The notes below the pieces were generated by a model. The model saw only the letters and a list, made by a program, of their open reading frames with translations, was not told the DNA's origin and did no database searches. From positions 10,974,001 to 11,038,000 of the forward strand of contig JAGUCH010000003.1 of the NCBI GenBank assembly GCA_019096065.1: a stretch of DNA of 64,000 bases, given 5' to 3'. The DNA is from Paracyclopina nana (lineage: Eukaryota; Arthropoda; Copepoda; Cyclopoida; Cyclopettidae). Shown here piece by piece: positions 1-64,000 of this stretch. Both the position numbers and the translations under genes were made by a program. Positions within the stretch are counted from its first letter, which is position 1; each line of letters starts with the position of its first letter.

Positions 1-496
1 TCCTTGGATCACCCAGGGACAGTACATCATTGTTTGGCACCACAACTCCTCCTCAGCCAGCTCACCCAGCTGCTTATCACAATATATAGTACATGATCAA
101 ACGTCCATGCGAAATCGATGAAATCACCAATAATTGCATCAACTAATCAAGACCACGTGGTGATTACGCAATCACTTAGGCCCAGTTCTAATAGAGGTGA
201 TGATCCATGATCCGGTCCGGTCTTGAGGAGCAAGGAAGCTGGCATAGCCTTATGTAGCATGCCTATAGTAGCATACACCACAGTTTATGCTGTCTGGTGT
301 CCGTCGACCGTCCGTCGCGCCGCCGTCCTCCGCCGCGGCTGTTTATGCGAGCGCCCCTAAGCACCGAACTCCGGAATGGATAGATTCTGTACGTGCGCAC
401 CGCGAACAAAGACTTCAGTGGACAACGGAGCGCTGTCAGACCAACACCATGCTACTACTGCTATCCTGAATCACGGAGCATTAGCGGATCTTCAGG
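1..496. other. Upstream region of SERTA gene, no gene called
   Basis: No supported coding exon. The stretch ends in what is probably the 5' UTR of the SERTA gene. Short ATG frames at about 287 and 376 would act as upstream ORFs if transcribed. A short open stretch on the minus strand at the left edge (about 1-78) could be the end of an exon but cannot be assigned. Confidence 0.4.
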
Positions 497-1567
497 ATGA
501 CCAGAGTGAGCCACAGCCATCACCAGATCGGAGCCTCGCGGAGGCTGCCACCCCGAATCACCATGCTGGCCTCGAGCCCCAAGTACAAGTTGAAGGAGGA
601 GCGCAAGCGCGTGCTCAAGCTGTGCGTGAAGAAGCTGCGGAGCATCGAGGACCCCGAGGCCTTCCTCTCGAGGTCGGTGCTGATCAACAACACGCTCAAG
701 AGGCTGCAGTCGGAGGTGCGCGAGGAGAAGGCCGAGAAGAAGATGGTCACCTACTCGCCCAGCCCCTACTCCTTCTACGCCATCGAGAAGCTGGCCTACG
801 CCGAGAAGATGGAGGACGACCTCGGCGAGGACCAGACCGTCTTCGAGGCCGACGACGAGGCCGAGGAGGAGACCTCGGCCTCCTCCAGCTCCGAGGACGA
901 GGATGACAGCTCATCCTCATCCTCGGCATCCTCCGAGGCCGAGGAGGAGAAGAAAGTGGTTGCCGAGGCTGCCGCTGCTGCTGCTGCCATCGGCCCGAGC
1001 AGCCTCGAGGACGAACTTTTGTCAGAGGTCTACATGCCGCCGCCCAGGCTGATCCCGCACATTGAGGACGACGTGGAGGACGAGGCCATGGCCATAAAGA
1101 GGCCGTCCACCCCCGTGCCGTGGGAGGCGGCCTCGAGCAACAACAACCCCTCCGCGGAGGCTGTGATCAAGAGTAGCGAGTGCTGTGATACAGAGGCCGA
1201 CATTTGGTCCGAGGCCGTGAGGACAGAGTGCTGGACCAAGCCCGCGGCCATCAACAACATTAAGAACGCGTGGCCTCAGCTCGACTGGCCCACCTACATG
1301 CCCTCCAGCTCCACCAACGGGAGCGAGGCCGTGACGGTGGCGGCCTCGAGCGCCTCATCAGCCTCCGATCAGTTCAATCCAAATATTTGCGTGCCCACTG
1401 CCACCTCAGAGAACACTTGTCACCAGAGCAGTGCCAATAAGGAGAACATTGTGACGTATCATCATCCCACGGCGGACAAGTGCTACTCCTGCGGACAGTC
1501 CTCGCTGTTTCAATCTGAGCTGCAGTCTGTGGTATTCAACAGCCTCATAGCCTCGCTGGAAACGTGA
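497..1567 (+). CDS. SERTA-domain protein (taranis/SERTAD-like)
   Basis: Intronless frame of 356 codons. A second in-frame Met at 563 (334 codons, begins MLASSPKYK) is the more likely start, because the SERTA motif follows directly. The SERTA motif covers about residues 34-74 of the long form (ERKRVLKLCVKKLRSIED, then NNTLKRLQSEVRE). In this family the motif binds CDK4 or PP2A-B subunits and the proteins act as nuclear co-regulators of E2F, PHD-bromodomain and chromatin pathways; Drosophila taranis is the arthropod member. A long acidic serine tract follows (about 115-155), then a low-complexity tail with Ala and Ser runs. Coding GC is clearly higher than in the flanks. A SERTA protein is well supported; the exact orthologue is inferred. 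Confidence 0.85.
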   Translation: MTRVSHSHHQIGASRRLPPRITMLASSPKYKLKEERKRVLKLCVKKLRSIEDPEAFLSRSVLINNTLKRLQSEVREEKAEKKMVTYSPSPYSFYAIEKLAYAEKMEDDLGEDQTVFEADDEAEEETSASSSSEDEDDSSSSSSASSEAEEEKKVVAEAAAAAAAIGPSSLEDELLSEVYMPPPRLIPHIEDDVEDEAMAIKRPSTPVPWEAASSNNNPSAEAVIKSSECCDTEADIWSEAVRTECWTKPAAINNIKNAWPQLDWPTYMPSSSTNGSEAVTVAASSASSASDQFNPNICVPTATSENTCHQSSANKENIVTYHHPTADKCYSCGQSSLFQSELQSVVFNSLIASLET

Positions 1568-1813
1568 CAGAGACACAGGCGAGGATGCTAAGCATCGTCG
1601 AAACGGAGGCATTTTTCGGTTCAGTTTGTGCTTTACTCAGTGTTATCTTCATTATTATCATCATATATACTATTATATACTTATTAAGCACTACATAGGC
1701 CATCATCAACACCATATAATAATCATCATCATTGTAATTCTTGCTGAAAAAAAAACACGCTATTCTGTTGCACAACAAGAACAATGACAGTAAATCACCA
1801 CCACCAAAAACGG

Positions 1814-1819
1814 AATAAA
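1814..1819 (+). terminator. Candidate poly(A) signal of SERTA gene
   Basis: An AATAAA hexamer about 250 nt after the stop, in an AT-rich 3' region (1568-2036) with no other coding signal. Confidence 0.45.
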
Positions 1820-2036
1820 CGGTGTGATTGTATCACTTTTTACTCTCTCAAAAAAGAATGCATATAGGACAATGATCATGCCCTTTAAAAGCTGTTGTCA
1901 TCTTCATCAAAATGACGTCATTTATCCTGACGATGATGGAGGCCGCCGAGGCCATAAAACTCATTTCTCAGCCGAGTTGAGGAGAGAAAGCCATTTAATT
2001 TATTTTCCGCGGAGCTGATAAACTGAAATAAACAAC

Positions 2037-5000
2037 TTGGTAAATTCCGCGAAATCGCAGGGGGGTTGCGCGAGCAGAGTAAACAAAACAAGTTGCGCCC
2101 TCAAAACATTGACAAACAGGCCGTGCGCGGTGTTGTTGACGTGTCTGCTGGGATTGAAAGTGAAATTCTGGCACCGCCGGCTGAAACAAGCGTTCAAGAT
2201 GCTGGATGAGGCCGCCAAGCATGTCAGGGAGGCCATTATGCTTGGCCGCACGGACATCATCAAGAAGTTGTTAGAGGAGGTGAAATCCAGCCTGTTGAAA
2301 GGTAAAATCTGCCATATCGCAAGCAGTTGTCAAAACGTCAACTTCGGCCACGAATCTATTTTGCAGAGGACAAAGATCGAGGATTGGCCCACTATTGCCA
2401 CTTCTTGAACGCGAGCGACTCCAAAATCGGCTCTTTTCTTCATGAAGCCGTTAAGGTATTCAGTTTTTCGCCAACTTACGTACTACGATATGCTAACCTA
2501 ATTAAAGGTTCTTCTCGGGAACATTGGCTTACTGTCTAAAATAGAAACTGTGATCTCTTTTCCAGCATGGGAAAAAGGACGTGGTGCGAGCCCTATTGCA
2601 AGAAGGATCTGATCCCGGCGTGCTTGATGAGTCTCAAGACACTGCAGTAGATTTGATTGCCAGTCCAGAGATGAGACAAGTGTTTGCCGATGTGCTTATG
2701 CAATCAGCTGCGAGTGGAAAGTAAGTACGCGTGAGCTCGTCGTACACATAAAAAGCAACAGAGCACGGGCATCATCTCCAGATGGAGCGAGCTTTCGATA
2801 CAAAAATCTACCTGCATGCACTTCGCTGGTAATTTAACCCAAAACTTGCTGACATTTACGTGTTGCTATATAAAGAGGAGAATCTTGTTGGCTGAAAAGT
2901 CTGATGTAATTTGAAGCTATTCTCTTGCGCAATATGACTGACTACATTAAAGGCTGTTCTTCGATTTTCAATACTCATGTTAATGGCCTTGTTTCAGCCT
3001 TTTTCTCCAAAGCTCCCTCCCATCAGCATATGTAATTTCCTGCAAATTTCGGGCTTGTTCCAACCAACTCACTCCATTCATGCAAGAATGTTGCATTGCT
3101 TTGGTGGTGAAACTTTGGTCTATGTACCACTAAAAGCTGGTTTAGAAAGCTCGCTAGATTGAAAAAAATTGTCCTTTGCCATACATCTACCACGACATTC
3201 TCTCTTTTCTAGCCTTGAGCAAATGGAACGACTCCTCCGAGCTGGCATCGATGTCAGTGTCATTGACACACCGACGACAAAAAATACTCCTCTTCACTGG
3301 GCAGCTTCTTTTGGCAGCGCAACCACCGCACAAGTACTTTTGGAGCAATTCGGGGCCGATCCCAATCTGGCTAATTCGGTGGGCATGACTTCCCTCCACG
3401 ATGCTGTCACTCGGGGTGACCAAAGCATGGTCAAAGTGTTGGTTAAATTCGGTGCTAATCCCACTCTGACCAGGCATCGAGATGGCAAGACGGCCCTAGA
3501 TTTGGCTGAGGAGAAGACTGACATTTTGGCCCTGCTTAAATCGAGCTCTTACTTACACTCGAACGAAACGAGAGTGCCTAATGGGGATATTGGCTCCGAA
3601 AAAAGAACCTCGGTGGTGCACAATTGTCAACAGGTAAGTTGACTAAAATACGTATTTTTTCTGTGGAACTTGGACGGCTTTCTCTTTTAGAGCCCACCAC
3701 TACCAAAAAAGAGTACGAATGGCGCAGCAGCAGCAGCAGTGATTAGTGACGAGAGGCTGTCCCTCCTCTGCCCACAGCCTCGATACATGCATCAATTATC
3801 GGATGAGATCAACTACTTTCCAGATCGTATGACTGTCTCTGTCCTTCCAGGAATTTTCTCAATTCACGAGTAAGTTTTCCTCGTCGTGTTTTATGATCTT
3901 GTCATGCCGTAATGGCTATTTATAAATATATAAGTTCCACGCTTTTGGATCTAGCAAAATTAGTTCTTGATAACAGCGTTGAATATAGCAACATTCCTAT
4001 TTAATTGACGTAAAGGAAAAGCATCTTTTTAATGAGAAGCTTGCTATTTTCAGCGTTCTTGACGTATGGGATGTATTTCGAGGATATCTGGCGAGGCTTA
4101 ATCGAAGAATCCACTTGTCTGAGACCCAACCGAGATCTCGAGCTGATGCCATAATTCAGTGCAGCATCAACCCACATTTGTTCTCCGCTCAATCCAGCTG
4201 CTACAAACTAACGATAGCAAATCACCGAATCAAGATTGCGGCCTCAGACCTGGCTGGCTTGAGATACTGCATTTCCACTCTGATTCAGATTTTCGCATTG
4301 TTCTACCCACTGCCGGAAGAGTCGGCTGAGGACATCCTCGACAATGATGGTGATGATGGCCCATTAGCTAACGAGGAGCGCGGAGTTGCTTCAGTCTACA
4401 TATCTGATTCGCCCGAATTCGCAATGCGAGCCGTTCTCCTAGATCTCAATCCGTATGGAAGAGTGCCAAAAATGGAGATGCTCCTGGGCGTCATTGACAT
4501 TTGGTGCCTGCTGAAAATTAACCAGTTCCACGCCTTCTTCAGAGTGGGCACCTCCGATGCATCTTTCCTCAGCTACTCCAAAAGGTACTATATATATCCT
4601 GTTCATTTTCCTGGTCTGCTTGGGGTTCGAAGTGGAAGCTATAACTTCTTTTAGTGACTACTTTATTTGATGTTGGCATGGCGGTGTGCATGTGTGTGGT
4701 GAGTGTTTTTCTCCTCAAAGCACCTAGTACTTTTCAATCTTGTCCTTGAGAGCGCAGGTTGAAACTTCAGACTTTCTCATTGCTTTGGTCACCCCAGAGA
4801 CTCCTTTTTCACTGCTGCATTAGCTGTGTTATTTTTACTTAGCTTTTTATGCCTCACCTCGCGTTTATTGGAAGATGGAGTTATTTGGCGAAAGCTAGCT
4901 ACTTCTGCCTTGACATTTCATGACATGGCTTTCCCTGAAGCATTCTTCAGGTTTTTTCCCACTCATTTTCTCCTGATTTGTTAAATGCCTTTTCCTACCA

Positions 5001-7400
5001 TATTGAATTTGATTTCCCGTTTGCAGAGATTACATGACAATCGATCGTTATACTCGGGAGCGAGGCATCGATTTTGTACCAGCGATTGACGTTGATTCCT
5101 CAGTCTCCACTTCAGCAGATATGGAAAAGTTGAGGCCAAAGTTCCTCGAGATCATGCGATGCTTCGACCGACCGAGCTTCATCCACCTGGGGCCGAAAAT
5201 AACCTCCATCCTCGCAGCTGACAACGCCAATGTTTTTGATTTCATTCACGTCCCGAATGAAGATACGACATTCATTCTATGTGCGAATTCCCTTCACGTG
5301 AAAACGCTCGACTTTTCAAACCTGCCAGCCAACTCCATTATTGCTCACTATGGTTTCCAGGTAGGCTGATTTGCCTTTAAACATTTATGTATAGCATGTA
5401 CGCATTTTCGTGGTAGAATTTGTGTCCATGTTAGCAATTGTTAGCAAACATTGCTCCTTAGAACAAATTTAGCAAGGCTGCTAATAATGGCTTAACTTGG
5501 CTGCGCTTCCACTTTTAAAAACAATATCTGCATATTATTACATTATTACAAACTTGCGTATTATGGCTATAGCCTGATAGCTTTAATATTTTGATTATTT
5601 TGAGTGTCATTCAGAATTGTTGTATACATAAATTGTTTGCTAATTTTGAAAAGGGTTGGATAGAAAGGGGCAACTTTGTAGCGAGACAGCAGTCGTCAGT
5701 AAGTTTTAAGTTTGTTGAGTGGACAATTTGCTTCTCTCTTTATTGCGTGCCTCTCGCATTTTAGCACATATACAGCCTGTTTCAGAGTTATTTATGCACT
5801 TTGAAGTCAATAGTTTGTGTTGCGGATTTCAGTAATGCTGAACAAAATGGGCAACATTAAAATTCTTTGAAAATCTTTTGCTATCTTCTTTGCTAAGATG
5901 ATCGAATTATTTTTTTTATTAAATGTTGGAAAATTAAATATGGGAGTCTCATTTTTTCGTTCATATTGAAAAATATAGCCGAATTTGGTTCTGAAAAGTT
6001 GTCATTACTCACAAAATGTTTCTTTTAGGCATTGTAAATCTGTATTTTTTGATTGAAAAGACAATGTACTCCAAATTATGTTACAATTTTGACGAAAATC
6101 AATATTTTTTCAATTATTGTGACTAACGCACCCAAAATCTAAAAAATAGGCTTTTACAGTATTTTTACGTTTTTTACTTTCAATTAAAATTGCGATTAAC
6201 ACTACGATGACAGTTGTATTTGGTAGTTGTTACACAAAGTTTTGGATTTTTAGGGTGCGCAAAAATCTCTGAATCAGACTGTACATCCTCAAGCTAAAAT
6301 ACTATTTGTATTCTGGTGATGGCGTCATAGAGCTGAATTTTGGTTTTTTTTCTCAACTGACTTGGTGACAGATGCCGAAAATTCGCAATTTCTCTCACGT
6401 CTGTTGCAACGCCAATCTATCATTTCAGAAAAACGAAGCGTATGCCAATTCTCTATCAAAATTCGTTCAAATGGGACTGCCAATAGCTGTCTGCTCTGGA
6501 ACAATGGCATGGAGCAACCTCTCTGGCAATCCAGAGGTGGCCTATGACAACTGCGTTGCTGCCACGAGGTGTATGTCATCCTTGGCTGGCATTGGCACAA
6601 TCAACGCCCATTGGAGCAGCCACCCTTCAATGACCCATTTGACCTTTGCTTGGCCAGCTTTCGTTCTCTCTGCTTGCCTCGGCTGGAACAGCAACAGTTG
6701 CCTCAATGAGGCCAAATTCAAAGAGGCTTTGCCTAAGCTGCTGGACATGCATGTTTTCGGAATTTGCGGGTACAGCAAAGATGGCAGCTTTGGCAGCGAT
6801 TCCGGATCGCCTGGACGAGCTCTGTTGGAAATTGGTCAAGCTGAGGCTCTCATGGATAAGAAGCATTTGGGGGACCACGCCGTCGTTTCCCGAGCCTCGT
6901 CAGACTCGATCCTTCTCCGAATTTTGGCTAATCCGGATGACGTATCTTTCGACAAATTGGCCTTGGATGACTTTGGCGTAAGATACGGCTTGAATCACCA
7001 ACGACCGCGGAAGCTTTACAATTTCTATTTTCAGATTGCCGTTCAACGTGTCAAGAGGGCTCAGAATATTTTGCTGAAATGCAGGCTGTCGAAAGGCAGC
7101 ATTCGTGCCCAAAGTCTGACGCAAGAGCTATTTTTGGCCTCCGAGCTCCTCATATTGGCAGCGAGGATTGGTCGCTCGTTATTTGCTAATGGCACAAATG
7201 CAAAATCGGACGTGATTAACGTGGGCGTAGCCAATTTGCCACCCACTTTTCGCTCTGATATTGCCAACAAGGCTTTGACTCTGGTTGAGCAATATCGTGC
7301 CTTGTGGCTTTCTCGTTATGAACCCCAAGGGATGCAATCATCATTGCTGGTGCTTTCCAATTTGTTGGCCAAGTTCATTCCAGATGGTGCGGAGATGTAA
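2037..7400 (+). CDS. Ankyrin-repeat + GH20-like hexosaminidase domain protein
   Basis: Eight exons join in phase: 2037-2301, 2367-2455, 2566-2720, 3213-3633, 3691-3869, 4054-4584, 5027-5360, 6372-7400, giving 1000 residues (946 if the in-frame Met at 2199 is used). The first third carries ankyrin-type repeats (TPLHWAASFGS, TSLHDAVTRGD, GKTALDLAEEK). The rest matches GH20 glycosidases in order: the N-terminal alpha/beta domain (LAGLRYCISTLIQ), the barrel start (DSPEFAMRAVLLDLNPYG), the RGIDFVPAIDVD strand, and a late barrel segment ending ACLGWN. At about 5178-5197 the usual H-x-G-x-D-E motif reads FIHLGPKIT, so both catalytic acids are missing. It may bind N-acetylhexosamine glycans without cleaving them. 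With no obvious signal peptide and with ankyrin repeats it is probably intracellular. The domain calls are strong; the function is unknown. Confidence 0.82.
5771..6283. repeat. MITE-like element in intron (Tc1/mariner-type ends)
   Basis: The ends are imperfect inverted repeats of about 29 bp: TACAGCCTGTTTCAGAG on the left, and TACAGTCTGATTCAGAG read inward from the right. Both outer boundaries are TA, as expected for a Tc1/mariner TA target duplication. The interior is AT-rich without an ORF. It lies in the 1-kb intron before the last exon of the ankyrin-GH20 gene. Confidence 0.7.
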
Positions 7401-7740
7401 TTTTTGAAAAATAGCTGTGATATTTCTTAGTTTTTACAACACGTGTGGCTTTCGTCTCTTTGACAACACGCACTTTTTATTACTGGTTGTTGTTCCTTAG
7501 GTAAAAATATATATGAGCTTCATTACAATTCAGGTGGCTTGCATTGATTACAGTCGTCCATGTCTTCCTCAAACTCCTCGACTTGTAGAGTCATTTCGTA
7601 GAAGTCGTACTTTGCTCGAATTTTGGTCGAGGCCTCCCTCAAAATCGTTTGTGCATTGGAACCGGGAGCTGGAGCAAATCGAGGAAAAATCCAATTAAAT
7701 GAAAATTTGAAACTTAATTGACTGCATTACGAAAGATGGG
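7401..7740. other. Convergent 3' region, ankyrin-GH20 / ZnT
   Basis: 340 bp between two stop codons facing each other. No clear AATAAA is seen for the plus-strand gene; the AT-rich ATATATATGA area near 7507 may carry a variant signal. Confidence 0.3.
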
Positions 7741-9292
7741 CTATTCTAGAAATGCTTTTATGTAACCATTACCTATAGCCAAATGAGCAGCCAAGGCTGT
7801 TTTATCTGTAGTAAGGCCCCAAATCCTCAGGTTGTGAACAGCCACAATGCCTTCAACGCTCAAGAACGTCTCTTGCACAATGTTGAAGCTGATATCTTTG
7901 GGAATGCCTAAAAATAGAAAAAGGAAATTAGGCAGAGCTCTTATCCACGCCATATCATTAGTAGTACCTTCCATGAGGACGTTCATTGTGTCCTTCAGAA
8001 TCCGGATGGTGGTGAAGAGTACCAAAATGGAGAAGATGAAGGTACAAATGGGGTCGATGATGACCAAGTGGGGATAAAAGTAGATAATGAGAGCGGCAAT
8101 AAAGACGCCCAAGCTCTGCAGGAAATCGCCCAAAACGTGAATGAAGGCCGCTCGCACGTTGATGTTTTCCTTCCTTTGGGCTTCAGCATCGCGTCCGGAT
8201 TCCCCGCCGCTGTCTCCACCATGACTATGTCCATGTCCTCCTCCACCATGGCTATGTCCATGCCCATGCTGATGTAGAGTGCATCCCATGCTGCATTGAA
8301 AAAAGCTATTTTTTACCAAGCCTTGGTGGAATTGATATGGGCGACGCGTAGCAAAACGTGGTTACCGATATTTCAAATATCGAATGGAATTCCTTGCTTC
8401 CACGAATTTGATCTTGGTACTTCGGGGCTTATAAGCATTGAAATGTCAGCTTACATAATGTTCACGAGCACGCCAACGCCACTCGTGATGAGCATGATGG
8501 TGGCATCCAACTCGAACTGCATGTTGATGATCCTCTCGATGGCAATGTAGACGAGAATGCCAGTCACGACCCAGATGAGCAGGACCGATACGGTGGCGCC
8601 AATGACCTCCGCCCGGTGCCAGCCAAAGCTCATCCTCCGCGTGGCTGGCCTCGAGGCCACCCAAAGGGAAAAGAGGGAAATCATGAAGCTGGCAAAGTCT
8701 GTCAGCAAGTGGGCAGCATCAGTGGCAATGGCTAGGGAATTGGCCAAGAAACCACCCGCAATCTCGAGGATCATGAAGAACAGGCAGAGCACACTGGCAA
8801 TGATCAGCTTGTTGCGAGCCTTCTTGTCCATCCCGCCGCCAGCTCTATCTCCGTGACAGTGGAGCTCTCCAGAAGATCCGAGGTTCTCGTGCTGATCTCC
8901 AGTTCCTGATTGAAATTACGTAACATGTTGGCATATATAAGCTACGATCCAATTACCATGGTCTGAGGGATGATCCTGCGTCAGATCGGAAGACACTTTT
9001 TCGTGCTTCTGGTGCTGCTGCTCCGGAATGAGCTCATCGCAGCATCTGGCCACTCCGAATTTGTTGCCATGAATGCAAAACACGATCGGTGTTGAGGAGG
9101 GCGAGGCTCCAATGCTGCTATAGTTGTTGGATCTCCTCGTGTCCAAGCTAAAGAAAATGATGGCATGATGAAAAGTTAGATGATTATGTATGTAGTTCAC
9201 CTCTGCTTTTCACTTTTCTCATAAATGGCCTCAAACTCTCCTCCATCAGAGAAGTACTTTTTGTACTTGAACTGAGGATTTTTTTTCGACAT
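7741..9292 (-). CDS. ZnT-family zinc transporter (SLC30A2/3/8-like)
   Basis: Five exons, complement of 7741-7907, 7968-8290, 8455-8905, 8957-9147 and 9201-9292, in phase for 407 residues. It is a cation diffusion facilitator with six membrane helices that exports Zn2+ from cytosol into vesicles or out of the cell in exchange for protons. The zinc-site pairs HLLTD (helix 2) and HVLGD (helix 5) are intact. A histidine-rich loop (HQHGHGHSHGGGG) sits between helices 4 and 5, and an HCH motif just before helix 1 is typical of the ZnT2/3/8 branch. The last intron is 60 nt, a multiple of three without a stop, so retention would insert 20 residues before the cytosolic C-terminal domain. The paralogue within the branch is not resolved. 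Confidence 0.92.
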
Positions 9293-9890
9293 CCTACTTT
9301 TGTACGGTTTATGTTAATGTGAGCGTGAATATGATGTCACTGAGAGATAACGACGCGTGTGAATGGGAGGCTAACATTTTATCTTATTATTCTGAATAAA
9401 TACGACGTGACCGATTTGATGATGAGGATTTCGCACATGGCTACGATTTTTTGAACCAGTGTGCTAAGAGCTTTTCGCACTCGCTCTGACAACAAAATTA
9501 TATCAACTGAAATCAAATCAAAAAATATCATTGTACTGCAAATCACCAGTTCTTCGTTATGTAGCACATTCATGAGAGAACATTTAAATAGGTTAAACAT
9601 GGTTTGCAACAAGTTGCCCGCAAATTATAATTGGGTTTCTATTTTTGAGAATATCCAAAGAAAATACTGGCTTCCTTTTAAGGAATTAGAAACGAGGAAA
9701 AAGCAACTATCATATTGGCAAAACTTGCATAACTGATACTGGTTTGCATAGGTTTCGGTGAGATTTTCCACTTGTAGTACGTACACATATGACAGTTCTA
9801 CAAAAATCCATTGCCATCGTGTTGCCAAGTGCTCTTTTCCAACTTTTAGCAAAGCTTCAAGGACAAAAAGCCCAGCTGTGCTACTATTTT
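9293..9890. other. Intergenic, AT-rich
   Basis: Promoter side of the ZnT gene and 3' side of the unrecognised gene upstream. Frames here are short and contain no domain signal. Confidence 0.3.
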
Positions 9891-10533
9891 TTACGTCTTT
9901 TGAATTAATGATATACGACAAGTGCACGTGCACTCAAACCTAGCAACAAAGAGAGATCAAGAACAGGTTATGATTTCTGTACCTTTTGCTTAGGTGTCTC
10001 GATCGATCTCTGCTTTTTTGCAATATTCTAGTCTTGTCATTGGCATCTACGGCTGCATCTTGATCGCTCTCGTCGTCATACTCGTCGTCAGGTTGAACTG
10101 CACCCGATCCTGGAATGCCAATCGTGGGAGACAAGCAGTTCTCTTGAGCAATTGTGGGCAATCTGGGGAAACCATCAGTTTCCCTGAAAGATGTGCCACC
10201 CCACAGTGAATTGGCTGCTTCTGCAGTCGTTTCACGCCAGATAAATCCATTATCCTTTAGAATCACAGTTAAAAATGATAAATACGTATATATCAAGCTA
10301 AATTACTTGGAATGAAACACTGTAGATTTTGGCATTGGGTTTGGCTCTTAGGCTGTTTTTCCGGCGACCTTGGCCATAATTTGGCTGAGCTTCGCCACTG
10401 TCATGGCCTGAAAGATGTGAAAAGTGGAATAAAAATGGAGGAATTTGTCAATTTTTCACTTACTGTGTCCATTGGTGACAGGCTCACTCTCTTCGCCCAG
10501 ATTCTCGATTGCATCCAAATCGTGACCGCTCAT
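9891..10533 (-). CDS. Unrecognised small acidic protein
   Basis: Four exons, complement of 9891-9939, 9983-10254, 10307-10407 and 10464-10533, join in phase to about 163 residues. The first three are well supported by GT-AG sites and coding-like sequence; the last (ending QKT) is tentative. The protein starts MSGHDLDAIENLGEESEP, has a basic patch (GQGRRKNSLRAKP), a conserved-looking core (SFRETDGFPRLP, then LSPTIGIPGSGAVQPDDEYD), an acidic run and a basic end. There is no signal peptide and no membrane segment. It lies 375 bp downstream of the ammonium transporter on the same strand with its own ATG. I do not recognise the family. Confidence 0.55.
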
Positions 10534-10848
10534 GAGGCTGGGTTGGCTCAAAATATCACACACGAGGTCAAAAGCATCACAGACAAAACTGAGGAGGAGT
10601 TTCTTTCTGGCCAAAAATCACAAGTCCGCAGTAACCTGAGGTTTATTTTGAAAGTGACAAGCGGAACATTAATTGTCCGCGAAGCTCACGCAACCTCTCA
10701 ACTCAAAAGTTCCGCTATGTAAACAAACTCAACAAAGCCTTGTTCAACCTAACCAGTTTGTTTTCAAACGCACAAATTAAGGACATGAGCATTTGTCATT
10801 CATGAAATGGAAGCAAAATGAGATGTTTAAGAAGGTACGCTTATACAT

Positions 10849-10854
10849 TTTATT
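10849..10854 (-). terminator. Poly(A) signal of the CA-Amt gene
   Basis: AATAAA on the minus strand 54 nt after the ammonium transporter stop codon. Confidence 0.55.
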
Positions 10855-10907
10855 GTTCTTGTGAACCGTCATAGCATTTTAAAGATAATGAGCTGGAGAA
10901 GTTAATT

Positions 10908-13900
10908 TTAGATGTAGGTATTTTCATTCTTCTCTGATGCGGACGACATGGAATTGTTAGACACAGCCACTGCCACGCTAACAGCCACCAGGTCATTTCC
11001 TGCAAAAGTAAGAAGAACCCTTTCAGCAAGGTCCATTTTTCAAAAGCACTTAGCTGGATGCACAGTTTATTTATAGCTAACAGGAACACATGGACAAGAC
11101 GACCACTTGGCATGCAAAAGGACAAACTTCTTTATGCTTGATCTGGAAATCATCTCATATTACATATATACAGTTAATTACCTCTGCCTAGCTCGTTAAT
11201 CACGCGAAGGCGTTTCTTCGTGTCTGGATGTCCTAAAGAGTGACGAATAGCAAATGATGAAAAGAAATTTTCTCTGGAATTTCACACTCTCTCGAAGAAG
11301 TCAATTACATTTGTGCACGATCAAAGGAACCAAGCATTTTATGTGGACTTTTCAGGCACTTTTTCAGAGAGAAAAAAAAGACACACGCACAATATGGGTG
11401 GAAAGCAATTTCAATTGGGAGCTTTTCAAAAGAGAAGAACATCCTGTCGAGCTACGTACAAGCAAACAACTTTGGCTGAAACTCAATTTTGGTAACAAGA
11501 TGAGCAAGCATGCAGCAGACTTTTTCAACGGCCTAAAAGGGATTCTGCACACACGATACGAGATTTGGGCTTGGATAGCATGCATCTATTGGAACTGTCA
11601 TCGTATTATATATACTTATTTTGAGACCCAAAAGATCAGTAATGCTGCGTGATCGTGAGTGCTGGTCCAGTCCCATTTGGCGACTCCAAAATGGTGAAGA
11701 CATCTTTAAGCATACATAATAATGATAATTTTTCAAAGCTGATGATTATTCTTGATTGCGTGCATTTTTCGACAGGTCTTTTTCAGCAACTCACCATCCT
11801 CGCCCTCATTGATCACGGACATGGACGAGGCCGTGGAGGATTTGCCCACGGTGAGCTTGGTGACGTTTCCGGCTGCGGCTGTCATGCCAGAAAATAATTT
11901 CGAGGCCGAGGGGAACATTTCGTGAGGGTTGTTGTACGAGGCCATGCGTGAGAACCTCATGTTGGGGGGCAGCCCATCTCTGCTCTGGCCTCCGCCGTTG
12001 GAGGCCGCCTTGCTCTGGCCTCCAGCGGCCTCGATTTCACCGTCGGGTGTCATTCGATCCTAAGGCGAAAATTATCGAATTTCGATGAGAAACGAGGTAT
12101 CCATACCTTATACAATATTATGAGGAATTCTTGAAAAGCAGATATAAAATGCTTGTGGGTTACTAAGAAAAGCATCCAAAAACTGGGTAGAAGTAAGATT
12201 GGGCGAAATTAAATCAGATGAAGCACAACTATTAGCTGTAATTGGGAGTTTGTACAGATGAAAGAAATTCTTTTGATTCTTTGTCGGTGTAAAAATGCTG
12301 GCAGAAGAAAGCTGCAAAGTAATTTTAATGAAAAAGTGACAGAATCACATTCTAAGAGAAAAAGTTCAGAATCTTGTCAGATAGCTTCATATTAAGCCTT
12401 GTCCCAATAATGCATTGAACTAATACATTTCATTATAGGTATCATATCAAGGATGATAATGGAGAAGGGATTTTAAGGACTAATATATGGACGTTTTTGC
12501 GTGAGCAATGAACCAAAATACACAAAAGGAATCTAAGCAAGTATGTTAGAAAATGGCAATAAACTCTGCTCACGAAACCACTTGAGTAATCCGTAAAAAA
12601 TAGCTGCACACACATCGATCAAAAATGCAATCACAACTCTATGGTATAGAGTGACTAAGAAGTGGTGTTTTCTTTGCAAAAATAGTACTTACAGCTGCAG
12701 TGAAAGCATCTTCTTTCATGTATTGCTGCTCAACCCAGGCATCTGCGGGGTAAGCGGATTCGCCATGTTTCAAGAGGTCCATGCCTTGAATAGAGGGAAT
12801 ATTTCATGAGCTAATTTCCACAGCTACCTCGTAAATCTTTTCCTGTCCTGACTGCCAAATTTCAAGGCTCCCAGGTCAATTTGCTGGGTATAGAAAAAGG
12901 GCCGAAAAAAGCGACAAGCTTCCAAAATTGCACCACAGATGGCGCTGTATGCCAATTAGTTTCAAAGGTAAACAAAAAACTTATCCATAAACGCACATTA
13001 ATATAAATATTTCTTTTTTTTTTCAGGACTCTGTAAAGTTTTTATGGCATTGTTTGATTATACCTTTGAACTCGTGCTCTGGCTCGACGCGGAGCATTCT
13101 GAGTTTCTTGAGGACATAAAACATGATGAAGCAATTGATGCCAGTCCAGCTGACGATTGCTACGAGGCCAATAATGTTCCACGCGAGTCCCAAAGCGGCC
13201 TCGGAGGAGCCTCCGCTTAATATGATTCCGTCCCATTTTAGCAAGTAGACGGCCAAAATGCCCCAGATGCCACCAGCTCCATGTACAGGAATGGCATCAA
13301 GTGGGTCATCAATCTTGGGAAAAATAAAAGTTGATTTTCATAATAAAAGTTCAAGAAATTCTTTGACTTTGAATGGTGCCATTAAGCTAAAAATACCAGA
13401 TGTGGCTTTTTTGGTTAACTATGCTTTTTGGCATTTTTGGCAAGCATTTGGCGGAAAAGGTTGAGTTGCATCTGGTATTTCACAAATAAACAAATAGCTG
13501 CGCCATCTAGCGTGAGTAATCATGGGATATGATGTGGTCTCTTTTCATTGTGAGGAAATGGATGGCACTTTTAGAAAGCTTACCTTGCACCTGATAAGCA
13601 AGTAGTTGCAAACAATGAACAAAGGCCCACTGAGAGCTCCGATTAAAACGGCTGCCCAAGCTGGATAGACATTGCATCCAGCACAAAGAGCAACAGTGCC
13701 TAAAAATGAGGCAATACAGCATTTTTTCGCCTATAACATATAGTTTGCTTTTATTATACCAGTCAGTGAGCCATTCATGGTGATGAGGAAACTGTAGTTG
13801 CTCCCAGTTCCAGGGACGATTCCAGTTTTGTTGAAGATGAGAGTTGCCAGGCCTGCTGCACTGGTGCCAAGGGCAGTGTTGACAATTGAGGTTGCTATGG

Positions 13901-16900
13901 CCTCTCCATCTCCAGGATTGGATATGCTGCCCTGTAAAATATGAGCTAGCATGAAAAGGGGGCTGTTTAAGGCTGAAAAGCCTGCAATAATGCATCAAGT
14001 CAAGGCATATAACCGTAACAACCGAAGAAGTTGTGCATCATTTGCTTAGAATAGCTCTCAGAGGAGCAATAAGTGCAAAACTTGGCCTTGTTTTCATTTT
14101 CAACCGCAAGGTGGCGCCAGGGAGGAAAAGCTAATTTAATAAAAAGGATCTGCATTGAAAGGCTCTTTCAGTATACTTTTCATTGCACTTTTTTTCATTT
14201 TATTGCACACTAGAGACTTCATTATGTTACTCTAGATACAGGCTACTTTTCCCAGAAACTCAGGCATATTTAGGCAGGGAAAATCCTCATCATTTGCTGA
14301 GTATTCAGCTTTGATGCAGCATGGCTATTTTGAGCTGAGCTAAAGTTCCCAACTAAAATAGTCTCTCTTCAACTTTCAGCAAACAAAACTTCACAAATGG
14401 AAAGTGAGCATAAATGGCTCATAGCTTTCAATTCATCATCATCATACTGAATTATTATAGGGAGCAAAAGAAAGGGCTTACTTGTTTGGTGCCATTGCAG
14501 GCAAAAAAGCCAAAAATCAAAATGAGTCCCCCCAGGGCTGACAAGGGAACTGAGTGGCCTGGCATGGGCACAGGTTTGCCCTTTTTGTCAAATCTGCCAG
14601 TTCGTGGCCCCATGAGCACACAGCCAACCAGAGCACACACAGCTGAAAGGGAAATCCGTTTTCATTTATGCTTGGCTAGACATTCATAGGCATATAAATA
14701 TATTTTGGTCTGGATACAAACATAGTTGTATGAACTGTAAGAAAGTAAATATTTGCTTGGGTTTGAGCACTTCCCAAAGCTGCGGAAAAAGTATCTCCTT
14801 TTGTGCACTTTCTAAGGTCTGCCAATATGTCAAAATGCTATATACATAGTAGAGACTGCGTTTTCTGAGCTTGTGGCAAACTTGTGATATTCTGTTGTTT
14901 CTCAGTGCAAACTTTTCCCTTAGTCCAAGTGACGCAGTTTTTGTGCCCAAAACTTTCTATAAAAAACCTACAAAATTGTTATATCTTGCACTTTTCTCTA
15001 ATGAGGAATGCTGTACTGCAAAGCTGGGATTATTACATGTAGCCAAACACTAATTATACACATTTTAAAAGAGCATTTTGGTGCCATACCTCCAGTGAGG
15101 TGGACTACTGCACTTCCAGCAAAATCATGGAAGCCATTGATGCTCAACCAGCCCTCTGGGTGCCATGCCCAGTGTGCAATAATGGGGTAGATGAAGCCTG
15201 TGATCATGATGCTGTAGACGATGTAGGCAATAAAGTTGCACCTTTCTGCCAGAGAGCCAGAGACCAGAGTGGCTGCAGTGGCTGCAAAAACGAACTGGAA
15301 GAACCATTTGGACAGTTTATAAGCTGCAATTAAAAGAGAAAGAAGAAGTTGCTGCTGCTGCATCAAAGAGCCACAATTGTTTACCAACCTGGCATGCCAG
15401 AGAAGAAAAAGTAAGAAGTGCCAATGAACCTCCCCCAAGATGAGCCATATGACAGAGCAAAGCCAACAGCCCAGTAAACTAGGGCTGCAATGCACATGTC
15501 TAGCCAGTTTTTAATGAGGATATTAACCGTGTTTTTGGACCTGTAGAAAAAGAGCACATAAAAATCCGAAGCTGAAGTTGTTCTTTTTTTGCCACGTCAA
15601 CAACTCATACAGCTAAGAATTCATGCGGGAAATTGAAATTTTATGACCATGTACCCAGTAGTGTCCTTGGCATATGCAAAAAGATTGCTTTTTTATAGCT
15701 ACCAGACCTTGCTTTTTTGCCATAGGCTAAAAGTGGCATTTTTCTGAAAGATTTGGCTTTAAAGTCAAGAAGGCGCCTTGACAACAACAACCAGGTCTAA
15801 ATCTTTATGACAGCTGCCATCCTTCAATTCAAAAGTTACATCATGCATAAATGCATCTCACTCAACTGAAGCAGAGTTTTAAAAAGTGTCGCAGAGAATT
15901 TTCAATGCAGCAAATTATCTCCAGTTTTACCTGACAGCTCCAGCTTCCATGAAAGCAAATCCACATTGCATGAAGAAAATGATGATGGACATGATGAGCA
16001 GAAAGAAGTGGTCCACCTCTTTGGGAGGCTTCTCCTGATTGATCAACCAGTCTCTTTGGTTCACTTTGTGCGTCTCATTGTTGTAAATGGTGGCCAATGC
16101 CTGGACATGATCCTCTTCCATGAAACTGGCCAAAATTGTTCTGCAATGAAATTAAGTGAGCACTTTGAGCCTTTTTTCACTATTAGTGTATGGCAAAAGC
16201 ATAAATGTGACAGCAGCAGCTGGAGAAGCTGGAGCATGCAAAATTCATGAAATGCCTTTGGGTACCTCTACACATAGTATAAAGTCTGCACATAGCTTGA
16301 ATGATTTATGCTATGCTCTTATGTATTTACCTGTTATTTCTTGGCTGCAAGTGGCGGAAGTTGTTGCCTATGCGTTTCCCCAGATTATTTTGCAGGGAGT
16401 GGAAGGCAGCCAATTGCTCCTCTGAGATGGCCAAGGTGTTGCGAAACACAGTCCAGGCCACGCCCTCGTGGCACGAGGGCGTGGTCAGGGAGCCAATGTA
16501 GCGGAAAAACTCCCATGGGGAATCCGGAAGGAAGCTGGCTAATGTCAAATTAGGTAAAGAGACAGGAGGGGCCTCATTAGAAGTAGTGGCCTTTCTGATT
16601 AATTTGAGGCCGCTCGTGAGGTCGGCCAAGGCCTCATTATCTTCTTTTTGAATTTCGAACAGGGTGGAAAGTATGGCCAGTCCATCTGGCTTGGCTGCAG
16701 CTTGAGCAAGGCTTGTGTACCTGAGCAAATTATTACACAATTATGTATAAGATTAAAATACATATATGGATACAGCTCACTTGGAATTGAAATGGATGAG
16801 GTGAGTTTCCAATGGGAAGGAGACACCATTCACCAAATGCTCTGATCCCTTATTGGAGCCTTTGTTGCCCCAGTGGAAGTGGATCTGAGCCAGGGAAAAA

Positions 16901-17217
16901 AGGCCATCAAGGCCACCCCCAAAGCACTCTGCTGCCTTCGAAGCATTGGGCTTTAGTACAGCAGTGTAGCCATTGTTATACAAGGTAGCAGAGGTGAGTG
17001 GGAGGTCATAGCCCACAAACTGGAGAGGCTGCATTTCGAGGTCGAGGTCAAAGGCTGGAGATTCCAAGTTGACCGGAGATTGTCTTGAGCCTTTGCTGCA
17101 AAGTCCTGGCCAGTGCCTCTGCTTGGAGTAGGACCACGTGAGGTCATGCTGGCCTCTGAGGCCTCCAACGAAGGCCGTGGTCAAGACGAGGACGACCTCG
17201 AGCTGCATCACTGTCAT
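10908..17217 (-). CDS. Carbonic anhydrase-ammonium transporter fusion protein
   Basis: Thirteen exons, complement of 10908-10999, 11182-11232, 11795-12059, 12693-12784, 13064-13313, 13584-13699, 13760-13931, 14482-14642, 15090-15323, 15389-15540, 15931-16140, 16331-16720 and 16781-17217. All junctions are in phase, 873 residues. Residues 1-22 look like a signal peptide. About 24-272 is an alpha-carbonic anhydrase with zinc ligands His113, His115 (QIHFHWG) and His139 (ETHLIHFN), Glu126/Glu137, the [10 protein letters not shown] loop with the catalytic Thr, and Cys40 plus the loop Cys matching the disulfide of secreted CAs; the His64 position is Tyr84. A linker of about 45 residues leads to an Amt/MEP transporter from about residue 321, with eleven expected helices, the [11 protein letters not shown] motif (Asp, first pore His), [10 protein letters not shown] (second pore His), and the cytosolic [13 protein letters not shown] tail. 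Neither domain shows a lesion. The CA would lie outside the cell or in a vesicle lumen, at the pore entrance. Confidence 0.8.
13385..13512 (-). repeat. Dispersed repeat family, copy 1
   Basis: Read on the minus strand it begins CGCTAGATGGCGCAGC, contains TTCCGCC and AAAAATGCCAAAAAGC, and ends CCACATCTGGTATTTTT. The same order of words recurs at 17985, 55325 and 56970 (see findings). It lies in an intron of the CA-Amt gene. No ORF. Confidence 0.55.
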
Positions 17218-18894
17218 GATGATCAGTGAGGTCCAGAGCTTGACATTACACTGAAGGGTGGTAAAAGCTACTGCTATACGAGTGCGAGCTCTCTTTTTCG
17301 TGCGTATATTTACTGCGCACCTGGCGACAGCTCCGCAAACATCAGAAAGAGCAATTGCTTATTTTTCGTCCACTTTTTCCTCTTATAGTCTATGCCATTC
17401 CACCAATAAGCTACAGCCAAAGTCCAGCGGCCTCTAGAGGTCTTTGTAGTACTGCTACATAAATCTTAGATCACCTGGATCACGAGACAGCTTCATAATA
17501 ATAAGGATATTGAGTAATTCTTGCATTCAGCATGTTTCCTTAGTTTCAGCGCTTTTGAGTGGGTTTTTGATTGACGTAAAAAAGCAATAATATGTAATCT
17601 ACACGTGTTTGCTTTTAGGTTATAACATCAAGATATGCCACTTATGTAACTCTGAGCTATAATACCCTGTGAGCCATTGAATTTTCCTTATATAGTGCTA
17701 AATTTGGTGACACAAAATGAGGCTTTGTTCGATTTTGAAGGCACGACCCAGGATAAAGGAAATTGGCTGTTCAAATATGGCGAAAGGGATTTTTGACATG
17801 CCACTTCTCTCTATTGGGTAAGGAATATATATATGCTTACCAGTGTGGAAATCGAGTTACCTCGAATTTTGCATTCATGGCTCACTCGAAATTTCGATAA
17901 CTTTACTTTGATAATTGAGCAGGGAAGTAATTCACTAACTCACACCTAGAGGCTGTAGCCAAGGCTACAACAAAACGCTTGCTGAGTTTATCCGCTAGAT
18001 GGAGCTACGATTTGTTTTGCAGAAATAGCGTGCGGGAATAAAGCTATTTTCGCCATTTCAAAGTCAAAATTGCCAGAAGCGCAAGAAGAAATAAAAATCA
18101 CTTCTGGTATTTTGGCAAAAATCTTGACAAAAAAGAAAAACTTAAAAGAAAAGAAATCCACTTGTGGTATTTTTGACAAAATATTAAATAGAATAAAAAT
18201 CCGCCTCCTGTATTTTTGCCCCTACATAAATTAAATCCATTGAGTTGGCACTAACCAAGACATTCAGGCCTAATCAAGCTCACTGTTCTGAGTTTTTTTC
18301 AAAGGTATAAATGAGCATTTATCATGCTAATCCAAGTTGGCAGTTTGGCTGCCATTAAAAGGGCCCTTAATCATTTGTGCATGCACGCGCGCAGTGAATT
18401 TCCCCTATATAAATCTAATCTAAATAAATTCAACTCAGACTAGAACTTCTGGGGAAGTTGCTGCTTTTGAACTCTCAGCTAAATCATTTCCCTAAAAGCT
18501 TCTTTGCTTAGTCAAGATAGGGGGTAAAGCTTAAAAATGGAGGACTTGCAGCTTTCTTTCAGTCAATTCATTCAATTTTGATAAAGGGAGAAAAGTCGGA
18601 GTATTCCATTTTTTTTAAAAGTAGGAAAAAAGGAAATATTCGTATCAATCCAAATATGGGTCTAATTTATGCTGAGCCTACAGATTTCCATTTTAGCTTA
18701 GCTTCGAATATGCAGAAGAGAGAGAAACGTTTCCATAATGTGTAGTAATGAACATCAAAAGAGAAGTTTACCTGGAATTTCAGTTTCACCTAGGGACAAA
18801 TGTTGTCAGCCATCGGACGATTTCTTCTTTTTGCGTCAGTTGGCGGATCCACAAAATCGTAGCATTGCTCAGTCTTCATGAAAGTTGTACAAGG
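17218..18894. promoter_or_regulatory. Divergent intergenic region, CA-Amt / sugar porter
   Basis: About 1.7 kb between two divergently transcribed genes, so it should hold both promoters. It also contains a dispersed repeat copy near 18.0 kb. No specific factor site could be assigned with confidence. Confidence 0.4.
17985..18115 (+). repeat. Dispersed repeat family, copy 2
   Basis: Begins CCGCTAGATGGAGCTACG, contains TATTTTCGCCATTTC and ends CACTTCTGGTATTTTGG. The end motif is then repeated twice more in tandem with changes (about 18158 and 18205), suggesting local duplication of the 3' end. Confidence 0.6.
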
Positions 18895-21078
18895 ATGGGA
18901 CGTCACTTAATGCCAACGTCCTCAGAGGACTCGGCCTCGGGTGGTGACAATCATTACTCCACTGCCAAAACGTTGCAAAGGCAACAAACAGTTAAAAGTC
19001 AAGGCCAAAAAACAGGGCTTGGTAGCACAACTCTGGCCTTGTATGGGAATGATGATTATTACCATTCAGAGCCATTGCTTCAGAAACGAGTAAGCTCTTT
19101 TAATTATGCATTTCCTCTGATCTGAAATCGATATAAATTGTATGCTAGATCCTATGGAATTAGGTGAGAAAATGAAGCCCTCCTAAAGGAGTTTTCTGCA
19201 GCAGAAATTGTAAAAGATGCTGGCTGGTGTTGACAGGTGCAAGGAGTAATTACAACAATACTCTGCTGCCATAGTTGAAGTAGGTGTAAAAAGCACGTTT
19301 CTCTTCTCGGTTTTTCCCATATATACACCGTTTTGTGCTGCTGCACATATATATAAAATATGCTCTTTTGTCAAATGTCAAGCGCCATATAATAATTGAT
19401 CAAAGGCCTGCTCTTCCAAAAACGAGAAAAAGCTGCCCGAAATAAACTTGGAAAAATATATAGTACTTAAAAAATATGGTCCAATTTTAGATTGTGGTCA
19501 TGGTTTGCCTATATCTGGGTCCATTGGCCTGCGGATTCAGCTCAAGCTTGATCAGCATAAAACAAAGAGGATTCAGGTCTCCAGATGGATCTCCGGATTG
19601 GACAGACCACTTGATCTTGCTCGGTGGCCTCGTGGGCTCCGTCATTTTCCTGCCACTCAGCCTTCGTTTTCTGGGGAGAATCAAGACGGCTGCAGCCATT
19701 TCATTCATCCTTTTCTTCGCCACCGTGATGACAATGGTGTCGGACAACGAAGGATCGACGGGCTGGATGTCAAGGTTGGCTGAATTCTTGATTGGCCTCT
19801 CCCTTGGCCTCTATATGCCAACGCAGCCTTTGATAATAGCCGAGACGGCGAAACCGTCACAAAGGTGAAAAAAAAATTATGTCGAGTTTTTTCTTTCATC
19901 AAAATAATTCATTATTTCATGCAGGGCAACTTTGGCTGCGCTCAACTACGTGATATTGGCAGCAGGCTCCCTATTTGCACACCTTCTGTCACACCTGGTG
20001 CCATGGGTGTCTGGCCTTTGCGTCATGAACTTTGTCATCTTGTCAATCCACTTTGTGGCCCTGGGCTTTTTCCACCCGGACACTCCGAGGTATTTGTTTG
20101 CTGTCAGGGACAAAAAGGCCCAGTGTGCCAATTCTCTGCAGTGGCTACGTGGGAAAATGGCCGATATTGGCGAGGAATACACCGAATTGGCCGATTCCAT
20201 AACTTTATTCGGACCTCCAGAGAGAATCACCACACTGTCAATCCTCCAAGAAAGGTAATTATCACACATCCAGGCAAATACTACATTAGGTTACTATAAT
20301 GTATATAATCCTTTTCTCAATACATTCCAGGGCCGTCCTCCAGCCTCTGATAACAGCAATTACCCTAATGACATTGACTGCTTTGTCTGGCCTCCTCAAT
20401 ATCACTTTCCTGCTGAGGTCCAACCTGAGGCTGGGCCAAGCGGAGCAGATGTCAACCCATAACAGTGGCAGCTATCATGTAATGGAAATGGGCTATGTCG
20501 TTGCTGGAGTCTATGTGGCAGCTCCCCTCATAATGTGCTCACTCGTGCACAAAATCGGGCAGAAAATGTTCATGCTCGTCTCAGCTGGCCTCATGACAGC
20601 CTCGCTCCTCTTCCTCACTCTGTTGTCCCATTTTCAAGGCAACAACCTGCTGCAATTCATGGCCAACTCTCCTGGCTTTGGGTGGACTGTACAAACCGCA
20701 GTCGTGGTTTTTCTCACAGGCCATCACATTGGAGTGGGGCCCTTGTCCTGGATCATGATGGTGGAGATCATGCCCATCAAGTCGCTTGAAATAGGCCTGT
20801 CTCTCGCCTCGTCAGTGTGGTGGGCCTTCAGCCTGGTCTTCTCAATGACCTTGGAGCCAATTGTGAGTGCCATAGGAATGACGGGGCTATTTGCCATTCA
20901 CGCAGTAGTCTGTGGCCTCATGTACGTTTTCGTGCTTCAAATCATCCCCGACATCAGGGCCAACAGCCTCACAGAAATCGAGGACTTTTATCGTGCCATA
21001 ACCACAGAGGCCAATTTGCTCGATGGCAAGTTTCGCTTTAGCTTCCGCAGCAACGCGAGCTCCGCCACCAACTTTTAG
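18895..21078 (+). CDS. MFS sugar transporter (Tret1/GLUT-like sugar porter)
   Basis: Four exons, 18895-19089, 19491-19864, 19925-20254 and 20331-21078, in phase, 548 residues. It would be a twelve-helix plasma-membrane facilitator for a hexose or trehalose. Family marks: LRFLGRIKT in the loop after helix 2, HPDTPRYL at the helix 6 end (usual PESPRYL), and GPLSWIMMVEIMP near helix 10 (usual GPxxWxxxxEI). The PETKG end motif is not evident. The first exon encodes a hydrophilic Ser/Gln-rich cytosolic N-terminus with no intron-phase ambiguity; its start ATG at 18895 is preferred over an upstream in-frame ATG (18748) because the tail after it is Ser-rich and cytosolic in character. The substrate cannot be told from sequence. 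Confidence 0.85.
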
Positions 21079-21089
21079 TTTACAAATGT

Positions 21090-22457
21090 TTACAAAGGCT
21101 CAGCCTCGACGAGGACATGCTCACGTTTGTACTGACTATCACTGCTACCCCAGCAACTCTTGACGCATGTGTAGACGAGAACGTTTCCGAACTCAATGCC
21201 ACTATTAGCGGCTTTTGCCGAGGAGGCCAAAACGAGGCTTGGAATCAGCGTGGGCAACAGTTGGATTTCACAAGTGACTGGCCCTCCACAATTGGAGCAT
21301 CGGTGCGGTAAGCTCAATTCCTTCTCTGGTTGCTGACAAATGAATAAAGGAACGTGACGAACATCATTACAGTACCTAAAAAAATTAAGCATTAAAATAA
21401 GAAACTTTTGAAGTGATCTTGAAACATTTACCTCAAGACATGCCCATGGTTGCGGTTTATGGCAGTGATGAACTTATGCAACCCCATGTCACCATGTCGA
21501 GGTGCCACTTCTTCATACCCATCATGACAAGGCTGTGGTTGGCCTTTTTCATCACCAGCAGCAGCTGCCATTGACTCACGAGCTTTGTACTCCATCAACA
21601 ATTGACGTTCGTGCTCAGACAACTCCAGCTCGTTTTGGTAATCCTCTTCCACAGCCAGAAAATGAGGTTTGAAATGCCCACTGATTTTCTCGGTAGAATT
21701 TTGAGATCCGCCAAAAAATAGGCCAGGAATTGCAGAATTATTGGCAACTAGGCCCACATCTGGAGGTGGATCCAAGATGACATCTTGAATTTGGTCAGCC
21801 TCAACTTCAGCAGAGGCTTCATCATTCAATCTGGCAACTGCTCCAGACGGCTGAGGACTCTCTGCCATAGGATTGCCATTAGGATCACAGTCAAGTTTGA
21901 GCTCCTCCAGAGTCCCTGTCACTTTGGAGGCAAGATTATCATCCTCGTCGCCCCAATCATCATCAATGTCCCATTCCAGTTTTTCTGCAGGTGCAGTTTG
22001 GTTCTTTGCTGACAAAGCCTCCGATTTGGCCACACATTGACCTCGAAAACACTTCCAGCTAAAAATGATGATAATAGTAACTCAATCCTCACAACTTTAA
22101 TTACTAGTACCTGGGTGAGGCGTTCCAGCATGAGGTCTGAATGCAAGCAAAGATGTAAAGTGTTCTGTGGTAGATGGAGGTTTCTTGAGGAGCGTATATT
22201 TGACATACAAGAACGCATGGTGATTGACATTGGCAGCATGCCAACTCAGACTCGGGAATTTCACCCACAATCCAATCCTATACAATAAGAAATGACTGAG
22301 AAATCTGTATAATAACATCACAACAGCTCAAGAGCGTTACCGGTGATCCCCCAATTTTGTTGGTAGTAAAATCAACTTGATAATTCCTTCCTCCGGTAAT
22401 TTCCTCATCCGGATAGCCCAACAAGATGGGAAAACTTCTTGATTTAGCTACGGCCAT
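21090..22457 (-). CDS. Programmed cell death protein 2-like (PDCD2L)
   Basis: Four exons, complement of 21090-21375, 21432-22058, 22111-22277 and 22341-22457, in phase, 398 residues. The N-terminus ILLGYPDEEI and NKIGGSPDWIVGE, followed by a cysteine zinc cluster (ACCQCQSPCVLVCQ ... IFACIQTSCWNASP, then SWKCFRGQ), match PDCD2L. The C-terminal part has the second cysteine group (HRCSNCGGPVTCEIQLLP and VLVYTCVKSCW) of the PDCD2 C domain. PDCD2 proteins act as dedicated chaperones for 40S ribosomal protein uS5 (RPS2) and in ribosome export. Between the two halves lies a long acidic linker. The inner Met (22457) is preferred over one at 22490 because it aligns with the family start. Confidence 0.9.
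21343..21348 (+). terminator. Candidate poly(A) signal of sugar porter
   Basis: AATAAA on the plus strand 265 nt after the transporter stop. It lies inside the last exon of PDCD2L on the other strand, so the two mRNAs would overlap tail to tail. Confidence 0.45.
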
Positions 22458-22988
22458 AATGCAATCATTGAAAGGAATTTCCACAAGCACAGCAAGAAAA
22501 ACACTTAAACAGCCTCGTGCTAAATTTTGAGTAAATGTTGAGACTTTGTTTTGATTTTCGTCTGAGTTTGCGCCGATGAAACGATTCGAAAATAGAGCCC
22601 GAGCAAAAAAATTGAAAATGAGTTTATTATATTAACGATCATCATTTCTGATAAATAATGGCACTTATGTCCTCTTGAAATATTTTAGCTTTTTCTGAAA
22701 TCTTAAATCCAAATTAACAGAGTATTTTTTTGCATAAAGATTATTCACAACAAATTAAGATTAGGCCTCAGTTCTATTGGTTCATTCTACCAGCATTTTT
22801 CGCTAACTCAATCAGCTTTTTCGCGGGCTAGTTTTCCAACTAGAGAACAGAGATTTAACTGGTTTCACCAGGATCTGTCACCCTAGCAGTTTTGTGATTT
22901 TGTCAGTAAGTTTGATACCATTGAGTTGGAGTATTGCACCATTTTTCACAACGTGGAAGTCTGATTTTCAGTAAAAGTTAATATCATT
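22458..22988. promoter_or_regulatory. Divergent promoter region, PDCD2L / NDRG
   Basis: 531 bp between divergent start codons, AT-rich, with no coding signal. It must contain both transcription starts. Confidence 0.4.
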
Positions 22989-24090
22989 ATGGGCCCCATT
23001 AAGAAGCCTGAGAAGGATCCTGAAAGCCCAGAAAGTCCTAAGGTTGCCATTGAAGGCTACACCAAAGAGGTAGTGGAGACAGCATATGGAACAATTACAG
23101 TACTCATCAAGGGAGACCGCTCTAAAACACCCCTCTTTACCTACCATGATCTAGCCTTAAACAGTCTATCTAATTACAAAACCTTTTTCAACTATCCTGA
23201 CATGGCCAGGATTGCTGAAAACTTTTGTGTTTTCCACATCAATGCGCCTGGGCAAGAAGAGGGAGCTTCGCAGCTTCCCTATGACTTCAGTTATCCTACC
23301 ATGGAAGAATTAGCTGAGCAGGTAATCTGTCCTTTATTTATAAGAACAAGATTTTATTTCAAAGTTTACTTCAAGGTCAACAATATTGTGAAGCATTATG
23401 GACTGAAAAAATATGTTGGCATTGGTGTTGGTCTGGGGGCAAATGTGCTGCTCAGACATGCTTTGGAGTACCCTGAAAATGTGGATTGCTTGCTGGTGAT
23501 CAATGCAGTCTCCACTGCTCCTGGCTGGATTGAATGGGGATTCCAAAAGCGAAATGTCAGCCATTTGAGGCGCCATGGAGTCACCAAGGCAGTCATTGAT
23601 TACTTGATGTGGCATCACTTTGGATCTGCCACCGAAAGAGCGTCCAGTGATCTGCACTACGTGTACGAAAAGCGTTTGGAGGCTGATGTCATTCCCTTCA
23701 ACTTGGCCATGCTCATTGAAAGGTACATTTGGAGAACTGGCATTCCATTGGAACGTGGCACCGGACGTGATTCCCCTGATGACAACGAGTGCACCCTTCA
23801 GGTAATTAACCAGAATTAATCCTACCTAATAGGAAATCATTATCAGAAAATATATATCTTTTTAAAAGGTGCCTGTCTTGAACATGGTTGGGTCTTACAG
23901 TCCTTATGTAGATGACACAGTCACACTTAATGGGAAGCTCACACCATCTAAAACCAACTGGATAAAACTGCAAGATTCTGCAATGCTCGTCGAAGAGCAG
24001 CCTGCAAAAGTGGCTGAAGCTTTTAGGCTCTTTTTGCAGGGGCAAGGGTTCTGCCTCAATGTGCCAAATCCATCAGTGCCTTCCTCATAA
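22989..24090 (+). CDS. NDRG family protein (N-myc downstream regulated)
   Basis: Three exons, 22989-23321, 23376-23801 and 23869-24090, in phase, 326 residues, slightly shorter than vertebrate NDRGs. Alpha/beta-hydrolase fold without catalytic activity in this family. Marks: TAYGTITVLIKGD, LFTYHDLALN, the HINAPGQEEGA loop, YVGIGVGLGANVLLRHAL (the nucleophile elbow, GVGLGA without Ser), and LLVINAVSTAPGWIEWG. NDRG proteins are cytosolic and linked to stress response, lipid handling and vesicle traffic. The first intron is only 54 nt, is a multiple of three and has no stop, so retention would insert 18 residues. Confidence 0.93.
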
Positions 24091-25200
24091 TTATTTAATT
24101 TCATCTTTTTCTTATTTATTTTTTACTGTCAATGCCTTTAGGCTAAGTTTTTCAATATTTTCTACAAAAACAGTATTTTAATGATTTATCTGAAATGAAT
24201 TGAATATGCATATTTATAGGTGAACGATTTGCTAATTTTCATGAAGCAACGATATAAAAAGTGGGACGAAGAAGAAGGAGCAGCGCTCGTATATAGTAAT
24301 AATAATTGTGCAGCATCCTCAACTTCCTGGTTCATGTGATTACACTGCCGAAGAAAAAGACGAGTTTTGTAGACTTTATTTATGCCTCAAATGTTTGAAC
24401 CTGGAGCATTAAAATTGGGTTTCATGGCAGTTTTTTCTGAGGGGATCCTGTTAATCAAACCTAACGGCTGTGTATATAGCTGTACTACAGTAAAATAAAT
24501 GTACAGTTGATTGCAAAGCAAAATTTTCGTCCTGGCTGGAACAGTGAGGCAAAAGGCCAAAAATTGAAACGTGGCTTGACCTTTCAGCTTCCACTTTAGA
24601 ATTTGCAAAAATTATTTTTCTTTGAAATCTGGTTAAAATGTATGGATGACTTTTAGGCCCGTTTATTCTCACTGTGATTTGGTGTAGGATAGCTTTTACT
24701 TTTCACTCTGCAATCTTTAGTCAGAGACTGAATCGAGCCTGCTGTGCTCGTATTCGGTCGACTTGCGACATTTCTGAAAAATAGCCAGGCCCCTTAGGGA
24801 ACCAGTGTTCTATAATCATAATGTCACACCACATCAGGAAGAGGATATACTTGTGTTACTAGGTATATCATCGCACAAAAAAGGTACATCCAAATGAATT
24901 TACGAGCACTTTTTTCGCTCCTGCCCAATTTTGCAATTGGCTGCAAAAACCAGGCAATGCCTGTACACAACTCAAAATCCATAGATGAATTTTTGGGTAA
25001 AAACAAGACCTTGGGGGCCTAGGGTGGGGATGTCAATGACCCCAGACTAGTATATGCAAAAAAGGAGCGCCAGCACTATTTGCACCTTTATAGTAGTGTA
25101 TGGTAGCTTGTTGTAACGATTTTATTTGGGATATAGGAAGTGCGGTGGATATCCGAGCAGGTCGCTCGCATGCCCTGCTACTCCCAGAAGATTGCGCATC
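24091..25200. other. Intergenic, no gene seen
   Basis: AT-rich 3' flank of NDRG (an AATAAA near 24494) and 5' flank of the next gene. No domain-bearing frame on either strand. Confidence 0.4.
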
Positions 25201-25652
25201 ATGAGATCGAGGAGCCGTGATCATGGAGGTACCATATTAGTAGGCCTCACCCTCGTTCTCATCATAACAGTGATCCATAAAGTCAAGGCAGATGCAGATC
25301 TCCACCAGCACTTTTTGGCCTCTGTAGATAAGGTCCTCCAGGACTTGGTGATTGACGCCTTTTGGACCCAGGGGAGGTTCTACAACATGACCTCCACTGC
25401 CAACGCCAATTCCATGTTCAGCCTCTTCTATGGGAGGCCGGAGGCGGCCATGATGATGAAGATGAGCGCTGAGCCAGAAGACACCACAGATCCCACAGGA
25501 GTTTACAGCAAGTCCAAGCGAGAGCTGCCAACGATCTACCAGAGTGCTCCGCCTGCAGTGCCTTGCAAAAATGCGGCCTCCACCTCCATTGTGAGTGGGT
25601 CGAAGGCTGTGGACTTTGCGGCCTTCACCATTGGCATCATGACTCTGGTCAT

Positions 25653-25688
<36 letters not shown>

Positions 25689-26148
25689 TGACAACAACCT
25701 GAACTTGAACGCAGTGGACTCGAGCAACATTGTGGCCAATTTCAACACCAACAATGCCAACCAGGTCAATATTCAGCCTCCAGGAGGACGCAAGAAGAGA
25801 ACAACCATTGGATCTTCTGCTCATATGATTGTCTCTGCAATTAAGGTGACCTTTTTTTACCAACAATTTTAAGTGTCAAAGCTTCAACGATGATTTACCT
25901 AGGCTGTCATGGATAGGATTGATGGCCAATTGGTGCCAAATTTGAGGGCCAACGTGAGAAACGACTCGATTATGGCTCGGATTCAGCAGTAAGTCTCAAT
26001 GATTAATTCAGTGTGGGATATGTCCTAATTGCATGCTTCTCTTGACAGTCTCATCGTGAACCAAATGATGAGCAATCCTAGGTCCAAAATAATGGCTGGA
26101 TGCAGTGATATCGACAATTGTTCTCAAAGGCTCTCATTTTTGATCTGA
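25201..26148 (+). CDS. Asn-rich secreted or membrane protein, unrecognised
   Basis: Three exons, 25201-25845, 25903-25988 and 26049-26148, in phase, 276 residues. The start at 25201 gives a signal-anchor or signal peptide (basic MRSRSRDHGG then TILVGLTLVLIITVI); an upstream ATG at 25126 in the same frame would hide it. The N-terminal region has an N-glycosylation site (YNMT) and a dibasic stretch (SKSKRE). A hydrophobic segment (FAAFTIGIMTLVININ) runs into an Asn repeat encoded by AAC triplets, then a KKR cleavage-like site (GGRKKRTT) and a C-terminal helical part with cysteines (AGCSDIDNCSQ). A hydrophobic stretch leading into NNN repeats is seen in several uncharacterised arthropod secreted proteins. 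No function can be given. Confidence 0.7.
25655..25700 (+). repeat. AAC trinucleotide repeat (coding)
   Basis: A near-perfect run of AAC/ATC triplets encoding the Asn tract of the secreted protein. A likely site of length variation. Confidence 0.8.
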
Positions 26149-26199
26149 GCCTTACATATTATGTGTTACATTGTTACATTTTATGCGAATTATATTATG

Positions 26200-26205
26200 A
26201 ATAAA
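26200..26205 (+). terminator. Poly(A) signal of the Asn-rich protein gene
   Basis: AATAAA 52 nt after the stop codon, followed by an A-run. Confidence 0.6.
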
Positions 26206-26619
26206 AAAAGCCGTCTCTGGCTGCGATTTTTCCGCTAAATAAAAAGGGGGAACTCGTCACACTTTACTAAGCCATTTAAACTTTAGATTTTTCTCATGAA
26301 TGCAAAAATACTCACATGTTGCTATTACAGTCAAAAGATGCGACAAGAAATTAGTTTCAACTGCTTTTCGTGAATTAGCCAATTCGGATAATCAAATTTG
26401 GCTCTTTGAGGGCGTTAGTGGAGCAAACTGGGGACTCTTTTTCGGTCCGTCATTGCGTGAATGTCCTTTTTGTTGACATTTCGCAAAGCAAAGTGAAAAG
26501 TGAAAATCATTTGAATTTTTCAAGGTTGACATCCTAGGAAATGTAAGCCAACTTCGCAATTAAAGTTGTCTTTTGATAGCCGAATAAAACTGAATAATCG
26601 TGGCATCTTTTTAGTCAAC

Positions 26620-29600
26620 ATGTTCAAGTATCCTGAGCCGAGGCGAGATGAGTCGATCGTCGAGGACCATTTTGGAACCTTGGTCGTTGACCCCTATCGG
26701 TGGATGGAAGATCCTTCGCACGAGGAAACGATCAAGTTTGTCAACGAGCAAAATGAAGTCAGCCAGCCGTACATTCAGGCGTGTCCTGACCGCGAAAAAA
26801 TCACCCAGGAACTGACGAAGCTCAAGAACTATCAAAAGTTCTCGGTTCCCTCTCGTCACGGAGACAATTATTTCATTGCTCTCAACTCTGGACTCCAAAA
26901 CCAAAGTATCGTGTACAAAATGTCGTCGTTGGACGGCGAACTTGTCGAGTTCCTCGATCCCAACAAGTTTTCCTCCGACGGAACTATCGCAGTCGTCATT
27001 AAAAGTTTTAGTCATGACAGCAAGTACCTCGCCTACGGACTGTCGGAATCTGGCTCCGACTGGTTCACCATTCACGTGAGAGACGTGGAAACGGGAAAGG
27101 ACTTGCCTGACAAGCTGGAGAAAGCCAAGTTTTCCGGCATTGATTGGACTCGCGACAACCGCGGCTTTTTCTACGGGTGCTATCCAGACGATGGCACCAC
27201 AGCTCTGGAGAACAAAAAGATCTTTTTCCACCGGGTGGGCACAGATCAGAAGGATGACATCAAAGTCGTCGAGTTTCCAGACTACCCAAAATGGCTCATG
27301 TGCGTTAAAATAGGAAAAAAAAGTATCTGTCCTTCATTTGATTTTTTTTTGACAGGTCAACCGATGTCTCGGATTGTGGCAAATACGTCATCGTGCACAC
27401 GTGTGAGGAGAGGCGAAACAATTTGCTGTTCTTTGGCCGAATAGGCGAGGAGGGTGTCAATGGCAAGATTGACTTGACGCAAGTTGTGTTCAAGTTTGAC
27501 CACTACTACGAGTTCGTGGCAAATGTTGGGTCGAAATTTGTGTTCCTCACCAACCGAAATGCCCTCAACTCGTGCCTGATTGTCTTCGATTTCGACATCG
27601 CCCGAGAGGCCGAAAGCAAAGAGGAATGGCCTTACACAATCCTGGTACCTGAAGACAAGGATCAAGTGCTGGAGTGGGCAACCCGCGTGAATGGCGATCA
27701 GATTCTCATGTGCTACCTCAAAGATGTCCGAAACGTCATGTTCATCCATGACTTGGTGACGGGAGACAGGCTCTTCGAGATTCCCTTCGAAATTGGCACC
27801 ATCAGGGGAGTCTTTGCTGACATGCGATACTCCGAGTTCTACTTCTCAGTCACCTCCACGATTATGCCGACTGTGAGCTACAAAGTTGACTTGGCCCAGA
27901 GTCCAGTGGAGCGGAAGATTCTCAAAGAGACCATCATTCCTGGCTTCAACAGGGACCACTATCAAGTTGAGCAGATTTTCTACAACAGCAAAGATGGCAC
28001 CAAAATCCCCATGTTCATTGCCTCACGAAAAGATGCCAAGCGAGATGGCTCAGAGCCCTGCATTCTTTATGGCTACGGTGGATTCAACATCTCTATTCGC
28101 CCCGAGTAAGTGAAAATGACTGAAAGTGCGAATCGTTTTCCTTAGGCCATCTTTGATCTTGATAGAGTTTAGTACTTTAAATATTTTCATGATGTAGCGT
28201 GCTTAAATTGGTACATCTGCCTAACTGCAAATCCACCTAAACGCAGTCTACCTAAACTCAGTCCACCTAAACGCAGTCTACCTAAACTCAGTTCACCTAA
28301 ACGCAGTCTACTTAAATGCAATCTAAAATACACAAAAAAGAAGCAATTATTAATTTTAATGGTTTCTACCCTATATGTGGTCTTTTGGATTTAAGCCTGG
28401 TCACATCAACCTGAGGGCTACTGTAACCCAGAAAAAATTGCCCACCCAAAATATGTACATATTCTGAAAGCTAATGCTCTGGGGGTTCATTTGGTAGTAA
28501 TTTTAAAATCCTGGCCTAGCGCTTCCCATAACATAAAATTTTAAAAAACTTCTAGCGCCAAAAGCATTGACTAGGTCGAATTTTTCCTGTTAAAATACCC
28601 CCACTAAAATGGCAAGATCTATCTTTCTTTACTTCATAAGAAAATCGCTAGGATGCCCTGGAATCGAGATATATTGGTCAGATCGGCCGCTGATGAAGAG
28701 ATATTGAATTCACGCCATTTGACAATAAAGAGAACTGCCACCGCTATATCTCGATTCCAGGGCATCCTAGCAATTTTCCTATGAAATGAAGAAACATAGA
28801 TCGTGCAATTTTAGTGGGGGTACTTAAAGACGTAAAATCTGACTTAGTCCATACTTTCGGCGCTAGAAGTTTTTTAAAATTTTATGTTATGGGAAGCGCT
28901 AGGCCAGGATTTTAAAATTACCGCCAAACAAACCCCCATAGCATAAGCTTTCAGAATATGTATATATTTTGGGTGGGCAATTTTTTCTGGGTTACAGTAG
29001 CCCTCAGGTTGATGTGTGGTTGAAGTATCAGCAAAGTATAGCAAAGTTAGCCAGTTAACCTGACTGCGCTAAAAAAGCAAATAAAATCTAAAAATCACGT
29101 ATCTCTGATGTGGGTCATTTTTCTTATAGAATGAACAACATTTACCCACTCTAAAATTGAGGGACCTGAATTATTTGACTTCGCTAGATGGAACAACAAA
29201 GGTGAAACATGCTTGTAAAACTCCTTTTCACATAAGTTGATTGCTCAGTCAATTAGAGTTTCAGTTAGCAAATTTCTTGAGCATTTGAGAGACTTGTAGA
29301 TTATTACCTACTTTGCACAAGTATCTAAGTTTTAACGCTTAAAGATTTGTCTGCACAGCAGATTTGCGTAAAATTGGACTGCGTTTAGGTGGATTTACAG
29401 TTGAATGTACGTTCATTCTTTACGAATTGGCATTTTTACCTCACTCGGCCATATGTTCACGTAAAAAAATTACAAATCTTCAATTTTTCAGGTTTGCTGA
29501 CAGTCAGTTGTTTTTCGTTCAGCATTATGGCTACTATGCAATCGCCAATATTCGAGGGGGAGGCGAGTACGGGGAAGTGTGGCACAATGGGGGAAGACAG

Positions 29601-32552
29601 CACAACAAGCAGAACACTTTCGATGATTTCATCGCCGCCGCGGAGTATTTGATTGGGGAGAAGTACACGCGTAAAGATAAATTAGCCATCAAAGGAGGCT
29701 CCAATGGAGGACTTTTGGTTGGCGCTTGTCTCAATCAGAGGCCAGACCTTTTTGGAGCTGGAATTGCTGCCGTCGGGTAAGTTTCTCTCTTCGTAGCAAA
29801 ATAATTAATTTATTGTCGATCACGTCCTCCACTCTCGCATGTGGCAAAGGAATATTAGCTGTAGGCGCGCTTCCTTATGTATTTATCAGGCCGCTCCGAC
29901 AACTTCCTTGGAGTTCCGCCACATCAAATAGCATGTAAAGTTTGAGTTTGCATTCTACGATATTGTGGCAATTCTCTTTCTCGATATCTCTTGTTGGAGC
30001 TCGTTTCGAAGGTTATTGCTCGTACTTGTCATCAACTTATTTTTCAACTTTGTACCTGTATAGCTGCTGCACACACAATGCATACATTTCTATTTGCTTA
30101 TCTAGTCATGACAAAAATCAACTGTGTCTTTATCTCTGCTGTGCCTTGATACCTCGGGCTTGGAAAAAAGTGATGACAATGCACAAATCCTTCCCTAATC
30201 CTATATCATCATTATTTCTCATATATTATTCATGCGTCTAAATAAGAGAATAAGTCTTCAATAATGTTAAAAATTAGCTCTATTGATTGTTTAATTGTTG
30301 ATAAATATTATTTTTGCGTTAAATTGGCCACACCGTGACTGTTTTTATGATAAGCCATGTGACTGACATTGGTGCCAGGCTGTGCTACTAGTTTATATGG
30401 TAGCACAAAATCGAGGTTGCGCACCGTCGTTCTCGTCGTCGTCCACGGCAGACTACAGTCATCTCTTGGCCGCTGTCAGCCCAGGAACACAATCAGCAGC
30501 AGCAGCAGCAGCTGAGGTAGCAGAAGCACCTTTACTGCTCACTACTTTGGAAATCTTAAATGGGATGATTGCTACACTTGTTATCAGCATTATGCCCCGC
30601 TATCATGCATTGCTGTAGTGCCTATGAAGACACTCCTGCAGCTCATCAAGTGCAAATATGCGAAGATTGCCTCTGCTCTTTGCATGGCTCGTGATGGCAT
30701 CCCTGCTACTCATCCTGTTTCTCCTCGCCCAGACGAGATCCGACCAGGCTGCACTCAATCCCCAAGGAGACCTGTTCAACTTCAACAATCCGGTGCCAGC
30801 CATCAAGTCCTACTTTGACACGCTCCTCAAGATCCACAGGAAGCTGCCACTCTATCCTCCGGAGGACCAGATCAAGATCTCGTTCTGCAACGCCTCCGCG
30901 GCCTTCAGGGCGAGGCCGTACAAGCCCGAGCTGCCCACGTTGTACATCATCACGCCGACGTACACGAGACGCGAGCAAGTGATCGAGATGACACGCATGA
31001 GCCACACGCTGCTCCACGTGGACAATGTGGTGTGGGTGGTAGCCGAGGACTCGGACACGTGCAGCCCTCTCGTGGAGGCTTTGCTGCAGAGGTATGGCAT
31101 GCCCTATGCCCACCTCACCAGTCCCATGCCGTCCCTGTACAAGAAGGAGAAGTACAAGCCACGCGGAGTGGCCTCCAGAAGAGCTGGCCTCGATTGGGTG
31201 CTGAAGAACCACAAGCCTGCCACCAAGGGCGTGGTCTACTTTGCTGACGATGACAACACCTACGACCTGAGGCTGTTTGACGAGCTTCGCAAAACCAAGG
31301 CCGTGTCGGTGTTCCCCGTGGGCTTTGTGGGCTCCAAGGGCAGCCCTGGCATCACGTCCCCCATTGTCAAGAATGGCAAGGTCATCGGGTTCAGCGACGA
31401 CTGGTTCGCCAGCCGGATCTTTCCGGTGGACATGGCTGGCTTTGCGGCCACTGTGGACTTTTTGAGGACCAGGAATGCGAGCATGCCCTTCTGGGCTGGC
31501 TACGAAGAGGACGTGTTCATCCAGAGCCTCGGCGTCGGCCTCAGCGAGCTTGAGCCGCTTGCCAGTGAGTGCAGTGAAGTTCTGGTGTGGCATACGAAAA
31601 CCGTGAGTGAGAAGACTCCCAAAGTCAAATTGACCAAGATGCTTGACACCAACTTGAAGCTGCTCGTCGATGATCTCGTGTACAAGGGGATGGATGTGTA
31701 TGATGAGTCGAGCAAGAACGAGCTCAAGTTCTGCTTGAATGGCGAGAAGTGCGGCAATTATTCCAACATTTGAGAATAGTTCACTTCCCAAGAGGCTGTG
31801 ATACGAAAAATACTAGCTAGTAGGAACTCATGTCGTGCCATTTGTACAAGATGACCAATCAAGATAATTCTGTCGCAAAATGCGCACCGCTGCTCGGTGG
31901 ATCATAACACACTGTTATAACTAAGGACAATAAAAACGGATTCATTATCTTTTAATTGTGATTCGTGCATTCTCAGGCTTTTGGATACTTAGTGGTGATG
32001 TCAATTAGCGATAATTACATGAAAAATTTCTTTAGCGTGATGGACATGCTGAGGTTCCACAAGTTCACGGTCGGTTACGCGTGGTGCTCCGACTATGGGA
32101 ATCCAGACAAGAAGGAGGACTTTGAGACTGTCTTCAAGTATTCCCCTCTTCACAACATTCCTGCTTTGAAGGTTAGTTCTGCTAATTGCTTCGTTGTAGC
32201 TTTCTAATAATGTCAATTCTTATAGGATGGAGAGCAATATCCGGCCATTTTTATGACAACCGCAGACCACGATGACAGAGTAGTTCCAGCTCACTCCCTT
32301 AAGTTCATTGCCGAGCTGCAATATCGGCTTGGTCATCGCGAATGCCAGGTAATATCTTATTTTAGTAGAGGCTGCATGACTTTAGCTAAAATTAACTATT
32401 TACAGAAAAATCCTCTCTTGATTCGCGTGGAAACGAAAGCAGGTCATGGTGGAGGCAAGCCAACGAGCAAGGTGATTGAGGAGAGCATGAACATTTTCGC
32501 CTTCCTGACTCAAGCATTGGGCTTCACTTACAAGGAGCTGCCACTGCAGTAA
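26620..32552 (+). CDS. PREP: Prolyl endopeptidase
   Basis: Six exons, 26620-27299, 27356-28105, 29492-29776, 32036-32171, 32226-32348 and 32406-32552, in phase, 706 residues against about 710 in vertebrates. A cytosolic serine peptidase of the S9A family that cleaves after proline in peptides shorter than about 30 residues. The N-terminus [12 protein letters not shown] and DPYRWMEDP, the beta-propeller, and the hydrolase domain ([19 protein letters not shown] with nucleophile Ser near residue 547, [13 protein letters not shown] with the acid, GHGGGK with the His) are complete. A Met at 26566 in the same frame would add 18 residues not found in the family. Intron 29777-32035 contains a separate glucuronyltransferase gene; intron 28106-29491 holds a foldback element. 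The junction from 29776 to 32036 rests on phase and family sequence. Confidence 0.93.
28211..29400. repeat. Large foldback (inverted-repeat) element with terminal 15-bp tandem repeats
   Basis: Arms of roughly 270 bp (28402-28674 and 28745-29016) are near-perfect inverted copies around a loop of about 70 bp; for example the left arm has CCTGGCCTAGCGCTTCCCAT and the right arm its complement. To the left, about seven tandem copies of a 15-bp unit (CCTAAACGCAGTCTA and CCTAAACTCAGTCCA) occupy 28220-28325. One inverted copy (GGACTGCGTTTAGGTGG) closes the structure at 29374-29400. No ORF. It lies in an intron of PREP. Confidence 0.85.
30658..31773 (+). CDS. Beta-1,3-glucuronyltransferase (GT43), nested in PREP intron
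   Basis: Intronless frame of 371 codons. Type II Golgi membrane protein: a short basic start, then one hydrophobic helix (about residues 4-25), stem, and the GT43 catalytic domain. It transfers glucuronic acid from UDP-GlcA to terminal galactose in linker tetrasaccharide or glycoprotein glycans. Marks: [14 protein letters not shown] at the domain start, [12 protein letters not shown] with the metal-binding Asp triplet at residues 197-199, GSKGSPG and DMAGFAA, and the C-terminal VWHTKT motif. The B3GAT3/GlcAT-I versus GlcAT-P/S assignment is not made. Being intronless and inside an intron of PREP on the same strand suggests retroposition or insertion; an AATAAA follows at 31929. Confidence 0.92.
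   Translation: MRRLPLLFAWLVMASLLLILFLLAQTRSDQAALNPQGDLFNFNNPVPAIKSYFDTLLKIHRKLPLYPPEDQIKISFCNASAAFRARPYKPELPTLYIITPTYTRREQVIEMTRMSHTLLHVDNVVWVVAEDSDTCSPLVEALLQRYGMPYAHLTSPMPSLYKKEKYKPRGVASRRAGLDWVLKNHKPATKGVVYFADDDNTYDLRLFDELRKTKAVSVFPVGFVGSKGSPGITSPIVKNGKVIGFSDDWFASRIFPVDMAGFAATVDFLRTRNASMPFWAGYEEDVFIQSLGVGLSELEPLASECSEVLVWHTKTVSEKTPKVKLTKMLDTNLKLLVDDLVYKGMDVYDESSKNELKFCLNGEKCGNYSNI
31929..31934 (+). terminator. Poly(A) signal of nested glucuronyltransferase
   Basis: AATAAA 156 nt after the stop and before the next PREP exon. The nested gene could therefore end transcription inside the host intron. Confidence 0.5.
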
Positions 32553-32626
32553 TGACAATGCAAGAAAAAGACATTTTCGCGTTTAATTCGATAATTTGTC
32601 CACGCTACTTCTTCTTCCACTGAATG

Positions 32627-32632
32627 AATAAA
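32627..32632 (+). terminator. Poly(A) signal of PREP
   Basis: AATAAA 75 nt after the PREP stop, 20 bp before the stop codon of the convergent small gene. Confidence 0.6.
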
Positions 32633-32651
32633 TGACTCAAATCACTACGCT

Positions 32652-32993
32652 TTAGTAAATGTCCTTCGTGTACTTGGGCGTGCCGTCGGCGTTCAAGTAG
32701 TGCTGCGCGTTCTCCCGCACGTGGGACATCAAAGGATCCGTAGGTCTGATGACAATGTAGTGATGCTTGTAGGGCACCTTTCGGAAGTCGGCATCTTCAT
32801 AATTGCTCGCCATGTATCCAACCCAGCCCAGAGCGGCGACGCAAGTGACGATGGTGATGAACAGCTCCGGAGACTCGGCCAACAGGTTCTTCAACAAGGA
32901 TCCGCCGTACTTTTCGGGCGTGGCACGATTGAAGTACTTGAAAGGCCTGAACAAAGGCCCTTTGGGACCCTTGGGAACGCTCCAGTAGACCAT
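32652..32993 (-). CDS. Small single-span membrane protein, mitochondrial-like
   Basis: Intronless, 113 residues. A basic, aromatic N-terminus (MVYWSVPKGPKGPLFRPFK) precedes one hydrophobic helix (LFITIVTCVAALGWVGYMA), then a hydrophilic tail with YKHHYIVIRPTDPLM and HYLNADGTPKYTKD. The layout of a positively charged start, one helix and an R-x-x-D-P tail resembles small accessory subunits of the inner mitochondrial membrane, but I cannot name it. The start is the only Met before the basic segment. A MITE-like element begins 51 bp upstream of the ATG, so the promoter or 5' UTR may lie partly in repeat sequence. Confidence 0.75.
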   Translation of the reverse strand: MVYWSVPKGPKGPLFRPFKYFNRATPEKYGGSLLKNLLAESPELFITIVTCVAALGWVGYMASNYEDADFRKVPYKHHYIVIRPTDPLMSHVRENAQHYLNADGTPKYTKDIY

Positions 32994-33043
32994 AATTTGC
33001 GTTGGATGTTGATTTGACTTTGGATGAAAATTCACTAAAATTA

Positions 33044-33610
33044 CAGTGTTGCCAACGGATTTTTTGGCTTCCGACCACTTTTTTTCGCAAAAACGACCAC
33101 TTTTGCGACCACAATTTTTCGATGAATCCAAAAACGACCAATTTTGCGACCAGTAGCCAAAAAACAGCAAAAAAGGTGCATTTTTTGGCCCAAAATTGGC
33201 TTTTTAGCTTTCTGTTTTGTGTTTGGAGGCCTGAATAGTGATCCAAAACAAAAAATCCAAACACTTTTGCATAAAAATGACTCTTTTCAAAAAGCCACTT
33301 CATGGGCGGAGCTTTGCTCCACAAACTGGCTGTGGCTGTTCCCTCATGTAAAAAAAAGAATTTTCGTGTTCATGCAATTTTCAAATATTTTTGCCAATTT
33401 TTGGATTTGAGTTCATGGCCAACGTCAAATTCATCAATGCAGATCTCAAAAAATTCCGTATTTTTTGAAAAAATGGCAAAATTAAGCTATTTTCCCGTAT
33501 TTTTTGGCACTTTCGAAAACGACCACTTTTGCGACCACCGACCACCAAAAATTTTTCCGACTAAATTAACTCAAAAACGACCACGTTTCCGACCACCGTT
33601 GGCAACACTG
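33044..33610. mobile_element. hAT-like MITE
   Basis: Perfect 15-bp terminal inverted repeats CAGTGTTGCCAACGG / CCGTTGGCAACACTG. The flanking octamers TAAAATTA and TACAGTTA match at six of eight positions, as expected of an old hAT target duplication (a TA duplication is also possible). The interior has several direct copies of CGACCACTTTTGCGACCA and no transposase frame. Confidence 0.75.
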
Positions 33611-33613
33611 TAC

Positions 33614-34187
33614 AGTTAGTAAAGTAGGTAAGATCAAAAAGTACCTCGATACAGGCTTTTTACGCCAAGTTCAATTGACATCGAGCAAAAATGCAAACTT
33701 TCAATATCATAGCAGGAAAAGATATTTTTGCTATAAGCAAAGAATTGTATTCTTTGAAAAGAGGATAAGGGTTTCAATTTGTGATGGCATGCCAAAATAT
33801 TGAGATTTAGCCTTAGATTGCTGAGCACAGCTCCTTTAAAATGTGCTATTCAAGATGGCGAGCCTAATTCGCGGAATTTAGACTACAGCCAAACAATCAC
33901 GCAACCTGTCAAGGCAATATTAAGCTAAATTATGCGGCATGTATTTTCAACATTGGAGCAGCTAGCAGACAGAAAATGGTTATAACTCAAAAACAACTTT
34001 CAAAAAAAGGAATAATGCGCGCGTGTTGTTGTCGTAGTTGAAGCCTCTTTTGTATCAGCATGCTCAACGAGGAATTAGCATCAATCATCGATTGATTGCC
34101 CGCTTTGGGTGGTGCAAGGGAACCTTTGAAGAAGTCACAAGTAGTTATGGTCCATGTAGTGTAGGTCTGTAGTATCAAAAAGATGCC
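33614..34187. other. Intergenic, no gene seen
   Basis: AT-rich spacer between the MITE and the 3' end of beta-TrCP, with no coding signal on either strand. Confidence 0.35.
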
Positions 34188-36004
34188 TCAAAAGTTTGAC
34201 ACATAGGTGTAGGTCCTCGAGGGTGACGACTTGTCCGGAATGCCGTTGAGGAAGTCCCAAATGAGAATGGTGTCATCGTGCGAGCTGCTCACGATCTGGA
34301 ACTCGTCGAACTGGAGGCGGAACACGCGGCCCGAGTGCTCCACGAGGGTGCGAATGCAGAGCGTGCCCGCGGGCGACCGCAGGTTGAGGGCGGCCTGCAG
34401 GTCCCACACTTTGATCTTGCCATCGTAGGCGCCGGACACGATTCGCTTCGAGTCGAATCGGATGCAGCGCACAAGCTCTTCATGGCCCTCGAGGACACGA
34501 AGGCAGGCCCCGTTCTCGATGTCCCACAGCCTGATGGTGTTGTCCGAGCTGCCACTGACCACCAGGTGATTCTGGTACTGGAGGCACGCGATGCCCCGCT
34601 TGTGGCCGTTCAGGGTACGCACGAATTCACAGCTGGTCGTATTCCACACTTTGATGGTCCTGTCCCCGGAGGCGGACACGATGTACTTCTCGTCAAAGTC
34701 CACCACGTTCACGGCTGCCCTGTGGCCGACGAGCACTCTCCTCAGGTTGATTTCCGTCGGGCTGATCATGTCCCAGACGGCAATTGAGCGGTCCTTGCTG
34801 CACGTCACCATCATGCCGTTGTAGAACCTGAAACTGTGACATAGCCATGTTTAGTAAGGCTGCATATCGAGAGTCCAGCAAAGAGCAGCTACCTCAGATG
34901 CAAGACGGCCTCGCAGTGGTGGATGAGGGTGTTGACCTGATCTCCAGTAATCACATCCCAGACCCTCACCGTGGAGTCCGAGGAGCCGGAGATGATCACG
35001 CGGTCGTCATACTGTAAGCAGAGCACGGAGCCCGTGTGACCCGTGAGCACGCGTTGCGGGGCCAGGGTGTGACGGTCCCACATCTTGATCGTGTTGTCCC
35101 GGAGGCCGGAGACAATTTTGTTGTCGTCGTACTGCAGGCAGTACACCCCTTTGGAGTTTTCACTACGGCAGTTGATACGCTGGAGGTTGTGCTTGCCGCA
35201 CCTCCAGTTGCTCTCAATGGTGTCAATGTCCTTGATGATTGAGGGATACAATCGCCTGCAGAGAACTCAGGATGGCAACCCGCTTTTGATTAAGTTAACA
35301 TTAGCAAACCTGTAAAAGCTGTGAGTCGGGTGACTCTCGCCCGGTTTCGGCTTGAACAGGCTAGAGATCCAACCTCGGCGCTCGGCCAGGCCTCGCCAGA
35401 GGCTGTCGGAGTGAACTTTGCGCTCGATCAGCTTCTTCCAGAGCATGCCGTCACTGATGACTCGCAGCCACGATCTGCACACGAGCTCGGCGGCGCAGAG
35501 GGATTGCGCGTCCAAGTAGCTGAGGATGGCCTCGGCCACGTGGTCGAGGCCCTTTTTGGGGAGGAGAGAGATGAAGTCGCGCTGGAGCATCGGCTTCAGG
35601 TACGAGTTGACGAGGCCGTGCTGGTGGTGATGCATGCGCGACAACAGCATCTTGACGAACCAAGTTTGCTCCTCTTCTTTGAAGCTGTCGAACCACTCCG
35701 TCGAGGACGTCACCCGCTCCGCGAAGTCGGCCGAGGGCGTGCCCGGCAGTGAGGCGAGGGCGGAGAGGTCGGTGGGCACGCCCTCCATCGCGTCCTTCTT
35801 GGGGCTCATCCAGCCAGTGCAGTGAATATCAGTGCTGGAGGAAGTGATCATAGCTGATGAGGAAGAAGGAATGGAGGTGAAGAGGGGCGGTGATCCCACC
35901 ATGAGCTCCACCATGTCGCCTTTGGAGGTCGGGGTATCTTCGCCCTCTTCACTCAGCTTTTCTATGACTGAGCCAGTGCTCGAGCTGGTGTCCATTTCAT
36001 CCAT
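34188..36004 (-). CDS. F-box/WD40 ubiquitin ligase adaptor (beta-TrCP / Slimb)
   Basis: Three coding exons, complement of 34188-34827, 34893-35255 and 35310-36004, in phase, 565 residues. Substrate receptor of an SCF (Cul1) ubiquitin ligase that recognises DpSGxxpS degrons such as those of beta-catenin, I-kappa-B and Ci/Gli. In order: a Ser/Thr-rich N-terminal extension, the dimerisation D domain ([16 protein letters not shown], about 100-142), the F-box (about 142-190, [19 protein letters not shown]), and seven WD40 repeats (for example [20 protein letters not shown] and [14 protein letters not shown]) to the C-terminus. A splice acceptor just before the ATG (CTTCTTTACAG) indicates at least one 5' UTR exon upstream. 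Length and motifs are complete. Confidence 0.95.
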
Positions 36005-37746
36005 GGCCAATAGTCTGTAAAGAAGTGGAAATGTCACCAACTAGTTGGCTAAATCCTATGAGCTGACCTTTGAGCGTACAAATGTAGCTCCGAGTGATTC
36101 GGAAAGTGGTAAATTCGCCGGAGCTTACACTTGCACTTGCCCTCACTACTCATCATGGAACCCAACTGGTTCCAAGGGACTTTAAAAAAAACCCGAAAAA
36201 ATACAGCTTGTTTTCCAATCTGGTTCAGTCAACTTGTAACTCGATTTGATATTAATGCAGTCATTGCATTGCCTAATTACCGTCACGAAGTAGAATCGAA
36301 ATCGTTCCACTTTTTTGCGCCTTAAGCCGCGGAAAAGTGGGACAGTCAAACTTACCTTAAAGCAGCACGCTTGGAAGAATCAGAAGAAAGCCTATTTGAG
36401 ATTGGCACTACGGCTTGTTCATTGTTGACGAGTTGCAGCGCTGAAAGAACGAGAATGTGTCACTTTTCATCAAACGATAAATCGACCGAATTTGGGAAGT
36501 AATAATGAACGCGCTTCCCGTTTCCCAGTCGTCTTCCGCATCAAGGTTATCAACCGCGTGGCCTTGAACACCACCAACCACTCTGGTGGCCATCTGCCAT
36601 TTTCGCACGGCCTCCCACCATAAACTTGAATTCCCCGCAGAGAGGCCACGCGAAAAGGTTGCAAATTTTATGGCCTCCAACGACGGTGGCCTTCCATACC
36701 TCAAATGAAAAATTGGAGCTGACTCATGCAAGAGTTCAGCCAATCCGACGTCAACTTGGCTCTTTTTCCACCTCGCTGCTCAATTTCCAGATGTGCGGAG
36801 ACGAACTAGGCTGAAAGTGGCCGGTTTCTGGGCGGACGAAGGTCAGAAAAAGGCTCGAAATTTGAGGCCGTCGCCAGAGCGTTTGTTCACTTCAGCTGGT
36901 TGATAATTTGGACCTGAACTGCATTGAACTCGGGGTGACACTCTGTGATTTGACGAGAAATCCCGCACACTTTTCACCTTTTCCGCCAAATGGCTCAGCT
37001 GTTGTTTACTAGTTCAGCTAGTTGTGAACCCACTCTCATTTGACGAGAAACGCTTCCAAAGTTTTCTCCAGAAAAATGTCCACTTCATGAAGAGCCAACT
37101 TTGTTAGAATGTTAGCTGCGATCTATGTTGAATGCGAAATGAAGAGCGGAGACTCCACAAGTTATTACTGCATCTGGCAGCACTGCTGAAAACATTCAGG
37201 CTTTCTGGCATTGTGTCGCTACCAGACATAGGTTTGGCTTTATAGCCAAATCTCGCAAAACCATGAACAGTTTCCAACTTAAAATGAGCTTATTTATGCC
37301 TCAGCCGAAGCTGGAGATCTAGAAGCCATGGAATTATGAGTTTTGCTTGTTTAACTATGTCATTTTTCCGCTGATTTCAAAGATAAGATAAGTTTGAAGC
37401 GAGTTTTCAGCTGGCAGCACTTCAGCCTGGTCCGTTGCCTGATGTGAGAGGAATTCGGCCATTTTATATGCCACATTGTACCGGCAGATGGCACTCATCA
37501 TGACGCAACTAGTGACATCTTTTAAGTTCAAATCATAAACAAGTAAAACAAGACGAGCAAGATTTGAGATTTGACGAAGTATCTTTTCTTTTTTAATTTG
37601 TCGTGAGTACCAGTTTATTTTTATCCGTCAAACCTCGTTTGCAGCAGGCAAGATCAGCTTTGCCCCCTCCGATTTCCCGGAAAAACCTTGTCGTGTTGTT
37701 GTGACATAAACAATTGAAAAAGTCAATTTGGCCGGGAATCAGGGGA
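36005..37746. promoter_or_regulatory. Divergent region, beta-TrCP / methyltransferase
   Basis: 1.7 kb between divergent start codons. It should contain the 5' UTR exon(s) of beta-TrCP (minus) and the promoter of the methyltransferase (plus). Short frames near 36.4-36.8 kb show no domain. Confidence 0.4.
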
Positions 37747-40251
37747 ATGGCGAAACGGTTTTTTGAGGGAATCCAACATTCGGTGAATTACTCGCTGTAT
37801 CGGCCAACTCCTCCCCAATCGTTGGTGCAAGAAGTGGCCAGTAAGGTCAAAAGCAAGGTAGTTGTTGTGCATTAGGCGAAACAAGTGCAAAAGTTGGCTG
37901 ATCTGATATAACAGCCTTCTTCTTGTTACATTGTTGTAGAGCAACCTTGGCTTGCCTGTTATTACATTCCGAAAGCTTATCAATTGCCGCACAACTTTTG
38001 CTGTAAATTATTGCCGCATTACACCGTGGTTTTGTATGCGTCTTATATATTTATATTGTCTTTCAATTAGGCCCTGGCGGTTGATATTGGCTGCGGTGGA
38101 GGCCAGAGCACCCGAATCTTGGCTCCTTATTTCAATCGGGTCGTTGGTGTTGACGTTAGTGAGGCTCAGTTGGAGGCTGCTAGAAAGGCCAACGTCTCCC
38201 CAAATGTTGAATTCAGGTGGGTAATCTTTAGCTAGGCTACTCTAGCTGTGAAGCAAAAAGTGGGCCCCACTTTGTAGCCGTAAATTATTCATGCTGCGTG
38301 GCTTAATTCTCTCTTTTGTCAAGCCTTGTTATTGCTTCTAAGGCCGTACACGTAAGCTCTTTTATACAGCAGTTTCTCTTGATTTCCCAGTATAAGAGTG
38401 CCATTCAAAATATTAAAACATTACATTTTTGCATGCCCTATATTTCCAATTGTGGTCAGCATTTTTTGCTTGGCCTGCGATCATGCTGACAAAGTCATTT
38501 TTTGCGCATACCAGTCCCCATAAATTGAGGGCCATTTGCTATTTTCGATTCCCTGTGAGGAATTTCAAATTGCAGGCTTGGGCCCGGCGAAACTTTGCCC
38601 TTTGATGACAATTCAGTTGATCTGCTAACTTGCTGCCAGGCCATTCATTGGTTCAACTTCGAGGCTTTCTACAAGGAAACGGACCGCGTTCTCAAGCCTC
38701 ACGAGGGCTGTGTTGCCATCTATGGTTACCATTTGACGGGTCCGAGCCCCTTGGCGTTGTCTCAGCAGCGTTGTCGCCAAATTGAATCGCTTCGGGATAG
38801 GGTAAAAATACAATTTGTTTCTTCTTCCGCACTCTTCGCATCTTTTTTGACCTAGATTTTCAACGACATCACTGGCAAATATTGGCCCCGCGAGCGCAAA
38901 TTGGTCGACGAGGCTTACACCACCATCCCACCAATTCCCTATCCTCGCCTTGAAAGGTAATAATAGGAGTAAACTTTTCTTGCATTACAAAGGACCTAGT
39001 GTGTGTGTGTGTGTGTGTGTAGCACGTGCTGGGATTTTTCTAATTTCCTTTTAGAGAGCCCTTCATGGGGTGCGAGAGGAGCATTATTTATGAAGGGCTT
39101 TGCCCAAAAGCGCCCATTTGAAAAAATGTGTTGTTGCTCACTGCCATGTGCATATGTATGGCTGCTTTTCCACTTAGCTCGTAGCTGGTGTACTTTCTCA
39201 AAAGTCCTCATCTTTTCGCCTCAACATTGCCTTTTTGCCGCATATGGCAACTGGACTGCTCAACAAACAACAAAGTAGTTGGCTTAATTAAGGTCCGCAT
39301 AATGAACAGGAGCCGCAGGAATTTTTATGAAATTGCATTGTTTCATTCAAAGAAAAGACCACTGCTGCACTTCAATTCTCATTGGGCGCGGTGTACAGGA
39401 GTGAGCTGCTCTATGGCGCAATGCAGTTTTTGCCCTTTTTTGTGAATTGCCATGGCCAGCAAGGTCCTTGTACTAGCTAGCTAATGATGATAGTATATTA
39501 TTCCTGATGAATTACTAGCTCATTTGACCACCATGTACATACATACACTGAGGCTTGCAAGTTAAGGGGCTTAATAAATAAAGCACACAAGAGCTATAGC
39601 GCCATATTTAGCACTGTGAATCGGTACTCTCTGTCCTCATACTTGGAGGGTGATCCAAAAAAAGCTAATTATAGCTCGCATTGTTCTCTCTTTGTCAAAC
39701 TTTTCTCTTTTTTGTAGGTAGAATTAGTTGGTAAAAGTTACTACTAATAATGCTTTTTTAAAGTAGCACGATTTCGTAAATGTTGGTGCACCCTCAAAAA
39801 ATAGTAGTAGAGCTTTGCGGCCTTGCTGTCAGCAGCTCGAGCTCTCGCCTTTCTTTGGATCTGTTACCGGCCTCGGATCGTCGAGCGCCCTCTTTGCCCA
39901 GTTTAAGGCCTCGAGCACCACTCCCTTAGTAAGTAGTAGTATAGTGTAGTAGTTTCACGAAGGCTTGTTCCAGGAGTGATCACCACTTCACCGAGGCTCC
40001 AGAGGCCAGCCTGCAGGACTTTGGAGGCTACATCCAGACATGGTCTGGCTTTGACAAGTTCAAGACTGCGGAGGGTGACGAAGCCGCAGACGCTGTCATC
40101 CAGGAATTCTTTAATGAGTAAGAAAACTTTAACCTTCAATCAAATTTAATTTCTTTTTAGAGTAATGTTGGAAAAGGCCAAACATGGCGAGCATGACATT
40201 TACGTAATTGAAGCTTTCTTGGCAATCAAGCATGTTGCAAGCAATGTGTGA
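37747..40251 (+). CDS. Class I SAM-dependent methyltransferase (methyltransf_11 type)
   Basis: Six exons, 37747-37857, 38071-38216, 38576-38801, 38856-38956, 39974-40117 and 40161-40251, in phase, 272 residues. The SAM-binding loop is VDIGCGGGQST and the acidic ribose-binding strand VVGVDVSEAQ. Motif LPFDDNSVDLLTCCQAIHWF is typical of the trans-aconitate/ubiE-like group found as a cytosolic protein of unknown substrate in animals. The C-terminal part (FGGYIQTWSGFDKF) fits the same group. The fourth intron is about 1 kb and contains a GT dinucleotide repeat. The enzyme class is firm; the substrate is not known. Confidence 0.88.
38999..39020. repeat. GT dinucleotide microsatellite
   Basis: Uninterrupted GT run in the fourth intron of the methyltransferase gene. 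Confidence 0.9.
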
Positions 40252-40468
40252 TTACTCCGTTGACAAGTGCATTAATGCGACCGCATGCAACCAACAACTT
40301 GTTCAAAAACTTTCTCTTGTATTATTGCTGTAGCTGTTTCCTCGCGACTAAATCTCGCCTTTTTCCTCAAAGGTCGAAAAAGGTCCTGGGTGTATCGATA
40401 AAGACGAACGCATCTCAAGTCTCGCTACCGTTACGCACTCGTTACTTTTTGCTTTTCGCTCGCAAGCC

Positions 40469-43400
40469 ATGACAGCCAACACGCAGCACCAGTCACCCCC
40501 AGACATTGCCTACAGTTGCGAAATTTGCGGCCAAGATGGCTTCTCCGACGACCAAATGCGAGCCCATATGGACGCTGAGCACCTCAAAGGCGCGCTCTCC
40601 TGCCCTTTCTGCGACCTCGCGTCCTCCGAGGTCACGCCGAGCGAAATGACCCTGCATGTCAACTCCGCACACCTCGAGTACTTGACCCCTGAGCAGGAGG
40701 ACGTTGCCTTCCTCGAGGACGACGGCCTCGACAGCGACTTTGACTCCATTTGGCAGCTGGAGAAGGGTGCCAAAGAGGGCCTGACCAACGGGGTGGATGA
40801 CAGCCCCACGACGACGACCAAAACCAGCACCACCACAGCAGCCTTCAAGGCCGCTCCTCAAAGCAAAGCGGCCCCGACCAAATTGGAGTCTCCCATGTCC
40901 ACGGCCTCTTCCTCGTCCACAATGTCTCCAGTCCATTCCGGGGCCATCCAGAAGCGGTTCAAGACGAATGAGGGCTCTCCCTCGAAATCTGGCCTTACGC
41001 TGAACATTCGGCCTTCATGGGCACCTCTGGCCAGCCATAACAGTAGCACATCCTCGTTGGCTGCAGCTAATAATAGCGAGCTGTTCCAGTGTCCCATGTG
41101 CGCGCATCAGAGCGATAATCCAGCCAAATTGGAGGAGCACGTCAATAGGAGCCACTTGGACCCGGAGAGTCCCATTTCCTCATCCTCATTGGCAGCTGTG
41201 GCCAGCTCCTCGAGTGTGACTCCTTCGAGCCTCCCATGCCCTCTGTGCTCTGCTCACTACTCCACTTCGCTCGAGCTGGAGAGACACGTGAATCGAGACC
41301 ACTGCGACGTCCTAAGTCCAATGGTAACGAAACGAGGAGGGCGCAAGGAACTCAATGCTCAAGACAACAATGGGAACTGCACCGAGTGCCCCGTGTGCAA
41401 CATGCAAGGCTTTCACAATCAAAACCAGCTGGCCGAGCACATTGATTCGCATTTTCAAGACGATGCTCAGCAGCAGCAGCAGCAGCCGGCCTCATCCTCC
41501 TCGTCCAAGCTGCTCTCCAGGATTGGGAGCGGAGATGCCCAGTCCATTTCATCCATGTCCTCGTCCTCGTCAACGACGAGCTCCACCTCTTGCTACAACC
41601 AGAGGCAGTACAACGACTATTTGCTGGCCCAGGAAATCGAACGACGCGAAAGGGAGCGAAGAAGGCACGAGGAGCAGCGCGAGTTTGACCAGCTGAGGGC
41701 CCAATTTGGCATGATTGACAATGATGGCAATTTCCACTCGCAGAGCATTTCCAATATGCAGAATGCGGTCTATCGTGGCGAGATGTCGGTCGTCGACTAC
41801 TACGAACGTCAGGTATGAACATTTCCCTAACTAGGTTATAAATGGAGCCTTTTTCCTCTCGCATATGGGCAAGTTGTTACATTTTATGAGCTAGCTGGGC
41901 CGTGAGAAGTAGATTGAAAGTCATGTCGCAAATTTGAGCCATGCATGCCATGTAGTAGCACAAAATTGGGCCAGGAATTTGCGTTGCCATCATAAAAGGA
42001 CGAATAATATGCAGTGTGTGGTGTATAGTGGGTATACTGGTAAAAGGCACTGCAGTATATGGCACCATTATTATTTGGCACTCCTTGTAAAAAGGAACCC
42101 ATCTCAAATATGTTTGTTCAAAATTATTTTGGATAAAAAACGTTTTATGTATTTTTGTCAGAAGCAGTTGGTTTCCCAATCAAAGATAAACTTAAAGTTT
42201 CCTTATTACTTAGTTGCCGCGTTGGATATCAGTAGCTGATGAGCAAAGTTAGCTGTACTCAATACTGCAAGCTTGAGCAGCAACAAATTTGAGAGCCCTT
42301 TTTGTAGCTTAGTTCAGATTGGCAACTTAACTTTGCAAGAATCTCAGATATGGCAACTTAACTTAGCCAATCAAAATCAGTTTTGGTACTTAACTTAGCA
42401 ATCATGCAAGTTCAAACTACTTAAAATCAAGCAAGATTATGGATCTATGGTGTACCTGTATAAATATCAGAGAAAAACTCAGGTTAACTTTTTCTCTTAA
42501 AGTTAACTTTAGCAATGAATCAATGCGGGAACACACTTAATGGGACATTCAGATTGAGTCATCAAAAATTGGGTTAGCGCTTTGGTCCATTTGCCCAGTT
42601 TATTTAAAGCTAAGTGCAACCATTTCAAATGACTATTAGTAGGATAATGCAGACTTCATGGCAATGGAAACTTTTTTGACTTCATAACAAAATTATCTTA
42701 TTAGATTAAAAACATTTTTTTGGCCTTTAAATGAATGGTGCCTTTATTTAAGTGCCTTTTTTTGCAGTGCCAATTTATGTAGGTGCCTTTTACCAGCAGA
42801 GCCTGTATAGTTACCCTTTTCGAGTAATTGAAAGTCCTGCGCTATTTGCCAACCTAGCCTTGCACTACGTACTCCAGAATGTGGCTTGGCAACAAGCCTC
42901 GTGAAAAAGCATATTGACTGGCTTTTCAGCCATGACAGCAACCATAGTATTGAAATGCTCCATGGAGGAAAATACAGAGCATTAACAGTGCAAGCTCTTT
43001 ATTGCGGTGCTGGAGGGGCCGGGAATAAAAATTGCAACAACCAAAATGCACATCTTCTTGGTTGCAGACTGAGCTCCGAAATGCGGAGAAGCATGGCATG
43101 GACGACGGACGATCCCAGACGAAACACTTGATGCCGAGCTTGAAGGCATTGTGTCAGACAGCTCAGGGCGTGGCCCAGACCTACTTGTGCTCAGTCGTGG
43201 ACCACCACTCGTCCTCGTATGGGGACAAAGGCTGGGGCTGCGGATACCGTAACTTGCAGATGCTCCTCTCCTCGTTGGCCCATCACACGCCATTTTCAGA
43301 GAGGCTCGCCGTCTCCAAGTCATCCGGAGTGGCGTCGATTTCCAGGCTGCAGAGTCTCATCGAAAGCGCGTGGGCCAAGGGATTTGATGTGCAAGGTGCG

Positions 43401-43955
43401 GATCAGTTGGGCGGAAAGTTGGTGAGCACGCGCAAATGGATCGGTGCGACGGAAATCGTGGCCTTCTTGACAGCTCACAACGTCAAGACGGAACTCGTGG
43501 ACTTCCACGCGCCCACGGCCAAGGATGGCACCCACCCCAAACTGTTCCAGTGGGTGCTCGAGTACTTCAGGTCTGAGGCTTTCTCCTTGTGTCCATATGT
43601 TATATTTATTTTTCTATTCTCTGGCAGGGAGAGGGCGAGATCCAAGACTTTCACACCTCCTTTGTATTTGCAACACCAAGGCCACTCTCGCACAATTGTG
43701 GGCATTGAAGTGATGGCCTCAAGCGGCCATTTTCGACTCCTGGTCTTCGACCCCAGCCATTCGAGGTCGCAGATGTCAAGCTTGCTCAAGTGCGGTCCCG
43801 GTTCTTCAGAGGCCGCTGAAGTGATGAGGATGCTTCGAAAAAGCCCAGCGAGCATGAAGTGTAAGCAATACCAAATCGTGTCCGTCACTGGAGTGTTTGC
43901 CTCAGACAAAGAAGCTGCAGGACACAAGGTCATTCGCTCCAAGAGGATACCATAA
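40469..43955 (+). CDS. Zinc finger-containing ubiquitin peptidase 1 (ZUP1/ZUFSP)
   Basis: Three exons, 40469-41812, 43068-43570 and 43628-43955, in phase, 724 residues. A cysteine peptidase of the C78 family that trims K63-linked ubiquitin chains and supports genome stability. Five C2H2-like fingers occupy the first exon (CEICGQDGF, CPFCDLAS, CPMCAHQS, CPLCSAHY, CPVCNMQG), separated by Ser/Thr-rich and Gln-rich tracts, then a charged ubiquitin-binding helix (LAQEIERRERERRRHEEQ). The catalytic domain has the Cys in GWGCGYRNLQML (about residue 506), His in GHSRTIVGIE and Asp in LLVFDPSHS. The first intron (1255 nt) contains no gene. Convergent with akirin; an AATAAA lies at 44229. Confidence 0.93.
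41467..41486 (+). repeat. CAG trinucleotide repeat (coding polyQ)
   Basis: A short CAG run encoding about six Gln in ZUP1, followed by a Ser run. It is a low-complexity linker before the ubiquitin-binding helix. Confidence 0.8.
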
Positions 43956-44920
43956 AATCAGAAATTATGGCACTGTTGTTATCGCCTTTTTTGAGCTGGC
44001 TGGATATGAGATTTGTCCCTCCCGCCCCATGCACCTTAAATTTGCATTGAAATGCTTGGTTGACTATGCAAAATTAAACTTTTCCATCTCTAACCACCAA
44101 CATTCATTCTGCTTTCCCGTCGTACACACAATCAAGTTAAGCTTAACAACTCTCTTTACTAATACGTAATGTGATGAAGAAGCCTCCCATATCCACCTCT
44201 AAGAACCTGTTATGACTCTATATGACGAAATAAAAGAGCTTTTGGATAAGAAACGTTACTTTATTACTTAGAAGGAGGTGATGATGGCAACTTGCTTGCT
44301 TTTCTTCGTAGGACCAAAAATGTGTTTCGACAACAGAATTATCATAGTTGTGATAGTACAGCAACTCACAAATAAGGAGGGCAGAATTTGATTTGATGAT
44401 ATTGGCTAGTAACAGTTGTACAATTTCAAACATAAGGGATTGTTGATTCACCAGTTGCTTAGAAAAGTAATCACTTCTTGCGAGCGTGAATTCCGAAGTT
44501 TCTTCTATGGTTATACTTATATTATCATTTTTTTAGCAGCAGTAAAAGCAGAAAAGGAATTAAAGCCGCTGTGTATGCAAATCCTTCTTCTTTTTTAGCT
44601 TCTTGATAACAGAAACGATTGTACAAAAAAAACATGGCGTAGTCGCGAACGGACTACAATTTTCTAATAATTAATAGTAGTAGTTGTAGTAAGCAAAATG
44701 GATCTATAGTACACGCTTTCATCTGTGTGCAGACTTGTTGTCATCTGAGATTTTCTATTGCATATGAAAAGGGAGGAGACAAGTTTTTGCTTGTTTGCAG
44801 CGAAACCGAGGTAAGCTTCCCTTCTGAGGAGGCTAAAACACACGACGAAAAAACCTTATTAAGCATCTGAATGTATTCTTCATAGTCTTGACGATCAGGG
44901 AGGAAAAAGGTGGTGCTCTT
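43956..44920. other. Convergent 3' region, ZUP1 / akirin
   Basis: Nearly 1 kb between facing stop codons. It holds AATAAA for ZUP1 at 44229-44234 and a possible minus-strand AATAAA at 44260-44265 for akirin. No coding signal. Confidence 0.45.
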
Positions 44921-45701
44921 CTAAGACAAGTAGCTTGGCAACTGAGACTGGTTGAATCGCTGTTGAATTTGATGGTCAACAAACTTGACGAACGCATCGT
45001 ACTGTTCAGACAGCTTTTGTTGGAGGATGCGATCGTATTCGTCCCTAACTTGATCGGTGCGCTCCTGCAACAAAGAAAAAAGAGATATTAGCATTGTTCA
45101 TAATAGCCAATGATTGGATGGCATTCCGGGGAAAGCCTATAAAACGAGAAATTACCTTGCACATCTTCTCGCAAATCATGGTCATTTGCTTCAATGTGAA
45201 GACGGGACGATCTCCTTTGTAGCCGCAATTCGGCGTGAATTTGGTGGAGGAGCTCTTCGGCGAGCTGGGGCCGGGCTGGACGAGGCCGAGCGAGGTCGTG
45301 GGCGAGGCCCTGTCAAGGTCGGCCATCATGGGCTCAGGGGAGCCAGGGCTCGCGGGAGGCGATCGCCCCGTTGCCGGATATGGTTCTGCTAGCAAGCGAC
45401 GCTTCCTCAATCGCTTCAATTCGTCTCTGAGGTGATTCGCAATTTCGCTCGGCGACAAGGCAGACTCGCGAAACACGGACGGCCCCGAGGAGAACGAGGT
45501 CTGACAACTCAGGCTCGACGAGTCGCTATAAAATAAGGAATACTGTAAGCATGGCGAAATTTGACGGGACCTCGAGACGACTTACCGATCGATGTTTTTG
45601 ATGGGAGTGCAACGCCGCCGTTTCGTCGGAGGACGATTTGGCGAGTGCAAGGCCTCCAGGGGATCGAAATCCAACGGCCTCTTGAGAGTAACACAGGCCA
45701 T
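44921..45701 (-). CDS. Akirin
   Basis: Three exons, complement of 44921-45064, 45156-45525 and 45586-45701, in phase, 209 residues, the usual akirin size. A nuclear cofactor that bridges transcription factors (NF-kB/Relish, Twist) to SWI/SNF chromatin remodelling and regulates innate immune genes. Marks: N-terminal MACVTLKRPLDFDPLE, the nuclear localisation signal PPTKRRRC, GDRPVFTLKQMTMICEKM, the EYDRILQQKLSEQYDAF helix, and the C-terminal SYLS. Confidence 0.96.
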
Positions 45702-46192
45702 TGTATGGAATTTTAAGAAAAACCTTGAACTAAGCCTAAGTTCTGCTCTGGCTCCAACGAGGGAGGTGACTGTACTAGCACGGACAGCTGAAGGCGAAGA
45801 AAGGAACCAAGCCAATATGGCCGACTCGCGGCGTGGCTGAGAGGAAAGCGGCGGACCGGGCTGATTTTATCAGATAAGCTGCAATCCGATACTTTATAGC
45901 GTTGTTTTGGGGAAACGCCGGAGCAAAATTAAACCCTTCCCTTTTCACGAGAAATTTGGCCAGTTTTGTGAACTAATGAGGATTTGACGGAAAAAAGTGG
46001 AGAATTAAACATTTCTTTATTATTATAGTATTTTCCGCCAAATTTCATTTTACAGCCTAATTGTATAGAAAAATGCCATTTTGAGGAATTATTTGCGTCG
46101 AGAATTTTTTCTGGCAACGCTAATTTTTGTACAGCTGTTTTGACAGAAACTTGAAAACAATGAAGTAATTTCTGTCGAGTGTGTGTGTAATC
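45702..46192. promoter_or_regulatory. Divergent promoter region, akirin / dysbindin
   Basis: 491 bp between divergent start codons. It must carry both promoters. No clear TATA element is assigned. Confidence 0.4.
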
Positions 46193-47232
46193 ATGTTTGG
46201 GCAACTTAAGGAGCGTTTTCTCTCTTTCCAAGAAGACATTTCGTCGAGGTGACATTTGCTTACTTTCAGATATAAACCTTTATTACAGAAAAGACTTTTT
46301 TACTCAGTGTCAAGCAGTTTGTTCCAAGTGAGCAATATGTTGGCGACGTTCCTCCCAAACATGAGCTGGATGCTGGTTCTGGTCTGCTGGAAGCCTGGCA
46401 AAATCTGTGGGAAGAAATTCATTTGAACAATGAAAGAAATGCCAAAAGTGCAGACAGTTGCGATTTGATGATTAGCAAGGCTCTAAGCAAAAGCCAGAAG
46501 CAAGTTCAAAGCGTCCACACTCTGCAGGCTCAAATACCCGTGGTAAACCAGGGCATTCAAAATATTATGACATTACTAGCCTCAATTGAATCAACAATCG
46601 GAGATGTTGAGCTTTCGTTATTAGCCTTAGAAGACACTTTAGATGCCAAAGAAATGCAAGACAAGCAACTTGATCACCGGTTTCAGCTAGCCTTATACCA
46701 AGAGAGAAGAAAGGCCGAATTCAACGACCTTGCAGGTGACTCAATTTAAGATTTTCATTTACAATATTATGCCGTAACATTGTTTTGCTCAAAAGGTCGA
46801 ATGCAATCGGACTTTGAGAAGAAGAGGTCGAGTGCCAAAAAGAGCTTGAGCAAGGAGGCTAAGAGAGAAAAGCATTTCCAGTTGCCTTTAGAGAATAGTT
46901 CAAGCATGCTTCTCCAGGTTCCTTGTCGTCACGATCCTGATGCTTCACTAGAGTCAGTCGATCTGGATGATCCCGAGGATGATGCCAAGACTTTGGAAGC
47001 CTTCCTCAATGAGCCAGATGCCTTGTACGACTTGTCACCATTGCCAAAAGATGAAGTTCCTTTGCAAAAAGAAAACGTCACTGACGTTGCTACAAATGTT
47101 GTGGAGGTCGAAAGTGAGAGTGACTCCAGTCCAAAAGCTGGCCAAGAGTCTGGGCTAATGTCAGTTGCCGAATCAATCTACTTTACTCCAGATGTGACGG
47201 CAGAAAAATTGTCAGAAGTCAGCCTAAATTAA
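46193..47232 (+). CDS. Dysbindin (BLOC-1 subunit)
   Basis: Three exons, 46193-46248, 46308-46735 and 46796-47232, in phase, 306 residues. A subunit of BLOC-1, which sorts cargo to lysosome-related organelles and acts at synapses. The N-terminus (MFGQLKERFLSFQEDIS) matches the dysbindin start. The middle is a long heptad-rich coiled coil (about residues 60-190), and a C-terminal acidic segment (DDPEDDAKTLEAFLNE) is typical of the family. The acceptor of exon 2 was set at TTTTTTACTCAG because the upstream AG at 46288 leads to an early stop. The gene is convergent with the SET gene and their stop codons overlap. Confidence 0.85.
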
Positions 47233-47975
47233 GTCTCTTTTATTCTTATTGATGTTTGAAAAGGCAAAAACCCACAGCAATAAAGTGTGCCACATTGACA
47301 GGGAATGCTATTTCTATGCACTTCACTTGAACTCTTGCCGTAGTCGAAGGTGAGCTCCTCTTCACTGGGTATGTCTCTATTGGCAAACAGAGCAACTCTT
47401 GGAGTCATTGATTCCACTCTCACTGGCACCAGGCTCAAATTGGGATCACACGAGTGGTTCATGTATCTTCCAATGTTGCCTATCACAGTAGGGTCAATCA
47501 CAGTAGTTTGAGTGTGCGTTTTAAAGTGCTCCACTACATGAAGGATGTAGTTCATGGGATCCTTGGCAGACCTCTCATTTGCTACTTCAGGTGAGATCAG
47601 CTCTCCGGCATATTCACAAACAAATGTTCCCTTGGCAATGGCCTTGTTGCAAGCCAGTCCCAAGCCCTTGTTTTTAGTCTCTATCACCTTAAGGCCTTCA
47701 ATTGGACCAGCTTGAACAACTCTATTGGAGCATTGGCTGCATGAGCATAAATCCCTACACTCGAAAATGGCTCTGCTATAGTTACTGAGCTTTGAATTGC
47801 TTTCATAATTTGGCTGTCCTCCGCTCGCCTTCAAGCATTCACAACCTTGGCAACAGTTGTCAGTACAACTGCAGCCCACATTAATAGCACCTTCATCAAC
47901 GAATCCCTTTCCAGGTAAATTCGTGTCAACATACATCAAGTCCGGTTGGACATGGGCATAGCTGTCAGCGGGCAT
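47229..47975 (-). CDS. SET-domain histone-lysine N-methyltransferase (SETMAR-type, no transposase)
   Basis: One coding exon, 248 residues. It has a pre-SET zinc cluster (GCSCTDNCCQGCECL and CRDLCSCSQCSNRVVQ), a SET domain (GLGLACNKAIAKGTFVCEYAGE, the NHSCDPNL motif, ELTFDYG) and a post-SET CQCGTLYCCGFLP. This is the Suv39/SETMAR branch that methylates histone H3 lysines; the mariner transposase half seen in primate SETMAR is absent, as expected outside primates. A splice acceptor (CCTTTTTCAG) 16 nt before the ATG shows a 5' UTR intron. A minus-strand AATAAA at 47239-47244 lies within the last codons, so the 3' UTR must be very short or extend into dysbindin. Confidence 0.92.
   Translation of the reverse strand: MPADSYAHVQPDLMYVDTNLPGKGFVDEGAINVGCSCTDNCCQGCECLKASGGQPNYESNSKLSNYSRAIFECRDLCSCSQCSNRVVQAGPIEGLKVIETKNKGLGLACNKAIAKGTFVCEYAGELISPEVANERSAKDPMNYILHVVEHFKTHTQTTVIDPTVIGNIGRYMNHSCDPNLSLVPVRVESMTPRVALFANRDIPSEEELTFDYGKSSSEVHRNSIPCQCGTLYCCGFLPFQTSIRIKET
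47279..47284 (+). terminator. Poly(A) signal of dysbindin
   Basis: AATAAA 47 nt after the dysbindin stop, located inside the SET gene coding region on the other strand. Confidence 0.55.
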
Positions 47976-48715
47976 CGTTTGAACACCAGTCCTGAAAAAG
48001 GAAGCTCATATTCTGTAGATTATTCAAACTGGCGTGACTACAGTCTAAAAATTGCATACGCTTAAAAAACTAGGAGCTAGACAATTTAAGGAGTGCGCAC
48101 CTACGCGAAGTGAGAGCGTGCAAGCATTTTGAGGCCGCAGTCATCTAGGCATCCTCTTAAAGTTCCAGCTTAAATGACCAATTCCTACTAAATATGACAA
48201 GTAAAAAACACTTTTAGAAGCAATTTCAGTGAAATTCAAGAGATAATGATTCCTTACTGAACGCTACCATGAAAATTCAAAAGAGGCAAGTAAAGCGTTG
48301 AGGGACAATAAAATAACGCCTTAAATAGCCAACTGATTGGCTTTAAAAAAGACGTAACTGAAGAAGAGGCAAGGAAGGCCACAACTTGCACCGAAAACAG
48401 GATAATCCAATTCCACGCATAAAACGCAATTCAAAGCGTACTTTGCACGATGAAAGCGACTTGATTCGATCCCTCACTCTTGCGCAACACACTCGGTCTT
48501 CTCTGCCCTTCTCTTCACTTTTAATTCGCAAATCTTGTCCTTCCAAGTTGTTCTCGGCCCTCCTTCGTTTCTCCTGTCAGACTCGGAATTTCCCGGCTCC
48601 AACCGAGGCCTCTGCCCTTTTCATGAGTGAACGAGTGGTCCTTGCTCCCTTGTTTTCTTGTATCGGAGTGTCAGGAACACCAGGGGCAATTCGTGCTCCT
48701 CACCCCTTGAGCGGA
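47976..48715. promoter_or_regulatory. Divergent region, SET gene / PLP protein
   Basis: 5' UTR intron of the SET gene (minus) and promoter plus possible N-terminal extension of the PLP protein (plus; an in-frame ATG at 48623). No other gene. Confidence 0.4.
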
Positions 48716-53210
<4,495 letters not shown>

Positions 53211-55324
53211 TCATGGAAAGAGACTTCGCTCAGTCAAGGATCTCAATCTTGTAAAAGGCTAGAAAAAGAAGGAAAAACACTTTATATGATATAGAGTCAA
53301 TTACAAAAATACAAATATATATGTTTATCTATATTGGCTAAATGCACTTGATCTTGAACAATTTCCACGCCCATCTATCATGGATGAGAACAAGAAGTCT
53401 GCTTTTTCTATATAGATAATATGGACTACGCTCGGTCAAGCATGCCCACTTTGGCTTACAAACAATTCTCCACCATTCAAGTTGCTTTTTCGGGGCGGAA
53501 AAAGGCTCAACTTAATGCACTATATGTGAAAGCCAATCATTATTTGGCAGTTTACTGCAACTATAAAAAATCCAGCCTGGCCTTTTTCCCACAGGAAAAT
53601 GAAATCATTACGTTAATTTCATTTCATATACTATGTAGTTAAAAAACATATCTTAAACAATCAAACGTTCATTTTTTCGCATTTCGCAATAAAAAAGCTC
53701 GCACGCGATTAATTTCCGTGTAGTCTTGTTGCGCAAAGATTGATTTATGCTCGCTGTTGCATTTTATGAACGATCGAGTGCTTTGAAAACTTGGAGCAAT
53801 CTTTCATCGTCGATACTTTTTAGTTTTAGCGCGGCCTCGGGCTTTCTCGAGGCCGCCGCCGACATTCGAGGCCGATGCGGGCGTCGTCAACGACGACGAG
53901 GACAACGTCGCCGGCCTCCTCGAGGCTGAGGCCGCGAGAGGCTCCTTCTATTAGTAGACAAAAGCTCAGTTGTGAAATAACTCTTCGACTGCAGTGAAAT
54001 TATCATGAGAGGCTGCAACTTTCATGAGCGAACCAATCAGAAGGTAAGCAGTAAAAGATTAATTTATGAGAGCTATTTTTAAATTATAGTACGTAGACTG
54101 TATACTATATAATATGGGGCTTTCTTTGTGCGCGGGCCATTTTGCTTTGTACACATCAACGTATATCATTAATCTTTTCCACTAGCTTTTTGGAGATTGC
54201 TCAAAGTACAGAAGAAGAGCTCTTATGTTGCAGCTGCAGAGAAAACTAGATTAGTATCCTAGCATGGTTGAAAAGCATGCTTGAAATGACTTTCACTTTG
54301 TAAATGAGACAATTGACTTTTGATACACAATTTCCCAAAGTTCATCTTCTGCTTAATGGTTTTTTTCTCATTATACTATGTGGTACTTGTTTAGCTTGGC
54401 TAAGGTGGTTTACGTGAAGAAAAAACGATTAATCCTCTCTCCTCGCAGCCATTATCTTTTTTTTTTAATGGTGAAGTGGCATCAATTGTTGAATTAAAGC
54501 AGGAACCTTATGTAACGTACGTATTTCCGCAGCTCACGAATGCAACAAGTTCAGCACACAAATAATGGTCATCCCTAAATATGCTCCACATCACGTCACT
54601 GCAATTATGTAATGTAACGGGCAGTAGTACGTAGCTTGTATCAGTATCCAAGAAATTGCCTACTAATCAAATTACGAGCTGTCATTTGCACAAGTTGCCT
54701 CCTTAGCTCAAATCTTCCCTTTATAGCACTACTCCATGCTTATGGCAAAAATGAGCAATGCTCAAATTGGCTATAAATAGCTTCATCTGATTATATTTTG
54801 AGCATGTACTATATTGAGTTGTCAATTGGCTGTTTCAGTCTGAACTGGTATGTGTACTGTGTACTATAAGTAAGTGCCAAGGAGAAAGCTGGTTCTTTGT
54901 CATTTTATGATTTTTCAAGCTTCCATTTGCAGCTGCTTTACAGCCCAAGTCAAACTTGCAAAAAAGAGGATAAAGGGGAGAAATCATTCAGAATATGGGG
55001 AGCCCAACGTCAATGCAGAATGGCAAAGAAAGCAAGAAAGAAACCTTTTGTTCCACCGCGCCCACTTTTTCTGTAGAATTTCACTTGCCAGCTCGCTGTA
55101 GCTGCGATTTCCTTGATATGTACCATAGAGAAAGTGCGCGCGGCCCAAAACCGCAGACCTTATCTGGGCATAGCATGATTACATTTCATTCATTACCACG
55201 CGCGAGCTTTTGTACCAGGTAATATTTATGAACTCCATGCGGGAAAATCTCAAGGCCATGGGTACATGTACAAGTATATTAAGGGAAAAGGGCCAAAATG
55301 GAGTGAATTCAGGCTTGATCAAAA

Positions 55325-55475
55325 TAAAGGAAAATTTGTCCGCAAGATGGCGTGGTGGTTTGTTTTGGCAGAAAATGAGAACGCAAGCAAACTGTTTCCG
55401 CCATTTTCCAGTCAAAAATGCCAAAAAGCGTTAATAGGTGAAAATCCACTTCTGGTAATTTTGTCTCCAGCCAAG
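55325..55475 (+). repeat. Dispersed repeat family, copy 3
   Basis: Begins TCCGCAAGATGGCGTGG, contains TTTCCGCCATTTTCC and AGTCAAAAATGCCAAAAAGC, and ends ATCCACTTCTGGTAATTTTG. Confidence 0.6.
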
Positions 55476-56969
55476 CAGGTAGAGCAAAATGCCTGAAGCC
55501 AAATAGAGTATGATTTTCATTTCGCCCAAGCTGATACCATTATATTTATAGTACTTTATGCGTGGTGCGGGATGAAAGCAATTGCTTATCTAACACAGCT
55601 TCTCCTCATGAAAAGCCCCCTTCTGAGCCACTAGAAGACGAAGAAGTATTGTAGCTCGTAGAAATGCTAATGTTGTTTCCACTATATACTAACATGCATC
55701 ATTTACAATGGGTCGGTTTTTTGTCAGGATCTGTACATGTTTATTTTGGTGAGAGGGGGGCTCTATGCAAATAGTAGCTTAAAGATGGCCAATATGACAG
55801 GAAGAGCCTCTGAATAACTCCTATTGATTTATTACCACTCTTTTCTTGCCTTTGACAGCCAGTCACGTAGGGCTAATGCCGAAAGATAAGTGGCTGCATA
55901 AAATCACTTGATGATCGAAATTGCTGCTCAAGTGGGAATTTGGAGCTCCTCTTCATATTCTATTTTTTAAGGCTAAAAAAGAAAAAGAAGAAGACGAAGT
56001 AACTAAGAAGAGGACATGAATGATGCCTCTGTATTTCCTCACAAATTCTGCCCTATTCAACTATGGAAGAAGCACTCCTTAAATAGTTTTACTCTTGTAG
56101 TAAACAGCTTTTTTCCCAAGTTCACTCAAATTAGGCCTGAGAGTCTAAAAAACAGGCCTTGGATGTTTAGATTTTCGGCCTTAATTGCTCATTTGAGTTC
56201 AAAGCCAATGCAAATTATGCATGGGACTTATACTAGTGAATATATAGGGAAAGTCCCTTGGGACTAGCATGGCTTACTACATGAGGATCAGCTCGTAAAA
56301 ATCAACTTTCCATATGAGATAAGGCAAGATTTGCTGCAAATGGAACATCTGTGCGTATTGTGAGTGTTGTAAACGTAGGATTAAGCAGTTTTGGCCAATT
56401 ATCATGATTATCCTATGCACAAGTGCAGCATTAAGAATTAAAGAGGTGATCTTGGCATGCAATGAAGGAAAATCTATGCAGGATCCAAATTTCAGTTGAC
56501 CTTGATCCTCCCACGAAAGTTGCTGTATTATGAGATACCAAACTTTCCATATCAGGCATACCAAAATCCTTGTGCAGTCAGAGGAACAATACGCAGTGCA
56601 AATAAAGTGAAACACCTGCTGCAACAAGCTTGTGATATCATGACCTTAATCAGGCAAAAGCCTTTTTTTACCAGAATTAATTACTCCCCAGAATAAGAGT
56701 AAAGAAACACAATATGCTATACATGGGGTATAAAGTTATAGTTGGAAGTCATAATTCAATTTGACACTCTAGTATATATAGCCAAAGTGTCATCCGAAAA
56801 GTTTTCAGCTGCATAGGGAAAACTTTGCTGCAGCTTTAGCAGCAGAGGAGAGCTAAGCTCGTGTCAGAGCTAAACACAAATTGACTTAATTTTCTGCTTC
56901 ATTTGCCGCCTGAAATTACAGTATATCAGTCAATACAGCACTTATACATCAACAGATTCTCGCGTTTGT

Positions 56970-57140
56970 GGAGATGGCGCTACTGTAGATAATGCCAAAA
57001 TTGTCATAGTTACCAGAAGTGGATTCTCAATTATTTTAATCATTTTGGCTTTTTCGATGGTAGAATGGCGAAAATAGTTTAGGCTCGTTCTCATTTTCCG
57101 CCAAAGCAAACTGCAGCTCCCTCTAGCGGATTAATGCTAC
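56970..57140 (-). repeat. Dispersed repeat family, copy 4
   Basis: On the minus strand it begins AATCCGCTAGAGGGAGC, contains GGCGGAAAATGAGAACG and TATTTTCGCCATTC, and has AATCCACTTCTGGTAACTAT. It aligns along its length with the copies at 17985 and 55325. Confidence 0.6.
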
Positions 57141-57352
57141 TTCAGCTGCTTCTTTTGGAGGTGGAAGAAGAAAAGCCTTACATATCGCGTCATGGGGCAA
57201 ATCCAATTGTAGCCTACAGCATCTCAAAGGAAAAGGAGAGCAATGCACCTACAATGATGAATATTTATCTTCTTCCAGCCCTGAAAAAAGGTGAAATGGC
57301 TGGCACTTCCAGCAGGTAGATATAAAGAGTAGGTCCAAGAAGAACGCCTAAA

Positions 57353-60300
57353 ATGGCCTCCTCCTCGGTGAGGGAGCATCCGCAAATCATCATCACCCCC
57401 TCCATTCACTTGGCCTCTGCTTCCTCGGCCTCAGACGAGGACGATTTGGAGGACTCAGCAAATCACAAGAAGCAATCCTCGTTCGACGATGAAGATGATC
57501 ATCATCCTCGGACGACAACAATTGAATGCTCGGAGGCTGTTTGTTCGGACTTGTTGGTCGTTAGTGAGGCTGGAGCCTCGGCCTCCAAAGACGGCCTCAG
57601 TCCATCTTTAGTCGTTCTCAAGGAGCCTCCAGGACAACATGAGGTATGTCAACAGAAGCTGGTTGAATGACAACGAAAAACCTGATAAGATTACGTTTAT
57701 AATCAGCTAGCGCACTGATTACATAGCTAGACTTGAAAGCACACACGAACATGCTACATATGAATACATATATTGATTAGAAACTTTGCCCGGATGATGA
57801 TGATGAATAGCTCCACAATTCGAAAATGCTATTTTGAAACTTTGCAAAATCCAGGCTTGCTTCCTGGCTGATCAGCTAGGAAACTTTCACACGCATCCTG
57901 AAAAAAATTTCATTGCAGTGCTGTGAAGAAGTGAATCACCTGGAAGTTCCTGGGAACAAACGTCAGGCGTACAGGCAAGACTCGTTCAGCTCCTGCGGTT
58001 CCTTCTTGACACCTTCCCAGTACGAGGCCTCAGAAATGGGCTCGTGCTATGACATCACTGACATTTCAGACAAGCCCAAGACAGACTCTTCGTTTGAGGA
58101 AATCGCCGCCATCAACCCTGCTCCTCCACCATCGGCAGCAAACTCATTTTCATGCCAACCCTCTCAGAGCTTTCACTCCATAGCAACTACCAGGCTTCCT
58201 ATAGAGGAAAAGCAACTACAGCAGCAGCAACCCATTTCGCAGTCTTCCCTATCAAGGAATGGCCTCACTGTCTCAGGCCACAGAGGCCTTCAGAGAGACA
58301 ACTCAACTCGAGAGGCTGACCCATCAGGCAGAATATTCCGGTGAGCTCTTAAATAAGTCCCATGGGACTTCAACCAAATGTCTGAGGGCAGTAGAATAAA
58401 TCCCAAATAGTCTAACTGTGTGCTCTTAAGGCAATTCAGTTCAGATGCCTTTAATTGGCATACAAGAACTACATTCGTGGAAAGCAGCATGATTTGATAT
58501 ACCTAATTAAAGAAAGCTTTTGCATAATTGGTCTCATACTTGAAACTCTATTATAAAATTCGATAATCTGAAAAAAGGACTGTCTATTAATAATAGCATG
58601 AGCCTTTTTAAAGCGGAAAAAGGCTCTAGTATACCCTTTATCCTAAGCGTGGCTGGAGAGCTCTGAGATTAACACTAACCCTATTTAGTGTTGTCTTGAA
58701 AAGCCATAATATGCTTAGCACTAATTGTTTCTCTCGTTGCAGGCGAGGCATCGTTTACAGAGGCATTTATCTTCCCTCGCTGAGTGGAAAGCTCCAGGAT
58801 GAACGCCTGGAATTTGCGTACTTGCGATATGCACACCGCCAACGACAAAAGTCTCTAATGCTCGTGAACTCAGCAGATATCCTCCTCAAGGTCCTCATTG
58901 TCCTCAGGGTGCTTTGCTACTTTGAAAATGGCACGTCCTCCTCAGTGGACTACTTCTCCTGCTCTGCAGTGAATAACGCTACTGACAAATTCGATGCCAC
59001 CAATTCTAGCTCGTGCACCTGCTACCTTGTCAAGGTGGATGAGCTGGACCAGCTCATCTCGTGGGTCATTGCTGCAGTCGTCCTCAATATCGTCCTTGGC
59101 CTCATCTCGTGGTGGAGATGCTACGCAAACAACTACTTACACTGGGGAGCCCTGGCCACGTGGATGCTGCTACTGGTTCAAGGTAACATCAATTCACCAG
59201 AACAGGTTAATGATAATGAGCAAAACAGACCACTCTAGCTAAAACTACATGAGTAATGCTCAGTTCTTGGCAGGAGAACCATTCCTCTCCAGACTGGACT
59301 CATTTTTCAGAAAGCTAACAGAGAGAGCTCGAGTTGTATCACAACTGGAAGCTTTCAGGTCAGGAGATATTAACAAAAAAAAACTTTCAGCCAGGAGATA
59401 TCAGTAATCTGGCTGAAAATTAGCATTTCTAGTACTTATGCCTGATCTAACAACTCTACTTTAGCTGAAAATCTAAATCAGGTGGTTAATATGCCTGAAT
59501 TCTAGTATGCAAATTATAGAAATGGAAGACTTGCCAGTACCAGGAAATGTCTTCTTTGACTTTTTTATCATGAAAGCCAATTTCGCTCAATCACGGCAAT
59601 TTTCGGCAATCAGCTGAGTAACTCCTACGGCCGTGGGCATGCATCAGTTGTCAGCTGAAATTGCTTGTTTTCGACTAACCAACAACAAATTGCGGTGCGA
59701 CAAATCTAGGGCTATTTTTCACCAATGACGCTCACATACATTTGAACCAAGAGCTAACATTTTAGCAACTCAACATAGATGAACTTTTTCGAACTTTCAT
59801 ATATATCCTCCGGCAACAAAAGCTAGCAAAGCAAAGATACTTCAAAGTTCTTTGAGTCTGATCGCGAGACTGACTCAAATTTCGATCAGTCACAACACTA
59901 TCTGGCATTCTTTGCTGTGCACTTTTAGGACAATAATGCGCCAAACTAGAGCAGTAGTTTACGGAAGATATAGTAGGAAATAAAGCTGTTTATCTTGCAG
60001 GTTGCACCTTTTATGGCCTTCGTGCAAATGAGCGGCCTTTGCAGCTGTATGGAGATGCTATGGTGTGGTACAACATGTTCATCATCTTTGTGATGTACTG
60101 CATGCTGCCCGTGCCAGTGAAGTGGTGCACCATTTGCTGCCTCCTCACCGCGGTCATCCACATCATCACTGTGGCTGCCATCACCAAGACCTCGAGCCAG
60201 CCTCAGCCCAAGGCCCTGTGGAACGTCTTCTCCATCGGCCTTTTGTACCTGGCTGTCAACTGGATTGGCCTCTACACCAAGTACTTGACTGAGAGGGCCC

Positions 60301-63300
60301 AAAGAAAGGCCTTCCTTGAAACCAGGAGGTCCCTTGAGATGAGATTCAAAACTCAGAAGGAAAACGAGAGGCAGGAAAGGCTGTTGCTCTCGGTCTTGCC
60401 CTCATTTGTGGCTCAGCAAATGATACGAGATATTGCTCTGGAAGAGGAGAGAGCTTTGGGGGAATTTCAACCAAGCCAATTCCACAAGATTTACATTCAT
60501 CGGTACGAGCAAGTTTCCATCCTTTTTGCGGATATCAAGGGATTCACAGGTACGTACGCACGTGCCCCACAAAACAAAAAGTCTATAGTAAATCTGTAGT
60601 AAAGCCAGTTGGAAAATCAATAGTGTCCAAATTGATTAATTTTGATATACATCAATTCATCTATATCCATAGATTACTCGCATGTTATTTTTTCACTCTA
60701 TCATAATTAGTCTTTAAGATATTCAATTTTAAAAGATTTGAAATGGCGACAAAATGACCTACTTTAAGTCTTTAAAATGTTTTCATTATTCTTTAATTTT
60801 GGAATTGATATGAATTTTATAGCATATAACTAAGTCATTCATCATTAACTTTTTTTAATAAACCTAAAAATCAATGTTCCTATTTTAAGTATATTAATGA
60901 CCTATTTATTTGATTTAATTGTAACAAAGTTTACACTAATTTTTATCCCTACTGATTTGCTTCATTATTAATGATATTTGTTTAAATGAAATGTATACTA
61001 ATGCCAAATAGTATATAATTTAGGTGTGAATTTTTTAACAACATCAATATTACTTTATTTATGTTTTTTTCTACATTTTATCTCTATTAAATCCCCACTC
61101 TTCTAATTAACTAGGTTAGTTCTAAATGTATATTGACCTCATTTTGCTATTAAAAAATTGCATGTTCTTAATCACACCTAAATACACTTAGGACTCTACA
61201 CTGAGTCTCATCCTCTTACTTTTGGTGCTGCTATCTACAAGTATACTAAGTCGGGTGTAAATGTAGATTTTACAGATTTAATAAGTGGGTAGAAAATCTG
61301 TATTTTACCTGTTTTCTTAAATTGAACTTAGTAAACTGTTCAGAGATGGCTCTGCTTGCAATTCAATAATTTGTGAAATTGTTCTTATCAATAACTTTTA
61401 ATGGTTTTGAGATTTCAAAAATCATCATTAATAGATGTTGTTTAGAACAGCATGAAAACTGAGTTAGAAAGTATCATGAACCTCAGTTTTTTCCCAAAAA
61501 ACTGAGATTTTTAGAATATTTCAATATTTTTTTACATGTACCACAATCACTTTAGTCCACTCTATTTTATCAAAATCAGAACTTTCTATGTCTAAAGACT
61601 TACATATGAAATGGGTCATTAGAGTGGAGAGAGCCTGCAAATTTCAGGCTCACATATAAATTCAAAACATTATGTAACATAGTTGTTTTTCAGGATTTGT
61701 ATGCATTGTATCTTGTTAAATTAGTTGTGAAATAAAATCAGTCTTACATCCCCCATTAATGTATTTGTAATACATAAAAGTGGGGAAAAAAGGTAATTAA
61801 GAAATCACATTTTTATCATAAAAATTGACATATAATAGGGAAGAAATTGACATCAGAATTCACAATGCCAGATAAAAACATCATTCCCCTTTGATTTAAT
61901 GTACTTGTTAATTTTTTTTAAAAGTATAGTACATACCTATAAAACAAGAAAAATTGACAATAAATAGCTATAAAATAGGCATAGCAGATTCGAAATTTGT
62001 CAAAAAAAATATTATTTTTAAATAAGTCTTTTATTAGATGAAAACACTTTTAAAACAGATTCAATACTATTAATTTATTAATTAAATTATAAATACTATC
62101 TATAATAACTTATGAAACAAAAAAATTCATGTATTATTTTCACACACGCATACCATAGGATAAAATAAAAATGAAATTAAGTTGATAGCGATAAGTTTTA
62201 GAGATCAGGATTTCGCAAAAATTTTATGAAACGGTTGCGTTACGCTTTTAGGTATATTCTTGTAACAAGAATACCGATCAAAAATACGTACTAAATTAGG
62301 ATCAAATCGGTATGGTTTGCGGATTTGTTTTGTGGGGTGTAACTTACACGTTATACGTTATATTGGAGGTGATTTTTTGCACCCAGCCATTATAGCTAAT
62401 GTAAATCACGAGCATATGCTCTAAAGGGACTATTTGCTTTCTCCCGACGTTTATGTTATATTCTCCAGAAGCTGCATGCTGTGCCACAGCATAATAATAG
62501 AAAGTTTTATTGCCAGAAAACAATAAAAAGTCCAGCCCAGACTGCTCGCTGCTGCTTTTACTGCAAAAGCTAGCTTTTTACTCTATATAATGCTAGCATG
62601 ATGCCAATCTTTCGTGCAACAATAAAGATCAGACATAAAGTAAGATATATAACATGGGAATCTCCGCTTTATGTGCAAAAAACGTCAATATATATATTTT
62701 GCTGCTCCTTTCAGCCCTGTCTACCACATGTGAGCCCGACGAACTTGTCAGAATTCTCAACGATCTCTTTGCTCGTTTCGACAAATTGGCTGGGGTAAGT
62801 AACTATTTATCATGACTATTCAAATATATGCCTGGAAACAGAGATTTAGTTCAGGCGTTTTCCGCTACCACCTTGGGTGGCGCCACTGTAAAGATGGCAA
62901 AATTGCCAGATGTGTATTTTTCGGTGCATGAGCATTTTGGCATTTTTGACGGTCAAATGACGCATTTTATCTTATGAGATATTTTGAACTTTGCAAAACT
63001 TGGATCATGTTCTCAGAAGTTATCAGAGTTATCTCAAAGAGTTGCTCTTGTCTTCAACTATCGGTTTACAATATTATCGGGTGCTCTGTATGACTCCATT
63101 TAGCTTTTACACGTTTCATGCTTGATGGAAAGTTAGCTTGTGGAATCACTGAAATATTACATGCCAACTTTCTTGTGCCTTGAATTAAGTTTGTGCTATA
63201 TATGTCACCAGAACAAACTATGACATGTTAAGTATGTAGACCTTTTGTAGGCAGATTCTCGAGTTACTAAACAAGCCTGGATGACAGCCTAGTAATTGGA

Positions 63301-64000
63301 ATGATTGCATGCTATGCCAAATTGAAGCATGTAATTTCCAAGTGGTGTTCGATTTACAAAGAATTTGCTCACCGCCAGGTGTCGCTAGTTGCTGAAGGTC
63401 TTACTTTTCAAAGCTTCCTGTATTTAGGGCTGCTCCAATTAACTTGCAAATCTTCCTCGTAACACACCAAATAGGCTAGCTCGTTAAACGAGTTCAGCGC
63501 ACAAAGGCTCTTAATAAATCTGCAAAATTACAATAGTCCATATTTTTGTGGTGATACCAGATCCCAAAATATCTAAGTCTCATTTCTCTGATGGCATTCT
63601 GTAGGTTTCGTTTGACATTAGAGTTACTCGATCCTAGTCCTATTTTTGGCCAGTTTCCACGAAATTGAGAGCTTTACAGTGGACTGCAACAAAGTTTTCA
63701 TATCCAAGTTGATAAAGGGCCACGTGGTTCATAGTGACTTTTGCAGAGTCAGCACAACTATTGTCCCAAGCTGTAAAAAGTACTTTATGACAGCTCGCCC
63801 AATAACTTCGACGTGAATATGTCTACTATATTTGTAATTTTCTGCTGCAGGTGAGCAATTGTCTGCGAATCAAGCTTCTGGGTGATTGCTACTACTGCGT
63901 CGCAGGCCTCCCAGTGGCCAGAGATGACCATGCCAACTGCTGTGTCGAATTGGGTCAGCACATGATTAAGGCCATCAACTTTGTCAAGAGAAAACGATCC
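57353..64000 (+). CDS. Membrane adenylyl cyclase, AC8/Ac78C-like (3' part missing)
   Basis: Exons 57353-57643, 57919-58340, 58743-59182, 60001-60549, 62715-62794 and 63851 to beyond the edge, all in phase. It makes cAMP from ATP at the plasma membrane; AC8-type enzymes are activated by Ca2+/calmodulin. About the first 235 residues are a Ser-rich cytosolic region with acidic clusters and a Gln run. Next come [13 protein letters not shown] and six membrane helices, then the C1a catalytic domain: [14 protein letters not shown] linker, [30 protein letters not shown] with the first metal Asp, [17 protein letters not shown], and [14 protein letters not shown] with the second metal Asp. The [15 protein letters not shown] wording points to the AC8 group. 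The second membrane set and C2 domain lie outside the window. Intron 60550-62714 contains a large AT-rich insertion. Confidence 0.92.
60565..62337. mobile_element. AT-rich insertion with 14-bp terminal inverted repeats
   Basis: Bounded by CCCCACAAAACAAA on the left and its exact complement TTTGTTTTGTGGGG on the right. The interior is visibly much richer in A+T than the rest of the window and has no long ORF. A short palindrome (about 62250-62276) lies near the right end. It falls within a large intron of the adenylyl cyclase gene. No clear target duplication was found, so the class is open. Confidence 0.6.
62865..62990 (-). repeat. Possible partial copy of the dispersed repeat family
   Basis: On the minus strand it contains CGTCAAAAATGCCAAAATGC and ACATCTGGCAATTTTGCC, matching the 3' half of the family. 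The 5' half is not evident. It lies in an intron of the adenylyl cyclase gene. Confidence 0.4.

Follow-up and report, generated by a model that had tools for sequence, protein, structure and literature searches.

In the ionocytes of zebrafish, CA15a, Nhe3b and Rhcg1 have been proposed to form a complex, in which a proximity assay pairs Nhe3b with CA15a and Nhe3b with Rhcg1 (PMC3615223; here and below, papers given by PMC number are cited from excerpts of their text). Like the protein described below, this system sets an external carbonic anhydrase (CA) beside an ammonia channel from the Amt/Mep/Rh superfamily; it differs in that its components are separate proteins, the channel is an Rh rather than an Amt protein, and the read-out is Na+ uptake, whereas the protein encoded here is covalent and lacks an exchanger. 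CA is also fused, in some cases, to bacterial SulP transporters, an arrangement tied to bicarbonate handling (PMC6458275). Those fusions resemble the present protein in joining CA to a transporter, but the partner is a bacterial SulP anion transporter and no ammonia channel is involved. Their CA, moreover, belongs to another CA class. An aquaglyceroporin fused to an arsenate reductase likewise couples a channel to an enzyme, a type of fusion described as rare, and thereby generates a local gradient that serves export (PMC9775063); its channel and its enzyme are both different from those considered here, and the enzyme is C-terminal.

Here we describe a gene in a window of 64,000 nucleotides (the whole stretch of DNA that was analysed) from Paracyclopina nana, whose predicted product joins an alpha-CA to the N-terminus of an Amt. 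Judged from its sequence, and with a probability of roughly 0.55, we read this product as an Amt that has a disabled NH4+ recruitment site and carries a tethered CA on the outside, an arrangement which would serve NH3 efflux with local acid trapping. Among the matches listed for CA with Amt, Rh or SulP, a search that fell mainly on journals outside subscription, a CA-Amt fusion was named in no title or opening of an abstract. The surprise, which is a real one, lies in the pairing of such a fusion with an altered pore entrance. The case for external CA and ammonia channels acting as a unit has been built, in fish ionocytes, on proximity assays and on knock-downs scored by Na+ uptake (PMC3615223); as a natural fusion fixes both stoichiometry and position, coupling becomes testable in a single molecule, either with an enzyme inhibitor or by severing the tether.

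Gene structure and the joining exon

The minus strand of the window, from 17217 to 10908, reads as 13 exons separated by 12 introns, all 12 with GT..AG ends. The first-pass annotation had called 13 in-phase exons of 2622 nt, and this model is borne out in full: the joined coding sequence of 2622 nt specifies 873 amino acids, and its sole stop is the terminal one. The product comprises, in order, a signal-like helix, an alpha-CA, a linker of about 37 amino acids and a full Amt; PF00194 matches residues 33-282 (E 4e-70, profile positions 3-254 of 254) and PF00909 residues 322-719 (E 1.9e-100, profile positions 2-399 of 399). The features are as follows.

16781..17217, minus strand: exon 1, with the start codon, a signal-like hydrophobic helix (residues 2-20) and the first half of the alpha-CA (zinc ligands His113, His115 and His139; C40 and Y84)
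16331..16720, minus strand: exon 2, second half of the alpha-CA (T225/T226, C229, W235), with AG at its end (phase 2)
16141..16330, minus strand: intron 2, 190 nt, with AATAAA and ATTAAA absent
15931..16140, minus strand: exon 3, with the third base of Arg276, the last CA strand TILASF (16139-16122), the linker (about 16121-16008) and the core of Amt TM1 (about 16007-15951)
15389..15540, minus strand: exon 4, Amt TM2 region
15090..15323, minus strand: exon 5, Amt residues F409 (AmtB F107), W450 (W148), D463 (D160) and H471 (H168)
14482..14642, minus strand: exon 6, pore entrance, with Cys523 (AmtB F215; 14499-14497) and Lys527 (AmtB S219; 14487-14485)
13760..13931, minus strand: exon 7, Amt
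13584..13699, minus strand: exon 8, Amt
13064..13313, minus strand: exon 9, Amt, with the second pore histidine, His635 (AmtB H318; 13283-13281)
12693..12784, minus strand: exon 10, end of the Amt domain and beginning of the cytoplasmic tail
11795..12059, minus strand: exon 11, cytoplasmic tail, with a block ([20 protein letters not shown]) common to the long-type proteins P0002 and P0003
11182..11232, minus strand: exon 12, cytoplasmic tail
10908..10999, minus strand: exon 13, end of the tail (...[16 protein letters not shown], nearly identical to the tail of P0135) and stop
10849..10854, minus strand: poly(A) signal AATAAA, about 50 nt 3' of the stop

The CA exon had been described as ending in AG (phase 2), with the next exon supplying the A of an Arg codon, and this is exactly what the junction of exons 2 and 3 encodes (AG|A, Arg276). 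What follows the junction had been overlooked. Alignment of the window protein with solved CA14 extends to residue 284, beyond Arg276, and the PF00194 match to residue 282, so that exon 3 starts with the last strand of the CA; the same exon carries Amt TM1 in frame, its translation, (R)[10 protein letters not shown]..., running unbroken into that helix.

This shared exon bears on the possibility that two adjacent genes, one for a secreted CA and one for an Amt under a separate promoter, were wrongly merged into one model. Consistent with two genes, retention of intron 2 would bring an immediate stop after the CA, and exon 3 contains an ATG at 16121, so that separate isoforms could coexist with the fusion. 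A CA ending at exon 2 would, however, miss its last strand, which exon 3 supplies in frame with TM1, and an Amt beginning in exon 3 would carry a pointless CA end. The poly(A) signal, moreover, is absent from introns 1 and 2 and, among the three stretches searched, is present only in the 208 nt after the stop. As exon 3 joins the last CA strand to TM1, and as relatives with both domains exist, a merger of two genes is very unlikely, indeed scarcely credible, and was rejected; the fusion is almost certainly real, to judge from the sequence. Exons 12 and 13 gain support from P0135, which has nearly the same C-terminal tail. The single polypeptide postulated by the first-pass annotation is thus upheld by one reading frame with both Pfam domains, and the locus unites an enzyme with a transmembrane facilitator in a single chain, as seen in that frame, in the shared exon 3 and in the two-domain relatives. 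Were intron 2 (16330-16141) retained, the stop would come directly after ...PRNNR; a soluble CA-only isoform is conceivable, but would be truncated.

The own genome of the window was profile-searched over 92 Mb in 10 contigs, with at least 38 matches to PF00909 and at least 47 to PF00194. Among the matches listed there is no second fused copy, the two domains adjoining at the window gene only, and the next nearest pair lies about 262 kb apart on contig C4. Two nearly identical CA genes, L029 and L030, are located on contigs C3 and C7, and have end branches of 0.055 and 0.03 in the CA tree.

Fused relatives and their descent

That crustacean proteins with PF00194 followed by PF00909 might be found, and the architecture prove common to relatives, had been suggested from the sequence, and such proteins exist. 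At least five full-length relatives have both domains: P0002 (872 amino acids, 64% identity over 96%), P0003 (822 amino acids, 62% identity over 99%), P0005 (701 amino acids), P0006 (695 amino acids) and P0132 (693 amino acids). Two-domain proteins number at least four among the best 120 of 323 matches (P0002, P0003, P0005 and P0006), and P0132 was added by a second protein search, in which at least two of the 14 matches listed have both domains. A further relative, the partial P0152 (392 amino acids), came from a third search, in which at least five two-domain proteins stand among the best 120 of 1922 matches. Protein searches of this kind match shared exact words, and one of them missed P0003, P0005 and P0006, so that the census of fused proteins is a lower bound. 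P0002, P0006 and P0132 are almost surely cDNA, as their source contigs (2789, 2224 and 2285 nt) hardly extend beyond the coding sequence. P0005 carries a GFUD accession, the prefix of the transcriptome shotgun assembly (TSA) of the copepod Neocalanus flemingeri (PMC6105596).

The fused proteins fall into a long type with a cytoplasmic tail (the window protein, P0002, P0003 and P0135) and a short type (P0005, P0006 and P0132). P0135 comprises 430 amino acids with 81% identity, lacks the N-terminal part, and has a tail nearly identical to that of the window protein. The short-type proteins form a more divergent second subtype without a tail, with Asn at the H318 position and Gln at the F215 position.

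In an Amt tree of 47 rows chosen from the 160-row alignment (the structure alignment had 51), the fused Amts occupy one side of a branch with support of 100/99, the seven rows called fused including P0135, which was assigned by kinship only. The Amt half therefore appears to have had one origin, as far as sequence can tell. The CA halves do not resolve as a single clade, a grouping present in 4% of the 200 bootstrap trees of 26 rows, though the AU test, run with L034, L035 and L036 omitted as long or gappy, did not reject it (p-AU 0.447); the CA of P0003 may have undergone fast divergence or exchange. In pairwise comparisons of the window protein, P0002 and P0003, identity is 79-83% for the Amt halves, against 43-52% for the CA halves.

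Other long Amt proteins were encountered in the same searches. P0004 of Macrostomum lignano (912 amino acids) was considered as a long relative and rejected, as it has two tandem Amt domains without CA. P0163 of Penaeus monodon (716 amino acids) is a model with PF04286 and PF00909, and may be an annotation artefact. P0081, P0105, P0164 and P0172 are Amts of 754-826 amino acids that form a clade of their own; in the two inspected, P0081 (a Neocalanus TSA entry) and P0105, the N-terminal part includes long stretches rich in Thr, and the tails are long as well.

The carbonic anhydrase half

The first-pass annotation described a signal peptide followed by an alpha-CA with zinc histidines at 113, 115 and 139, a Thr loop and an extracellular-type Cys pair, and every one of these elements was recovered: a signal-like hydrophobic stretch spans residues 2-20, H113, H115 and H139 make up an intact zinc site, and the Thr loop and Cys pair correspond to T225/T226 and C40/C229. 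E126, E137, T225 and T226 are equivalent to E106, E117, T199 and T200. All six full fused proteins retain the zinc ligands, E106, E117, Q92, T199, T200 and W209, together with the Cys pair. The position of the His64 proton shuttle, overlooked earlier, is Tyr84 in the window protein only, and His in the other five. Such a shuttle is common in fast alpha-CA isoforms without defining them, and mitochondrial CA5 likewise has Tyr there. Given the retention of zinc ligands and catalytic residues, CO2 hydration by the window CA is likely, and, given the change from His64 to Tyr, perhaps slower in this species.

The best solved matches of the window CA are CA14 (E 5e-46) and CA9, and it has in common with extracellular alpha-CAs (CA14, CA9, CA12 and the CA4/CA15 type) the signal-like helix, the Cys pair and the catalytic residues. 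Extracellular alpha-CAs are attached to the membrane by a GPI anchor or a single helix; unlike them, the window CA would be attached via the Amt, and has Tyr in place of His64. CA15a, for example, has a GPI anchor (PMC3615223). The topology proposed earlier, in which the Amt N-terminus faces outside, agrees both with what is known of the family and with the structure model of a relative, and the CA domain very probably faces outside.

The pore entrance and its functional readings

In AmtB, F107, W148 and S219 form the S1 site, which binds NH4+, and the Phe gate comes next (PMC10433425). Where NH4+ loses its proton is an open question (reviewed in PMC10433425), and the fused Amts are natural variants at both of these debated sites. 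Amt residues were counted in a 160-row alignment (159 homologues and the window protein), with eight fused or partial rows set aside to leave 152 unfused; proteins with CA and no Amt (P0122-P0131, P0133 and P0134) stand outside the counts, and P0152 (out of frame beyond TM5) and P0135 (without its N-terminal part) outside those for the six full fused proteins. The F215 position holds Phe in 151 of 152 unfused rows, and in all six fused proteins Cys (the three full long-type) or Gln (the three short-type); the S219 position holds Ser (144), Thr (5), Phe (2) or Lys (1) in the unfused rows and Lys in all six fused proteins, AmtB numbering near both positions resting on gap-free alignment there. 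Partial P0135 agrees, with Cys and Lys respectively, and both positions are among the ten fused-specific residues listed from a scan of positions 316-720. F107, W148, D160 and H168 are kept in the full fused Amts; H318, the second pore histidine, is kept in the long type and is Asn in the short type.

In the window protein, F409 and W450 of the S1 site are kept and its serine reads as Lys527; of the Phe gate (F107/F215), the inner residue reads as Cys523. The pore histidines are H471 and H635, and the binding-site Asp is Asp463. The full Amt with both pore histidines and binding-site Asp described in the first-pass annotation is thus present in all its parts, but this Amt is atypical, with the inner Phe gate and the S1 serine replaced in six of six fused proteins, changes which the annotation had passed over. 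The window Amt resembles AmtB and arthropod AMT1 in its full PF00909 match, twin histidines, D160 and W148, and in the Amt fold, found in the structure model of a relative; it differs from both in lacking the inner Phe gate and in the change of S219 to Lys (each in six of six full fused proteins), and in the N-terminal enzyme domain.

Ordinary Amts of the same genome were compared at these positions. The best matches of L017, L019 and L021 retain both F215 and S219, and L019 falls in a 16-row set with Eurytemora and Neocalanus rows (SH-aLRT 99, quick tree), a placement that makes a copepod source likely. L018, L020 and L025 align less well: L020 is without a residue at either position, and one L018 match, which at this point seems to cross a splice donor and continue into intron sequence, has Phe in the F215 position and Arg in that of S219. 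For L022-L024 tblastn found no match. Unfused P0107 of Eurytemora carolleeae has Leu, Ser and Lys at the positions of F215, N216 and S219, and was rejected as a bridge to the fusion, as its place in the Amt tree is with ordinary copepod proteins (support of 93/79 for its grouping with P0102). Its Lys therefore looks independent, and indicates that Lys at S219 can arise without a fused CA.

We propose that a secreted-side alpha-CA is joined to the Amt N-terminus via a short flexible extracellular linker, and that the Lys side chain fills the external NH4+ site or repels cations, such that the pore would no longer scavenge NH4+ and would let NH3 out. The tethered CA would hydrate CO2 beside the pore exit and supply H+ for conversion of NH3 to NH4+, so that ammonia and CO2 waste would drive each other's removal. 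A Lys that fills S1 or repels NH4+ should suit the pore to outgoing NH3 more than to NH4+ scavenging; the residue may act as a built-in ammonium, so that what was an electrogenic scavenger of NH4+ would become a pore biased towards outward NH3 movement and dependent on the tethered CA for its protons. Transport direction, substrate and activity are what we infer here, and we would give even odds that NH3 efflux with acid trapping is the main job. As the short type has lost the second pore histidine, the fused proteins cannot all work in one way, and that subtype may be a channel-like or sensory form.

Mutational data from AmtB temper this reading, as do the Tyr at the His64 position of the window CA, the Lys of unfused P0107 and the failure of the CA halves to resolve as one clade. 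Replacement of AmtB F215 by A, H, E, S or W abolished transport, and S219A raised it (PMC10433425), and F215L strongly reduced transport (PMC6856177). In AtAMT1;2, transport persists in an inner-Phe mutant, with lower isotope selection (PMC6856177), and single twin-His to Ala variants of AmtB admit K+ (PMC7447429); no report of Lys at S219 was found in the excerpts of PMC10433425, PMC6856177 and PMC7447429. Because both the Phe gate and the S1 serine are replaced in all six fused proteins, and F215 changes abolish or strongly reduce AmtB transport, the Amt half might not conduct, and the acid-trapping ammonium channel envisaged in the first-pass annotation is kept here as a conditional reading. 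Lys527 could instead be an ammonium mimic in S1 that leaves the pore shut or idle, the Amt serving as an anchor or trimeric scaffold for the external CA, or as a sensor. This alternative draws further on the loss of H318 in the short type, and on the top structural matches, which include solved sensor Amts, by fold only. We nonetheless judge it unlikely, if worth serious attention, as F107, W148, D160 and H168 are kept (and H318 too in the long type), and the identity of the long-type Amt halves (79-83%, against 43-52% for the CA halves) fits a working pore.

A CO2 channel, or a dual channel for NH3 and CO2, would equally place interconversion of CO2 and HCO3- by CA at the pore mouth, with ammonia secondary. 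Rh proteins have been suggested to conduct CO2, zebrafish being a dual ammonia-CO2 case (PMC10794816), and loss of the S1 site and of the inner gate would be expected to favour neutral gases. No residue here, however, indicates CO2, the long type keeps its twin histidines, and Rh50 simulations show NH3, not CO2, permeability raised (PMC10794816), which together render this reading rather improbable. The reverse direction, NH4+ uptake or nitrogen recapture with CA supplying H+ or buffering pH at the entrance of an importer, is in keeping with the scavenging of ammonium by these proteins in plants, bacteria and fungi (PMC10433425), and with the retention of D160 and W148. We regard it as highly improbable, given that a cation takes the place of the S1 recruitment site in all six fused proteins and that ammonium is a waste for excretion in animal cells (PMC10433425).

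Returning to outward NH3 movement with acid trapping, we tentatively suggest that a crustacean lineage, probably within the copepods, evolved on a single occasion a covalent acid-trapping ammonia exporter, with the S1 serine changed to Lys and the inner Phe gate gone. Copepods excrete ammonia and occur in the plankton in enormous numbers, and if the fused protein is active in them, it bears on marine nitrogen recycling.

Substitutions at functional Amt positions were also seen elsewhere in the homologues. P0038 and P0074 of Darwinula stevensoni both have His at the AmtB F107 position and Phe at that of S219, and the second pore histidine is Asn in P0160 (Ruditapes) and Tyr in P0108.
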